Below, in pieces: positions 1-35,407 of a stretch of 35,407 nt of DNA. The notes beneath the pieces are model-generated. The model worked only from the letters and a program-made list of their open reading frames with translations. It had not been told where the DNA came from and ran no database searches. Positions within the stretch are counted from its first letter, which is position 1; every line of letters begins with the position of its first letter. The DNA is from an uncultured Bacilli bacterium (GTDB lineage: Bacteria; Bacillota_I; Bacilli_A; RF39; UBA660). The stretch lies in contig CAJOJO010000004.1 in assembly GCA_905235045.1 (NCBI GenBank), positions 1 through 35,407 on the forward strand. Direction: 5' to 3'. A program made the position numbers and the translations under genes.

Positions 1-1937
1 AACATATAAGTGAATTATCACCTAAATTACAAGAAAAATTATTAACTGATAAAGATAATGCTTATATGAGTTATCATTTAGCTACCATTATTAAAGATGT
101 CCCAATAGATATTAATATTAATGATGCTAAAGTATTAGAAATTGATACTAATAATTTAGTTAAATTATATGAAGATTTAGAATTTTATTCTTTCTTAAAA
201 AATATGAAAAAAGAAGAAAAAAATATTGATTATAAAATTATAAAAGATATAAATGAAGTAAATATTGATGAACCATCTAGTATTTATTTAGAAATCTTAG
301 GTTATAATTATCATACAGCTAAAATACTAGGAGTTGCGATATCTAATAGTAAAGAAAATATTTATATTCCAGCTAACTTATTAGATAAAAAAATAATTAA
401 CGAAAATATTAAATATACTTATGATTTAAAAAAATTATATGTTAGTTTAAATAGATTAGGAATTAATTGCTCTAGTGTTAACTATGATGCTTTTATTGCG
501 GCTTATTTACTTGAATATAATATTAAAGATGATATTGCTTATTTAGCTAATACTCTTAATTATGATATTCCTTTTTATGATACTGTTTATTTAAAAAATA
601 AATCAAAAGATTTATATGAAGAAAAATCATTAGAAGAAACCGCTAAACTAGCTTGTTTAAAATCTAAATTTATTTATGAAACAAAAGATTTATTACTTAA
701 AAAAATAGAAGAAAAAGATTTAGCATATTTATTTAATGAAATAGAAATGCCTTTATCATATACTTTAGGTGATATGGAAATAACTGGTGTTTATGTTGAT
801 ACAACTATATTAGATAATATGGGCCATGAATTTGAAAGTAAAATGAAATCTGTAGAACAAGAAATATATGAACTTGCCGGATGTGAATTTAATATTGCTA
901 GTCCTAAACAATTAGGAGAAGTTTTATTTGAAAAACTAGAATTAGATCATGGTAAAAAAAATAAAAAAGGTTATTCTACAAGTATTGATATTTTAGAAAA
1001 ATTAAAAAATGATCATCCGATTATTGAAAAAATAATTGAGTATCGAACAGTTAGTAAGTTATATACTACCTATATTATTGGTTTAAAAAACTATATTTTA
1101 GAAGATGGTAAAATTCATACAATTTTTACTCAAACATTAACGAGAACAGGACGTTTATCATCAATTGATCCAAATTTACAAAATATTCCTATTCGTAATG
1201 AGTATGGTAAAATGATTCGTAAAGCTTTTTTACCTAGTAAAGATTCTGTTATTTTAAGTGGCGATTATTCACAAGTAGAACTTAGAGTTCTATCTCATAT
1301 GGCAAATATTGAATCATTAAAAGAAGCTTTTATTAACAATATTGATATTCATAGTCAAACAGCTTCTGATATCTTAAAAAAAGATTTAAAAGAAATTACA
1401 TCTAATGATCGAAGAATTGCGAAAGCAGTTAACTTTGGAATTATTTACGGGATTAGTAAATATGGTTTATCTGAAAATTTAGGTATTGGTATTAAAGAAG
1501 CTAGTGATTTTATTGATAAATATTATGAAACATATCCTGGTATTAAAGAATATATGAATGATACAATTGATAAAGCCTATTTAAATGGTTATGTTAAAAC
1601 TTTAATGGGACGTATTAGAACGATTGACGAACTTTCTAATAAAAATAAAATGATTAGAATGAGCGGCGAAAGAATAGCTTTAAATACTCCTATTCAAGGA
1701 ACTAGTGCGGATATAATTAAAAAAGCTATGGTAGAAATTGATAAAGAATTTAAAAAACAAAATATAAAATCAAAAATGATTTTGCAAGTCCATGATGAAT
1801 TAGTTTTTGATTGTTTAGAAAGTGAGCTTGATAAAGTTACTAAAATAGCTGATGATATTATGGAGAACTGTTATCAATTATCTGTCCCATTAAAAGTAGA
1901 TTTTAATTATGGTACTGATTGGTATCGAGCAAAATAA
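1..1937 (+). CDS. polA: DNA polymerase I, 3' part (5' end outside window)
   Basis: Family A DNA polymerase, which fills gaps and replaces RNA primers during replication and repair. The reading frame is open from the first base, and the residues before the first internal Met (position 66) look like the end of the 5' nuclease domain (a KLQEKLL stretch, then LATIIKDVP). The gene therefore starts upstream, and 66 is not its start. Polymerase motif A (DYSQVELR) is encoded at about 1263-1286, motif B (RRIAKAVNFGIIYG) at about 1410-1451 and motif C (HDE) at 1791-1799. The middle domain, where a 3'-5' exonuclease would sit, lacks the DxE metal-binding motif, so proofreading is probably lost, as in Bacillus-type Pol I. 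A terminator follows the stop directly. Confidence 0.96.
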   Translation, partial: HISELSPKLQEKLLTDKDNAYMSYHLATIIKDVPIDININDAKVLEIDTNNLVKLYEDLEFYSFLKNMKKEEKNIDYKIIKDINEVNIDEPSSIYLEILGYNYHTAKILGVAISNSKENIYIPANLLDKKIINENIKYTYDLKKLYVSLNRLGINCSSVNYDAFIAAYLLEYNIKDDIAYLANTLNYDIPFYDTVYLKNKSKDLYEEKSLEETAKLACLKSKFIYETKDLLLKKIEEKDLAYLFNEIEMPLSYTLGDMEITGVYVDTTILDNMGHEFESKMKSVEQEIYELAGCEFNIASPKQLGEVLFEKLELDHGKKNKKGYSTSIDILEKLKNDHPIIEKIIEYRTVSKLYTTYIIGLKNYILEDGKIHTIFTQTLTRTGRLSSIDPNLQNIPIRNEYGKMIRKAFLPSKDSVILSGDYSQVELRVLSHMANIESLKEAFINNIDIHSQTASDILKKDLKEITSNDRRIAKAVNFGIIYGISKYGLSENLGIGIKEASDFIDKYYETYPGIKEYMNDTIDKAYLNGYVKTLMGRIRTIDELSNKNKMIRMSGERIALNTPIQGTSADIIKKAMVEIDKEFKKQNIKSKMILQVHDELVFDCLESELDKVTKIADDIMENCYQLSVPLKVDFNYGTDWYRAK

Positions 1938-1960
1938 CTAACAGAAATGTTAGTTTTTTA
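1936..1960 (+). terminator. Rho-independent terminator of polA
   Basis: An 8-bp stem (AACTAACA with TGTTAGTT) closes a GAAA tetraloop and runs into a T tract. It begins on the polA stop codon. Confidence 0.9.
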
Positions 1961-1969
1961 TTAAAATTA

Positions 1970-1998
1970 TTGCAATACAAACAATTGTTTGTTATAAT
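1970..1998 (+). promoter_or_regulatory. SigA promoter with palindromic operator (LexA-like)
   Basis: A -35 box TTGCAA (1970-1975) and a perfect -10 box TATAAT (1993-1998) are 17 bp apart. Nearly the whole spacer is a perfect 16-bp palindrome, ACAAACAATTGTTTGT (1977-1992), whose core is CAAAC-N4-GTTTG. The same core lies in the recX promoter at 16756-16769. A repressor bound here would block RNA polymerase. LexA is the best guess because of recX, but no lexA gene is in the window. Confidence 0.8.
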
Positions 1999-2003
1999 AT
2001 AAG

Positions 2004-2124
2004 CGTATTAGATAATTTGCCTGATATCTATTATGACAATTGAGGTCGATAACGTGTATTTCTAAAGGCAAAATAGAAATATGCATGATGCGGAGTATAC
2101 TTTTTTAAAGTATGCTCTTTTTTT
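2004..2124 (+). ncRNA. Unassigned structured RNA or leader ending in a terminator
   Basis: A strong promoter and an intrinsic terminator bound about 120 nt without a convincing reading frame. A hairpin (TATTTCTA 2057-2064 with TAGAAATA 2074-2081, extendable with wobbles and mismatches) has a 9-nt loop. AGGCAAA (2066-2072), mostly in that loop, is complementary to TTTGCCT at 2016-2022, which would form a pseudoknot. A small GAC...GTC hairpin (2035-2047) lies between. The terminator (2093-2124) precedes the KilA-N gene, so this may be a small RNA or an attenuating, riboswitch-like leader. I could not match it to a known riboswitch class. Confidence 0.6.
2093..2124 (+). terminator. Intrinsic terminator of the structured RNA
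   Basis: An 11-bp stem (GAGTATACTTT with AAAGTATGCTC, one G-T wobble) closes a TTT loop and is followed by seven T residues. Transcription of the KilA-N gene from the promoter at 1970 must read through it. Confidence 0.9.
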
Positions 2125-2189
2125 ATCTGGAAAGGAGGAAAAATATATAAATATTGACCTAAACTTAAGAAAGGAGAAAAAATATGAAT
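2119..2189 (+). repeat. Direct repeat leader, copy 1 (before KilA-N gene)
   Basis: This 71-bp segment recurs at 3079-3149 with two mismatches (2129/3089 and 2137/3097), exactly 960 bp away. It carries an AAGGAG ribosome site just before the start codon and a second SD-like AAAGGAGG farther up with no ATG after it. It runs through the start codon and so transplants a complete translation start. Confidence 0.95.
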
Positions 2190-3053
2190 GATAAAATTAC
2201 AACTATTATGAATGTGAATGAAAATGAAATTAGGGTGATGAGAATTAATGATGAAGATTATATTTCGTTAACTGATTTGGCAAGATATAAAAATCCAACT
2301 GATCCATCAGATGTAATAAAAAAGTGGTTAAGTAATTATGATACAATTGAATTTTTAGGTTTATGGGAAGAATTAAGTAATAAAAAATTTAATTCGGCGG
2401 AATTCGGCCTAATTAAAAGTGAGGCACCTAAAAAGTCATTTACAATGACACCAAGTCAGTGGTGTACAAGAGTAAATGCTATAGGAATGACATATAGCAA
2501 AGGTAAATATAGTGTTGGCACATTTGCGCATTCTGATATTGCTTTAGAATTTGCTTCTTGGATTGATAATTTGTTTAAAATATATTTAATAAAAGAATTT
2601 AAAAGATTAAAATATAATGAAAGTTATCAAGAAAAAATAGAATGGTCTGTTAGAAGAAGTTTATCTAAAACTAATTATAGAATACATACTGACAGTATTA
2701 AAGAAAACATAGCCCCTAAACTTACCGAAAAACAAAAGCAATTTGTTTATGCAAGTGAAGCAGATGTAACAAATGTTGCTCTATTTGGAATGACAGCAGG
2801 GGAATGGAGACAAAATAATCCTGATTTAGAAGGTAATATTAGAGATTATGCAGATATTCTTCATCTAGTTGTTTTAAGTAATTTAGAAGTTTTAAATGCA
2901 AATATGATTGAGAATAATATAAAACAAAGTGAAAGACTAGAAAGATTAAATACTACGGCAAGAAAAGAGCTTAGTATTTTATCAAAAAATAAAAATGTAC
3001 TCGGTATTGAAAAATTAGATAAAAAATTAATAGTTGCAAAAAAAATTAAGTAA
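2184..3053 (+). CDS. KilA-N domain protein (paralogue of 34284-35132)
   Basis: A 289-residue protein. Residues about 10-140 form a KilA-N-type domain, a fold found in phage and viral DNA-binding proteins: YISLTDLARY, then FTMTPSQW, and HSDIALEFASW near its end. A helical linker follows. Residues about 180-265 form a second conserved module (LTEKQKQF, FGMTAGEWR, GNIRDYADILH) that also ends the neighbouring Bro-N protein in diverged form. The start has a good AAGGAG site. The gene sits behind the operator promoter, the structured RNA and terminator, and the repeated leader. A regulatory, antirepressor-like role is inferred from the family. No phage structural genes are nearby. Confidence 0.85.
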   Translation: MNDKITTIMNVNENEIRVMRINDEDYISLTDLARYKNPTDPSDVIKKWLSNYDTIEFLGLWEELSNKKFNSAEFGLIKSEAPKKSFTMTPSQWCTRVNAIGMTYSKGKYSVGTFAHSDIALEFASWIDNLFKIYLIKEFKRLKYNESYQEKIEWSVRRSLSKTNYRIHTDSIKENIAPKLTEKQKQFVYASEADVTNVALFGMTAGEWRQNNPDLEGNIRDYADILHLVVLSNLEVLNANMIENNIKQSERLERLNTTARKELSILSKNKNVLGIEKLDKKLIVAKKIK

Positions 3054-3058
3054 ATTTA

Positions 3059-3084
3059 AATAATAAAAAAATTATTAGTTTTTT
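3059..3084 (+). terminator. Weak terminator-like hairpin after KilA-N gene
   Basis: A purely A/T stem (TAATAA at 3061-3066 with TTATTA at 3072-3077) is followed by GTTTTTT. It is weak, so the Bro-N gene downstream is probably partly co-transcribed. Confidence 0.4.
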
Positions 3085-3149
3085 ATCTAGAAAGGAAGAA
3101 AAATATATAAATATTGACCTAAACTTAAGAAAGGAGAAAAAATATGAAT
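3079..3149 (+). repeat. Direct repeat leader, copy 2 (before Bro-N gene)
   Basis: Second copy of the 71-bp leader at 2119-2189, with two mismatches. It supplies the Bro-N gene with the same ribosome site and start context, including the first codons (ATGAAT). The promoter and structured RNA are not duplicated. Confidence 0.95.
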
Positions 3150-3989
3150 AACAAATTAGAAACTTTAACAAATTTATTTGAAGGAAAAGAAATTAGAAGC
3201 ATCTGGGATAGTGAAAAGGAAGATTACTATTTTAGTGTAGTTGATGTTATAAATGCTTTAGCAAATCCAAAGGAGCCAAGAAAATATTGGAATGATCTAA
3301 AAAAGAAACTAAGAAGTGAAGGAAGTGAGTTGTCCGAAAAAATCGGACAACTGAAAATGAAGTCACCTAAAGACGGAAAGAATTATTTAACTGATACATT
3401 AGATACAGAAGGAGTATTTAGACTTATTGAGTCGGTACCTAGTCCTAATGCTGAGCCATTTAAACTATGGTTAGCTAAATTAGGTAAACAAAAAGTAGAT
3501 GAAGTATTTGATCCGTCAAAAGGAATTGATCAAATGATAGATTTCTATTTAAAAAAAGGCTATTCATTAGAGTGGATTGAAGCCAGAATAAAAGCTATTA
3601 TAAATAGAAAAAAACTAACTAAAACTTGGAAAGAAAATGGTATTAATAGTAATGCTGAATACGCTATTCTAACTAATGAAATATATAAAGAATGGTCCGG
3701 TATGACAGCAGGTGAATATAAAAGATTCAAAAAAATTAGAAAAGAGTCACTAAGAGATAATATGACTGATATAGAAGTTCTTTTAACTGACTTAGGTGAA
3801 TTAACAACCCGTGAAATAGCTAAAACTAAAAAGCCGCAAGGATTAGATGAAAATATAGAAGTTGCCAAAAGAGGTGGTAAGGTTGCTAAAGATGCTAGGA
3901 ACTCTTATGAAAAAGCTACAAACCAAATCGCACTATCAAGTTCTAATTCACTAAATAATAAATATATTGAACACACCAATACAAAATAA
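3144..3989 (+). CDS. Bro-N (phage antirepressor-type) protein
   Basis: A 281-residue protein. Residues about 10-110 form a Bro-N domain: IRSIWDSEKEDYYFSVVDVI, RKYWNDLKKK, then TLDTEGVFRLIESVPSPNAE and FKLWLAKLG. Bro-N domains occur in phage antirepressors and baculovirus BRO DNA-binding proteins. The C-terminal half carries WSGMTAGEYKRFKKIRKESLRDNM and LGELTTREIAK (shown here as two motifs), resembling the C-terminal module of the upstream KilA-N protein. The two genes thus combine different N-terminal DNA-binding domains with a related C-terminus. The gene uses the repeated leader and ends at a clear terminator. Its target is unknown. Confidence 0.88.
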   Translation: MNNKLETLTNLFEGKEIRSIWDSEKEDYYFSVVDVINALANPKEPRKYWNDLKKKLRSEGSELSEKIGQLKMKSPKDGKNYLTDTLDTEGVFRLIESVPSPNAEPFKLWLAKLGKQKVDEVFDPSKGIDQMIDFYLKKGYSLEWIEARIKAIINRKKLTKTWKENGINSNAEYAILTNEIYKEWSGMTAGEYKRFKKIRKESLRDNMTDIEVLLTDLGELTTREIAKTKKPQGLDENIEVAKRGGKVAKDARNSYEKATNQIALSSSNSLNNKYIEHTNTK

Positions 3990-4012
3990 AGGAAGTGTAA
4001 ACTTTCTTTTTT
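3989..4012 (+). terminator. Terminator of the KilA-N/Bro-N island
   Basis: AAGGAAGT pairs with ACTTTCTT (one wobble) around a GTAA loop and is followed by T residues. It separates the island from murG. Confidence 0.85.
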
Positions 4013-4017
4013 ATTTT

Positions 4018-4046
4018 TTTCATAATAAATAATAATATGGTATAAT
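4018..4046 (+). promoter_or_regulatory. Promoter of murG operon, extended -10
   Basis: TGG-TATAAT (4038-4046) is an extended -10 element. A weak -35 (TTTCAT, 4018-4023) lies 17 bp upstream. Confidence 0.7.
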
Positions 4047-4066
4047 ATTTAATAGGATGTGATTAT

Positions 4067-5143
4067 ATGAAAGTAGTCATAAGTGCTGGTGGAACAGGTG
4101 GACATATTTATCCTGCTTTAGCCATAATTAATAAAATAAAAGAAAAAGAACCAAATAGTGAATTTTTATATATTGGAACTCACAACCGAATGGAAAAAGA
4201 TATTGTCCCAAAATATAATATTCCTTTTGAACAAATAGAAATATATGGTTTTAGTAAAACAAAAATATTTAGAAATTTTAAATCAATATCTTGTATTATC
4301 AAAGGAATTAAAAAATGTAAAAAATTAATTAAAGAATTTAACCCTGATATAGTTATTGGGGTAGGTGGATATGTAACAGTACCAGTAATTTACAGTGCCA
4401 AAAAATTAGGCTATAAAACAATTATTCATGAACAAAATAGTATTCCTGGTAAATCAAATAAATTTTTAATTAAATATACTGATAATATTTTGGTTAGTTT
4501 TCCATCATCAATTAAATATTTCCCTGAAGATAAAACAATATTTACCGGTAATCCTTGTAGTGAGGAAGCAATTAAAAAAGAAGCTATTGATAAAACCACT
4601 TTAGGACTTCATAAAGATAAAAAACTAGTATTAATTGTTATGGGATCTTTAGGATCAGTAAAAGCTAATAATGCTTTATATAAGGCAATGGAATCATTTG
4701 ATGGTAAAAATTATGAAGTATTATATGTAACAGGTGATAAATTCTACGAAGAATATAGTAAGCGAAAATATCCTAGTAATGTTAAAGTAGTACCATTTAT
4801 AAACGAAATGACTAGAGTTATGAAAGTAACTGATGTTATGGTATCTCGTGCTGGCGCATCAACTTTATCAGAAATAATTAGTTTAAATGTTCCAACTATT
4901 TTAATACCAAGTCCATATGTTGCGAATAATCATCAATATAAAAACGCTATGGATTTAGTAAATGAAAATGCTGCTTTATTACTAGAAGAAAAAGATTTAA
5001 ATGGTAAAAACTTAACTGATAAAATTGATGAATTAGTCAAAAATCCTAATATTGTAAAAGAAAACTTAAAGAAATTTGAAATAAATGATAGTGCTTCAAA
5101 AATATATGAAGCGATAAAAGGTAGAGTAGATTATGATAAATGA
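4067..5143 (+). CDS. murG: UDP-GlcNAc:lipid I GlcNAc transferase MurG
   Basis: Peripheral membrane glycosyltransferase that adds GlcNAc to lipid I to make lipid II, the peptidoglycan precursor. The 358 residues match the usual length. The N-terminal glycine-rich loop GGTGGH is at residues 8-13. GVGGYVTVP follows in the N-domain, and SRAGASTLSEI in the C-domain is the UDP-GlcNAc-binding region. The gene begins an operon: its last 11 bases overlap murB, which suggests translational coupling. It stops on TGA, which shows that UGA is not read as Trp here. Confidence 0.97.
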   Translation: MKVVISAGGTGGHIYPALAIINKIKEKEPNSEFLYIGTHNRMEKDIVPKYNIPFEQIEIYGFSKTKIFRNFKSISCIIKGIKKCKKLIKEFNPDIVIGVGGYVTVPVIYSAKKLGYKTIIHEQNSIPGKSNKFLIKYTDNILVSFPSSIKYFPEDKTIFTGNPCSEEAIKKEAIDKTTLGLHKDKKLVLIVMGSLGSVKANNALYKAMESFDGKNYEVLYVTGDKFYEEYSKRKYPSNVKVVPFINEMTRVMKVTDVMVSRAGASTLSEIISLNVPTILIPSPYVANNHQYKNAMDLVNENAALLLEEKDLNGKNLTDKIDELVKNPNIVKENLKKFEINDSASKIYEAIKGRVDYDK

Positions 5144-6020
5144 AATAAAAAAAATTAAAAATCTTAGAATATTAGAAAATGTTAATCTAGAAAAATATAC
5201 ATCATATAAATTAAATGGTAAAGCTCGTGTTTTAGTATATCCAGAAAACACAAATGCTTTAATTAATTTACTAAAATATTTAAGAGAAAATAATCATAAA
5301 TATAAAGTAATTGGTGGTGGTTCTAATTTAATATTTGAATCTAATTATGATGGTGTTTTAATTAAACTAGATTATTTAAATGAATTAAAAATTACCGATA
5401 CCTTAATTAAAGTAGGAGCAGGGTATAATACTATGGCTTTGGCTTTAAAAGTGTCAAGAATGGGCTTAACTGGTATGGAGTTTGCTACTGGTATTCCAGG
5501 AACAATTGGTGGCGCTATTATAAATAATAGTGGTGCTTATAAATCAGATATGGGTTATATTACCGAAAGTGTTGTTGTTTTAACTCCAACTTATGAAATA
5601 AAAACAATGTATAATAAAGAATTACAATATCACTATCGTGATTCATTCTTTAAACATAACCCAGATTATATTGTTTTAGAAGCTAGTATTGTCTTAAAAA
5701 ATGGTGATAAAAAAGAAATAATTGAAGTAATTGAAGATAGAAAAAAAAGAAGATTAATGGCTCAACCATTAGAATTTCCATCAGCTGGTAGTGTATTTAG
5801 AAATCCTCCTGATAATTTTGCTGGTAAACTAATTGAAGATATTGGTTATAAAGGTAAAATTATAAATGGTGCTCAAGTATCTGAAAAACATGCTAATTTT
5901 ATTATTAACATTGGTCATGCTAAAGGAGAAGATATCATTAAACTAATTACGGAAATAAAAGAAGAAATTAAAAGAAAATATAATATTGATTTAATCTTAG
6001 AACAAGAAATAGTAAGGTAA
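5133..6020 (+). CDS. murB: UDP-N-acetylenolpyruvoylglucosamine reductase MurB
   Basis: FAD enzyme that reduces UDP-GlcNAc-enolpyruvate to UDP-MurNAc with NADPH. The FAD-binding region contains VIGGGSNLIFE and GIPGTIGGAIINNSGAY. SAGSVFRNP holds the catalytic Ser, and a Glu near the C-terminus (LEQE) fits the second catalytic acid. At 295 residues it matches the short type II MurB of Gram-positives. It overlaps murG by 11 nt and precedes divIB by 8 nt, an order (murG-murB-divIB) also seen in Bacillus. Confidence 0.97.
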   Translation: MINEIKKIKNLRILENVNLEKYTSYKLNGKARVLVYPENTNALINLLKYLRENNHKYKVIGGGSNLIFESNYDGVLIKLDYLNELKITDTLIKVGAGYNTMALALKVSRMGLTGMEFATGIPGTIGGAIINNSGAYKSDMGYITESVVVLTPTYEIKTMYNKELQYHYRDSFFKHNPDYIVLEASIVLKNGDKKEIIEVIEDRKKRRLMAQPLEFPSAGSVFRNPPDNFAGKLIEDIGYKGKIINGAQVSEKHANFIINIGHAKGEDIIKLITEIKEEIKRKYNIDLILEQEIVR

Positions 6021-6028
6021 GGAATAAT

Positions 6029-6778
6029 ATGAAAAAGAGTTCAAAAAAAGTTGCTAAAAAAAAGGCAACTAAAAAAACAATAAAACCAACCAATAATTAT
6101 GTATCAAAACATGGTAAAAAAGGAAAAAAAGTCCGTATCCGTTATGGCAGACTAATTATCTTTTTTATAATTATTTTCTTAATAATATACTTATTTTTTA
6201 CTTATGTAAAAATCCCAATTAGAAATATTTATGTAAAAGGTAATAGTATCTTAACTGATCAAGAAATAATTGACATTTCTGGTTTAAGAGATTATCCATC
6301 AGTATTAAGCTTTACTAATTATCAAGTAGAAAAAAAACTAACAAAAGACATAAATATTAAAAAAGCAACAGTAAAAAAGAACTTTCGTAAAGTATATATT
6401 GAAATAGAAGAAAACTATGGATTATTTTATAATAGTGAACTTAAAAAAACAATTATGGATGATGGACGAACATCTGATATTCAAAATGTTCCAACTTTAA
6501 TTAACCATGTTACGGAAGACACATATAAATTATTCATTGAAAAAATGAAATTGCTTAATCGTGATATAATAGATCGTGTTTCTGAAATTAAATATGATCC
6601 AAATGATGTAGATACAGAAAGATTCTTATTCTATATGAATGATGGTAATTATGTTTACATAACATTAGAAAAAATTGAAACATTAAATAACTATGTTGAT
6701 ATAATTAAAACATTTGAAAATAAGAAAGGAATTCTATATTTGGACTCTGGAGAGTACTTTGAAATGTTTGAGAACTAG
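6029..6778 (+). CDS. divIB: Cell division protein DivIB/FtsQ
   Basis: Bitopic divisome protein that forms a subcomplex with FtsL and DivIC. The N-terminus is very basic (lysine-rich, residues 1-40). One membrane segment spans about residues 43-61, followed by a POTRA domain (IPIRNIYVKGNSILTDQEI) and the beta domain, facing the cell surface. The length of 249 residues is normal for low-GC Gram-positives. It is the last gene of the murG operon, closed by a terminator that starts inside its final codons. Its partner ftsL lies just downstream in the next transcription unit. Confidence 0.93.
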   Translation: MKKSSKKVAKKKATKKTIKPTNNYVSKHGKKGKKVRIRYGRLIIFFIIIFLIIYLFFTYVKIPIRNIYVKGNSILTDQEIIDISGLRDYPSVLSFTNYQVEKKLTKDINIKKATVKKNFRKVYIEIEENYGLFYNSELKKTIMDDGRTSDIQNVPTLINHVTEDTYKLFIEKMKLLNRDIIDRVSEIKYDPNDVDTERFLFYMNDGNYVYITLEKIETLNNYVDIIKTFENKKGILYLDSGEYFEMFEN

Positions 6779-6795
6779 AAATAGTTCTTTTTTTT
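6771..6795 (+). terminator. Terminator of murG-murB-divIB
   Basis: AGAACTA pairs with TAGTTCT around a GAAA loop, followed by a run of T. The stop codon of divIB is part of the hairpin. Confidence 0.9.
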
Positions 6796-6827
6796 ATAAA
6801 AAAAGTGTAAAATTTATAAAAAATATC

Positions 6828-6856
6828 TTTACAAGATATATTAAAAAGAGTAGAAT
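6828..6856 (+). promoter_or_regulatory. mraZ promoter
   Basis: TTTACA (6828-6833) and TAGAAT (6851-6856) are 17 bp apart. The first MraZ box starts at the next base, so the boxes cover the transcription start and early leader. Confidence 0.85.
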
Positions 6857-6891
6857 AGTGGTAGACAGTGGAAAAAAGTGGGGTAAAGTGG
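6857..6891 (+). promoter_or_regulatory. Four MraZ boxes (AGTGG every 10 bp)
   Basis: AGTGG occurs at 6857, 6867, 6877 and 6887, with an exact 10-bp period and so on one face of the helix. MraZ is known to bind short direct repeats with a TGG/GTG core near its own gene and repress the division operon. The spacing, position and neighbouring mraZ make autoregulation the natural reading. The last box runs into the GGTGAT ribosome site, so bound MraZ would also cover the leader DNA there. Confidence 0.9.
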
Positions 6892-6900
6892 GTGATAAAT

Positions 6901-7329
6901 ATGTTCATGGGAGAATACAATCATACAATTGATGATAAAGGAAGATTAACAATTCCTGCTAAAATCAGAGAACAACTAGGAACAAATTTTATTGTTACTC
7001 GTGGATTAGATAACTGCTTATTTATTTATCCAAAAAATGAATGGGAAAATGTTATAAGTAAATATCGTGAATTACCTAACACTAAAGATGCCCGTAACTT
7101 TATGAGATTCTTCTTGTCAGGAGCTACTGTAAATGAGTTTGATAAACAAGGACGAATTAATATTGCTAACTCACTTATCAGTTATGCTAATTTAAAAAAA
7201 GACTGTGTCATTATCGGTGTTAACGAAAGGTTAGAAGTTTGGGATAAAGATAATTGGGATAACTTTATTATAACCAATGAAAAAACAATAACCGAAGTTG
7301 CTGATAAATTATTTGAGGTTCAAATCTAA
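6901..7329 (+). CDS. mraZ: Transcriptional regulator MraZ
   Basis: A 142-residue regulator with two tandem SpoVT-AbrB domains, each with a DxxGR signature: DDKGRLTIPAKIR near the N-terminus and DKQGRINIA in the second half. MraZ proteins form rings that bind the repeats before the division cluster. I choose the ATG at 6901 (protein MFMGEYNHT...) because it matches the family N-terminus and has GGTGAT at 6891-6896. An in-frame ATG at 6868 lies inside the operator boxes and lacks a ribosome site. Its stop overlaps the rsmH start (TAATG). Confidence 0.96.
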   Translation: MFMGEYNHTIDDKGRLTIPAKIREQLGTNFIVTRGLDNCLFIYPKNEWENVISKYRELPNTKDARNFMRFFLSGATVNEFDKQGRINIANSLISYANLKKDCVIIGVNERLEVWDKDNWDNFIITNEKTITEVADKLFEVQI

Positions 7330-8246
7330 TGCATATCTCGGTTCTATTAAATGAATGCATAGAATACTTAAATTTAAAAGATAATAGTATTATTGTTGAT
7401 GCAACTTTAGGATACGCTGGACATAGTAGTGAAATTCTAAAAAGAATAAAAAAGGGGTTTTTATTCGCCTTTGATCAAGACAAAGAAGCTATAAATAATA
7501 GTAAACAAAAACTTGATAAAATTGGTAATAATTATGAAATAATTTATAGTAACTTTGTTAATATGAAAGATAAACTAAAAGAAAAAAACATCGAAAAAGT
7601 AGATGGTATCTTATTTGATTTAGGAGTATCTAGTCCGCAATTAGATGAAGATTACCGTGGATTTAGTTTTCATAATGATAGTCCTTTAGATATGCGTATG
7701 GATACTGAATCTAAATTAACTGCTAAAGATATCGTTAATAACTATTCTAAAGAAGAATTAGCTAATATTTTTTTCAAATATGGTGAAGAAAAATATGCTA
7801 GAAGTATTGCGGAAGGAATTATTAAATACCGTGAAACAAAAGAAATAGAAACAACTTTAGAATTAGTTGAAATAATCAAAAACAATGTGCCAGAAAAGTA
7901 CAAAAGAGAAAAACATCCTGCTCGTAAAGTGTTTCAAGCATTACGCATTGAAGTTAATAATGAGTTGGAGGTTTTTGAACGCGCTTTAAAAGATGCATTA
8001 GATTTATTATCTATAAATGGAAGAATATGTGTTATAACATTTCATTCATTAGAAGATAAAATATGTAAAAAAATATTTAATGAAGTAACAAATATAGATG
8101 ATACTTTAAAAAAACTACCAGTTATACCTGATGAATATTTACCACATTATAAAGTAGTAAAAGTATTAGAACCAACCAACGACGAAATACTAAAAAATAA
8201 TCGTGCTCGTAGTGCGAAATTAAGAGTAATTGAAAAAATAAAATAG
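7329..8246 (+). CDS. rsmH: 16S rRNA m4C1402 methyltransferase RsmH
   Basis: SAM-dependent methyltransferase (MraW) that makes the N4 methylation of C1402 in 16S rRNA at the ribosomal P site. The SAM motif DATLGYAGHS is near residue 24, followed by LFDLGVSSPQLD, FHNDSPLDMRMD, RIEVNNELE and ITFHSLEDK. All are typical of the family, and 305 residues is normal. It shares one base with the mraZ stop, so the pair is translationally coupled. It is followed by ftsL after an AGGAGG site. Confidence 0.97.
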   Translation: MHISVLLNECIEYLNLKDNSIIVDATLGYAGHSSEILKRIKKGFLFAFDQDKEAINNSKQKLDKIGNNYEIIYSNFVNMKDKLKEKNIEKVDGILFDLGVSSPQLDEDYRGFSFHNDSPLDMRMDTESKLTAKDIVNNYSKEELANIFFKYGEEKYARSIAEGIIKYRETKEIETTLELVEIIKNNVPEKYKREKHPARKVFQALRIEVNNELEVFERALKDALDLLSINGRICVITFHSLEDKICKKIFNEVTNIDDTLKKLPVIPDEYLPHYKVVKVLEPTNDEILKNNRARSAKLRVIEKIK

Positions 8247-8257
8247 GAGGTAAGACT

Positions 8258-8545
8258 ATGGCTAGAAGAAAAGCCCGTTTAACTAAGGGCGAAAAAATGT
8301 TATATACATTAGCTTTTATGTGCTCTTTAGGCATAGTTGTAACCAAAATATTTATTGGTGCTAATATCACTAATTTAAGTATGAGTGTTGAACAAGCAAA
8401 ATATGATATTGAATCACAAGAAAAGAAAAATGAATCATTAACAATGAAAGTAAATGAATTAACATCATTTGATAAAGTAAAAGATATTGTATCTGAAATG
8501 GGATTGGCGTATAATAATGATAATATAATAATTATAAACGACTAA
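8258..8545 (+). CDS. ftsL: Cell division protein FtsL-like
   Basis: A 95-residue bitopic protein: a short basic cytoplasmic tail (about residues 1-14), one membrane segment (about 15-35), then a coiled-coil-like stretch rich in E, K, S and L. This architecture, the length and the position between rsmH and the division PBP identify FtsL, which pairs with DivIC and DivIB to activate septal wall synthesis. FtsL sequences are poorly conserved, so the name rests largely on context. Confidence 0.85.
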   Translation: MARRKARLTKGEKMLYTLAFMCSLGIVVTKIFIGANITNLSMSVEQAKYDIESQEKKNESLTMKVNELTSFDKVKDIVSEMGLAYNNDNIIIIND

Positions 8546-8557
8546 TGAGGTGTTATT

Positions 8558-10771
8558 ATGAAGGCAAGAAAAAAGAAAAGATTAAATGTATCCAATTTTT
8601 TATTCTTTATCTTTTTCATTTGTCTTTTTTTGTTATATATTAGATTTGCTTATCTTTCTTTATCACCTAATATAGACGGAATAAATATTAAACAATTTGC
8701 TGCTAATCGAAATACGGTTAAAAGAACTATTCGAGCTAAAAGAGGAAATATATATGATGTTGGTGGAAATGTCTTAGCCTTAAATGTTAGTTCTTATACA
8801 TTGATAGTTTCATTAGAAAAAAGTAAAGTTTATAATGGTGAAAACTACGTAAAAGATGTAAATGAAACCGCTAAAAAATTAGCCGAAGTATTAAATGCTC
8901 CAGAGGATTATATATTGAAGCAATTAAAAAAAGATGCTTATCAAGTAGAATTAGGTAACTATGGTAGTGGTTTAACTGAACTAAAAAAAGATGAAATCTT
9001 AGCGTTAGGTTTACCAGGTATTAGTTTTACAGAAAGTCAAAAAAGATATTATCCTAATGGTGATTTTGCCTCTTATATTATTGGTTATGCAAAAACTAAA
9101 GAAGTAGAAGAATATAATGATGATGATGAAAAAGTAACTAGTAAAGAAATAGTTGGTGAATTAGGAATTGAAGCTTTTTATAATAATAAACTTAAAGGTG
9201 TTGATGGATATTTAGAATATCAACAAAGTAGATATGGTTATAAAATAGTTGGTACTAATGAAGTAAGAGTAGATGCTGAAAATGGTAGTGATGTTTATTT
9301 AACTTTAGATTCTAATATTCAAAGATTTGTTGAAAGTGGTGTTAAAAAATTAGAAGATGAATTCCATCCAGAATGGACCTTATTTGCCGTAATGGATGCA
9401 AAAACAGGAGATATTTTAGGATTTTCATCAACACCATCATTTGATCCAAATATTAAAAATATAACTAACTATGAAAATCCTTTAGTAACCTTTACCTATG
9501 AACCAGGATCAACTATGAAAACATATACATATATGTGTGCTTTAGAAAATAATGTTTATAATGGTAACTTAACATATCAATCAGGTTCTTATACAATTGG
9601 TGAGTATACAATTAATGATTGGAATAATGGTTATGGTTGGGGTGAATTAACTTACGATAAAGGTTATGAATATTCAAGCAATGTTGGTGTAGTTAATTTA
9701 CTAATGAATCATTTAAATAAACAACAACTAAAAGATTGCTTAAAGAAATATGGCTTCGGTCAAAAAACTGGTATTGAACTTGCTGGTGAATCAACTGGTA
9801 AAATTGATTATCGTTATGATATTGAATATGCTACTGCTGGATATGGTCAAGGTATTACAACAACAGTAGCCCAACAACTTCAAGCATTAACTTTAATATC
9901 TAATAATGGTAAAATGTTAAAACCACATATTATTAGTAAAATAGTTAATGGAACAACTGGCGAAGTCGAATATGAAAGAAAAGTAGAAGAAAGTGAACAA
10001 TTAATTAAAACATCAACTGTTGATAAAATGAAGGAATTAATGTATAACGTTATTCATGGTACAGATGAAGGTAATACTGGTTATATCTATCGTATTGATG
10101 GCTTTGATATTATTGGTAAAACCGGAACTGGTCAAATATATGATCCTACTTATGGATATTTATATGGTGATAACTTGTATATTTATTCATTTGCTGGTAT
10201 GTATCCAAAAGATAATCCTGAAATTATTATATATGCCGCGATGAAAAAACCTACCTGGGGTAACTCAAGAGGATTATATACAACAACTAAAGAAATAATT
10301 CAAAGTATTAGTAAATATCGTAATATGTTTACTGATATAACGGAAAAGAAAATAGAAACTTATAAAGTAAAATCATACTTAAGTAAAGATAAAGATAAAG
10401 TTATTGAAGAACTAAATAATAATGGTATAGTACCAATTATTATTGGATCAGGTAATAAAATAACTAAGCAATCAGTCAAAAAAGGAACTTCCTTAGCGCA
10501 AGGAGATAAAATAATATTACTTACAAATAGTAATGATTATAAAATACCTAATTTAACTGGTTGGAGTAAAATAGATGCGATTAACTTATTTAAAATGTTA
10601 AATGTTAAATATGAAATAAAAGGAACAGGATATGTAGTAACACAAAGTTGTCCATATGAAACACCAGTTACTAAAGAATTAGTTGTAACTTTACAACTAG
10701 AAGATCGTCTAACTCCAAAGATAGAAGAACCAATAGAAGACTCTTTAGAAGAAGAAGTTTACGAAGAATAA
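8558..10771 (+). CDS. pbpB: Division transpeptidase PBP2B/FtsI with PASTA repeats
   Basis: Class B penicillin-binding protein that cross-links septal peptidoglycan. A signal-anchor segment spans about residues 13-33. A dimerisation domain follows (RGNIYDVGGNVLA). The transpeptidase domain has catalytic S318 in STMK (318-321), SxN at 373-375 and KTG at 521-523. Two PASTA-like domains follow (about 605-660 and 662-718) and an acidic tail ends the protein. PASTA repeats place it with PBP2B/SpoVD/PBP2x. SpoVD is the alternative name, but the mraZ-rsmH-ftsL context favours the vegetative division enzyme. No mraY, murD or ftsW follows, unlike the classical cluster. Confidence 0.94.
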   Translation: MKARKKKRLNVSNFLFFIFFICLFLLYIRFAYLSLSPNIDGINIKQFAANRNTVKRTIRAKRGNIYDVGGNVLALNVSSYTLIVSLEKSKVYNGENYVKDVNETAKKLAEVLNAPEDYILKQLKKDAYQVELGNYGSGLTELKKDEILALGLPGISFTESQKRYYPNGDFASYIIGYAKTKEVEEYNDDDEKVTSKEIVGELGIEAFYNNKLKGVDGYLEYQQSRYGYKIVGTNEVRVDAENGSDVYLTLDSNIQRFVESGVKKLEDEFHPEWTLFAVMDAKTGDILGFSSTPSFDPNIKNITNYENPLVTFTYEPGSTMKTYTYMCALENNVYNGNLTYQSGSYTIGEYTINDWNNGYGWGELTYDKGYEYSSNVGVVNLLMNHLNKQQLKDCLKKYGFGQKTGIELAGESTGKIDYRYDIEYATAGYGQGITTTVAQQLQALTLISNNGKMLKPHIISKIVNGTTGEVEYERKVEESEQLIKTSTVDKMKELMYNVIHGTDEGNTGYIYRIDGFDIIGKTGTGQIYDPTYGYLYGDNLYIYSFAGMYPKDNPEIIIYAAMKKPTWGNSRGLYTTTKEIIQSISKYRNMFTDITEKKIETYKVKSYLSKDKDKVIEELNNNGIVPIIIGSGNKITKQSVKKGTSLAQGDKIILLTNSNDYKIPNLTGWSKIDAINLFKMLNVKYEIKGTGYVVTQSCPYETPVTKELVVTLQLEDRLTPKIEEPIEDSLEEEVYEE

Positions 10772-10786
10772 ATAGTTTGGTATAAT
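10758..10786 (+). promoter_or_regulatory. Promoter of pilin-like gene, extended -10
   Basis: TTTACG (10758-10763) lies 17 bp before TATAAT (10781-10786), with an upstream TG making an extended -10. The -35 is inside the end of pbpB. An AGGAGG site follows at 10793-10798. Confidence 0.75.
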
Positions 10787-10807
10787 TATAATAGGAGGTA
10801 TACATAA

Positions 10808-12007
10808 ATGAAAAATAAAGGATTTACATTAGTAGAATTATTATGTGTTATCGTTATAATTGCGGTTGTATCAGGAATTGTTTTCCCAATTGTATTAGAT
10901 AACATAAATAAATCAAAGGAAGAATTAACAAAAGTTCAAATTAAGGATATCGAGGGAGCGGCTAAAAAATGGGCTTTATCTAACTTAAATAGTTTAGATA
11001 AATATCACATTAATGATATCTATGTTTCAATTGAATATTTGCAAGATACTAATTTTTTGGATAAAGATGTCTTATTAAATCCAGAAACCAAAGAAGAAAT
11101 GGAAGGCTGTGTTTTAATTAGATATGACTTTGATAGTAAACAATACACATATGAATATAATGAAATAGATTGTAAAGGAAACTTTACTCCAAATGATAGT
11201 GATGCATATATTGTTTATACAAGTGCTTTAAATAGTGCGGATAGAAGTCACGCAAAAGAACCATTTTTCCAAACTTTAATTGATAATAATGATTTAAAAG
11301 TAGATGGTGAAACAACACCAGGATTATATGATTTGGATGGTGAATACGTATTCCGTGGAACTGATAATAATTCCGAGTCACCAATTCGTAATTACGTTGA
11401 ATATGCCGGACATACTTGGCGAATATTAAGTATTAGTAAAGATGATTATACAATGAAATTAATTGGTTCAAGTAATCCAGCTATATGGTCTTCTGAAGGA
11501 AAAATTAATTACGCTGAAGTAGATCAATTTAGTACTTTTAATTTAAATAATGCTTTAGTTGCTAAAACTTGGTATAACGGTATTGTTGATAGTAGCTTAA
11601 CAACTTTAGCTGATGTAGAAAGTGCTTTAATGGCAACAACAATTAATAAAAATATTGGTTTATTATCAATCTTTGATTATGCAGTTGCTTCATCAGAATG
11701 TAGTAATAATATCTTTGATTCAAGTTGTAAAAACAATAATTATTTATATGAAATGTTTAATGGAAATAGTGCTTGGACAATGAATACTGATGGTAATAGA
11801 ATATGGTATATAAATTCTAATGGCGCTATTGCTTTAGAAAATCCAGCAACTGCTACATATAACTTATATCCAGTTATAAAAGTACCTGTTAGTGTATACC
11901 AAACTGGTAGTGATATTGAAGATCAAGTAGGTTCTTTAAATTCACCATATAAGGTAACTAGTCAATATAAACCTATTGTAGTAGAAAATAATGAAAGTAA
12001 TGTGTAA
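10808..12007 (+). CDS. Pilin-like protein with large C-terminal domain
   Basis: The 399-residue protein opens with a type IV prepilin (type III) signal, KGFTLVELL, with the Gly-Phe cleavage site and the conserved Glu at mature position 5. A hydrophobic helix follows to about residue 28. The pilin part runs to about 130. The rest is a surface domain with WRILSIS, an 'isxxdYA' segment (LLSIFDYAV) and a closing RIWYINSNGAI...LYPVIKVPV pattern. That pattern recalls formylglycine-enzyme/C-type-lectin-like domains in Bacillota surface proteins (weak, by eye). Three cysteines lie near residues 297-310. No pilus assembly genes are in the window, so it is either a minor pilin or a pseudopilin-anchored adhesin. 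Confidence 0.75.
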   Translation: MKNKGFTLVELLCVIVIIAVVSGIVFPIVLDNINKSKEELTKVQIKDIEGAAKKWALSNLNSLDKYHINDIYVSIEYLQDTNFLDKDVLLNPETKEEMEGCVLIRYDFDSKQYTYEYNEIDCKGNFTPNDSDAYIVYTSALNSADRSHAKEPFFQTLIDNNDLKVDGETTPGLYDLDGEYVFRGTDNNSESPIRNYVEYAGHTWRILSISKDDYTMKLIGSSNPAIWSSEGKINYAEVDQFSTFNLNNALVAKTWYNGIVDSSLTTLADVESALMATTINKNIGLLSIFDYAVASSECSNNIFDSSCKNNNYLYEMFNGNSAWTMNTDGNRIWYINSNGAIALENPATATYNLYPVIKVPVSVYQTGSDIEDQVGSLNSPYKVTSQYKPIVVENNESNV

Positions 12008-12022
12008 AGTCATTACTTTTTT
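11994..12022 (+). terminator. Terminator of pilin-like gene
   Basis: AAAGTAATG pairs with CATTACTTT around an 8-nt loop, followed by T residues. It begins inside the last codons of the gene. Confidence 0.85.
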
Positions 12023-12023
12023 A

Positions 12024-12052
12024 TTGTAAAAATTTACTTTTTTGGTTATAAT
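12024..12052 (+). promoter_or_regulatory. SigA promoter of the 12069 gene
   Basis: TTGTAA (12024-12029), a 17-bp spacer, and TATAAT (12047-12052). It begins right after the preceding terminator. Confidence 0.8.
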
Positions 12053-12068
12053 TATAGTAGGTGATAAT

Positions 12069-12713
12069 ATGAATACAACGATTAAAAATATTATTTTAGG
12101 TTATCAAACAATAACTAGTTTGGATGAAGCTTTTGGAACAGAATATAATATTCAAAATGAACTTTATAAAAAAGTCCTTTTAATGTTTATTAGTAAGATG
12201 AAAAATGAAATTGCTTATGGTCGTATTGAACCAGTTAAAGTTGATGAAAAAGTAAATGAACTAATGCGTACAATAAGTAATCCAGCAAGTTTATTAAATC
12301 AATATATTTTAGGGACTAAAGTACCAGAAGATAACTTAAGAATGGAAATTGATACAATTCTTGGTATATATCATAAAACAGAATTAGATGATGTTGAAGA
12401 TATGTTTGCAGAAGATAAAGAAAAAGTGATTGGCCTTTCTGATTTTCAATTAGAAGATTATCGCCGTTTCCCAGAATTATTAGAACGTGATATTGAATAC
12501 GGAGTAATAACTAGTGAACAAGCAAAATTAATTAAAGAAAAATTTGAAAATGAAATTGCGACTGGTATGAGTAATAGTAAAGTTTTGACTAAATCAAAAC
12601 CAGCTTTTGCTAATAAAGAAATTGAACTAGGTTATATTGAACCAATTCTTCTTTCAATGGTTGTTAGTTTACTTGGCTTATTATATGTAGGTTATTTATA
12701 CTTGTTAGTTTAA
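12069..12713 (+). CDS. Unknown protein with one C-terminal membrane helix
   Basis: I do not recognise this 214-residue protein. It is mostly soluble and acidic, with helical-looking segments. One strongly hydrophobic segment forms the last 20 or so residues (about 193-214), so it is probably anchored by its tail with the bulk in the cytoplasm. The start at 12069 is chosen for its AGGTGAT site (12059-12065). An upstream in-frame ATG at 12042 lies inside the promoter. It is transcribed alone, with its own promoter and a terminator after it. Confidence 0.7.
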   Translation: MNTTIKNIILGYQTITSLDEAFGTEYNIQNELYKKVLLMFISKMKNEIAYGRIEPVKVDEKVNELMRTISNPASLLNQYILGTKVPEDNLRMEIDTILGIYHKTELDDVEDMFAEDKEKVIGLSDFQLEDYRRFPELLERDIEYGVITSEQAKLIKEKFENEIATGMSNSKVLTKSKPAFANKEIELGYIEPILLSMVVSLLGLLYVGYLYLLV

Positions 12714-12735
12714 AAAAGACTCATGTCTTTTTTTT
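12712..12735 (+). terminator. Terminator before prfA
   Basis: AAAAAAGAC pairs with GTCTTTTTT around a TCAT loop. It starts directly at the stop codon of the preceding gene. Confidence 0.9.
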
Positions 12736-12736
12736 A

Positions 12737-12765
12737 TTGCTTTTATCATATAATTATAGTATAAT
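12737..12765 (+). promoter_or_regulatory. prfA promoter
   Basis: TTGCTT (12737-12742), a 17-bp spacer, and TATAAT (12760-12765). Confidence 0.8.
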
Positions 12766-12793
12766 CTTAAATGATTACAGAAAAGGTGAAAAT

Positions 12794-13849
12794 ATGCTTG
12801 AAAGATTAGAAACAATAGAAAAACGTTATAATGAATTAAATGAAGAATTAATGAAACCAGAAGTAATTAGTAATATTAAAGAAACCTTACGTTTAACGAA
12901 AGAACAAGCTAGTTTAAAAGAAGTTTATAATAAATATCAAGAATACAAAAAAGTATTAAATGATATAGAAGACGCTAAAGAAATGGTTAAAGATCCAGAA
13001 ATAGGCGCTATGGCAAAAGAAGAATTAGCTTCTTTAGAAGAAAATAAGAAAAACCTTGATAGTGAATTAGAAATCTTATTATTACCAAAAGATCCTAATG
13101 ATGGAAAAAACGTTTTAGTTGAAATTAGAGGAGCCGCCGGTGGTGATGAAGGTAATATATTTGCTGGTGACTTATTTGAAATGTATAAGAAATTAGCTGA
13201 AAAAGAAGGATGGCAAATTGAAGTAATTGATGAAGAACATTCTGAGGCTGGCGGCTATTCTTTAATTAGTTTTATGGTTAAAGGTGAAAATGTATATTCA
13301 AAATTAAAATATGAATCAGGCGCTCATCGAGTACAAAGAGTACCAGTAACCGAAACTCAAGGTAGAGTTCATACTTCAACTGCAACGGTATTAGTAATGC
13401 CAGAAGCTGAAGAAGTTGATTTTGAATTAGATATGAATGATGTCCGTATTGATATAACTCGTAGTAGTGGTTGTGGTGGTCAAGGAGTTAATACTACTGA
13501 TTCAGCAGTTAGATTAACTCATATTCCAACTGGCATTGTTGTTTACCAACAAACGGAAAGAAGTCAAATTAAAAATAAAGAAAAAGCTATTAAATTATTA
13601 ACAACTCGAGTATATGATTACTATCTACAGCAAGAACAAGAAAAAGTTGGTGCGGAAAGAAGAAGTAAAATAGGAACTGGTGACCGTTCCGAAAAAATTA
13701 GAACGTATAACTATCCACAGAATAGAGTAACAGACCATCGTATTGGTTTCACTCTAAATACATTAGATAGAATTATGAATGGTGATATTGATAAAGTAAT
13801 TGATGCTTTAATTACCGAAGATCAAAATCGTAAATTACGAGGTGAATAA
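12794..13849 (+). CDS. prfA: Peptide chain release factor 1
   Basis: Class I release factor that reads UAA and UAG and triggers peptide release. The GGQ catalytic motif is at residues 228-230. The stop-reading tripeptide is PVT (184-186) in RVPVTETQGR, the RF1 type (PxT) rather than the RF2 type (SPF). The start at 12794 gives the usual N-terminus (MLERLETIEKRY) with AGGTGA just upstream. An in-frame ATG at 12737 overlaps the promoter and is rejected. Length is 351 residues, slightly short but normal. It heads an operon that ends with prmC, the enzyme that methylates its GGQ glutamine. Confidence 0.97.
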   Translation: MLERLETIEKRYNELNEELMKPEVISNIKETLRLTKEQASLKEVYNKYQEYKKVLNDIEDAKEMVKDPEIGAMAKEELASLEENKKNLDSELEILLLPKDPNDGKNVLVEIRGAAGGDEGNIFAGDLFEMYKKLAEKEGWQIEVIDEEHSEAGGYSLISFMVKGENVYSKLKYESGAHRVQRVPVTETQGRVHTSTATVLVMPEAEEVDFELDMNDVRIDITRSSGCGGQGVNTTDSAVRLTHIPTGIVVYQQTERSQIKNKEKAIKLLTTRVYDYYLQQEQEKVGAERRSKIGTGDRSEKIRTYNYPQNRVTDHRIGFTLNTLDRIMNGDIDKVIDALITEDQNRKLRGE

Positions 13850-14121
13850 TGAAAAAGTATTTAACGGTAACAATTCCTTTAAATATTATATATAGTTTTT
13901 TAATTAGTAAAATACTTACGGGATATATGAATACAAGTATTACTAATAATTATAGTAGTAATATTGATTTATTAGTATTGTTCATTATTGTATTTATTGT
14001 AACTTTATTTAATGGAATATTGTTTAAATTAATGAAAGTTAAAGGCAAAAAAATCTATGTTTCGTTACCTAGTATTGTATTTATGCTGTTAACTAGTATT
14101 TTACTATTGATTAATAAATAG
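13849..14121 (+). CDS. Small membrane protein of unknown function
   Basis: A 90-residue protein with three likely membrane helices (about residues 5-23, 40-60 and 70-88) separated by short polar loops. I do not recognise a family. Its start overlaps the prfA stop by one base (TAATG), so it is translationally coupled to RF1. The next gene has an AGGGAGG site close behind. The real gene status rests on this tight operon fit and on coherent hydrophobic helices. Confidence 0.7.
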   Translation: MKKYLTVTIPLNIIYSFLISKILTGYMNTSITNNYSSNIDLLVLFIIVFIVTLFNGILFKLMKVKGKKIYVSLPSIVFMLLTSILLLINK

Positions 14122-14133
14122 GGAGGTTTTAAT

Positions 14134-14601
14134 ATGAAAAAAGAAGAAATAGAAAAATTAGATGACATGTATATTGAATATGAAAGAATCACGACTATTA
14201 ACTTAATAAAATATACGGCATTATTTGCTATTCCATCTATCATTTTGATAGCTAATTATCATAATGTTGCTGCTTATAATCATATTTATTTGACTATAAT
14301 TAAAATTTTAGCAATTACTACTACTTTAGTAGTAGCGCCATCAATAATGGCAACAGGTGATTTTAATAAAAATATTCGTAAATTTAAAGAAGAGTATAAG
14401 GAATATGATTTTCCCAAAAATATTTTTAAAATTGAAAAACAACGCCAAAAAGAGGTAAATAATCTTAAAAAAGAATATAGGACCGAATATATTACTAAGT
14501 GTGAAGAAATAAAAAAAGAAGTTACTAATCCTGTTCATGTTGATCTAAGCTATTATGAAACACAACCTGAAAAAGTTAAAGTAAAAGTGAAAAAAAGATG
14601 A
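14134..14601 (+). CDS. Two-helix membrane protein of unknown function
   Basis: A 155-residue protein with two membrane helices (about residues 25-45 and 50-70), short ends, and a long, highly charged C-terminal half (Lys/Glu-rich, probably helical, cytoplasmic). I recognise no family. An AGGGAGG site precedes it. It ends on TGA and its last four bases (ATGA) overlap the prmC start, so it is part of the prfA-prmC operon. Confidence 0.72.
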   Translation: MKKEEIEKLDDMYIEYERITTINLIKYTALFAIPSIILIANYHNVAAYNHIYLTIIKILAITTTLVVAPSIMATGDFNKNIRKFKEEYKEYDFPKNIFKIEKQRQKEVNNLKKEYRTEYITKCEEIKKEVTNPVHVDLSYYETQPEKVKVKVKKR

Positions 14602-15407
14602 AAGTAGAAGAATTAATAATTTATGGAAAAAAGTATATTCATTCTGATTTTGTGAATATGTTGCTTTCTAATTTACTTAATTTAAATGCTTTAGAATTAT
14701 TAAATCATTTAGATGATATAGTAAGTGATGATATAATAACTGAATTTAAAAAGCAAGTTGATTTAGTTAAAGAAAAAAAGCCAATTCAATATGTAATGGG
14801 TAATGTTGATTTTTATGGTAATATTTTAGATGTTAACGAAAACACTTTAATACCTCGTTTTGAAACAGAAGAATTGGTAGAAAAGACAATTTCTTATTTA
14901 AAAGATTTTGAAACACCAATCGAAATAGCAGACATTGGAACTGGATCTGGTTGTATCGCAATTGCTTTAAAAAAAGAGTTAGATTGTCATATAGATGCAG
15001 TAGATATATCTCTTAAAGCATTAGAAGTAGCTAAAAAAAATATTGATAAATATAATTTAGACATTAATTTAATTAAAGGTAATTTGTTAGATCCATTAAC
15101 TAAAAAATATGATTGTATAATTAGTAATCCACCATACATTAGCGAAGATGAAGAAATACAAGATATTGTTAAAAACAATGAACCTAGAATAGCGTTATTT
15201 GCTGATGATAATGGGTTATATTATTATAAAGAAATTATTAAAAATAGTAAAAAATATTTAAAAAATAAATTTTTATTAGCTTTTGAAATAGGGGAAACTC
15301 AAGGAAACTTTTTAAGAGAATATGCTAAATTATATTTTAATGATGCTGATATTATAATAGAAAAAGATATGCAAGGAAGAGATCGCTTTTTATTCATAAA
15401 AAAGTAA
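14598..15407 (+). CDS. prmC: Release factor glutamine methyltransferase PrmC
   Basis: SAM-dependent enzyme that N5-methylates the Gln of the GGQ motif in RF1 and RF2. The SAM-binding motif is IADIGTGSGCIA, followed by VDISLKALEVAKKN. The substrate-binding NPPY tetrad is at residues 177-180. The N-terminal helical domain (about 1-90) is divergent, but PIQYVMGNVDFYG is typical. Length is 269 residues, normal. It lies in one operon with its substrate prfA, separated by two small membrane protein genes. Confidence 0.96.
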   Translation: MKVEELIIYGKKYIHSDFVNMLLSNLLNLNALELLNHLDDIVSDDIITEFKKQVDLVKEKKPIQYVMGNVDFYGNILDVNENTLIPRFETEELVEKTISYLKDFETPIEIADIGTGSGCIAIALKKELDCHIDAVDISLKALEVAKKNIDKYNLDINLIKGNLLDPLTKKYDCIISNPPYISEDEEIQDIVKNNEPRIALFADDNGLYYYKEIIKNSKKYLKNKFLLAFEIGETQGNFLREYAKLYFNDADIIIEKDMQGRDRFLFIKK

Positions 15408-15433
15408 TCTTTTTTTATTTTTAATAATTTTAT

Positions 15434-15463
15434 AAAAGTAACTAAATATTTAGTTACTTTTTT
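15434..15463 (+). terminator. Bidirectional-type terminator after prmC
   Basis: A perfect 28-bp inverted repeat (AAAAGTAACTAAAT and its complement, 15434-15461) with A-rich and T-rich flanks. It can form a long hairpin on either strand. The rest of the gap up to the ssb promoter (15464-15528) is plain AT-rich DNA. Confidence 0.8.
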
Positions 15464-15528
15464 AGTTTTTAATTAAAAATATTAATTTTTTGGATATATA
15501 TGTTATACAAATTTTAAAAATCTGTTGT

Positions 15529-15557
15529 TTGTTTTATTTTAAATATTTCGGTATATT
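15529..15557 (+). promoter_or_regulatory. Promoter of ssb
   Basis: TTGTTT (15529-15534), a 17-bp spacer, and TATATT (15552-15557). A GAAAGGAGGG ribosome site follows. Confidence 0.65.
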
Positions 15558-15578
15558 CATTTTGAAAGGAGGGATATC

Positions 15579-15911
15579 ATGTTAAATCAAACAGTATTGG
15601 TTGGAAGGTTAACTAAAGATCCAGAGCTTTTTACAACTGAGAATGGTAATAAAGGAACTTATATTACTCTAGCAGTACCACGTAATTATAAAAATGCTGA
15701 TGGAGTCTATGATACTGATTTTATTTCATGTATATTATGGCGTGGTGTAGCTGAAAATACTACTGAATATTGTCATAAAGGTGATTTGCTAGGTATCAAA
15801 GGTCGTATCCAGTCAAGAAGTATTGATATTGATGAAGAAACAAGAAAAGAAATTGTTGAAGTAGTAGCTGAAAAAGTTACTTTTTTAAGTAGTAAGAAAG
15901 CAGATGAATAA
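15579..15911 (+). CDS. ssb: Short single-stranded DNA-binding protein
   Basis: The 110 residues are almost only the OB-fold domain: MLNQTVLVGRLTKDPEL, then DFISCILWRGVAENT and GDLLGIKGRIQSRS. The long linker and the acidic DDxPF-type tip that recruit repair partners are missing (the protein ends KKADE). It thus resembles compact accessory SSBs (SsbB/YwpH-like or phage-like) more than a full-length replication SSB. The GAAAGGAGGG site is strong. It stands alone, not in the usual rpsF-ssb-rpsR operon, so it may be a second SSB. Confidence 0.88.
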   Translation: MLNQTVLVGRLTKDPELFTTENGNKGTYITLAVPRNYKNADGVYDTDFISCILWRGVAENTTEYCHKGDLLGIKGRIQSRSIDIDEETRKEIVEVVAEKVTFLSSKKADE

Positions 15912-15934
15912 TCTGCTTTTATAAAGGAGGAAAT

Positions 15935-16736
15935 ATGAATTATTATAATGATATTAAGACATTATTAATTAATAATGAAATATATAACAAGGTAAAAGAT
16001 TACTCAAAAGAGCGTAATAGAGTTATAACTTATTTTGAAATTGGAAGATTGTTAAATGAAGCTGGTAAACATTATGGTGTTGATATAATAGGTGAATACT
16101 CAAATAAATTAGTGCTTGAAGTAAATAAAAAATATAATAAAAGAACATTATTTAGAATGCGCCAATTTTACAAATTATTTAGTAATGAAAAAGTGTCCAC
16201 AGCGTGGACACAATTAACTTGGAGTCACGTAAGATTATTATTTAGCTTCGGTATTGAAAAAATTAATTATTATATAAATGTTTCTATAGAAAGAAATCTT
16301 TCGGTAAAAGAATTAGAATATATAATAAAGTCAAATGAGTATGAAAGATTGCCAAATAAAACGAAGAAAAAAATAATACAAAATAAAAATATTGGTATAA
16401 CTGATTTAGTAAAAGATCCGATAATAATTAGGAATAATAAGAATTATGAAATAATATCAGAGAATATTTTACAAAGATTAATACTAGAAGATATATCATC
16501 CTTTTTAAAACAATTAGGTAATGGTTTTACTTTTATTGATAATGAATTTAAAATAAAAATAGGTGATAGATATAACTATATAGATTTACTTTTACATGAA
16601 TTATATTGATAAAAATATAAAAACAATTGAAGAAGATAAAACAATAGGTATAATTCTTTGTAAAGAAGGTAATGAACTTGTTATGGAATATTGTAGTGAT
16701 AATAGAATATTTAATGCTACTTATTTATGTGTGTAA
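15935..16736 (+). pseudogene. DUF1016/YhcG-family nuclease, broken by internal deletion
   Basis: The N-terminal part matches the DUF1016 N-terminal domain (YFEIGRLLNEAG, YNKRTLFRMRQFYKLF, LTWSHVRLLFSF) and reaches the start of the PDDEXK nuclease domain (YNYIDLLL). The frame then ends at 16609. The next frame, from about 16596, carries the family's C-terminal piece: MNYIDKNIKTIEEDKTIG, IILCKEGNELVMEYCSD, then a stop at 16734-16736. The segment between, which should hold the ELK catalytic residues, is absent, so a deletion that also shifted the frame removed the active site. A good AGGAGG site remains. A truncated 224-residue protein may still be made. Confidence 0.85.
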
Positions 16737-16747
16737 ACATATAGAAC

Positions 16748-16776
16748 TTGATTATCAAACAAATGTTTGATATAAT
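16748..16776 (+). promoter_or_regulatory. recX promoter with LexA-like palindrome
   Basis: TTGATT (16748-16753), a 17-bp spacer, and TATAAT (16771-16776). The spacer holds TATCAAACA-AA-TGTTTGATA (16753-16772), a perfect inverted repeat with 9-bp arms. The core, CAAAC-N4-GTTTG, has the geometry of the Gram-positive LexA box (GAAC-N4-GTTC) with altered outer bases. SOS control of recX is well known in other bacteria. Confidence 0.85.
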
Positions 16777-16791
16777 AAATATGGTGATATC

Positions 16792-17538
16792 ATGAAAATA
16801 GAAAAGATAACTAAAAAAGCTGGTAATAAATATTTATTAGAATTAGATAATAAAGATAAAATAAAAACTTATGATGAAGTTATTTTAAAGTATGGCTTAC
16901 TTTTTCATAAAGAAATAGATAATGATACTTTAGAAAAAATAATAAATGAAAATAATTATTATGATATCTATGATAAAGTATTAAAATATATAAATACTAA
17001 AATGCGTAGTGAATATGAAGTAAGAGAGTATTTAAAAAAACAAGAATATAATGATATTGATAATTTAATAAATGATTTAAAAAATAAGAAACTTATTAAT
17101 GATCAACTATTTTTAAAATCATATATTAATGATAAAATACTTCTTACTTTAGATGGACCAGATAAAATAAAAAATGATTTATTAAAACATAATATCGAAG
17201 AAAGTTTAATTAATAAAGAATTAGAAATATTTAATAGTGAAATAATAACTGAAAGATTAAAAAAAATAATTGATAAAAAAATAAAGCTAAATAAAAAACC
17301 ATTATATATATTTAAACAAAAAATGTTAGCTTATTTAATTAATTTAGGATATAGTAAAGAAGATATATTAAGTGTATTAGATAATTATAAAATAAATGAA
17401 GAAGAATTAATCAAAAAAGATTATGATATTTTATATAAAAAACTATCTAAAAAATACGAAGGCAATCAATTAGATTACCAAATAAAAAATAAACTATACC
17501 AAAAAGGGTATAGTATGGATTCAATTAATAATTTATAA
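16792..17538 (+). CDS. recX: Regulatory protein RecX
   Basis: Modulator of RecA filaments. The 248-residue protein is built of repeated three-helix modules: YINTKMRSEYEVREYLKK, then LINDLKNKKLINDQLFLKSY and further copies ending in YQKGYSMDSI. A short N-terminal beta-rich segment (MKIEKITKKAGNKYLLEL) is typical of Bacilli RecX. The start has GGTGAT at 16783-16788. Transcription is probably SOS-regulated through the palindrome in its promoter. It ends at a symmetrical terminator shared with the convergent gene on the minus strand. recA is not in the window. Confidence 0.92.
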   Translation: MKIEKITKKAGNKYLLELDNKDKIKTYDEVILKYGLLFHKEIDNDTLEKIINENNYYDIYDKVLKYINTKMRSEYEVREYLKKQEYNDIDNLINDLKNKKLINDQLFLKSYINDKILLTLDGPDKIKNDLLKHNIEESLINKELEIFNSEIITERLKKIIDKKIKLNKKPLYIFKQKMLAYLINLGYSKEDILSVLDNYKINEEELIKKDYDILYKKLSKKYEGNQLDYQIKNKLYQKGYSMDSINNL

Positions 17539-17560
17539 AAAAGACTAATTAGTCTTTTTT
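17537..17560. terminator. Bidirectional terminator between recX and the convergent gene
   Basis: A perfect 24-bp palindrome: AAAAAAGACTAA followed by its complement. It can end transcripts from both sides. Confidence 0.9.
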
Positions 17561-17587
17561 TAGTAAGGTAAATTTTTAATCTTTAGT

Positions 17588-18022
17588 CTAATGTTTATTA
17601 AGTTTATGCTCAAAAATAATCTCCCAATTACCAATTCCATATTTTAAATCATTATGAATATAAAATAATAAATTACCATATATTTTGATAAAAAAATCAT
17701 AACGTTTTTCAAAGTGTTTTAGATATTCATCTTCTAGTAACAAAATTGTATTACCTAATAGAATAATTTCATTTTTATTAACGACATCATGAAAGTTAAC
17801 AAATTCTTCATTATCATCACTATGTTCAATTTCAAAATTATCAAGTAAAAATGCAAATTGGTTATTTTTTTTATGAATAGCTATTGATCTTTCAAATACA
17901 TCCAAATCAATCGCAACAAATCCATCACATTTATTTTCATATAAAAGATATAAATTTAATAAATCTTCTTTACTTAAACTAAGTTCTTTTTTCTTAGTAT
18001 TAAAATCAACTATTTTACTCAT
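17588..18022 (-). CDS. Unknown acidic protein
   Basis: A 144-residue soluble protein that I do not recognise. It opens MSKIVDFNTKKKELSLSKE, then a helical segment (DLLNLYLLYENKCDGFVAID), an acidic patch (EIEHSDDNEEF) and a C-terminal part rich in aromatic residues. There is no signal peptide or membrane helix. It is on the minus strand, preceded by AAGGA at a suitable distance, and convergent with recX. It follows tRNA-Ile and its terminator on the same strand. The full-length open frame and the ribosome site support a real gene. Confidence 0.65.
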   Translation of the reverse strand: MSKIVDFNTKKKELSLSKEDLLNLYLLYENKCDGFVAIDLDVFERSIAIHKKNNQFAFLLDNFEIEHSDDNEEFVNFHDVVNKNEIILLGNTILLLEDEYLKHFEKRYDFFIKIYGNLLFYIHNDLKYGIGNWEIIFEHKLNKH

Positions 18023-18043
18023 TAATATCCTTACATTCTATAA

Positions 18044-18069
18044 ATAAAAAAAATAGTCAATGACTATTT
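18044..18069 (-). terminator. Terminator after tRNA-Ile (minus strand)
   Basis: Read on the minus strand, AAATAGTC pairs with GACTATTT around a 3-nt loop and runs into a T tract. Confidence 0.8.
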
Positions 18070-18079
18070 ATAATCAAAA

Positions 18080-18156
<77 letters not shown>

Positions 18157-18169
18157 ATACGACTATTCA

Positions 18170-18198
18170 ATTATATAATATTTTATGCCTTTTGGCAA
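18170..18198 (-). promoter_or_regulatory. tRNA-Ile promoter (minus strand)
   Basis: On the minus strand, TTGCCA (18198-18193), a 17-bp spacer, and TATAAT (18175-18170), about 14 bp before the tRNA. Confidence 0.85.
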
Positions 18199-18227
18199 GC
18201 ATTTTTGACAAAATTTTTTTAACCAAT

Positions 18228-18247
18228 AAAAAAAGGGAATAAATCCC
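18228..18247 (-). terminator. Terminator of the YjcZ-like pair (minus strand)
   Basis: On the minus strand, GGGA pairs with TCCC around a 5-nt loop and is followed by seven T residues. The stem is short but G/C-rich for this DNA. Confidence 0.7.
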
Positions 18248-18250
18248 AAT

Positions 18251-18361
18251 TTAAATAAATGATTTAATAACAATGGCAAGTAAGATATATAAAATAACAA
18301 TAAATACAAAATTATTAGTTGTATTGCCATTATTTTCACTACAAGATTTAGAGCATGACAT
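18251..18361 (-). CDS. YjcZ-like small membrane protein, 36 residues
   Basis: A 36-codon frame on the minus strand with a perfect AGGAGGTGA ribosome site 5 nt before ATG. The protein has a Cys/Ser/Asn-rich head (MSCSKSCSENNGNTTN) and one hydrophobic helix (FVFIVILYILLAIVI). This resembles the YjcZ family of tiny Bacilli sporulation-associated membrane proteins, which have a polar head and a VVLFILL-type helix. It lies 22 nt after a second, similar gene and before a terminator. The function is not known. Confidence 0.7.
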   Translation of the reverse strand: MSCSKSCSENNGNTTNNFVFIVILYILLAIVIKSFI

Positions 18362-18383
18362 ATTATTCACCTCCTAATAAGAC

Positions 18384-18467
18384 TTAAATATAAGCCCCAA
18401 GTATAATAATTAAAAGAATAAATAATACTAATACAATTGCAGCGCCAGATACTCCAGTATTACACAT
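18384..18467 (-). CDS. YjcZ-like small membrane protein, 27 residues
   Basis: A 27-codon frame on the minus strand, preceded by AAGGAGGAATGC. It encodes MCNTGVSGAA followed by a helix with the VLVLFILLIII pattern, close to the YjcZ consensus of a short Gly/Ala-rich head plus hydrophobic helix. It is the first gene of a two-gene unit with 18251-18361. Upstream, the minus strand reads CATACAATA, which resembles the -10 of SigE/SigK sporulation promoters, but no convincing -35 is visible. Confidence 0.72.
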   Translation of the reverse strand: MCNTGVSGAAIVLVLFILLIIILGAYI

Positions 18468-18557
18468 AAAGCATTCCTCCTTTTTATTTCTTTTCACATT
18501 ATTGTATGGTAAAAATTGCTAATTGTGATGATTTATGACTAAAATTTTATAAATTTC

Positions 18558-18586
18558 TTGTTTTTTTTTAATATTTTTGATATTAT
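18558..18586 (+). promoter_or_regulatory. Promoter of PrsA-like gene, extended -10
   Basis: TTGTTT (18558-18563), a 17-bp spacer, and TATTAT (18581-18586) with an upstream TG (TGA-TATTAT). Confidence 0.65.
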
Positions 18587-18609
18587 ATTTATGTATAAGG
18601 AGGATATAT

Positions 18610-19701
18610 ATGGCAGAAAAAAAACAAACAAAAAAAGTAAGTAAAAAAGTTGAAGCACCTAAGAAGGAAAAAAAAGTAGAAGTAGTAAAAACTACTAAAA
18701 AAGAAAATAATTTTTGGAAAGAAAATTCAACTAATATTTTAATCGCAATTCTATGTTTATTATTAGTTGGTAATATCATTTTAGTTGTTATGGGACATAA
18801 AGTTAAATTAAAAGATGGACAAGAAGTAGTCGCAAGTATTGATGGTAAAGAATATACAGCAGAGGAATTATTTGATAGTTTAAAATCAAAACATGGCGTT
18901 GATACTTTAGTTTCATTAATTGATGCTGATATAGCTGATAAAGAATTATCTAAAGAAGAAAAAGAAGCAGCTAGAGCTGAAGCTAAAGACTATATTCAAC
19001 AAATCAAATCACAATACGAATCATCTGGCTATGAATGGGAAACTGTATTATCTCAATATGGTTATGAAAATGAAGATGCCTTAATCGATGAATATACAGT
19101 AACTGTTAAAACTGAAAAAGTTATTCAAAAAACAATAATGAATAATTTAACTAAAGATGAAATTAATAAATATTATAATGAAAAAATATATGGTAGCTAT
19201 ACAGCTAAACATATTCTAATTATTCCAGATACAACAACTGAAATGACTGATGAAGAAAAAGAAGAAGCTGAAAATCAAGCAAGAGCAACTGCTTTAGAAG
19301 TTATTGAAAAATATGCTAATGGTGAAAATTGGGCTGATTTAGTAAATGCTTATTCTGAAGATGAAGGTTCTAAAGAAAACGAAGGATTAGTTGAAAACTT
19401 TACTTATGGTGATGTAGATGAAGAATTCTTAAAAGCAACTGCTGCTTTAAAAAATGACGAATATACAACTGAACCAGTTAAATCACAATTTGGATATCAT
19501 GTTATTTTAAGAGTAAGTGCTACTGAAAAACCATCTTTAAAAGAAAAAGAAGATGAAATCAAAAAAGCATTAGTAGATGAAAAACTAAATAGTGATGTTG
19601 ATTTATACCAAAATACTCTAGTTAATATTCGTAAAAAATATAAATTAGATATTAAAGATACATTAATTAAAAATGCTTATGAAAAAAGTATAAATGGATA
19701 G
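18610..19701 (+). CDS. prsA: PrsA-like parvulin foldase, membrane-anchored
   Basis: Extracytoplasmic peptidyl-prolyl isomerase that helps exported proteins fold. A lysine-rich cytoplasmic N-terminus (residues 1-33) precedes one membrane segment (about 39-60). A SurA/PrsA-type helical chaperone part follows (VASIDGKEYTAEELF). The parvulin (PpiC) domain spans about 190-300 (YTAKHILI, then SEDEGSKENEGL, SQFGYHVILR). There is no lipobox cysteine, so it is a signal-anchored variant rather than the usual lipoprotein. The start at 18610 is chosen for its AAGGAGG site. The earlier in-frame ATG (18577) lies in the promoter. Confidence 0.9.
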   Translation: MAEKKQTKKVSKKVEAPKKEKKVEVVKTTKKENNFWKENSTNILIAILCLLLVGNIILVVMGHKVKLKDGQEVVASIDGKEYTAEELFDSLKSKHGVDTLVSLIDADIADKELSKEEKEAARAEAKDYIQQIKSQYESSGYEWETVLSQYGYENEDALIDEYTVTVKTEKVIQKTIMNNLTKDEINKYYNEKIYGSYTAKHILIIPDTTTEMTDEEKEEAENQARATALEVIEKYANGENWADLVNAYSEDEGSKENEGLVENFTYGDVDEEFLKATAALKNDEYTTEPVKSQFGYHVILRVSATEKPSLKEKEDEIKKALVDEKLNSDVDLYQNTLVNIRKKYKLDIKDTLIKNAYEKSING

Positions 19702-19720
19702 TTGAAACTATCCTTTTTTT
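19696..19720 (+). terminator. Terminator of PrsA-like gene
   Basis: GGATAGT pairs with ACTATCC around a TGAA loop, followed by seven T residues. It includes the stop codon. Confidence 0.92.
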
Positions 19721-19721
19721 C

Positions 19722-19749
19722 TTGACAAAAGCAAAAAAGATGCTATAAT
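19722..19749 (+). promoter_or_regulatory. Strong promoter of the 19773 gene
   Basis: A consensus TTGACA (19722-19727), a 16-bp spacer and an extended -10 TGC-TATAAT (19741-19749), among the strongest-looking promoters in the window. Confidence 0.88.
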
Positions 19750-19772
19750 CTATGTATATTGGAAGGTGTATT

Positions 19773-20093
19773 ATGGCAGATAATATCATAAGTGAAATAA
19801 TTGATATAGTTAATGAAGAATTTTATTTATTAGATATTGATTTTAATTCAGATTATTGTGAATTACTTTTTAAAGAAATATATCAAGGATTTCTTTCATC
19901 AAATAAAACATCTGAATTTCATGTTGAAATGCTTAATTTTGTAAAAAAATGTTTAGCTATAGTTGAGCGTGATAGAGAATATGATTATAAATTATTTTTA
20001 AATAATATTCATGATTTACCATTATCTTTTTTTAAAAAAGAAAAAATCATTGCTAATTTTGAAAAACAAATCGCAATAAAGAAAATAAGTTGA
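19773..20093 (+). CDS. Unknown small acidic protein
   Basis: A 106-residue soluble protein that I do not recognise. It looks mainly helical, with an acidic first half (MADNIISEIIDIVNEEFYLL) and a basic end (EKQIAIKKIS). There is no signal peptide or membrane helix. The start at 19773 has GGAAGGTG upstream; an in-frame ATG at 19752 has none. It has its own strong promoter. Its TGA stop overlaps the -35 box of the following T-box leader, and no terminator separates the two. Confidence 0.7.
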   Translation: MADNIISEIIDIVNEEFYLLDIDFNSDYCELLFKEIYQGFLSSNKTSEFHVEMLNFVKKCLAIVERDREYDYKLFLNNIHDLPLSFFKKEKIIANFEKQIAIKKIS

Positions 20094-20118
20094 CATTTAA
20101 CTATATTTTATATATACT
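20090..20118 (+). promoter_or_regulatory. Promoter of gatCAB-asnS T-box leader
   Basis: A consensus TTGACA (20090-20095), a 17-bp spacer, and TATACT (20113-20118). Confidence 0.85.
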
Positions 20119-20124
20119 TATTTT

Positions 20125-20336
20125 AGAAAAACATTGATAGAGAATAAGTAAAAATTACCTCTAATGGAAAGCGAGTTAGGTATGGTGGAAGCTAACACAT
20201 CTATGTAATTTTGAACAACCCTCTTGAGTTGCTTAAAAGCCGCACAAAGTGCGTTATCAAATAAAGTTTCACAAACAGTGATAATTAGGGTGGCACCACG
20301 GGTAAATCTCGTCCCTTGATTATACTGTTTTTTGTT
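20125..20336 (+). promoter_or_regulatory. T-box riboswitch, probably Asn-tRNA responsive
   Basis: A T-box leader that binds uncharged tRNA and allows read-through. The T-box core AGGGTGGCACCACGGG is at 20287-20302. The terminator form pairs the ACAGTGATAAT side (from 20274) with ATTATACTGT before a T run. The specifier region reads GAACAACCC (20213-20221): AAC (Asn, 20214-20216 or 20217-20219) fits asnS in the operon, while CAA (Gln, 20216-20218) is possible because GatCAB makes Gln-tRNA. I favour AAC, which is followed by the usual purine. Confidence 0.93.
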
Positions 20337-20353
20337 TTTATAGGAGGAATATT

Positions 20354-20650
20354 ATGGCAAAGTTTACAAAGGAAATGGTTAATGATTATGCTGATAAATT
20401 ATTAATTGGTTTAACTGAAGAAGAAAATAAAATGGTTTTAGATGAATTTGATATTATTGATAAAAATATCAATATAATAAATGAGATAGATAATTTAGAA
20501 CAAGTAGAACCAATGACGCATTGTTTAGATGATTTTGAAGCAAAATTTCAAGAAGATGAAGTAGAAAAATCAGTTGATATTGATGAATTATTAAATAATT
20601 GTGATTCACATATCAATGATGAAATTAAAGTTCCAAAGGTGGTGGAATAA
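20354..20650 (+). CDS. gatC: Aspartyl/glutamyl-tRNA amidotransferase subunit C
   Basis: Small subunit that tethers GatA to GatB in the GatCAB amidotransferase. The length of 98 residues is normal. GLTEEENKMVLDEFDIIDKN and VEPMTHCLDD are GatC-like, with the conserved 'ep..h' segment. It is the first gene after the T-box with an AGGAGGAAT site. Its stop overlaps the gatA start by one base (TAATG). Confidence 0.93.
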   Translation: MAKFTKEMVNDYADKLLIGLTEEENKMVLDEFDIIDKNINIINEIDNLEQVEPMTHCLDDFEAKFQEDEVEKSVDIDELLNNCDSHINDEIKVPKVVE

Positions 20651-22095
20651 TGGCATATATGGATAAAAGTATTATGGAAATACATGAAGCTTTAAAAAAC
20701 AATAAAGTAACTGTTAAAGAACTAATAAATGAATCTTTAGAAAAATCACAAAAATTACAAACTAAATGTAATGCTTTCGTAACTATTCTAGATGATGCAA
20801 AAGAAAGAGAAGTAACTGATTCTTTATTATCAGGTATACCTTATGGTATTAAAGATAATTATTCAACTAAAGGAATATTATCTACCGGATCATCAAATAC
20901 TTTAAAAAATTATGTTCCTTTCTTTACTGCTACTGCTATTTTAAATCTAGAAGCATCTGGAGCTATTCCCGTAAATAAAACTGTCATGGATGAATTTGGT
21001 ATGGGTGGAACTGGGACAACAGGTCATACAGGAATTGTAAAAAATCCTTGGGATACAACGAGAATGTGTGCGGGATCTAGTGCTGGTTCAGCTTGTGCCG
21101 TAGCAAGTGGTGTTTATCCTTTTGCAACTGGATCAGATACAGGTGATTCAATTAGAAAACCAGCTGCTTATTGTGGTGTAGTAGGCTATAAACCAACCTA
21201 TGGAATGATATCAAGATATGGCTTATTTCCTTTCGCATCTAGTTTAGATCATTGTGGGGTAATAACCCGTAATGTAATGGATGCTGCGATAGTTACAAAT
21301 AGTATGAAAGGAATTGATGAAAATGATATGACATCTTGGGATTCAAGTAATATTGATTTAACTAAATTTGTTGATACTAAAAATAAAAAACTTTGTTATA
21401 TTAAAGAAATTTGTGATATAAATAATTATCCTAATGCATCTAATGAATTAAAAGCCCACTTAAATAACTTTATGCACGTTATTGATAAATGTCGTGATAA
21501 CGGATTTATAATTGAAGAAGTATCAATTAACCAAAAACTATTAAATGCTATTGCTTCTACATATGTTGTTATATCATGTGCAGAAGCAACATCTAATATG
21601 TCTAATTTAACTGGTATTATTTTTGGTCCAAGAGGTGAAGGAAACAATTATATTGAAATGATGAAAGACTATCGTACAAAGGGTTTTTCTTCATTAATTA
21701 AAAGAAGATTTGTTATTGGCTCATATGTTTTACAAGCAGAAAATAAAGATCGTTATTTCTATAATTCATGTCGGGTAAGAAGATTAATTGTTGATGAATG
21801 GAAAAAACTATTTAAAACATATGATGCTGTTATTTTGCCAGTAGGTAGTGGACCAGCAAAAAAACTAGACTTTAATGATGACACCTTAGATAATAATACT
21901 AGTGTTTTAGAAGAACACTTACAAGTAGCTAACTTTGGTGGTTTTCCATCAATAACTATTCCTGATGGATTTATAAATGATTTACCAGTTGGTTTAAATA
22001 TTACTGGTAATTGTTATGATGATATAAATGTATTATCAATTGCTAACAAAATAGAAAGCTTAATGCCTTATAAAAATCAAACTAAGGAGGTGTAA
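20650..22095 (+). CDS. gatA: Aspartyl/glutamyl-tRNA amidotransferase subunit A
   Basis: Amidase subunit that releases ammonia from glutamine for Glu-tRNA(Gln) (and Asp-tRNA(Asn)) amidation. The Ser-cisSer-Lys triad region is intact: K68 in GIKDN, the GSSAGSA segment (about 143-148) and nucleophile S167. The signature around S167 reads SDTGDSIRKPA, with Asp where most bacteria have Gly. To my knowledge this form also occurs in mollicute GatA. The 481 residues are normal. It is coupled to gatC by a one-base overlap, and gatB follows after an AAGGAGGTG site. Confidence 0.96.
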   Translation: MAYMDKSIMEIHEALKNNKVTVKELINESLEKSQKLQTKCNAFVTILDDAKEREVTDSLLSGIPYGIKDNYSTKGILSTGSSNTLKNYVPFFTATAILNLEASGAIPVNKTVMDEFGMGGTGTTGHTGIVKNPWDTTRMCAGSSAGSACAVASGVYPFATGSDTGDSIRKPAAYCGVVGYKPTYGMISRYGLFPFASSLDHCGVITRNVMDAAIVTNSMKGIDENDMTSWDSSNIDLTKFVDTKNKKLCYIKEICDINNYPNASNELKAHLNNFMHVIDKCRDNGFIIEEVSINQKLLNAIASTYVVISCAEATSNMSNLTGIIFGPRGEGNNYIEMMKDYRTKGFSSLIKRRFVIGSYVLQAENKDRYFYNSCRVRRLIVDEWKKLFKTYDAVILPVGSGPAKKLDFNDDTLDNNTSVLEEHLQVANFGGFPSITIPDGFINDLPVGLNITGNCYDDINVLSIANKIESLMPYKNQTKEV

Positions 22096-22097
22096 AT

Positions 22098-23552
22098 ATG
22101 GAATATAAAGCAATAATTGGTCTTGAAATGCATTGTGAAATAAGTACTACAAATACTAAAGTATTTTCACGAGCAAAAAATTCATTTAGTGATATACCAA
22201 ATAGTAATATAAGACCAGTTGATATGGGATTTCCTGGTACACTTCCAGTAGTTAATAAAGAAGCCGTTAAAAAAGCTTTAATGGCGAGTATTATTTTAAA
22301 TTGTAAACAACCAGATTATATTTATTTTGAGAGAAAAAATTATTATTATCCTGATTTACCAAAAGGATACCAAATTACCCAAGAAACAAAACCTTGTCCA
22401 ATTGGTATATATGGTGAACTAGAATATGATCTAAATGGTGAATTTAAAATTGCTAAAATAAATAATATTCACTTAGAAGAAGATTCCGCTAGTACTGATC
22501 ACTATAGTACATTTTCTTGTATTGATTATAATCGAGCAGGTGTTCCTTTGCTTGAATTAGTAACTGAACCATGTTTTCATAGTGCGGATGAAGCCGTTGC
22601 TTTCTTAGAAACAATGCGAAGTATTTATAGATATGCCGGTATTTCTGAAGCAGATAGTAAAAAAGGTCAAGTAAGATGTGATGTTAATATATCGATTATG
22701 CCAATTGATAAAGAAGAAATAGTAGAAAACTATGGTGTAAAAGTAGAAATTAAAAATGTTAACTCTTTTAGTGGGGTTAAAGATGCAATAAACTACGAAA
22801 TTAAAAGGCAAATGGATTTAGCAAATGCTGGTAAAATAAATGAAATAGAACAAGAAACTAGAAGATGGGTTGAAGATGAGGGAATAACTAAAAGAATGCG
22901 TTCTAAAGTAGATGCAATTGATTATAAATACTTTGTTGAACCAAATATACCAAAAATAAAGCTAGATAAAGATTGGTTAGAAGAAATTAAAAATAGTATT
23001 CCATCTTTAGCTAACGAAAGAAAAAGTAGATATATTAAAGAATATGGTTTATCAAACTATGATGCAACTATCTTAGTTAAAGATAAAGAAATATCTGATT
23101 ATTATGAAGAAACATTAAAATATGATGTTGATCCTAAAATTACTTCTAATTGGATAACTAGCGTTATTTTAGGACATTTAAATAAACTTAATTTAGAAAT
23201 AAAAGATTTATTTATAAAACCAACTATGTTAGCTGATTTAATAAAATTAGTTAATAAAAATGAAATATCAACTAAACAAGCTAAAGAAGTATTAACAGAA
23301 TCTTTAGAAAATAATACTAATCCATTAGTGATTATTAAAGAAAAGAATATTAAACAAACAACTAACGTTGATGAAATATTAAATATTATTAATGAAGTAT
23401 TAGAAGAAAATCCTAGCGCTATTCAAACTTATAAAAGTGGCAGGGACAACATTGTTGATTACTTAGTTGGTCAAGTTATGAAAAAGACTAAAGGTACAGC
23501 TAATCCTAGTATCGCAAGAAGTAAAATGATTGAAGAAATAGAAAAGAGGTAA
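22098..23552 (+). CDS. gatB: Aspartyl/glutamyl-tRNA amidotransferase subunit B
   Basis: Kinase and tRNA-binding subunit that activates the Glu or Asp carried on tRNA and receives ammonia from GatA. The cradle domain has IGLEMHCEI, FPGTLPVVN, YYYPDLPKGYQI, HLEEDSA and DYNRAGVPLLELVTEP. The C-terminal helical and YqeY-like domain (about 330-484) includes LVGQVMKKTKGTANP. The length of 484 residues is normal. It lies 2 nt after gatA and 3 nt before asnS. Confidence 0.97.
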   Translation: MEYKAIIGLEMHCEISTTNTKVFSRAKNSFSDIPNSNIRPVDMGFPGTLPVVNKEAVKKALMASIILNCKQPDYIYFERKNYYYPDLPKGYQITQETKPCPIGIYGELEYDLNGEFKIAKINNIHLEEDSASTDHYSTFSCIDYNRAGVPLLELVTEPCFHSADEAVAFLETMRSIYRYAGISEADSKKGQVRCDVNISIMPIDKEEIVENYGVKVEIKNVNSFSGVKDAINYEIKRQMDLANAGKINEIEQETRRWVEDEGITKRMRSKVDAIDYKYFVEPNIPKIKLDKDWLEEIKNSIPSLANERKSRYIKEYGLSNYDATILVKDKEISDYYEETLKYDVDPKITSNWITSVILGHLNKLNLEIKDLFIKPTMLADLIKLVNKNEISTKQAKEVLTESLENNTNPLVIIKEKNIKQTTNVDEILNIINEVLEENPSAIQTYKSGRDNIVDYLVGQVMKKTKGTANPSIARSKMIEEIEKR

Positions 23553-23555
23553 CAT

Positions 23556-24932
23556 ATGAAATTAGTAGATTTATATAAAGATATAAATAGTTATTTAGAT
23601 AAAGAAATAGAATTAAAAGGATGGATTAGAAACCATCGTAAACAAGCTAATTTTGGCTTTATTGATTTTTCCGATGGTACTTGTTTTAAACATTTACAAA
23701 TAGTTTATACCAATGATTTAGCTGATTTTAATAATATTCAAAGTCTTAATTATGGTTCCGCTATTAAAGTAAGAGGTAATCTAGTTAAGTCAGAGGGTAG
23801 TGGACAAGACTATGAAATTAAAGCTTTAGAAATTACTTTAGAAGGTGATTGTAGTCCAGAATATCCTTTGCAACCAAAAAGACATACAAGAGAATATTTA
23901 AGAGAAATAGCTTATTTACGACCTAGAACTAATTTATTTCAAGCAGTATTTAGAGTTAGAAGTGTAGCAGCTCATGCAATTCATACTTATTTTCAAGATC
24001 GTAATTATTTATATGTTCATACACCTTTAATTACTACTACTGACTGTGAAGGATCAGATCAAATGTTTAAAATAACTACTTTTGATATGAATAATATTCC
24101 TAAAGTAGATGGTGAAGTAGATTATAAGAAAGATTTATTTGGTAAAAAAGCTTATGTAACTGGTACTGGTCAATTACATGGTGAAGCTTTTGCAATGGCA
24201 TTTAATAATATTTATACTTTTGGTCCAACATTTAGAACGGAAAACTCAAATACGAAAACTCATGCTAATGAATTTTGGATGATTGAACCAGAAATAGCTT
24301 TTTGTGATTTAGAAGGTTTAATGGATATTGAAGAAGAAATGCTAAAATTTGTGGTTCAATATGTTTTAGATAGATGTAATGATGAATTAGAATTTTTAGA
24401 TCAATTTGTTGAAAAAGGATTATTAGAAAAATTAAATAAATTAGTTAATTCTAAATTTACGAGAATTACCCATCATGAAGTTATCGATATTTTAAAGAAA
24501 GCTGATATTAAATGGGAATTTATTCCTGATTATGATAGTGATATTGCTAAAGAACATGAAAAATATATTACTGAATACTTTAATGGTCCAGTATTTATTA
24601 CTGATTGGCCTAAAGATATAAAAGCTTGGTATATGAAATTAAATAGTGATAATAAAACAGTTGCGGCTGTTGATTTAGAAGTACCAGGTGCTGGTGAATT
24701 AATGGGTGGATCACAAAGGGAAGAAGATTATGATAAACTAATTAATAGATGTAAAGAATTAAATGTTGATACTGAACCAGTAGATTGGTTTATTAATTTA
24801 AGGAAATATGGTGGATGTGTTCATTCTGGATTTGGAATGGGGTTTGAAAGATTACTTATCTATTTAACTGGGGTAGAAAATATCAGAGATGTTATTCCAT
24901 TTCCTAGAACTCCTAAATCTTGTGATTATTAA
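23556..24932 (+). CDS. asnS: Asparaginyl-tRNA synthetase
   Basis: Class II synthetase that charges tRNA-Asn. An N-terminal OB-fold anticodon-binding domain (about residues 1-110: IELKGWIRNHRKQ, FGFIDFSDG) precedes the class II core. Motif 2 is FGPTFRTENSNT and motif 3 is GFGMGFERLL. Specificity for Asn over Asp is suggested by SDQMFKIT and TGTGQLHGEA. Since AsnRS is present, the transamidosome upstream is probably needed mainly for Gln-tRNA. tRNA-Asn itself is encoded about 420 bp downstream. Confidence 0.96.
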   Translation: MKLVDLYKDINSYLDKEIELKGWIRNHRKQANFGFIDFSDGTCFKHLQIVYTNDLADFNNIQSLNYGSAIKVRGNLVKSEGSGQDYEIKALEITLEGDCSPEYPLQPKRHTREYLREIAYLRPRTNLFQAVFRVRSVAAHAIHTYFQDRNYLYVHTPLITTTDCEGSDQMFKITTFDMNNIPKVDGEVDYKKDLFGKKAYVTGTGQLHGEAFAMAFNNIYTFGPTFRTENSNTKTHANEFWMIEPEIAFCDLEGLMDIEEEMLKFVVQYVLDRCNDELEFLDQFVEKGLLEKLNKLVNSKFTRITHHEVIDILKKADIKWEFIPDYDSDIAKEHEKYITEYFNGPVFITDWPKDIKAWYMKLNSDNKTVAAVDLEVPGAGELMGGSQREEDYDKLINRCKELNVDTEPVDWFINLRKYGGCVHSGFGMGFERLLIYLTGVENIRDVIPFPRTPKSCDY

Positions 24933-24935
24933 AAT

Positions 24936-24961
24936 AAAGCGAAATAATACTCGCTTTTTTT
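24936..24961 (+). terminator. Terminator of gatCAB-asnS
   Basis: AAAGCGA pairs with TCGCTTT around an 8-nt loop, followed by T residues. Confidence 0.88.
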
Positions 24962-24985
24962 ATCATCTAATAGATATATAACCGG

Positions 24986-25061
24986 TATAATATTATTAGG
25001 AATACTTAGTTAGTTCTGTTACTGTTCCCTTTTTCTTTTGCAAGAGAAATGGGGTGATATT
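24986..25061 (+). promoter_or_regulatory. -10 box and SD-sequestering hairpin of the small peptide gene
   Basis: A perfect TATAAT (24986-24991) without a clear -35 suggests a modest promoter. In the leader, CCCT and the T/C-rich stretch 25027-25038 can pair with 25043-25054, which includes GGGG of the ribosome site (one mismatch, two wobbles, TGCA loop). The fold would hide the Shine-Dalgarno sequence, as in several type I toxin mRNAs. Confidence 0.55.
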
Positions 25062-25154
25062 ATGACTAAGAGAGAGCAATGCCTTTTTCTAATCATATTA
25101 CTCCTTATTATCATAATTTTGATTATGCTAATAAAAATAGTACCAACTATATAA
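25062..25154 (+). CDS. 30-residue hydrophobic peptide, candidate type I toxin
   Basis: An ATG with GGGGTGAT upstream opens a 30-codon frame: a charged head (MTKREQC), an unbroken Leu/Ile helix (about residues 8-24), then KIVPTI. It matches no named family I know, but has the form of membrane toxins of type I systems. The stop codon lies in the loop of a 10-bp inverted repeat (25138-25147 with 25155-25164). A terminator follows at 25178-25203. An opposing promoter at 25231-25259 would make an antisense RNA over the 3' end. It could instead be a harmless microprotein. Confidence 0.6.
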   Translation: MTKREQCLFLIILLLIIIILIMLIKIVPTI

Positions 25155-25224
25155 GTTGGTACTAAAACCTAAATATAGGGGATCTAGGTATTCCCTTTTT
25201 TATTTTATGAGTATTAACTCATCT
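25128..25224 (-). ncRNA. Predicted antisense RNA to the small peptide mRNA
   Basis: Inferred transcript from the minus-strand promoter at 25231-25259. It would start near 25224 and end after the inverted repeat 25138-25164, which on the minus strand is followed by ATTTTTATT. It would overlap the sense mRNA by about 70 nt, covering the stop codon and terminator. This tail-to-tail arrangement is that of txpA/ratA and bsrG/SR4. Confidence 0.5.
25178..25203 (+). terminator. Terminator of the small peptide gene
   Basis: GGGGAT pairs with ATTCCC (one wobble) around a CTAGGT loop, followed by six T residues. Confidence 0.8.
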
Positions 25225-25230
25225 ATATGC

Positions 25231-25259
25231 ATTCTAGCACATATTTTTGGATAAGTAAA
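25231..25259 (-). promoter_or_regulatory. Antisense promoter facing the small peptide gene
   Basis: On the minus strand, TTTACT (25259-25254), a 17-bp spacer, and TAGAAT (25236-25231) with an upstream TG (TGC-TAGAAT, extended -10). No minus-strand gene follows, so its only visible product is an RNA antisense to the peptide mRNA. Confidence 0.75.
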
Positions 25260-25304
25260 TATTGTTTTTTCTTTACATTTTTATTCATTTTTTCATAAAA
25301 ACTA

Positions 25305-25333
25305 TTGCATTAAAATAAAATATATTATATAAT
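25305..25333 (+). promoter_or_regulatory. Promoter of the tRNA-Asn/tRNA-Glu unit
   Basis: TTGCAT (25305-25310), a 17-bp spacer, and TATAAT (25328-25333), about 21 bp before tRNA-Asn. Confidence 0.85.
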
Positions 25334-25354
25334 TAAGTAGTCTTATTAAGACAC

Positions 25355-25430
25355 GCCTGATTAGCTCAGTTGGTAGAGCACTCGGCTGTTAACCGATAGG
25401 TCGTAGGTTCGAGTCCTACATCAGGCGCCA
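25355..25430 (+). tRNA. tRNA-Asn (GTT anticodon)
   Basis: A 76-nt cloverleaf. GCCTGAT pairs with ATCAGGC, discriminator G is followed by an encoded CCA, and the anticodon loop is CTGTTAA. It lies downstream of asnS, whose product charges it, and its uncharged form is the likely ligand of the T-box at 20125. Confidence 0.97.
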
Positions 25431-25438
25431 TTTTTTTT

Positions 25439-25515
25439 GGCCAGTTGGTGAAGTGGCTTAACACACTGCCCTTTCACGGCAGCATTCACGAGTTCGAATC
25501 TCGTACTGGTCACCA
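25439..25515 (+). tRNA. tRNA-Glu (TTC anticodon)
   Basis: A 77-nt cloverleaf. GGCCAGT pairs with ACTGGTC, discriminator A is followed by an encoded CCA. The anticodon stem CTGCC/GGCAG closes the loop CTTTCAC, so the anticodon is TTC. It is 8 nt after tRNA-Asn in the same transcript. Confidence 0.96.
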
Positions 25516-25525
25516 GTTAGTAATT

Positions 25526-25549
25526 AATGGATGTACTTATCCATTTTTT
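25526..25549 (+). terminator. Terminator of the tRNA unit
   Basis: AATGGAT pairs with ATCCATT around a GTACTT loop, followed by T residues. Confidence 0.88.
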
Positions 25550-25606
25550 TATTTTTTAACAATAATTAGAAGTATGTTATAAGAATCACCTTGGAGGAGG
25601 AACTAT

Positions 25607-25984
25607 ATGAATGAATCATATGATGTAGATAGTATAATTATTGGTAGGATTTATGTTTGTAAACAATTAGGTAGTACATACGGAATTATTGAAAATAAAA
25701 CCGAGGAATATTATTTATTCTATCGTCAAGGAGAAAATCATGGTAAAAGACTTTTAAAAAACAATAAAATTATTAAAGAAGTCTTTACTGATGATGAATA
25801 TGAAATATATAATGATTTAGAAAAAGAAAATAATCATATCTTTAATAGGCCATACATTGTTGATGTCCAATCAATTACTCCATACTTAACCGATCAAGAA
25901 ATAATTGCTGGTCGTATTTTAAAAAAACGTATGGTAGAAATTTATAATACAATTAATTTTTCTAGTAAAACGAAAAAAAAATAA
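25607..25984 (+). CDS. Unknown small protein
   Basis: A 125-residue soluble protein that I do not recognise. Its first part looks beta-rich (IIIGRIYVCKQLGSTYGIIE, then EEYYLFYRQGE). A C-terminal helical, basic tail follows (GRILKKRMVEIYNTI, ending KTKKK). A strong GGAGGAGG site precedes it, and a weak promoter with an extended -10 (TGT-TATAAG, 25575-25583) lies upstream. It has its own terminator. No membrane helix or cysteine cluster is present. Confidence 0.68.
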   Translation: MNESYDVDSIIIGRIYVCKQLGSTYGIIENKTEEYYLFYRQGENHGKRLLKNNKIIKEVFTDDEYEIYNDLEKENNHIFNRPYIVDVQSITPYLTDQEIIAGRILKKRMVEIYNTINFSSKTKKK

Positions 25985-25987
25985 AAT

Positions 25988-26012
25988 AACAATTGCCTGG
26001 CTAATTGTTTTT
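25988..26012 (+). terminator. Terminator after the 25607 gene
   Basis: AACAATT pairs with AATTGTT around an 8-nt loop, followed by T residues. The 3' part overlaps the next promoter (TTGCCT 25993-25998, 18-bp spacer, TATAAT 26017-26022). Confidence 0.75.
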
Positions 26013-26041
26013 ATTGTATAATATATATAGTAGGTGATTAT

Positions 26042-26383
26042 ATGGCAATAATAGATTGTCCAATATGTGGATATGAAATATCAACATCAGATACAAAATG
26101 TATTAAATGTGGATCCGATAAATATACAATTCAATTTGAATTAAAAAAACAAGAATTAGAAATGAAGGGTAAAATAAGAAAAGAAAATACTAAAAGAAAT
26201 CGTATAATTATAACTATTGAATTATTAGTTGCTTTTGGTGCTATAATAGCTTATTTTTACTTATTTATGCCAAAAATTAATAATATAATTGAAAATAATA
26301 TTGAAAAACAAAATGAAAAAGATTGTCGGGAGAACTCTGGTAATTGGGATTCGGATTTAAATAAATGTATTCAAAAATCATAA
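26042..26383 (+). CDS. Zinc-ribbon membrane protein of unknown function
   Basis: A 113-residue protein. Residues 6-25 hold two CxxC knuckles (CPIC and CIKC) that would bind one zinc ion, as in zinc-ribbon proteins. A charged helix follows (FELKKQELEMKGKIRKEN), then one membrane segment (about 57-76) and a short outer tail with two cysteines (near 95 and 109) in GNWDSDLNKCI. The tail thus probably faces outside. The start has AGGTGAT upstream and its own promoter. Zinc-ribbon plus membrane proteins are common in Bacillota, but their roles are mostly unknown. Confidence 0.75.
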   Translation: MAIIDCPICGYEISTSDTKCIKCGSDKYTIQFELKKQELEMKGKIRKENTKRNRIIITIELLVAFGAIIAYFYLFMPKINNIIENNIEKQNEKDCRENSGNWDSDLNKCIQKS

Positions 26384-26387
26384 ATGT

Positions 26388-26415
26388 TTGAAAAATAATT
26401 TAAATGTGCTATAAT
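26388..26415 (+). promoter_or_regulatory. Promoter of the Phe T-box operon
   Basis: TTGAAA (26388-26393), a 16-bp spacer, and an extended -10 TGC-TATAAT (26407-26415). Confidence 0.85.
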
Positions 26416-26421
26416 ATTAGT

Positions 26422-26616
26422 GATTTAAAGGCGAAAATGAAGAAATAGTAGTAAATGTTAGATTAGAAAGAGAGTTTATTGTTATGCTGAAAAATAAACA
26501 TAATCTTGATTTTATGAATTCACCTTCTAGCTGTACGGTAACGCGTTATAGTTATTGAGTATAAATTAAGGTGGTACCACGTAAATCACGTCCTTATCAG
26601 GATGTGATTTTTTTTT
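26422..26616 (+). promoter_or_regulatory. T-box riboswitch, Phe-tRNA responsive
   Basis: T-box leader controlling the hydrolase-pheS-pheT operon. The T-box core AAGGTGGTACCACG is at 26568-26581. The terminator follows (AAATCACGTCCT 26583-26594 with AGGATGTGATTT 26599-26610, TATC loop, T run). The specifier region reads GAATTCACC (26516-26524), giving TTC (Phe, 26519-26521) followed by a purine, in line with pheST downstream. Confidence 0.94.
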
Positions 26617-26629
26617 AGGAGTTGATGAT

Positions 26630-27346
26630 ATGAAAAAAGCTGTTTTGTTTATTCATGGTTTATCTGCTAAAAAAGAAGATAATATTTATTTTTTAGAACA
26701 AATGAAAAAATATCATAATATTGAAATATATTCTTTTACATTACCAGGTCATGAAAATGATACAGTTACTAAAGCTACTGGTAAAGATTGGCTAGAAAAA
26801 TCAGAAAATGAATTAAAAAAAGTATTAGAACATCATAAAAAAGTAACAATTGTTGCTCATAGTATGGGAACTATTTTAGCAGTCAATCTAGCTTCTCGTT
26901 ATAAAGAAGTAGATAAATTAGTATTACTATCAAGTGCTTTTATCTTTGGTAATTTTAAGCAAAATAAAGATGATTTAGTTAAAATATTAACTCATCATGT
27001 TGATGAAGAAGTAGGAACTGGCTTTGAAGGAGCTTTAAAGAAATTTTTTACAATTCCTAAATCAGTAATGATTGAATATTATCGCTTGGCTGAACATAAT
27101 AAAGAAAACATCAAAAAAATAAAATGTCCAACCCTAATTATGCATGGTAGTATAGATAATGTTATACCAATTAAATCAAGTAAATTTGTTTATGATAATT
27201 TAAATTGTCGTAAAGATTTTGTCATAATTGAAAATGTTCGTCATCAAATATTTAAAAGTAATAAAAAAGATAAAATAACTAAATATATATATAATTTTAT
27301 TACTTTTAATATATTATATGAATTACATAAAAAGAAAAAAATATAA
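26630..27346 (+). CDS. Alpha/beta hydrolase (esterase/lipase type)
   Basis: A 238-residue cytoplasmic hydrolase. FIHGLSAKK forms the oxyanion loop, the nucleophile elbow is AHSMG with S78, the acid is in HGSIDNVIP and the His in VRHQIF, so the triad is complete. The sequence resembles Bacillus carboxylesterase/monoacylglycerol-lipase types. The natural substrate cannot be told. It is the first gene behind the Phe T-box and 10 nt from pheS, so it is expressed with PheRS. This placement is unusual, and a role linked to Phe-tRNA is only a guess. Confidence 0.85.
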   Translation: MKKAVLFIHGLSAKKEDNIYFLEQMKKYHNIEIYSFTLPGHENDTVTKATGKDWLEKSENELKKVLEHHKKVTIVAHSMGTILAVNLASRYKEVDKLVLLSSAFIFGNFKQNKDDLVKILTHHVDEEVGTGFEGALKKFFTIPKSVMIEYYRLAEHNKENIKKIKCPTLIMHGSIDNVIPIKSSKFVYDNLNCRKDFVIIENVRHQIFKSNKKDKITKYIYNFITFNILYELHKKKKI

Positions 27347-27356
27347 GGAGGAATTT

Positions 27357-28391
27357 ATGGAAAACTTAAGAAAAGAAATGGAAAAAGAATTAGAAAATGT
27401 GGTTGATATAAATAGTTATAATAACTTTAAAGTATTATATTTTGGTAAAAAAGGTAAAGTTAGTGAATTATCTAGTAAAATGGGTACAATGGATCCAACA
27501 CTAAAAAAAGAATACGGAATGAAATTAAATGAGTTAAGAACTGAAATGACTAATGCCTTAGAAAATAAACTAGCTAAAATTAAAGAAGCTGAATTAAATA
27601 AGAAATTAGCAAGTGAAAAAATTGATATATCTCTTCCAGCGACTAAAGTAGATTTAGGATCACCTAGTATTTTAGAAAAAGTAATTGAAGACTTTGAAGA
27701 AGTATTTATGTCAATGGGTTATGATGTTGTTGATGGACCAGAAATAGAAGAAGATAAATATAACTTTGAATTATTAGGATTACCTAAAGGACATCCAGCA
27801 CGTGATGCACAAGATACTTTCTATGTAAAAGGTGATGAATTATTACTTAGATCACATACATCTCCAGTTCAAGCAAGAACAATGCTTGCTAAGGGAGGTA
27901 ATGAACCAGTTAGAATTATATGTCCTGGTAAAGCATATAGAAGAGACGATGATGATGCAACTCACTCACATCAATTCACACAAATTGAAGGACTATTAGT
28001 TGATAAAAACATTAAATTATCAGACTTAAAAGGTACTGTAACAATAATTTGTAAAAAACTATTTGGTGAAGACACAATTACTCGTTTTAGACCTAGTTAT
28101 TATCAATTTACTGAACCATCAGTAGAAATGGATATATCTTGTTTTAACTGTAAAGGTGATGGATGTAACATTTGTAAAAAAACTGGCTGGATTACGATTG
28201 GTGGAGCTGGTGTTGTTAACTATGATGTTTTAAGAGGTTGTGGTTATGATCCTGATATATGGAGTGGCTTTGCTTTTGGCTTTGGTGCTGAAAGATGTGC
28301 GATGCTTAAATATGGCATAAACGATATAAGAACTTTCTATAATGTTGATTTAAGAGAGACAAAAACATTCGATAGAAAGGAGAATGAATAA
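27357..28391 (+). CDS. pheS: Phenylalanyl-tRNA synthetase alpha subunit
   Basis: Catalytic subunit of the alpha2-beta2 synthetase. An N-terminal coiled-coil tRNA-binding arm (about 1-90) precedes the class II core. Core motifs include GHPARDAQDTFYV, LLLRSHTSPVQARTM, FTEPSVEMDISCF and GGAGVVNYDVLRGCG. The Cys-rich turn (CFNCKGDGCNICKKTGW) is usual in Gram-positive PheS. The start at 27357 is chosen for AAGGAGG; an in-frame ATG at 27318 lies inside the previous gene. Its TAA overlaps the pheT start by one base. Confidence 0.97.
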   Translation: MENLRKEMEKELENVVDINSYNNFKVLYFGKKGKVSELSSKMGTMDPTLKKEYGMKLNELRTEMTNALENKLAKIKEAELNKKLASEKIDISLPATKVDLGSPSILEKVIEDFEEVFMSMGYDVVDGPEIEEDKYNFELLGLPKGHPARDAQDTFYVKGDELLLRSHTSPVQARTMLAKGGNEPVRIICPGKAYRRDDDDATHSHQFTQIEGLLVDKNIKLSDLKGTVTIICKKLFGEDTITRFRPSYYQFTEPSVEMDISCFNCKGDGCNICKKTGWITIGGAGVVNYDVLRGCGYDPDIWSGFAFGFGAERCAMLKYGINDIRTFYNVDLRETKTFDRKENE

Positions 28392-30763
28392 TGATATCTT
28401 TAAATTGGGTAAAAGATTATATTGATTTAGAAGGCGAAGACTTAAAAGAATTAGCTACTAAGATAACTAAAGCTGGTATTAATGTTGAAGCCGTAATTTC
28501 AAACCATATTGATAACTTAGTAATTGGTGAAGTTGTTGAATGTACTGATCATCCTGACTCTGATCATTTGCACCTTTGCCAAGTAAATGTTGGTGATAAA
28601 ACTATTCAAATAGTATGTGGTGCTCCTAATGTAAGAAAAGGACTAAAAGTAATTGTTGCCTTACCAGGAGCTGTTTTACCAGGTGATTTTGAAATAAAAG
28701 CCGGTAAAATTAGAGGTGAAGAATCTAATGGTATGATATGTGCTTTATTTGAATTAGGCTTAGAAGAAAAAACTGAAGAAAACTATAATAAAGGAATTCA
28801 TGAATTACCAAGTGATGCACCTATTGGTAAAGATGCCTTAGAATATTTAGATGTAGAAGATACTTTATATGAATTAGATGTTCATAAACATCGTAATAAT
28901 GACTGTTATTATCATATTGGTTTTGCCTACGAAATAGGAACTATTTTAGGTAAAAAAGTTAAATATCCAGATGCCTTATATAAAGAAACTAATGATGATA
29001 TTAATAATTATATTAAACTTAATGTTGAAACTGAGAGATGTCCATTTTATTTAGGAAAAATGGTTCGTAATGTAAAGATAGGTGAATCACCTAAATGGAT
29101 TCAAAAAAGGTTAATTGCCGCTGGTATGAGACCAATTAATAATGTCGTTGATATATCTAACTTTGTTATGTTAGAATATGGTCAACCAACGCATTTCTTT
29201 GATGCGGATAAATTAGGTAATAAAGTTACCGTTAGAGACGCTAAAGATAAGGAAACTATTACTACTTTAGATGGAGTTGAAAGAACTTTAACTACAAAGG
29301 ATATTGTTATTACTGATGGTAATAAGCCTACTTGTATTGCTGGTGTCATGGGTGGAGAAAATACAGAAGTAGATGAAACTACCAAAAATATCTTTATTGA
29401 AGCAGCTATTTTTGATGCTTTCTCAATTACAAAAACAGCTAATTATTTAAACTTAAAATCAGAAGCATCTAAAAGATATGGTAAAGGATTAAACTATGAA
29501 TATACTATTAAAGCCATGGATAGATGTTGTTCCTTACTTGAAGAATATGCGAGTGGTGATGTTTTAAAAGGTGTTGTTCTACACGATAAAGTAGATAAAA
29601 CTCCAAAAACAATTGATGTAACAACAGAAGAACTAAATAATGTTTTAGGAATGCATATGACAAATAAGAATGTAGAAGAAGAACTAAATAAATTAGACTT
29701 TAAATATACTTTAAAAGGTGAAACTTTCCATATAACTATTCCAAGACGTAGATTAGATGTTGAAGCTAATAAAGCTGATTTAGCTGAAGAAATAGGACGT
29801 TTATATGGTTATAATAACTTAGAAGATACAGTTCCTATGATTGCAACAAAAAGAGGCACATATGTTGGTGATGTAGCTTTAAGAAAAAGTGTTTCAAAAC
29901 GTTTGCGTTCACTAGGCTTAACGGAAGTTAGAACATATACTTTAGTTACTAAAGAACAAGCTATAAAATTTAATTATGATAATAAAGAAGTATTAGAATT
30001 ACCAAATCCAATATCCGCAGATAGAGCAGCATTAAGATTATCATTGATACCATCTTTAATAGATACCTATGAATATAATAAAGCTCGTAAAGTTAGTGAT
30101 ATTAACATTTATGAAATAGCTAAAACATATGATAAAGAATATAAAGAAGATCATAAAATTGCTTTCTTAATGAGTGGTAATTATGTATCTAATACTTGGC
30201 AAAATAATAAAATAGAAACTGATTTCTATGTAATTAAAGGAATTGTTGAAAATTTACTTAATTATCTAGGCTTTAAAAATCGTTATAGTTTAGAAGTAGA
30301 TACTATAGAAGGTATGCATCCAGGTATGAGTGCAAAAATACTATTGGATAGAGAAGTCATTGGTATTATTGGTAGAATTCATCCTAGTATAATGAAAGAC
30401 AATGTATTCATTACAGAACTATCATTAACTAAAATATATGAAAAACAAGTAAAACCATTAAAATATAAGGAAGCTTCAAAATATCCAGAAATAAAAAAAG
30501 ACTTAGCTTTCATTGTTAATAAAGATGTTAAATCTGAAGAAATAGAAAAAATAATTAAGAAAACTGGTAGTAGATTATTAACTGAAATAGATGTATTTGA
30601 CGTATATACTGGTCCTAATGTTAAAGATGATGAAAAATCAATTGCTTATTCTTTAACATTTAGTGATGTAACTAAAACCCTATCAGATGAAGAAGTTATG
30701 GAAGTAGTTAATAAAATAATTGTTGAAGTTGAAAAAACTGGTGCAAAATTAAGAGCTAAATAG
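28391..30763 (+). CDS. pheT: Phenylalanyl-tRNA synthetase beta subunit
   Basis: Beta subunit with editing and tRNA-binding functions. The domain order is as expected for the 790-residue bacterial form. An EMAP/tRNA-binding domain comes first (about 40-150: VGEVVECTDHPDSDHLHLCQ). The B3/B4 editing domain has MRPINNVVDISNFVMLEYGQ, and a B5 domain has PRRRLDVEANKADLAEEIGR. The core-like region has NPISADRAALR, and the C-terminal ferredoxin-fold anticodon-binding domain ends GAKLRAK. It is translationally coupled to pheS (TAATG). Confidence 0.97.
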   Translation: MISLNWVKDYIDLEGEDLKELATKITKAGINVEAVISNHIDNLVIGEVVECTDHPDSDHLHLCQVNVGDKTIQIVCGAPNVRKGLKVIVALPGAVLPGDFEIKAGKIRGEESNGMICALFELGLEEKTEENYNKGIHELPSDAPIGKDALEYLDVEDTLYELDVHKHRNNDCYYHIGFAYEIGTILGKKVKYPDALYKETNDDINNYIKLNVETERCPFYLGKMVRNVKIGESPKWIQKRLIAAGMRPINNVVDISNFVMLEYGQPTHFFDADKLGNKVTVRDAKDKETITTLDGVERTLTTKDIVITDGNKPTCIAGVMGGENTEVDETTKNIFIEAAIFDAFSITKTANYLNLKSEASKRYGKGLNYEYTIKAMDRCCSLLEEYASGDVLKGVVLHDKVDKTPKTIDVTTEELNNVLGMHMTNKNVEEELNKLDFKYTLKGETFHITIPRRRLDVEANKADLAEEIGRLYGYNNLEDTVPMIATKRGTYVGDVALRKSVSKRLRSLGLTEVRTYTLVTKEQAIKFNYDNKEVLELPNPISADRAALRLSLIPSLIDTYEYNKARKVSDINIYEIAKTYDKEYKEDHKIAFLMSGNYVSNTWQNNKIETDFYVIKGIVENLLNYLGFKNRYSLEVDTIEGMHPGMSAKILLDREVIGIIGRIHPSIMKDNVFITELSLTKIYEKQVKPLKYKEASKYPEIKKDLAFIVNKDVKSEEIEKIIKKTGSRLLTEIDVFDVYTGPNVKDDEKSIAYSLTFSDVTKTLSDEEVMEVVNKIIVEVEKTGAKLRAK

Positions 30764-30771
30764 CTCTTTTT
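30751..30771 (+). terminator. Terminator of the pheST operon
   Basis: AAGAGCT pairs with AGCTCTT around an AAAT loop, followed by T residues. It includes the pheT stop. Confidence 0.85.
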
Positions 30772-30772
30772 A

Positions 30773-30781
30773 TGTTATAAT
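30773..30781 (+). promoter_or_regulatory. Extended -10 promoter of flavoprotein operon
   Basis: TGT-TATAAT (30773-30781) with no good -35, so it would depend on the extended -10. Confidence 0.55.
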
Positions 30782-30797
30782 TTTTTTAGGTGATTTT

Positions 30798-31976
30798 ATG
30801 AATATAGGTATAATAGGTGGCGGAATATCCGGAATGGTAACAGCAATTAATTTAAAAAACGAAAATAATGAAGTTACTATCTTAGAAAAAAATAATAAAT
30901 GTGGTAAAAAATTACTAATGACGGGTAATGGTAGATGTAATTACTGGAATCAAAATCAAGATTTAAGTAAATATTATACGGAAAATAGAGATTTAATAAA
31001 TAAAATAATAAATTTAGAAAGTGAAGAATTAGTAATGAATTTTTTATGTGGTTTAGGACTTGTTAGTACTATTAAAGATGGATACTATTATCCTATGTCT
31101 AATCAAGCAGTAACTATCTATGATTTATTAATGAATGAAATAAAGAAAAAAAATATTACGATTATTTATGAAGAAGAAGTAATTGATGTTAATAAAGATG
31201 ATAAATTTAAAGTTAAAACTACTAATCATGAATATATATTTGATAAAGTAATTTTATCAACTGGTTCTAAAGCTTATCCAAAAACTGGCTCAGATGGTTT
31301 TGGCTATGATGTTTTAAAAAAACTAAATCATCATATTATTAAACCATTACCAGCTTTAACAGGTTTAAAAACAGATAAACAATATCCATGGCATGGTATA
31401 AGAACTGATGTAAAATTATTATTAAAAGAAGATAATAAAATAATTGCCTATGAAGATGGAGAAATTCAATTAACTGACTATGGTATAAGTGGAATATGTG
31501 TCTTTAATTTATCTTTATTAGTTTCTAAAGGATTAGATTTAGGAAAAAAAGAAGAAATTATAATTGATTTTATTCCTTTTTTAGAAACTATTGAAATGGC
31601 TCGTGATTGGTTTATAGATAGGACTAATAAAACAAATAGATCAGTTAATGAATTAGTAAGTGGTATTCTAAATAATAAACTATATCCTATCTTAGTAAAT
31701 GAGAATAGATTATTTACTGATTTAAGTAGAGTTGAACAAGATGAAATACTAAATAACTTAGTAAACTTTAAAGTAAATATAGTTGGTATTAAAGATTTTA
31801 GTGAAGCCCAAGTATGTATTGGTGGTGTATCATTAGATGATATTAACTTAGATACTATGGAATCTAAAAAAGTAAGGGGTTTATATATTACTGGTGAATT
31901 ACTAGATTTAACTGGCGTATGTGGTGGATATAATATTGGAATTGCAATTCGCTCAGCATTAAAGGTGAAATTATGA
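30798..31976 (+). CDS. FAD-binding oxidoreductase, HI0933/BaiN family
   Basis: A 392-residue flavoprotein. The N-terminal Rossmann motif is GIIGGGISGMVTAIN (about 4-18). The family signature KCGKKLLMTGNGRCNYWN follows, and STGSKAYPKTGSDG and GVCGGYNIG close the FAD site. Members of this family (HI0933, YhiN, BaiN) are poorly characterised; BaiN has been linked to bile-acid 7-alpha-dehydroxylation steps, but the substrate here cannot be inferred. AGGTGAT precedes it. It overlaps the next flavoprotein gene by 4 nt. Confidence 0.9.
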   Translation: MNIGIIGGGISGMVTAINLKNENNEVTILEKNNKCGKKLLMTGNGRCNYWNQNQDLSKYYTENRDLINKIINLESEELVMNFLCGLGLVSTIKDGYYYPMSNQAVTIYDLLMNEIKKKNITIIYEEEVIDVNKDDKFKVKTTNHEYIFDKVILSTGSKAYPKTGSDGFGYDVLKKLNHHIIKPLPALTGLKTDKQYPWHGIRTDVKLLLKEDNKIIAYEDGEIQLTDYGISGICVFNLSLLVSKGLDLGKKEEIIIDFIPFLETIEMARDWFIDRTNKTNRSVNELVSGILNNKLYPILVNENRLFTDLSRVEQDEILNNLVNFKVNIVGIKDFSEAQVCIGGVSLDDINLDTMESKKVRGLYITGELLDLTGVCGGYNIGIAIRSALKVKL

Positions 31977-33508
31977 TAAGAATTAAGAATATTAAAGTAA
32001 AAACTAAAAATCAGTTGAAAAAAGAATTAATTAAAATTCTTAATAATAATGAGTTTGAATATAAAATAGTTAAAGAAAGTATTGATGCTAGACATAATAA
32101 ATTGTTTTATATTTATACCGTAGATGTTGAAATAGATAATGAAGATAAGTATTTAAGCAATAATATTATTAAAACGCCTAATGAAGAATATATTGTAAAT
32201 ATTACCGGAACAAAAAAATTAAATTATCGTCCAATTATTATTGGTTCAGGACCTGCAGGCTTATTTTTAGCCTATATGTTATCTTTATATGGTTATAAAC
32301 CAATAATTTATGAAAGAGGAGAAGATATTGATGCTCGTGTTAAAGCAGTTGAAGAATTTTGGAAAAATGGTAATTTAAACCCTAATACTAATATTCAGTT
32401 TGGTTTAGGTGGAGCTGGTACATTTTCGGATGGAAAACTAAATACTTTAGTTAAAGATAAAAATAATCGTTGTAAAAAAGTTTTTGAAATCTTTAAAGAT
32501 AATGGTGCTTTAGAAAATATCATGTATGAAAAAAACCCTCATATTGGAACTGATATATTACGGATAGTTGTTAAAAATATGAAAGAAAAAATTATTGAAA
32601 ATGGTGGTGAATTTCATTTTAATAGTTTAGTAACTGATATAAATGTAACTGATAAAATAAATAGTATTATAGTTAATAACGAAGTTATAAAAACAGATAT
32701 TCTCTTTTTAGCAATCGGCCATAGTGCGAGAGATACGTTTTATATGTTAAATAGAAAAGGAATAAATATGGAAAATAAACCATTTGCCGTTGGTTTAAGA
32801 ATCGAACATCCAAGAACAATGATTAATAAAAGCCAATATAATGATCCAAATATTAACGCATCTTATAAATTAACATATAATACTAAAAATAGAGGTATTT
32901 ATACTTTTTGTATGTGTCCTGGCGGATATGTAGTTAATGCTTCTAGTGAAAATGAAAGATTAGTTATAAATGGTATGAGTAATAATAAGCGTGATAGCTT
33001 AAATAGTAATAGTGCGATTGTTGTTACAGTAAATGAACTAGATTATGGAACTAATCTATTTGATGGAGTAAAATTTCAAGAAAAATTAGAAAGTATTGCT
33101 TATAGATTAGGTAATGGTAAAATACCAGTTCAATTGTTTATTGATTATAAAAATAATAAAATGTCTAATTCATTTGGGGAATATGAGCCTTGTATAAAAG
33201 GTAATTATACATTTTCTAATTTAAATGAATTATTTAATAATGATATTAATAATTCTTTAAAAGAAGCAATTATTAATTTTGGTACAAAAATAAATGGATT
33301 TGATCGTGATGACGCTATATTATCTGGTGTAGAATCAAGGACATCATCACCAATAAGAATTATTAGAGATGATAATTATGAAACAAACATAAAAGGAATT
33401 TATCCAATTGGTGAAGGAGCTGGTTATGCTGGTGGTATTACGACATCAGCTATGGATGCTTTAAAAGTATTTGAAATAATTATAAGTAAGTATAAACCTT
33501 TTAAGTAG
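31973..33508 (+). CDS. FAD-dependent dehydrogenase, COG2509 type
   Basis: A 511-residue protein. The N-terminal 80 or so residues form a small alpha/beta domain (MIRIKNIKVKTKNQLKKE). A Rossmann FAD motif follows (IIGSGPAGLFLAYMLSLYG, about 90-108), then ERGEDIDARVKAVEEFW and FGLGGAGTFSDGKLNT. Near the end, IYPIGEGAGYAGGITTSAMD closes the flavin site. This arrangement fits the widespread, uncharacterised FAD-dependent dehydrogenases of COG2509. Its ATG overlaps the stop of the preceding flavoprotein (ATGA), so the two are co-translated and may act together. Confidence 0.88.
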   Translation: MIRIKNIKVKTKNQLKKELIKILNNNEFEYKIVKESIDARHNKLFYIYTVDVEIDNEDKYLSNNIIKTPNEEYIVNITGTKKLNYRPIIIGSGPAGLFLAYMLSLYGYKPIIYERGEDIDARVKAVEEFWKNGNLNPNTNIQFGLGGAGTFSDGKLNTLVKDKNNRCKKVFEIFKDNGALENIMYEKNPHIGTDILRIVVKNMKEKIIENGGEFHFNSLVTDINVTDKINSIIVNNEVIKTDILFLAIGHSARDTFYMLNRKGINMENKPFAVGLRIEHPRTMINKSQYNDPNINASYKLTYNTKNRGIYTFCMCPGGYVVNASSENERLVINGMSNNKRDSLNSNSAIVVTVNELDYGTNLFDGVKFQEKLESIAYRLGNGKIPVQLFIDYKNNKMSNSFGEYEPCIKGNYTFSNLNELFNNDINNSLKEAIINFGTKINGFDRDDAILSGVESRTSSPIRIIRDDNYETNIKGIYPIGEGAGYAGGITTSAMDALKVFEIIISKYKPFK

Positions 33509-33516
33509 GTGATTTT

Positions 33517-34197
33517 ATGAAAGATAATTTTTTACTTAAGAACTTAATTGCTCACCGTGGTGTTTTTGATAATAATAAGATTCCAGAAAATTCTTTAAGA
33601 TCTTTTAAAGAAGCAATAAAAGGTGATTATATAATTGAATTTGATATTCATTTAACTAAGGATAATGAAATAATTGTTTTTCATGATGCTTTTTTAGATA
33701 GAATGACAAATAAAAAAGGCTATGTTAAGGATTATACTTTAAAAGAATTAACAAGTATAAAATTATTAAATACTAATTATCATATTCCTAGTTTAGATGA
33801 AGTTTTAGATTTAATTAATGGTAAAGTTCCTATCTTAATTGAATTAAAACATGATGTTAAAGGATTTATGTTACCTAAACTATTATTAGAAAGATTAAAA
33901 ACTTATAAAGGAGAAGTCGCCATTCAAAGTTTTGATACTTTTTTAGTATCATATTTTAGATTCCATAAAAATCCTTATTTAAGAGGACTATTAATAAATC
34001 AATATCGATTTTTACCTTTTAAAATATTTCTTTCTAAACCTGATTTCTTATCAGTAAATAAGAAATTATATAATAAGATTAAAAAATATAAAAATAAAAG
34101 ATTAATCCTATCTTGGACAATGAAATCTAAAGATGATGTTTTAAAATATAAAGATAAATACGATAATTTAATATGTAATATAAATGATTGTAAATAA
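33517..34197 (+). CDS. Glycerophosphodiester phosphodiesterase (GDPD)
   Basis: A 226-residue TIM-barrel phosphodiesterase that splits glycerophosphodiesters to glycerol-3-phosphate and an alcohol. The catalytic His are in IAHRG and VFHDAFLDR. The metal-binding acids are in PENSLRSFKEAI and EFDIHLTKDNEI, and ELKHD lies later in the barrel. There is no signal peptide or membrane helix, so it is cytoplasmic. It is 8 nt after the flavoprotein pair with AGGTGAT, as the last gene of that operon. Confidence 0.92.
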   Translation: MKDNFLLKNLIAHRGVFDNNKIPENSLRSFKEAIKGDYIIEFDIHLTKDNEIIVFHDAFLDRMTNKKGYVKDYTLKELTSIKLLNTNYHIPSLDEVLDLINGKVPILIELKHDVKGFMLPKLLLERLKTYKGEVAIQSFDTFLVSYFRFHKNPYLRGLLINQYRFLPFKIFLSKPDFLSVNKKLYNKIKKYKNKRLILSWTMKSKDDVLKYKDKYDNLICNINDCK

Positions 34198-34222
34198 AGA
34201 ACTTTAAATAGTTCTTTTTTTT
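34196..34222 (+). terminator. Terminator of the flavoprotein-GDPD operon
   Basis: AAAGAACT pairs with AGTTCTTT around a 6-nt loop, followed by T residues. Confidence 0.88.
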
Positions 34223-34239
34223 ATTATTTTTGCAGGATT

Positions 34240-34262
34240 TATCATTTTTTTATCGAATGATA
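34240..34262 (+). promoter_or_regulatory. Inverted repeat before the third KilA-N gene
   Basis: TATCATT and AATGATA are exact complements separated by 9 nt, 21 nt before the start codon. It may be an operator or a leader hairpin. It differs from the CAAAC-N4-GTTTG palindromes, and no clear promoter is visible around it. Confidence 0.4.
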
Positions 34263-34283
34263 TTTATAGAGAGGAGGTGAATT

Positions 34284-35132
34284 ATGAAGGATTTAATAAA
34301 ATCTGAAATGAATGTTAATGGGAATAAAATAGGAATTGTTAAAATAGGTAATAACGATTATATATCATTAACAGATTTAGCAAGATATATAGATGATGAA
34401 GAACCACGATTACCAGTTAGAGATTGGATGCGTAATAAGGAAGTTATTTGTTATTTAGGTTTATGGGAAAGTATTAACAACAAGGGTTTTAAAGGGGGCG
34501 AATTCGACACCTTTAAAAATGAAGCTGGTAGTAATACTTTTAAAATGTCGCCACAAAAATGGATTAGAACTACGAATGCTATAGGAATTATTTCAAAATC
34601 TGGTAGATATGATGGTGGAACGTATGCTCATTCAGATATAGCTTTTGAATTTGCTAGTTGGTTAAGTCCTGAATTTAAATTATATTTAATCCAAGAATTT
34701 CAAAGATTAAAGAAAAAGGAATCTATTGAATTAAAACAAGATTGGCAAGCTAATAGATTACTCGCTAAAGCTAATTATCTAATTCATACTGATGCAATTA
34801 AAAATTACTTAGTTCCTACTTTAACTGAAAAACAAAAGATAATGACATATGCTGATGAAGCAGACATTTTAAATGTAGCTTTATTTGGAATAACATCAAA
34901 AGAGTGGAAAAATAATAATCCTAAATTAAAAGGTAATATAAGAGATTATACAGATATTCTTCATTTAATAATTTTAAATAATTTAGAAAATATAAATGCT
35001 GAGTATATTAAACTAGGTTTAAGTCAAAACGAAAGACTAATTAAATTAAATGAAACTGCTAGAAATCAAATAGAAATACTAAAAAATAATAAAAGTATCA
35101 ATAACTTAGAATTACTAGAAAATAAAGTGTAA
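34284..35132 (+). CDS. KilA-N domain protein, second copy
   Basis: A 282-residue paralogue of the 2184-3053 protein, alike over its whole length. The KilA-N domain comes first (MNVNGNKIG, DYISLTDLARYIDDEEP, FKMSPQKWIRTTNAIG, YAHSDIAFEFASWLS). The shared C-terminal module follows (LTEKQKIMTYADEADILN, FGITSKEWK, GNIRDYTDILHLIILNN). The GAGGAGGTGA site is near perfect. The divergence from the first copy is too large for a recent duplication. It stands alone between a terminator and a pilin-like gene. A DNA-binding regulatory role is inferred from the family only. Confidence 0.85.
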   Translation: MKDLIKSEMNVNGNKIGIVKIGNNDYISLTDLARYIDDEEPRLPVRDWMRNKEVICYLGLWESINNKGFKGGEFDTFKNEAGSNTFKMSPQKWIRTTNAIGIISKSGRYDGGTYAHSDIAFEFASWLSPEFKLYLIQEFQRLKKKESIELKQDWQANRLLAKANYLIHTDAIKNYLVPTLTEKQKIMTYADEADILNVALFGITSKEWKNNNPKLKGNIRDYTDILHLIILNNLENINAEYIKLGLSQNERLIKLNETARNQIEILKNNKSINNLELLENKV

Positions 35133-35159
35133 AGAAACGTATATAATTTAATATGCTTA

Positions 35160-35196
35160 TTGACAATCGGGGGGGGGGTATATATTACAATATAAT
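35160..35196 (+). promoter_or_regulatory. Promoter of pilin-like gene with G10 tract in the spacer
   Basis: A consensus TTGACA (35160-35165) is followed by ten G residues (35169-35178) and then TATATT (35181-35186, spacer 15) and TATAAT (35191-35196, spacer 25). Neither gives the ideal 17 bp. A gain of one or two G would bring the first -10 to 16 or 17 bp, so tract slippage could switch expression. This is the only G run of this length in very AT-rich DNA. Confidence 0.7.
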
Positions 35197-35221
35197 TGGT
35201 AAAATACTAAAGGAGGTAAAT

Positions 35222-35407
35222 ATGAAAAAGAAAGGATTTACATTAATAGAATTATTAGCAGTAATAGTAATACTAGCAATAATAGCCCTTATAGCTACAC
35301 CAATTATCTTAAATGTAATTGAAAAAGCTAGAAAAGGATCAGTTGAGTCTAGTATGTTAGGATATGTAGATGCGATAGAAAAACAAGCAATGATGAGTCA
35401 AGTAGAT
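35222..35407 (+). CDS. Pilin-like protein, 5' part (runs off the window)
   Basis: The frame starts after AAAGGAGG and is open to the last base. The first residues, MKKKGFTLIELLAVIVILA, are a classic type IV prepilin signal with the Gly-Phe cleavage site and Glu at mature position 5. A hydrophobic helix follows to about residue 30, then a polar segment. It is close to the N-terminus of the pilin-like protein at 10808 (KGFTLVELL). The rest of the protein is outside the window. Its promoter carries the G10 tract. Confidence 0.85.
   Translation, partial: MKKKGFTLIELLAVIVILAIIALIATPIILNVIEKARKGSVESSMLGYVDAIEKQAMMSQVD

Follow-up and report, generated by a model that had tools for sequence, protein, structure and literature searches.

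The closest described counterpart of the palindromes analysed here is the LexA operator of Gram-positive bacteria (the Cheo box, CGAACRNRYGTTYC), which has the AAC-N4-GTT core and whose published Firmicutes consensus is TACGAACATATGTTCGTA (PMC2248561). The RNA described below resembles two known arrangements. In type III toxin-antitoxin loci the order is promoter, pseudoknotted RNA, terminator and gene (PMC5086642). In attenuating leader RNAs and riboswitches, a conserved folded 5' leader precedes an intrinsic terminator and a gene, and many loci occur per family. The proteins encoded behind the RNA, for their part, give full-length matches to the PADLOC profiles PDC-S05, PDC-S13, PDC-S22 and PDC-S23. 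These phage-defence candidates are predictions; we know of no validated defence activity for any of the four.

The window is the whole stretch of DNA that was analysed, 35,407 nucleotides from an uncultured Bacilli bacterium, and its promoters, boxes, RNA fold, terminator and gene families were identified from the sequence. Two of its promoters carry the same palindromic box:

1970 to 1998, plus strand: sigma-70-type promoter of the island, with a LexA-type operator (sequence; matrix score 16.7)
16748 to 16776, plus strand: recX promoter, with the putative LexA operator TATCAAACAAATGTTTGATA (16753 to 16772) in its spacer (sequence; matrix score 22.7)
16792 to 17538, plus strand: recX, 248 aa (Pfam RecX domains)

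The island promoter has its -35 hexamer TTGCAA at 1970-1975 and its -10 hexamer TATAAT at 1993-1998, separated by 17 bp; the box CAAACAATTGTTTG (1978-1991) lies in this spacer, within a perfect 16-bp palindrome, ACAAACAATTGTTTGT (1977-1992). The recX promoter has the same spacing (-35 TTGATT, 16748-16753; -10 TATAAT, 16771-16776) and ends 15 bp upstream of the recX ATG; here the box CAAACAAATGTTTG (16756-16769) lies within TATCAAACA-AA-TGTTTGATA, a repeat with 9-bp arms. The preliminary description of this DNA had placed CAAAC-N4-GTTTG in the -35/-10 spacers of these two promoters, which we confirm. Within the window alone the number of motifs is not significant, as two were seen for 0.95 expected when at most one mismatch is allowed, and 23 of 100 shuffles reached two. 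The 884-kb draft genome to which the window belongs holds three exact copies of CAAAC-N4-GTTTG, each in a promoter, and no copy of a reversed control pattern; across 98 genomes of the family, 133 sites were tallied from the table of matches for the motif and 47 for the control pattern. Homologues of recX were found in 52 of 58 family genomes.

The box was compared with the lexA promoters of relatives. Thirty lexA loci were oriented and their upstream regions inspected, of which 29 had usable upstream sequence. Of these 29 promoters, 28 had a box that fits (C/G)RAAC-AWWT-GTTTGA and in most cases overlaps the -35 hexamer TTGACA, frequently together with a second box, CACGAACAWWTGTTCGTGTC. The 28 lexA boxes, with the window's own genome excluded, were used to build a weight matrix, for which 1999 control 80-mers gave a 99.9% quantile of 11.0; because only the best match of each promoter entered the training, the figure for lexA is slightly too high, and the tests on recX, on the window's own genome and on the cassettes described below concern promoters other than this training set. 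The two window sites scored well above the control quantile, as did the box ACGAACAAAAGTTTGAC found at lexA of both genus mates (17.6) and the third exact site of the window's own genome (17.3). In the recX promoters of relatives, a box exceeded the 99% control level in 14 of 29 cases, about half having none, and these boxes typically adjoin the -10 hexamer, in the same position as in the window (GTTTGNTATAAT).

A looser search of the window's own genome returned boxes upstream of ruvA (score 16.9; gene confirmed by Pfam), of a UvrD/PcrA-type helicase gene (17.5), of a rarA-like gene (14.8), and of a gene for a 163-aa protein of no assigned family. The rarA-like gene encodes an AAA-ATPase, which we take to be RarA, and is cut by the contig end. 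Such a genome-wide scan had been proposed in the preliminary description, and it bears out the expected link with repair genes. In the genus mates the box stands at lexA, and recA is preceded only by a related palindrome, ACGAACAAAATTTCGT, that scores 2.1. Neither lexA nor recA was found in the window's own draft genome, which is 78% complete; as both are missing from an incomplete draft, the absence of lexA is most likely a gap; among the other genomes of the family, 54 of 57 encode LexA, as do both genus mates. The 163-aa protein (locus L003, 1501-2056, on contig C17 of the window's own genome) has no Pfam or NCBIfam match; a LexA-type palindrome of 20 bp spans the -35 hexamer of its gene, which is a candidate SOS gene outside any assigned family.

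In conclusion, an AAC-N4-GTT palindrome that overlaps promoters is found at lexA of 28 of 29 relatives and of both genus mates, and before repair genes of the window's own genome. Since it is shared with the lexA promoters of relatives, with recX and with own-genome repair-gene promoters, its identification as the LexA operator is strong by comparison, and the recX and island promoters very probably carry a LexA (DNA-damage) control site. For recX the identity of the operator is strongly supported, and from it we infer LexA binding. The geometry had been said to fit the Gram-positive LexA box, and the box to be a lineage variant of GAAC-N4-GTTC; both statements hold, CAAAC...GTTTG being the lineage form of the Firmicutes consensus. 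The two share the core, the palindromic symmetry, the position in promoters and the targets (lexA, recX, ruvA and a UvrD-type helicase gene). The lineage box differs from the Cheo box in its right arm, which is nearly always GTTTG, and in its left arm, where CGAAC, CAAAC and similar sequences occur; at one end of this range lies CAAAC-N4-GTTTG, with its perfect symmetry.

What had been overlooked is that transcription from the island promoter would first yield a structured RNA, here called R1, that carries a terminator of its own, and would only then reach the two genes of the island:

2005 to 2124, plus strand: R1 leader RNA, with two hairpins, a loop-loop pseudoknot and an intrinsic terminator (covariance model hit of 119.7 bits; covariation)
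2005 to 2034, plus strand: P1 hairpin, whose loop TTTGCC (2016-2021) is one side of the pseudoknot (covariation)
2054 to 2084, plus strand: P2 hairpin, whose loop GGCAAA (2067-2072) is the other side (covariation)
2093 to 2124, plus strand: intrinsic terminator of R1, with stem 2093-2117 and T-run 2118-2124 (sequence, fold, covariation of helix 4)
2184 to 3053, plus strand: KilA-N-domain protein, 289 aa (Pfam, 2.2e-17; full-length match to PADLOC PDC-S22, 1.6e-112)
3079 to 3146, plus strand: second copy (97%) of the 68 bp that precede KilA-N, sited before Bro-N (sequence comparison)
3144 to 3989, plus strand: Bro-N-domain protein, 281 aa (Pfam, 1.2e-10; full-length match to PADLOC PDC-S13, 4e-108)

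R1 is about 120 nt long, lies between the island promoter and KilA-N, and folds with a z-score of -3.5. The pseudoknot consists of six pairs between the P1 and P2 loops (TTTGCC/GGCAAA in the window, CTTGTC/GACAAG and others elsewhere); although absent from the search model, it has 97.9% of its alignment cells paired, and in five of the six pairs both sides vary. As a whole, the structure performed better than 500 of 500 shuffles and than every slid version. By DNA search R1 matched in 21 of 145 family genomes, some of the matches being short, and by covariance model in 55 of 386; searching the retrieved loci again returned 85 matches in 81 distinct rows, a few loci overlapping. In the whole class it was found in seven of 395 genomes, all of the same family. 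No match was obtained against the Rfam covariance models, the R1 core was absent from the viral contigs, and a search of the open-access literature returned no description of this leader RNA or of a LexA box on such cassettes. Many defence-like genes of these uncultured gut bacteria stand behind this one RNA leader, which is strongly conserved and, within the scope of these searches, undescribed.

R1 resembles attenuating leader RNAs and riboswitches in its layout and in the number of its loci; it differs from them in having no Rfam counterpart, in the defence-like genes downstream and in that no alternative antiterminator was found. A covariation scan for such a structure gave nothing convincing beyond P1, P2, the pseudoknot and the terminator. 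A leader peptide, ATGACAATT, was considered and rejected, as it does not recur in every copy. Three R1-like RNAs (L201, L214 and L252) lie just past the apparent end of an upstream gene, with no recognisable promoter, and are possibly decayed copies or 3' ends. Elsewhere in the window two T-box leaders were observed (20125-20319 and 26425-26598), the second below the Rfam gathering cut-off.

The genes behind R1 are diverse. The two window genes and the downstream genes of other cassettes were scanned together (67 proteins): ORF6N was found in 28, RhuM in 15 (13 of them with Fic), Bro-N in seven, KilA-N and YhcG/DUF1016 in five each, and ToxN in one. Most of these proteins match PADLOC phage-defence candidates, with full-length profiles. 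The KilA-N relatives found among genome contigs did not share the leader RNA, so the RNA does not go with KilA-N as such. Most cassette genes begin 11-90 nt past the terminator (about 60 nt for KilA-N), so that they would hardly be expressed except by read-through. Units of RNA plus gene occur in tandem at three loci (G015:C3, G315:C35 and G376:C23). A second leader followed by KilA-N and Bro-N is present in the window's own genome (L109, C1:51645), with a KilA-N protein 72% identical to that of the window and Bro-N split into two ORFs. The 68-bp copy at 3079-3146 duplicates the ribosome-binding site without the RNA, and is perhaps a trace of how KilA-N and Bro-N were joined. Between ssb and recX the window also carries a YhcG/DUF1016-type gene (15935-16609) in which the match to the nuclease domain is truncated, covering about 67 of 157 positions; this gene is probably related to those of the R1 cassettes and degraded.

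The operator is a minority feature of R1 cassettes. No box was found at the 91%-identical leader copy on contig C1 of the window's own genome or at the C12 copy, and 69 of 80 cassette promoters have none. This raises the question of whether recX alone is a LexA target, the island palindrome being a chance look-alike and the cassette being controlled by the RNA leader only; a 16-bp palindrome can indeed arise by chance in AT-rich DNA, which counts against the LexA-operator explanation. We consider a chance origin fairly unlikely. First, the island score of 16.7 is far above background and the layout is identical to that of recX. Second, 11 of the 80 cassette promoters scored at least 7.7 for 0.8 expected from shuffles and from other 60-mers of the same loci, and six scored at least 11 for 0.1-0.2 expected, an enrichment that is somewhat overstated because some of the 80 promoters are related pairs; the scores are bimodal, the best being that of L213 (17.6) and the next that of the window. 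Third, the KilA-N orthologue of a further genome (L063, 71% identical) has a box of its own, TATCAAACAGTTGTTTGATA, about 120 bp upstream (score 21.0), at a different insertion where KilA-N stands alone between gmk- and pyk-like genes and where the leader RNA is absent. The shared operator put forward in the preliminary description is thus probable for the island itself but is not general among cassettes. One reading of these sequence comparisons is that LexA control was acquired more than once, in a minority of these genes.

A different role for the RNA is suggested by type III toxin-antitoxin systems, by analogy with which R1 would act as an RNA antitoxin, or as a partner, by binding the protein encoded behind it. 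The order of elements is that of type III loci, the likeness to ToxIN extending from the own promoter, the pseudoknotted RNA and the intrinsic terminator to a downstream gene expressed by read-through, and one cassette gene encodes ToxN. At the window, a terminator does separate the RNA from the gene, but the RNA is a single copy with no tandem repeats, its pseudoknot is of the loop-loop and not of the H-type, and neither protein is a toxin of the ToxN, CptN or TenpN type; moreover, the same RNA stands ahead of unrelated proteins. At the toxN cassette itself (L220, 2540-3060), a ToxI-like array of 34-nt repeats with its own terminator precedes the R1 promoter, the R1 RNA and toxN. Since these repeats presumably hold the antitoxin role, R1 would be a control element there, and an antitoxin function of R1 appears unlikely.

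The antirepressor-like role first proposed for the two proteins would make the island a prophage remnant, with KilA-N and Bro-N acting as SOS-induced antirepressors. KilA-N does match the phage regulator families phrog_2657 and phrog_129, and Bro-N matches phrog_15286, to which no function is assigned. The neighbours of the island are polA and murG, with no phage genes, and the viral contigs held no KilA-N relative and no RNA core; polA was not found beside murG in the genus mates, which therefore provided no clean empty insertion site. Full-length matches to PADLOC candidates and the lack of a surrounding prophage weaken the antirepressor argument, and we regard this origin as decidedly unlikely. 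That CAAAC-N4-GTTTG belongs to a repressor other than LexA, such as the product of a mobile element, would fit the shift of CAAAC from the textbook GAAC-N4-GTTC and the missing lexA of the draft, but it is very improbable, given that nearly all relatives have the same box at lexA and that it also lies near ruvA, recX and UvrD-type genes.

We therefore favour, as probable, the explanation in which both palindromes are LexA operators and R1 is a generic limiter or sensor acting in cis, to which LexA adds an optional second layer. The operators would have the lineage form (C/G)RAAC-AWWT-GTTTG. At recX, LexA would block the promoter between the -35 and -10 hexamers and release it after DNA damage. 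At the island, an operator of this kind would have been gained by the promoter of a cassette of two genes, KilA-N and Bro-N, similar to phage-defence candidates that consist of a single gene. LexA would hold this promoter down; after damage, transcription would begin at about 2005 and make the R1 RNA, most of it stopping at the R1 terminator about 60 nt before KilA-N, and a fraction, or a signal-dependent share, would read through into KilA-N and Bro-N. Most likely, then, LexA would gate transcription, and the R1 terminator would limit read-through into a potentially harmful gene with a presumed defence function. As no conserved antiterminator was found, either the pseudoknot would act on the polymerase, or a protein or ligand would act on the pseudoknot, or the terminator would be a constant brake. 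In the family, R1 would be a generic cis-acting limiter or sensor of expression before many different toxin- or defence-like genes, with LexA control as an optional layer at about one in seven R1 cassettes.

It is possible, although we hold this more tentatively and on balance doubt it, that R1 represents a previously unrecognised class of sensory or attenuator RNA, through which dispersed and unrelated single-gene cassettes for phage defence or toxins would respond to one signal (phage takeover or translation stress, for instance), with LexA added at some of them; the LexA-bearing cassettes would then also answer to DNA damage.

By comparison with relatives, the operator defines the SOS box of a family of uncultured Bacilli, in much of which the control of recX is conserved. 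More importantly, following the box revealed a conserved and widespread RNA by which many solitary phage-defence-candidate genes appear to be controlled. Because the RNA element is shared, this control is directly testable, and the element offers a route to further candidates, including those that belong to no known family.

Follow-up and report, generated by a model that had tools for sequence, protein, structure and literature searches.

Ways of quieting costly single-gene bacterial defences are known for few systems, usually with one RNA per protein. In RCd22-AbiF of Clostridioides difficile (abiF motif, RF03085), a vegetative promoter is followed by a structured RNA of ~100-130 nt, an intrinsic terminator and a defence-type gene reached by read-through; a short transcript and the read-through have been mapped, and there is no promoter between the terminator and the gene (PMC12373285). 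The same succession of RNA, terminator and gene occurs in type III toxin-antitoxin systems (ToxIN, TenpIN and CptIN; AbiQ). For AbiD1 of Lactococcus lactis, PMC12373285 describes a structured 5' leader before an abortive-infection gene and a short terminated transcript. Attenuators and riboswitches also place a fold and then a terminator before a gene, with one RNA class serving several genes.

We analysed a stretch of 35,407 nt (the window) from an uncultured Bacilli bacterium (NCBI GenBank assembly GCA_905235045.1, contig CAJOJO010000004.1). An earlier note on this DNA had described an RNA, lying between a strong promoter and an intrinsic terminator, in which a long hairpin closes a loop of 9 nt. 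All three elements are present (Table 1), and the observation is larger than first described: the RNA is a member of a family absent from Rfam, and its functional unit is the core together with the terminator. As judged from sequence, its layout is that of RCd22-AbiF, from the vegetative promoter to a defence-type gene predicted to be reached by read-through. However, whereas RCd22-AbiF has two repeated hairpin motifs and one Abi_2 family, the present RNA has kissing loops and many unrelated proteins; no match to the RF03085 model was obtained in the members searched, nor was an Abi_2 protein found downstream. AbiD1, which we liken to it by description, differs in that control was reported to be exerted at translation by a phage protein, and on one gene only. 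Unlike attenuators and riboswitches, of which the window contains a T-box leader, the kissing-loop RNA has no detected alternative antiterminator pairing.

Table 1. Positions of the RNA element, the genes behind it and other features of the window
Feature	Position	Strand	Details
Promoter, sigma-70 type	1970-1998	+	TTGCAA-17-TATAAT, extended TG; -10 hexamer starts 12 nt upstream of RNA core
RNA core, kissing-loop family member	2005-2093	+	Model R1, 90.3 bits (partly by construction, because the window sequence is in the R1 seed), E ~2e-12 (rough, as for all RNA models here, owing to short calibration)
Hairpin 1	2009-2030	+	2009-2014 / 2025-2030; 6 of 7 aligned pairs with double changes; 92% of cells paired
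Kissing helix, loop-1 strand UUUGCCU	2016-2022	+	Complement of 2066-2072; double changes in 6 of 7 pairs
Linker ACAAUUG (consensus ACAAUUU)	2036-2042	+	Near-invariant, unpaired; column conservation 0.87-1.00
Hairpin 2	2047-2092	+	Outer pairs C2047-G2092 and G2048-C2091; conserved asymmetric internal loop; inner stem 2054-2064 / 2074-2084 (11 bp), double changes in 11 of 11 pairs
Kissing helix, loop-2 strand AGGCAAA	2066-2072	+	Partner of 2016-2022; covariation and variants
Intrinsic terminator	2092-2125	+	Hairpin 2092-2118 and U-tract; directly abuts core
KilA-N gene (PADLOC PDC-S22)	2184-3053	+	PF04383, 2.2e-17; PDC-S22, 1.6e-112
71-nt leader before Bro-N gene	3079-3149		97% identical to stretch behind terminator before KilA-N; no RNA core
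Bro-N gene, second downstream (PADLOC PDC-S13)	3144-3989	+	PF02498, 1.2e-10; PDC-S13, 4e-108
Island flanked by polA and murG	1-5143		polA and murG not adjacent in relatives examined
DUF1016-type gene	15935-16609		Seemingly truncated; no such RNA upstream; RecX-like gene next
T-box leader	20125-20319		104.9 bits; ahead of apparent gatC and gatA

A plain blastn search with the window sequence, before any model, showed that the genome itself carries three copies and that four related genomes carry five more; from these eight copies the covariance model R1 was built. Among 386 genomes of the bacterial family to which the host belongs, R1 matched 79 places, spread over 54 genomes with at most four in each, and 83 members were aligned. 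Class-wide (296 genomes) and phylum-wide (295) samples, searched with stricter filters that may have missed distant relatives, gave matches solely inside the host's bacterial family. The genomes searched were metagenome-assembled; public contigs matching the RNA belong to assemblies titled Bacilli, Bacillales, Erysipelotrichaceae or Tenericutes, many of them from ruminant gut.

The earlier note had recognised no known class, and Rfam 15 agreed with it. Over the RNA in the window no family was reported at gathering (the best chance match, at a permissive threshold, had an E-value of 0.25); 16 divergent members gave at gathering only tRNAs, elsewhere in the loci, and the cores of subclasses B and C gave nothing near gathering. 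Annotated phage and plasmid collections contained no blastn match to the RNA, while in viral contigs one sequence pattern hit four contigs, unconfirmed by the model, and three tighter patterns hit none. A literature search found nothing joining KilA-N and ORF6N with an upstream noncoding RNA, and no report covering three of ORF6N, KilA-N, DUF1016 and RhuM; the main text of a human-microbiome RNA survey (PMC8040213) contained none of the family names searched. No solved structure was sequence-related to the KilA-N or ORF6N proteins.

The folding energy of positions 2004-2124 was 3.1 sd below that of dinucleotide shuffles, and was beaten by one of 200 shuffles. That the region holds only chance hairpins around an ordinary terminator, with no functional RNA, would be in keeping with its AT-richness and with consensus promoter matches being no commoner than in shuffles; it is refuted by the homologues with covariation, and we regard its probability as negligible. 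A covariance-model check on homologues, as the earlier note had proposed, revealed strong covariation in both the hairpin and the loop pairing. Across the 83 sequences, 228 cells carried double changes compared with 52.9 ± 5.6 in shuffles, double changes occurred in 24 of the 27 pairs, and 92.4% of cells could pair compared with 37-53% when the partner was slid by 1-3 columns; kinship among the sequences inflates these counts, with the margin over the slid controls remaining large, and the alignment was fitted by the model to hairpins 1 and 2, which favours those helices, the kissing helix lying outside the model.

The helix formed by 2016-2022 and 2066-2072 had been put forward as a possible pseudoknot. 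The pairing is real and covaries, and because 2016-2022 forms the loop of a further hairpin (hairpin 1), the interaction is now refined to a loop-loop (kissing) contact. Independently of any alignment, its two strands were found as CUUGCC/GGCAAG, UUUGCCU/AGGCAAA, CUUACC/GGUAAG, CUUGUC/GACAAG, CUUGCU/AGCAAG, AGUUGCU/AGCAACU and UCUAGC/GCUAGA. A helix closing the whole element in the minimum-energy fold (2004-2010/2086-2092) was rejected, its covariation score being 0.052 compared with 0.060 in shuffles, and 78.3% of cells being paired compared with 77.6%. In the internal loop, an A-to-C change in CGAUAA tends to accompany an A-to-C change in AUGAUGCGG (loci L168, L115, L165, L167, L171 and L173), possibly reflecting a non-canonical contact. 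The kissing helix may also be broken more often where the downstream gene is degraded, a weak trend that we leave out of the argument.

A -10 box (TANNNT) begins 12 nt 5' of the core in 64 of the 83 members, and this fixed distance places the predicted transcription start roughly where hairpin 1 begins. In all members but one (82/83) the core is succeeded by a terminator hairpin, with a median offset of 0 and a median energy of -10.75 kcal/mol. The distance from this hairpin to the start codon has a median of 34 nt and is below 45 nt in 43 of 73 loci; the gap is thus mostly too short for a separate promoter, and in most loci the gene probably relies on read-through. As judged from sequence, the order of promoter, core and terminator supports the layout of an attenuating leader, or of a small RNA with read-through, that the earlier note had suggested. 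A conserved structure in a same-strand position directly upstream of genes is also what defines a cis-regulatory leader in the broad sense, the effect on expression being predicted.

A recognised gene family lies within 1.5 kb downstream, on the same strand, in 77 of the 83 members and is lacking in six. The first recognised genes encode ORF6N proteins with a PLD-like C-terminal half (36 members, remnants included), RhuM proteins, mostly with a Fic domain (18), KilA-N (6), DUF1016 (5), Bro-N (3), DinD (2) and a putative restriction enzyme (3), with one case each of a PBECR3 nuclease, a Fic fragment, a PLD-like remnant and a truncated ToxN. Many are truncated or frameshifted. The spacing can be constant: 31 ORF6N domains sit 87-114 nt from the RNA. 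The proposal that the RNA controls antirepressor-like proteins stands in part: most of the genes carry N-domains of the KilA-N, ORF6N, Bro-N or RhuM kind, yet DUF1016 and PBECR3 nucleases and a ToxN are found behind the same RNA, and "single-gene phage-defence candidates" is the more fitting description of these families. In PADLOC, the representatives tested matched PDC-S02, S05, S13, S22 and S23 and AbiQ, with a weak restriction-enzyme match, "phage-defence candidate" being a database class and a candidate label only.

Two further copies lie in the genome of the window (G000). One, on the minus strand (L002, C1:50145-53335), belongs to a second KilA-N/Bro-N island whose RNA region is 91% identical; behind its first Shine-Dalgarno sequence is a 13-codon frame (MSIDLKKGEKYGK) that overlaps the KilA-N start, and whose ATG is missing from the window copy. 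The third copy (L006, C12:12878-12966) precedes a 345-residue protein with a PBECR3 nuclease domain.

Our preferred reading, to which we assign a probability of roughly 0.55, is that the element is a terminator-gated leader RNA recognised by a shared factor, with defence-type genes kept low until a read-through signal. A vegetative promoter would start a leader RNA of ~120 nt, which would fold into two hairpins in kissing-loop contact and run straight into the intrinsic terminator. Polymerase would reach the next gene (KilA-N, then Bro-N in the window) only via read-through of the terminator. We infer that transcription would usually end prematurely in vivo, yielding the short RNA, and that control runs in the direction of keeping the defence-type gene low. 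A factor common to all loci, rather than the neighbouring protein, would recognise the fold and the ACAAUUU linker and alter termination; such a trigger would act in trans, and may be phage infection or another stress. What the sequences show is the RNA family with its fold, the order of promoter, core and terminator, the cis linkage and the exchange of cargo behind one RNA; these speak for the reading, as do the RCd22-AbiF precedent and a ToxIN locus described below, and the spread of PADLOC candidate families over each larger RNA subclass points to a function, and not a partner, that the loci have in common.

The manner of control was examined by pairing the core with nearby sequences. With its own terminator arm the core scored -3.61 kcal/mol, no better than the -3.81 kcal/mol obtained with the arm of another locus, and its pairing with its own downstream translation start or ribosome-binding region was no better than in swapped controls. 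This makes a simple antiterminator, or a block of translation through base pairing, unlikely, and a classic riboswitch with mutually exclusive (terminator-type) states was rejected, no antiterminator pairing having been found. The sharp bounds of the element, with the fold at the expected start and the terminator abutting, also fit a small RNA that stands alone and acts in trans on targets other than the gene behind it, which would be a passenger. The kissing-loop fold would suit such an RNA, as would the finding that pairing to the neighbouring translation start is no stronger than in swapped controls; however, the cis linkage to recognised gene families in 77 of 83 members, and the lack of room in most loci for another gene promoter, argue against this explanation, which we consider very improbable.

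The earlier note had also raised the possibility that the RNA is a partner of the island. In its most specific form, this would be an RNA antitoxin: excess short RNA would bind the product of the gene that follows and silence it, on the pattern of type III toxin-antitoxin systems or RCd22-AbiF. The shared order of promoter, RNA, terminator and gene with read-through (PMC12373285), the several toxin-like cargo proteins (Fic, PBECR3, DUF1016/PDDEXK and ToxN), and the many damaged cargo genes, which are common when genes are costly, all point this way, and we retain the idea mainly because in the RCd22-AbiF precedent the RNA binds the protein (PMC12373285). However, unrelated protein families number nine behind RNA subclass A, six behind B (a PLD-like remnant counted there may be an ORF6N relic) and five behind C; the three-member subclass D precedes two, and RhuM genes are found behind all four. 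The presence of five or more families behind every one of the three larger subclasses argues against an antitoxin matched to its neighbour. Within the same 54 genomes, 31 of 139 ORF6N domains have the RNA and 108 do not, and the RNA-less proteins carry the same C-terminal domain, several of their genes having simple promoters. Short RhuM matches of the RhuM-Fic type had the RNA in 16 of 37 cases, full-length RhuM in 0 of 36. The notion of a dedicated partner is thus not supported, and an RNA antitoxin appears unlikely.

Comparison with ToxIN led to the same view. Instead of tandem 34-40-nt pseudoknot repeats there is a single core in the window, with no tandem array, and kissing-loop RNA loci have no consistent toxin fold: the genes in the window are KilA-N and Bro-N, and among the 83 members only L119 (genome G231) precedes a toxN, which is truncated. 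The terminator between RNA and gene is a feature in common with ToxI, read-through itself being predicted. ToxN loci of the host's bacterial family had 34-38-nt ToxI-like repeats close upstream in 30 of 30 cases examined. L119 likewise has its own array of 34-nt ToxI repeats with a terminator, and our RNA core and terminator lie between that array and toxN. Insertion of the RNA unit between ToxI and toxN is the simplest reading of this one locus; a role as ToxN antitoxin was ruled out there, the ToxI repeats being separately present upstream.

Cargo is swapped behind the RNA. The 3' end of the pyruvate phosphate dikinase gene (ppdK) is a recurrent site (L111, L159, L160, L169 and L122), downstream of which Bro-N, ORF6N or DUF1016 follow similar cores; in L169 and L122 the core starts on the stop codon or immediately upstream of it and lacks its own promoter. 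Two genomes share an orthologous site (L110/L124) at which the upstream flank is 86% identical and both RNA subclass and cargo differ. In the window, the 71-nt repeat before the second gene is, from its sequence, likely to be a recombination seam. The island lies at a rearrangement junction, since polA and murG are not adjacent in the relatives examined; no clean empty polA-murG site was found among them. The core might thus be a homology or insertion module for exchanging defence cargo or acquiring leaders, with little regulation, a proposal that the ppdK site, L110/L124, the insertion-like arrangement in G231 and the 71-nt repeat would all suit. However, the compensatory loop-loop changes and the placement of promoter and terminator require selection on the RNA, beyond DNA homology, and neither terminal repeats nor an integrase was seen; we regard it as quite improbable.

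These results suggest a shared switch holding unrelated candidate anti-phage genes in check within one family of uncultured gut bacteria. A more tentative possibility is that one RNA class might serve a whole set of unrelated single-gene defence systems as their common sensor of infection or stress, with a single host or phage factor reading the RNA and any gene recombined behind it joining the regulon. If the terminator-gated reading is true, defence cargo as different as KilA-N, ORF6N, RhuM-Fic, DUF1016, Bro-N/DinD and nucleases can be placed under one interchangeable control element, and searches guided by the RNA would help to uncover more defence genes, together with the signal that frees them from control.
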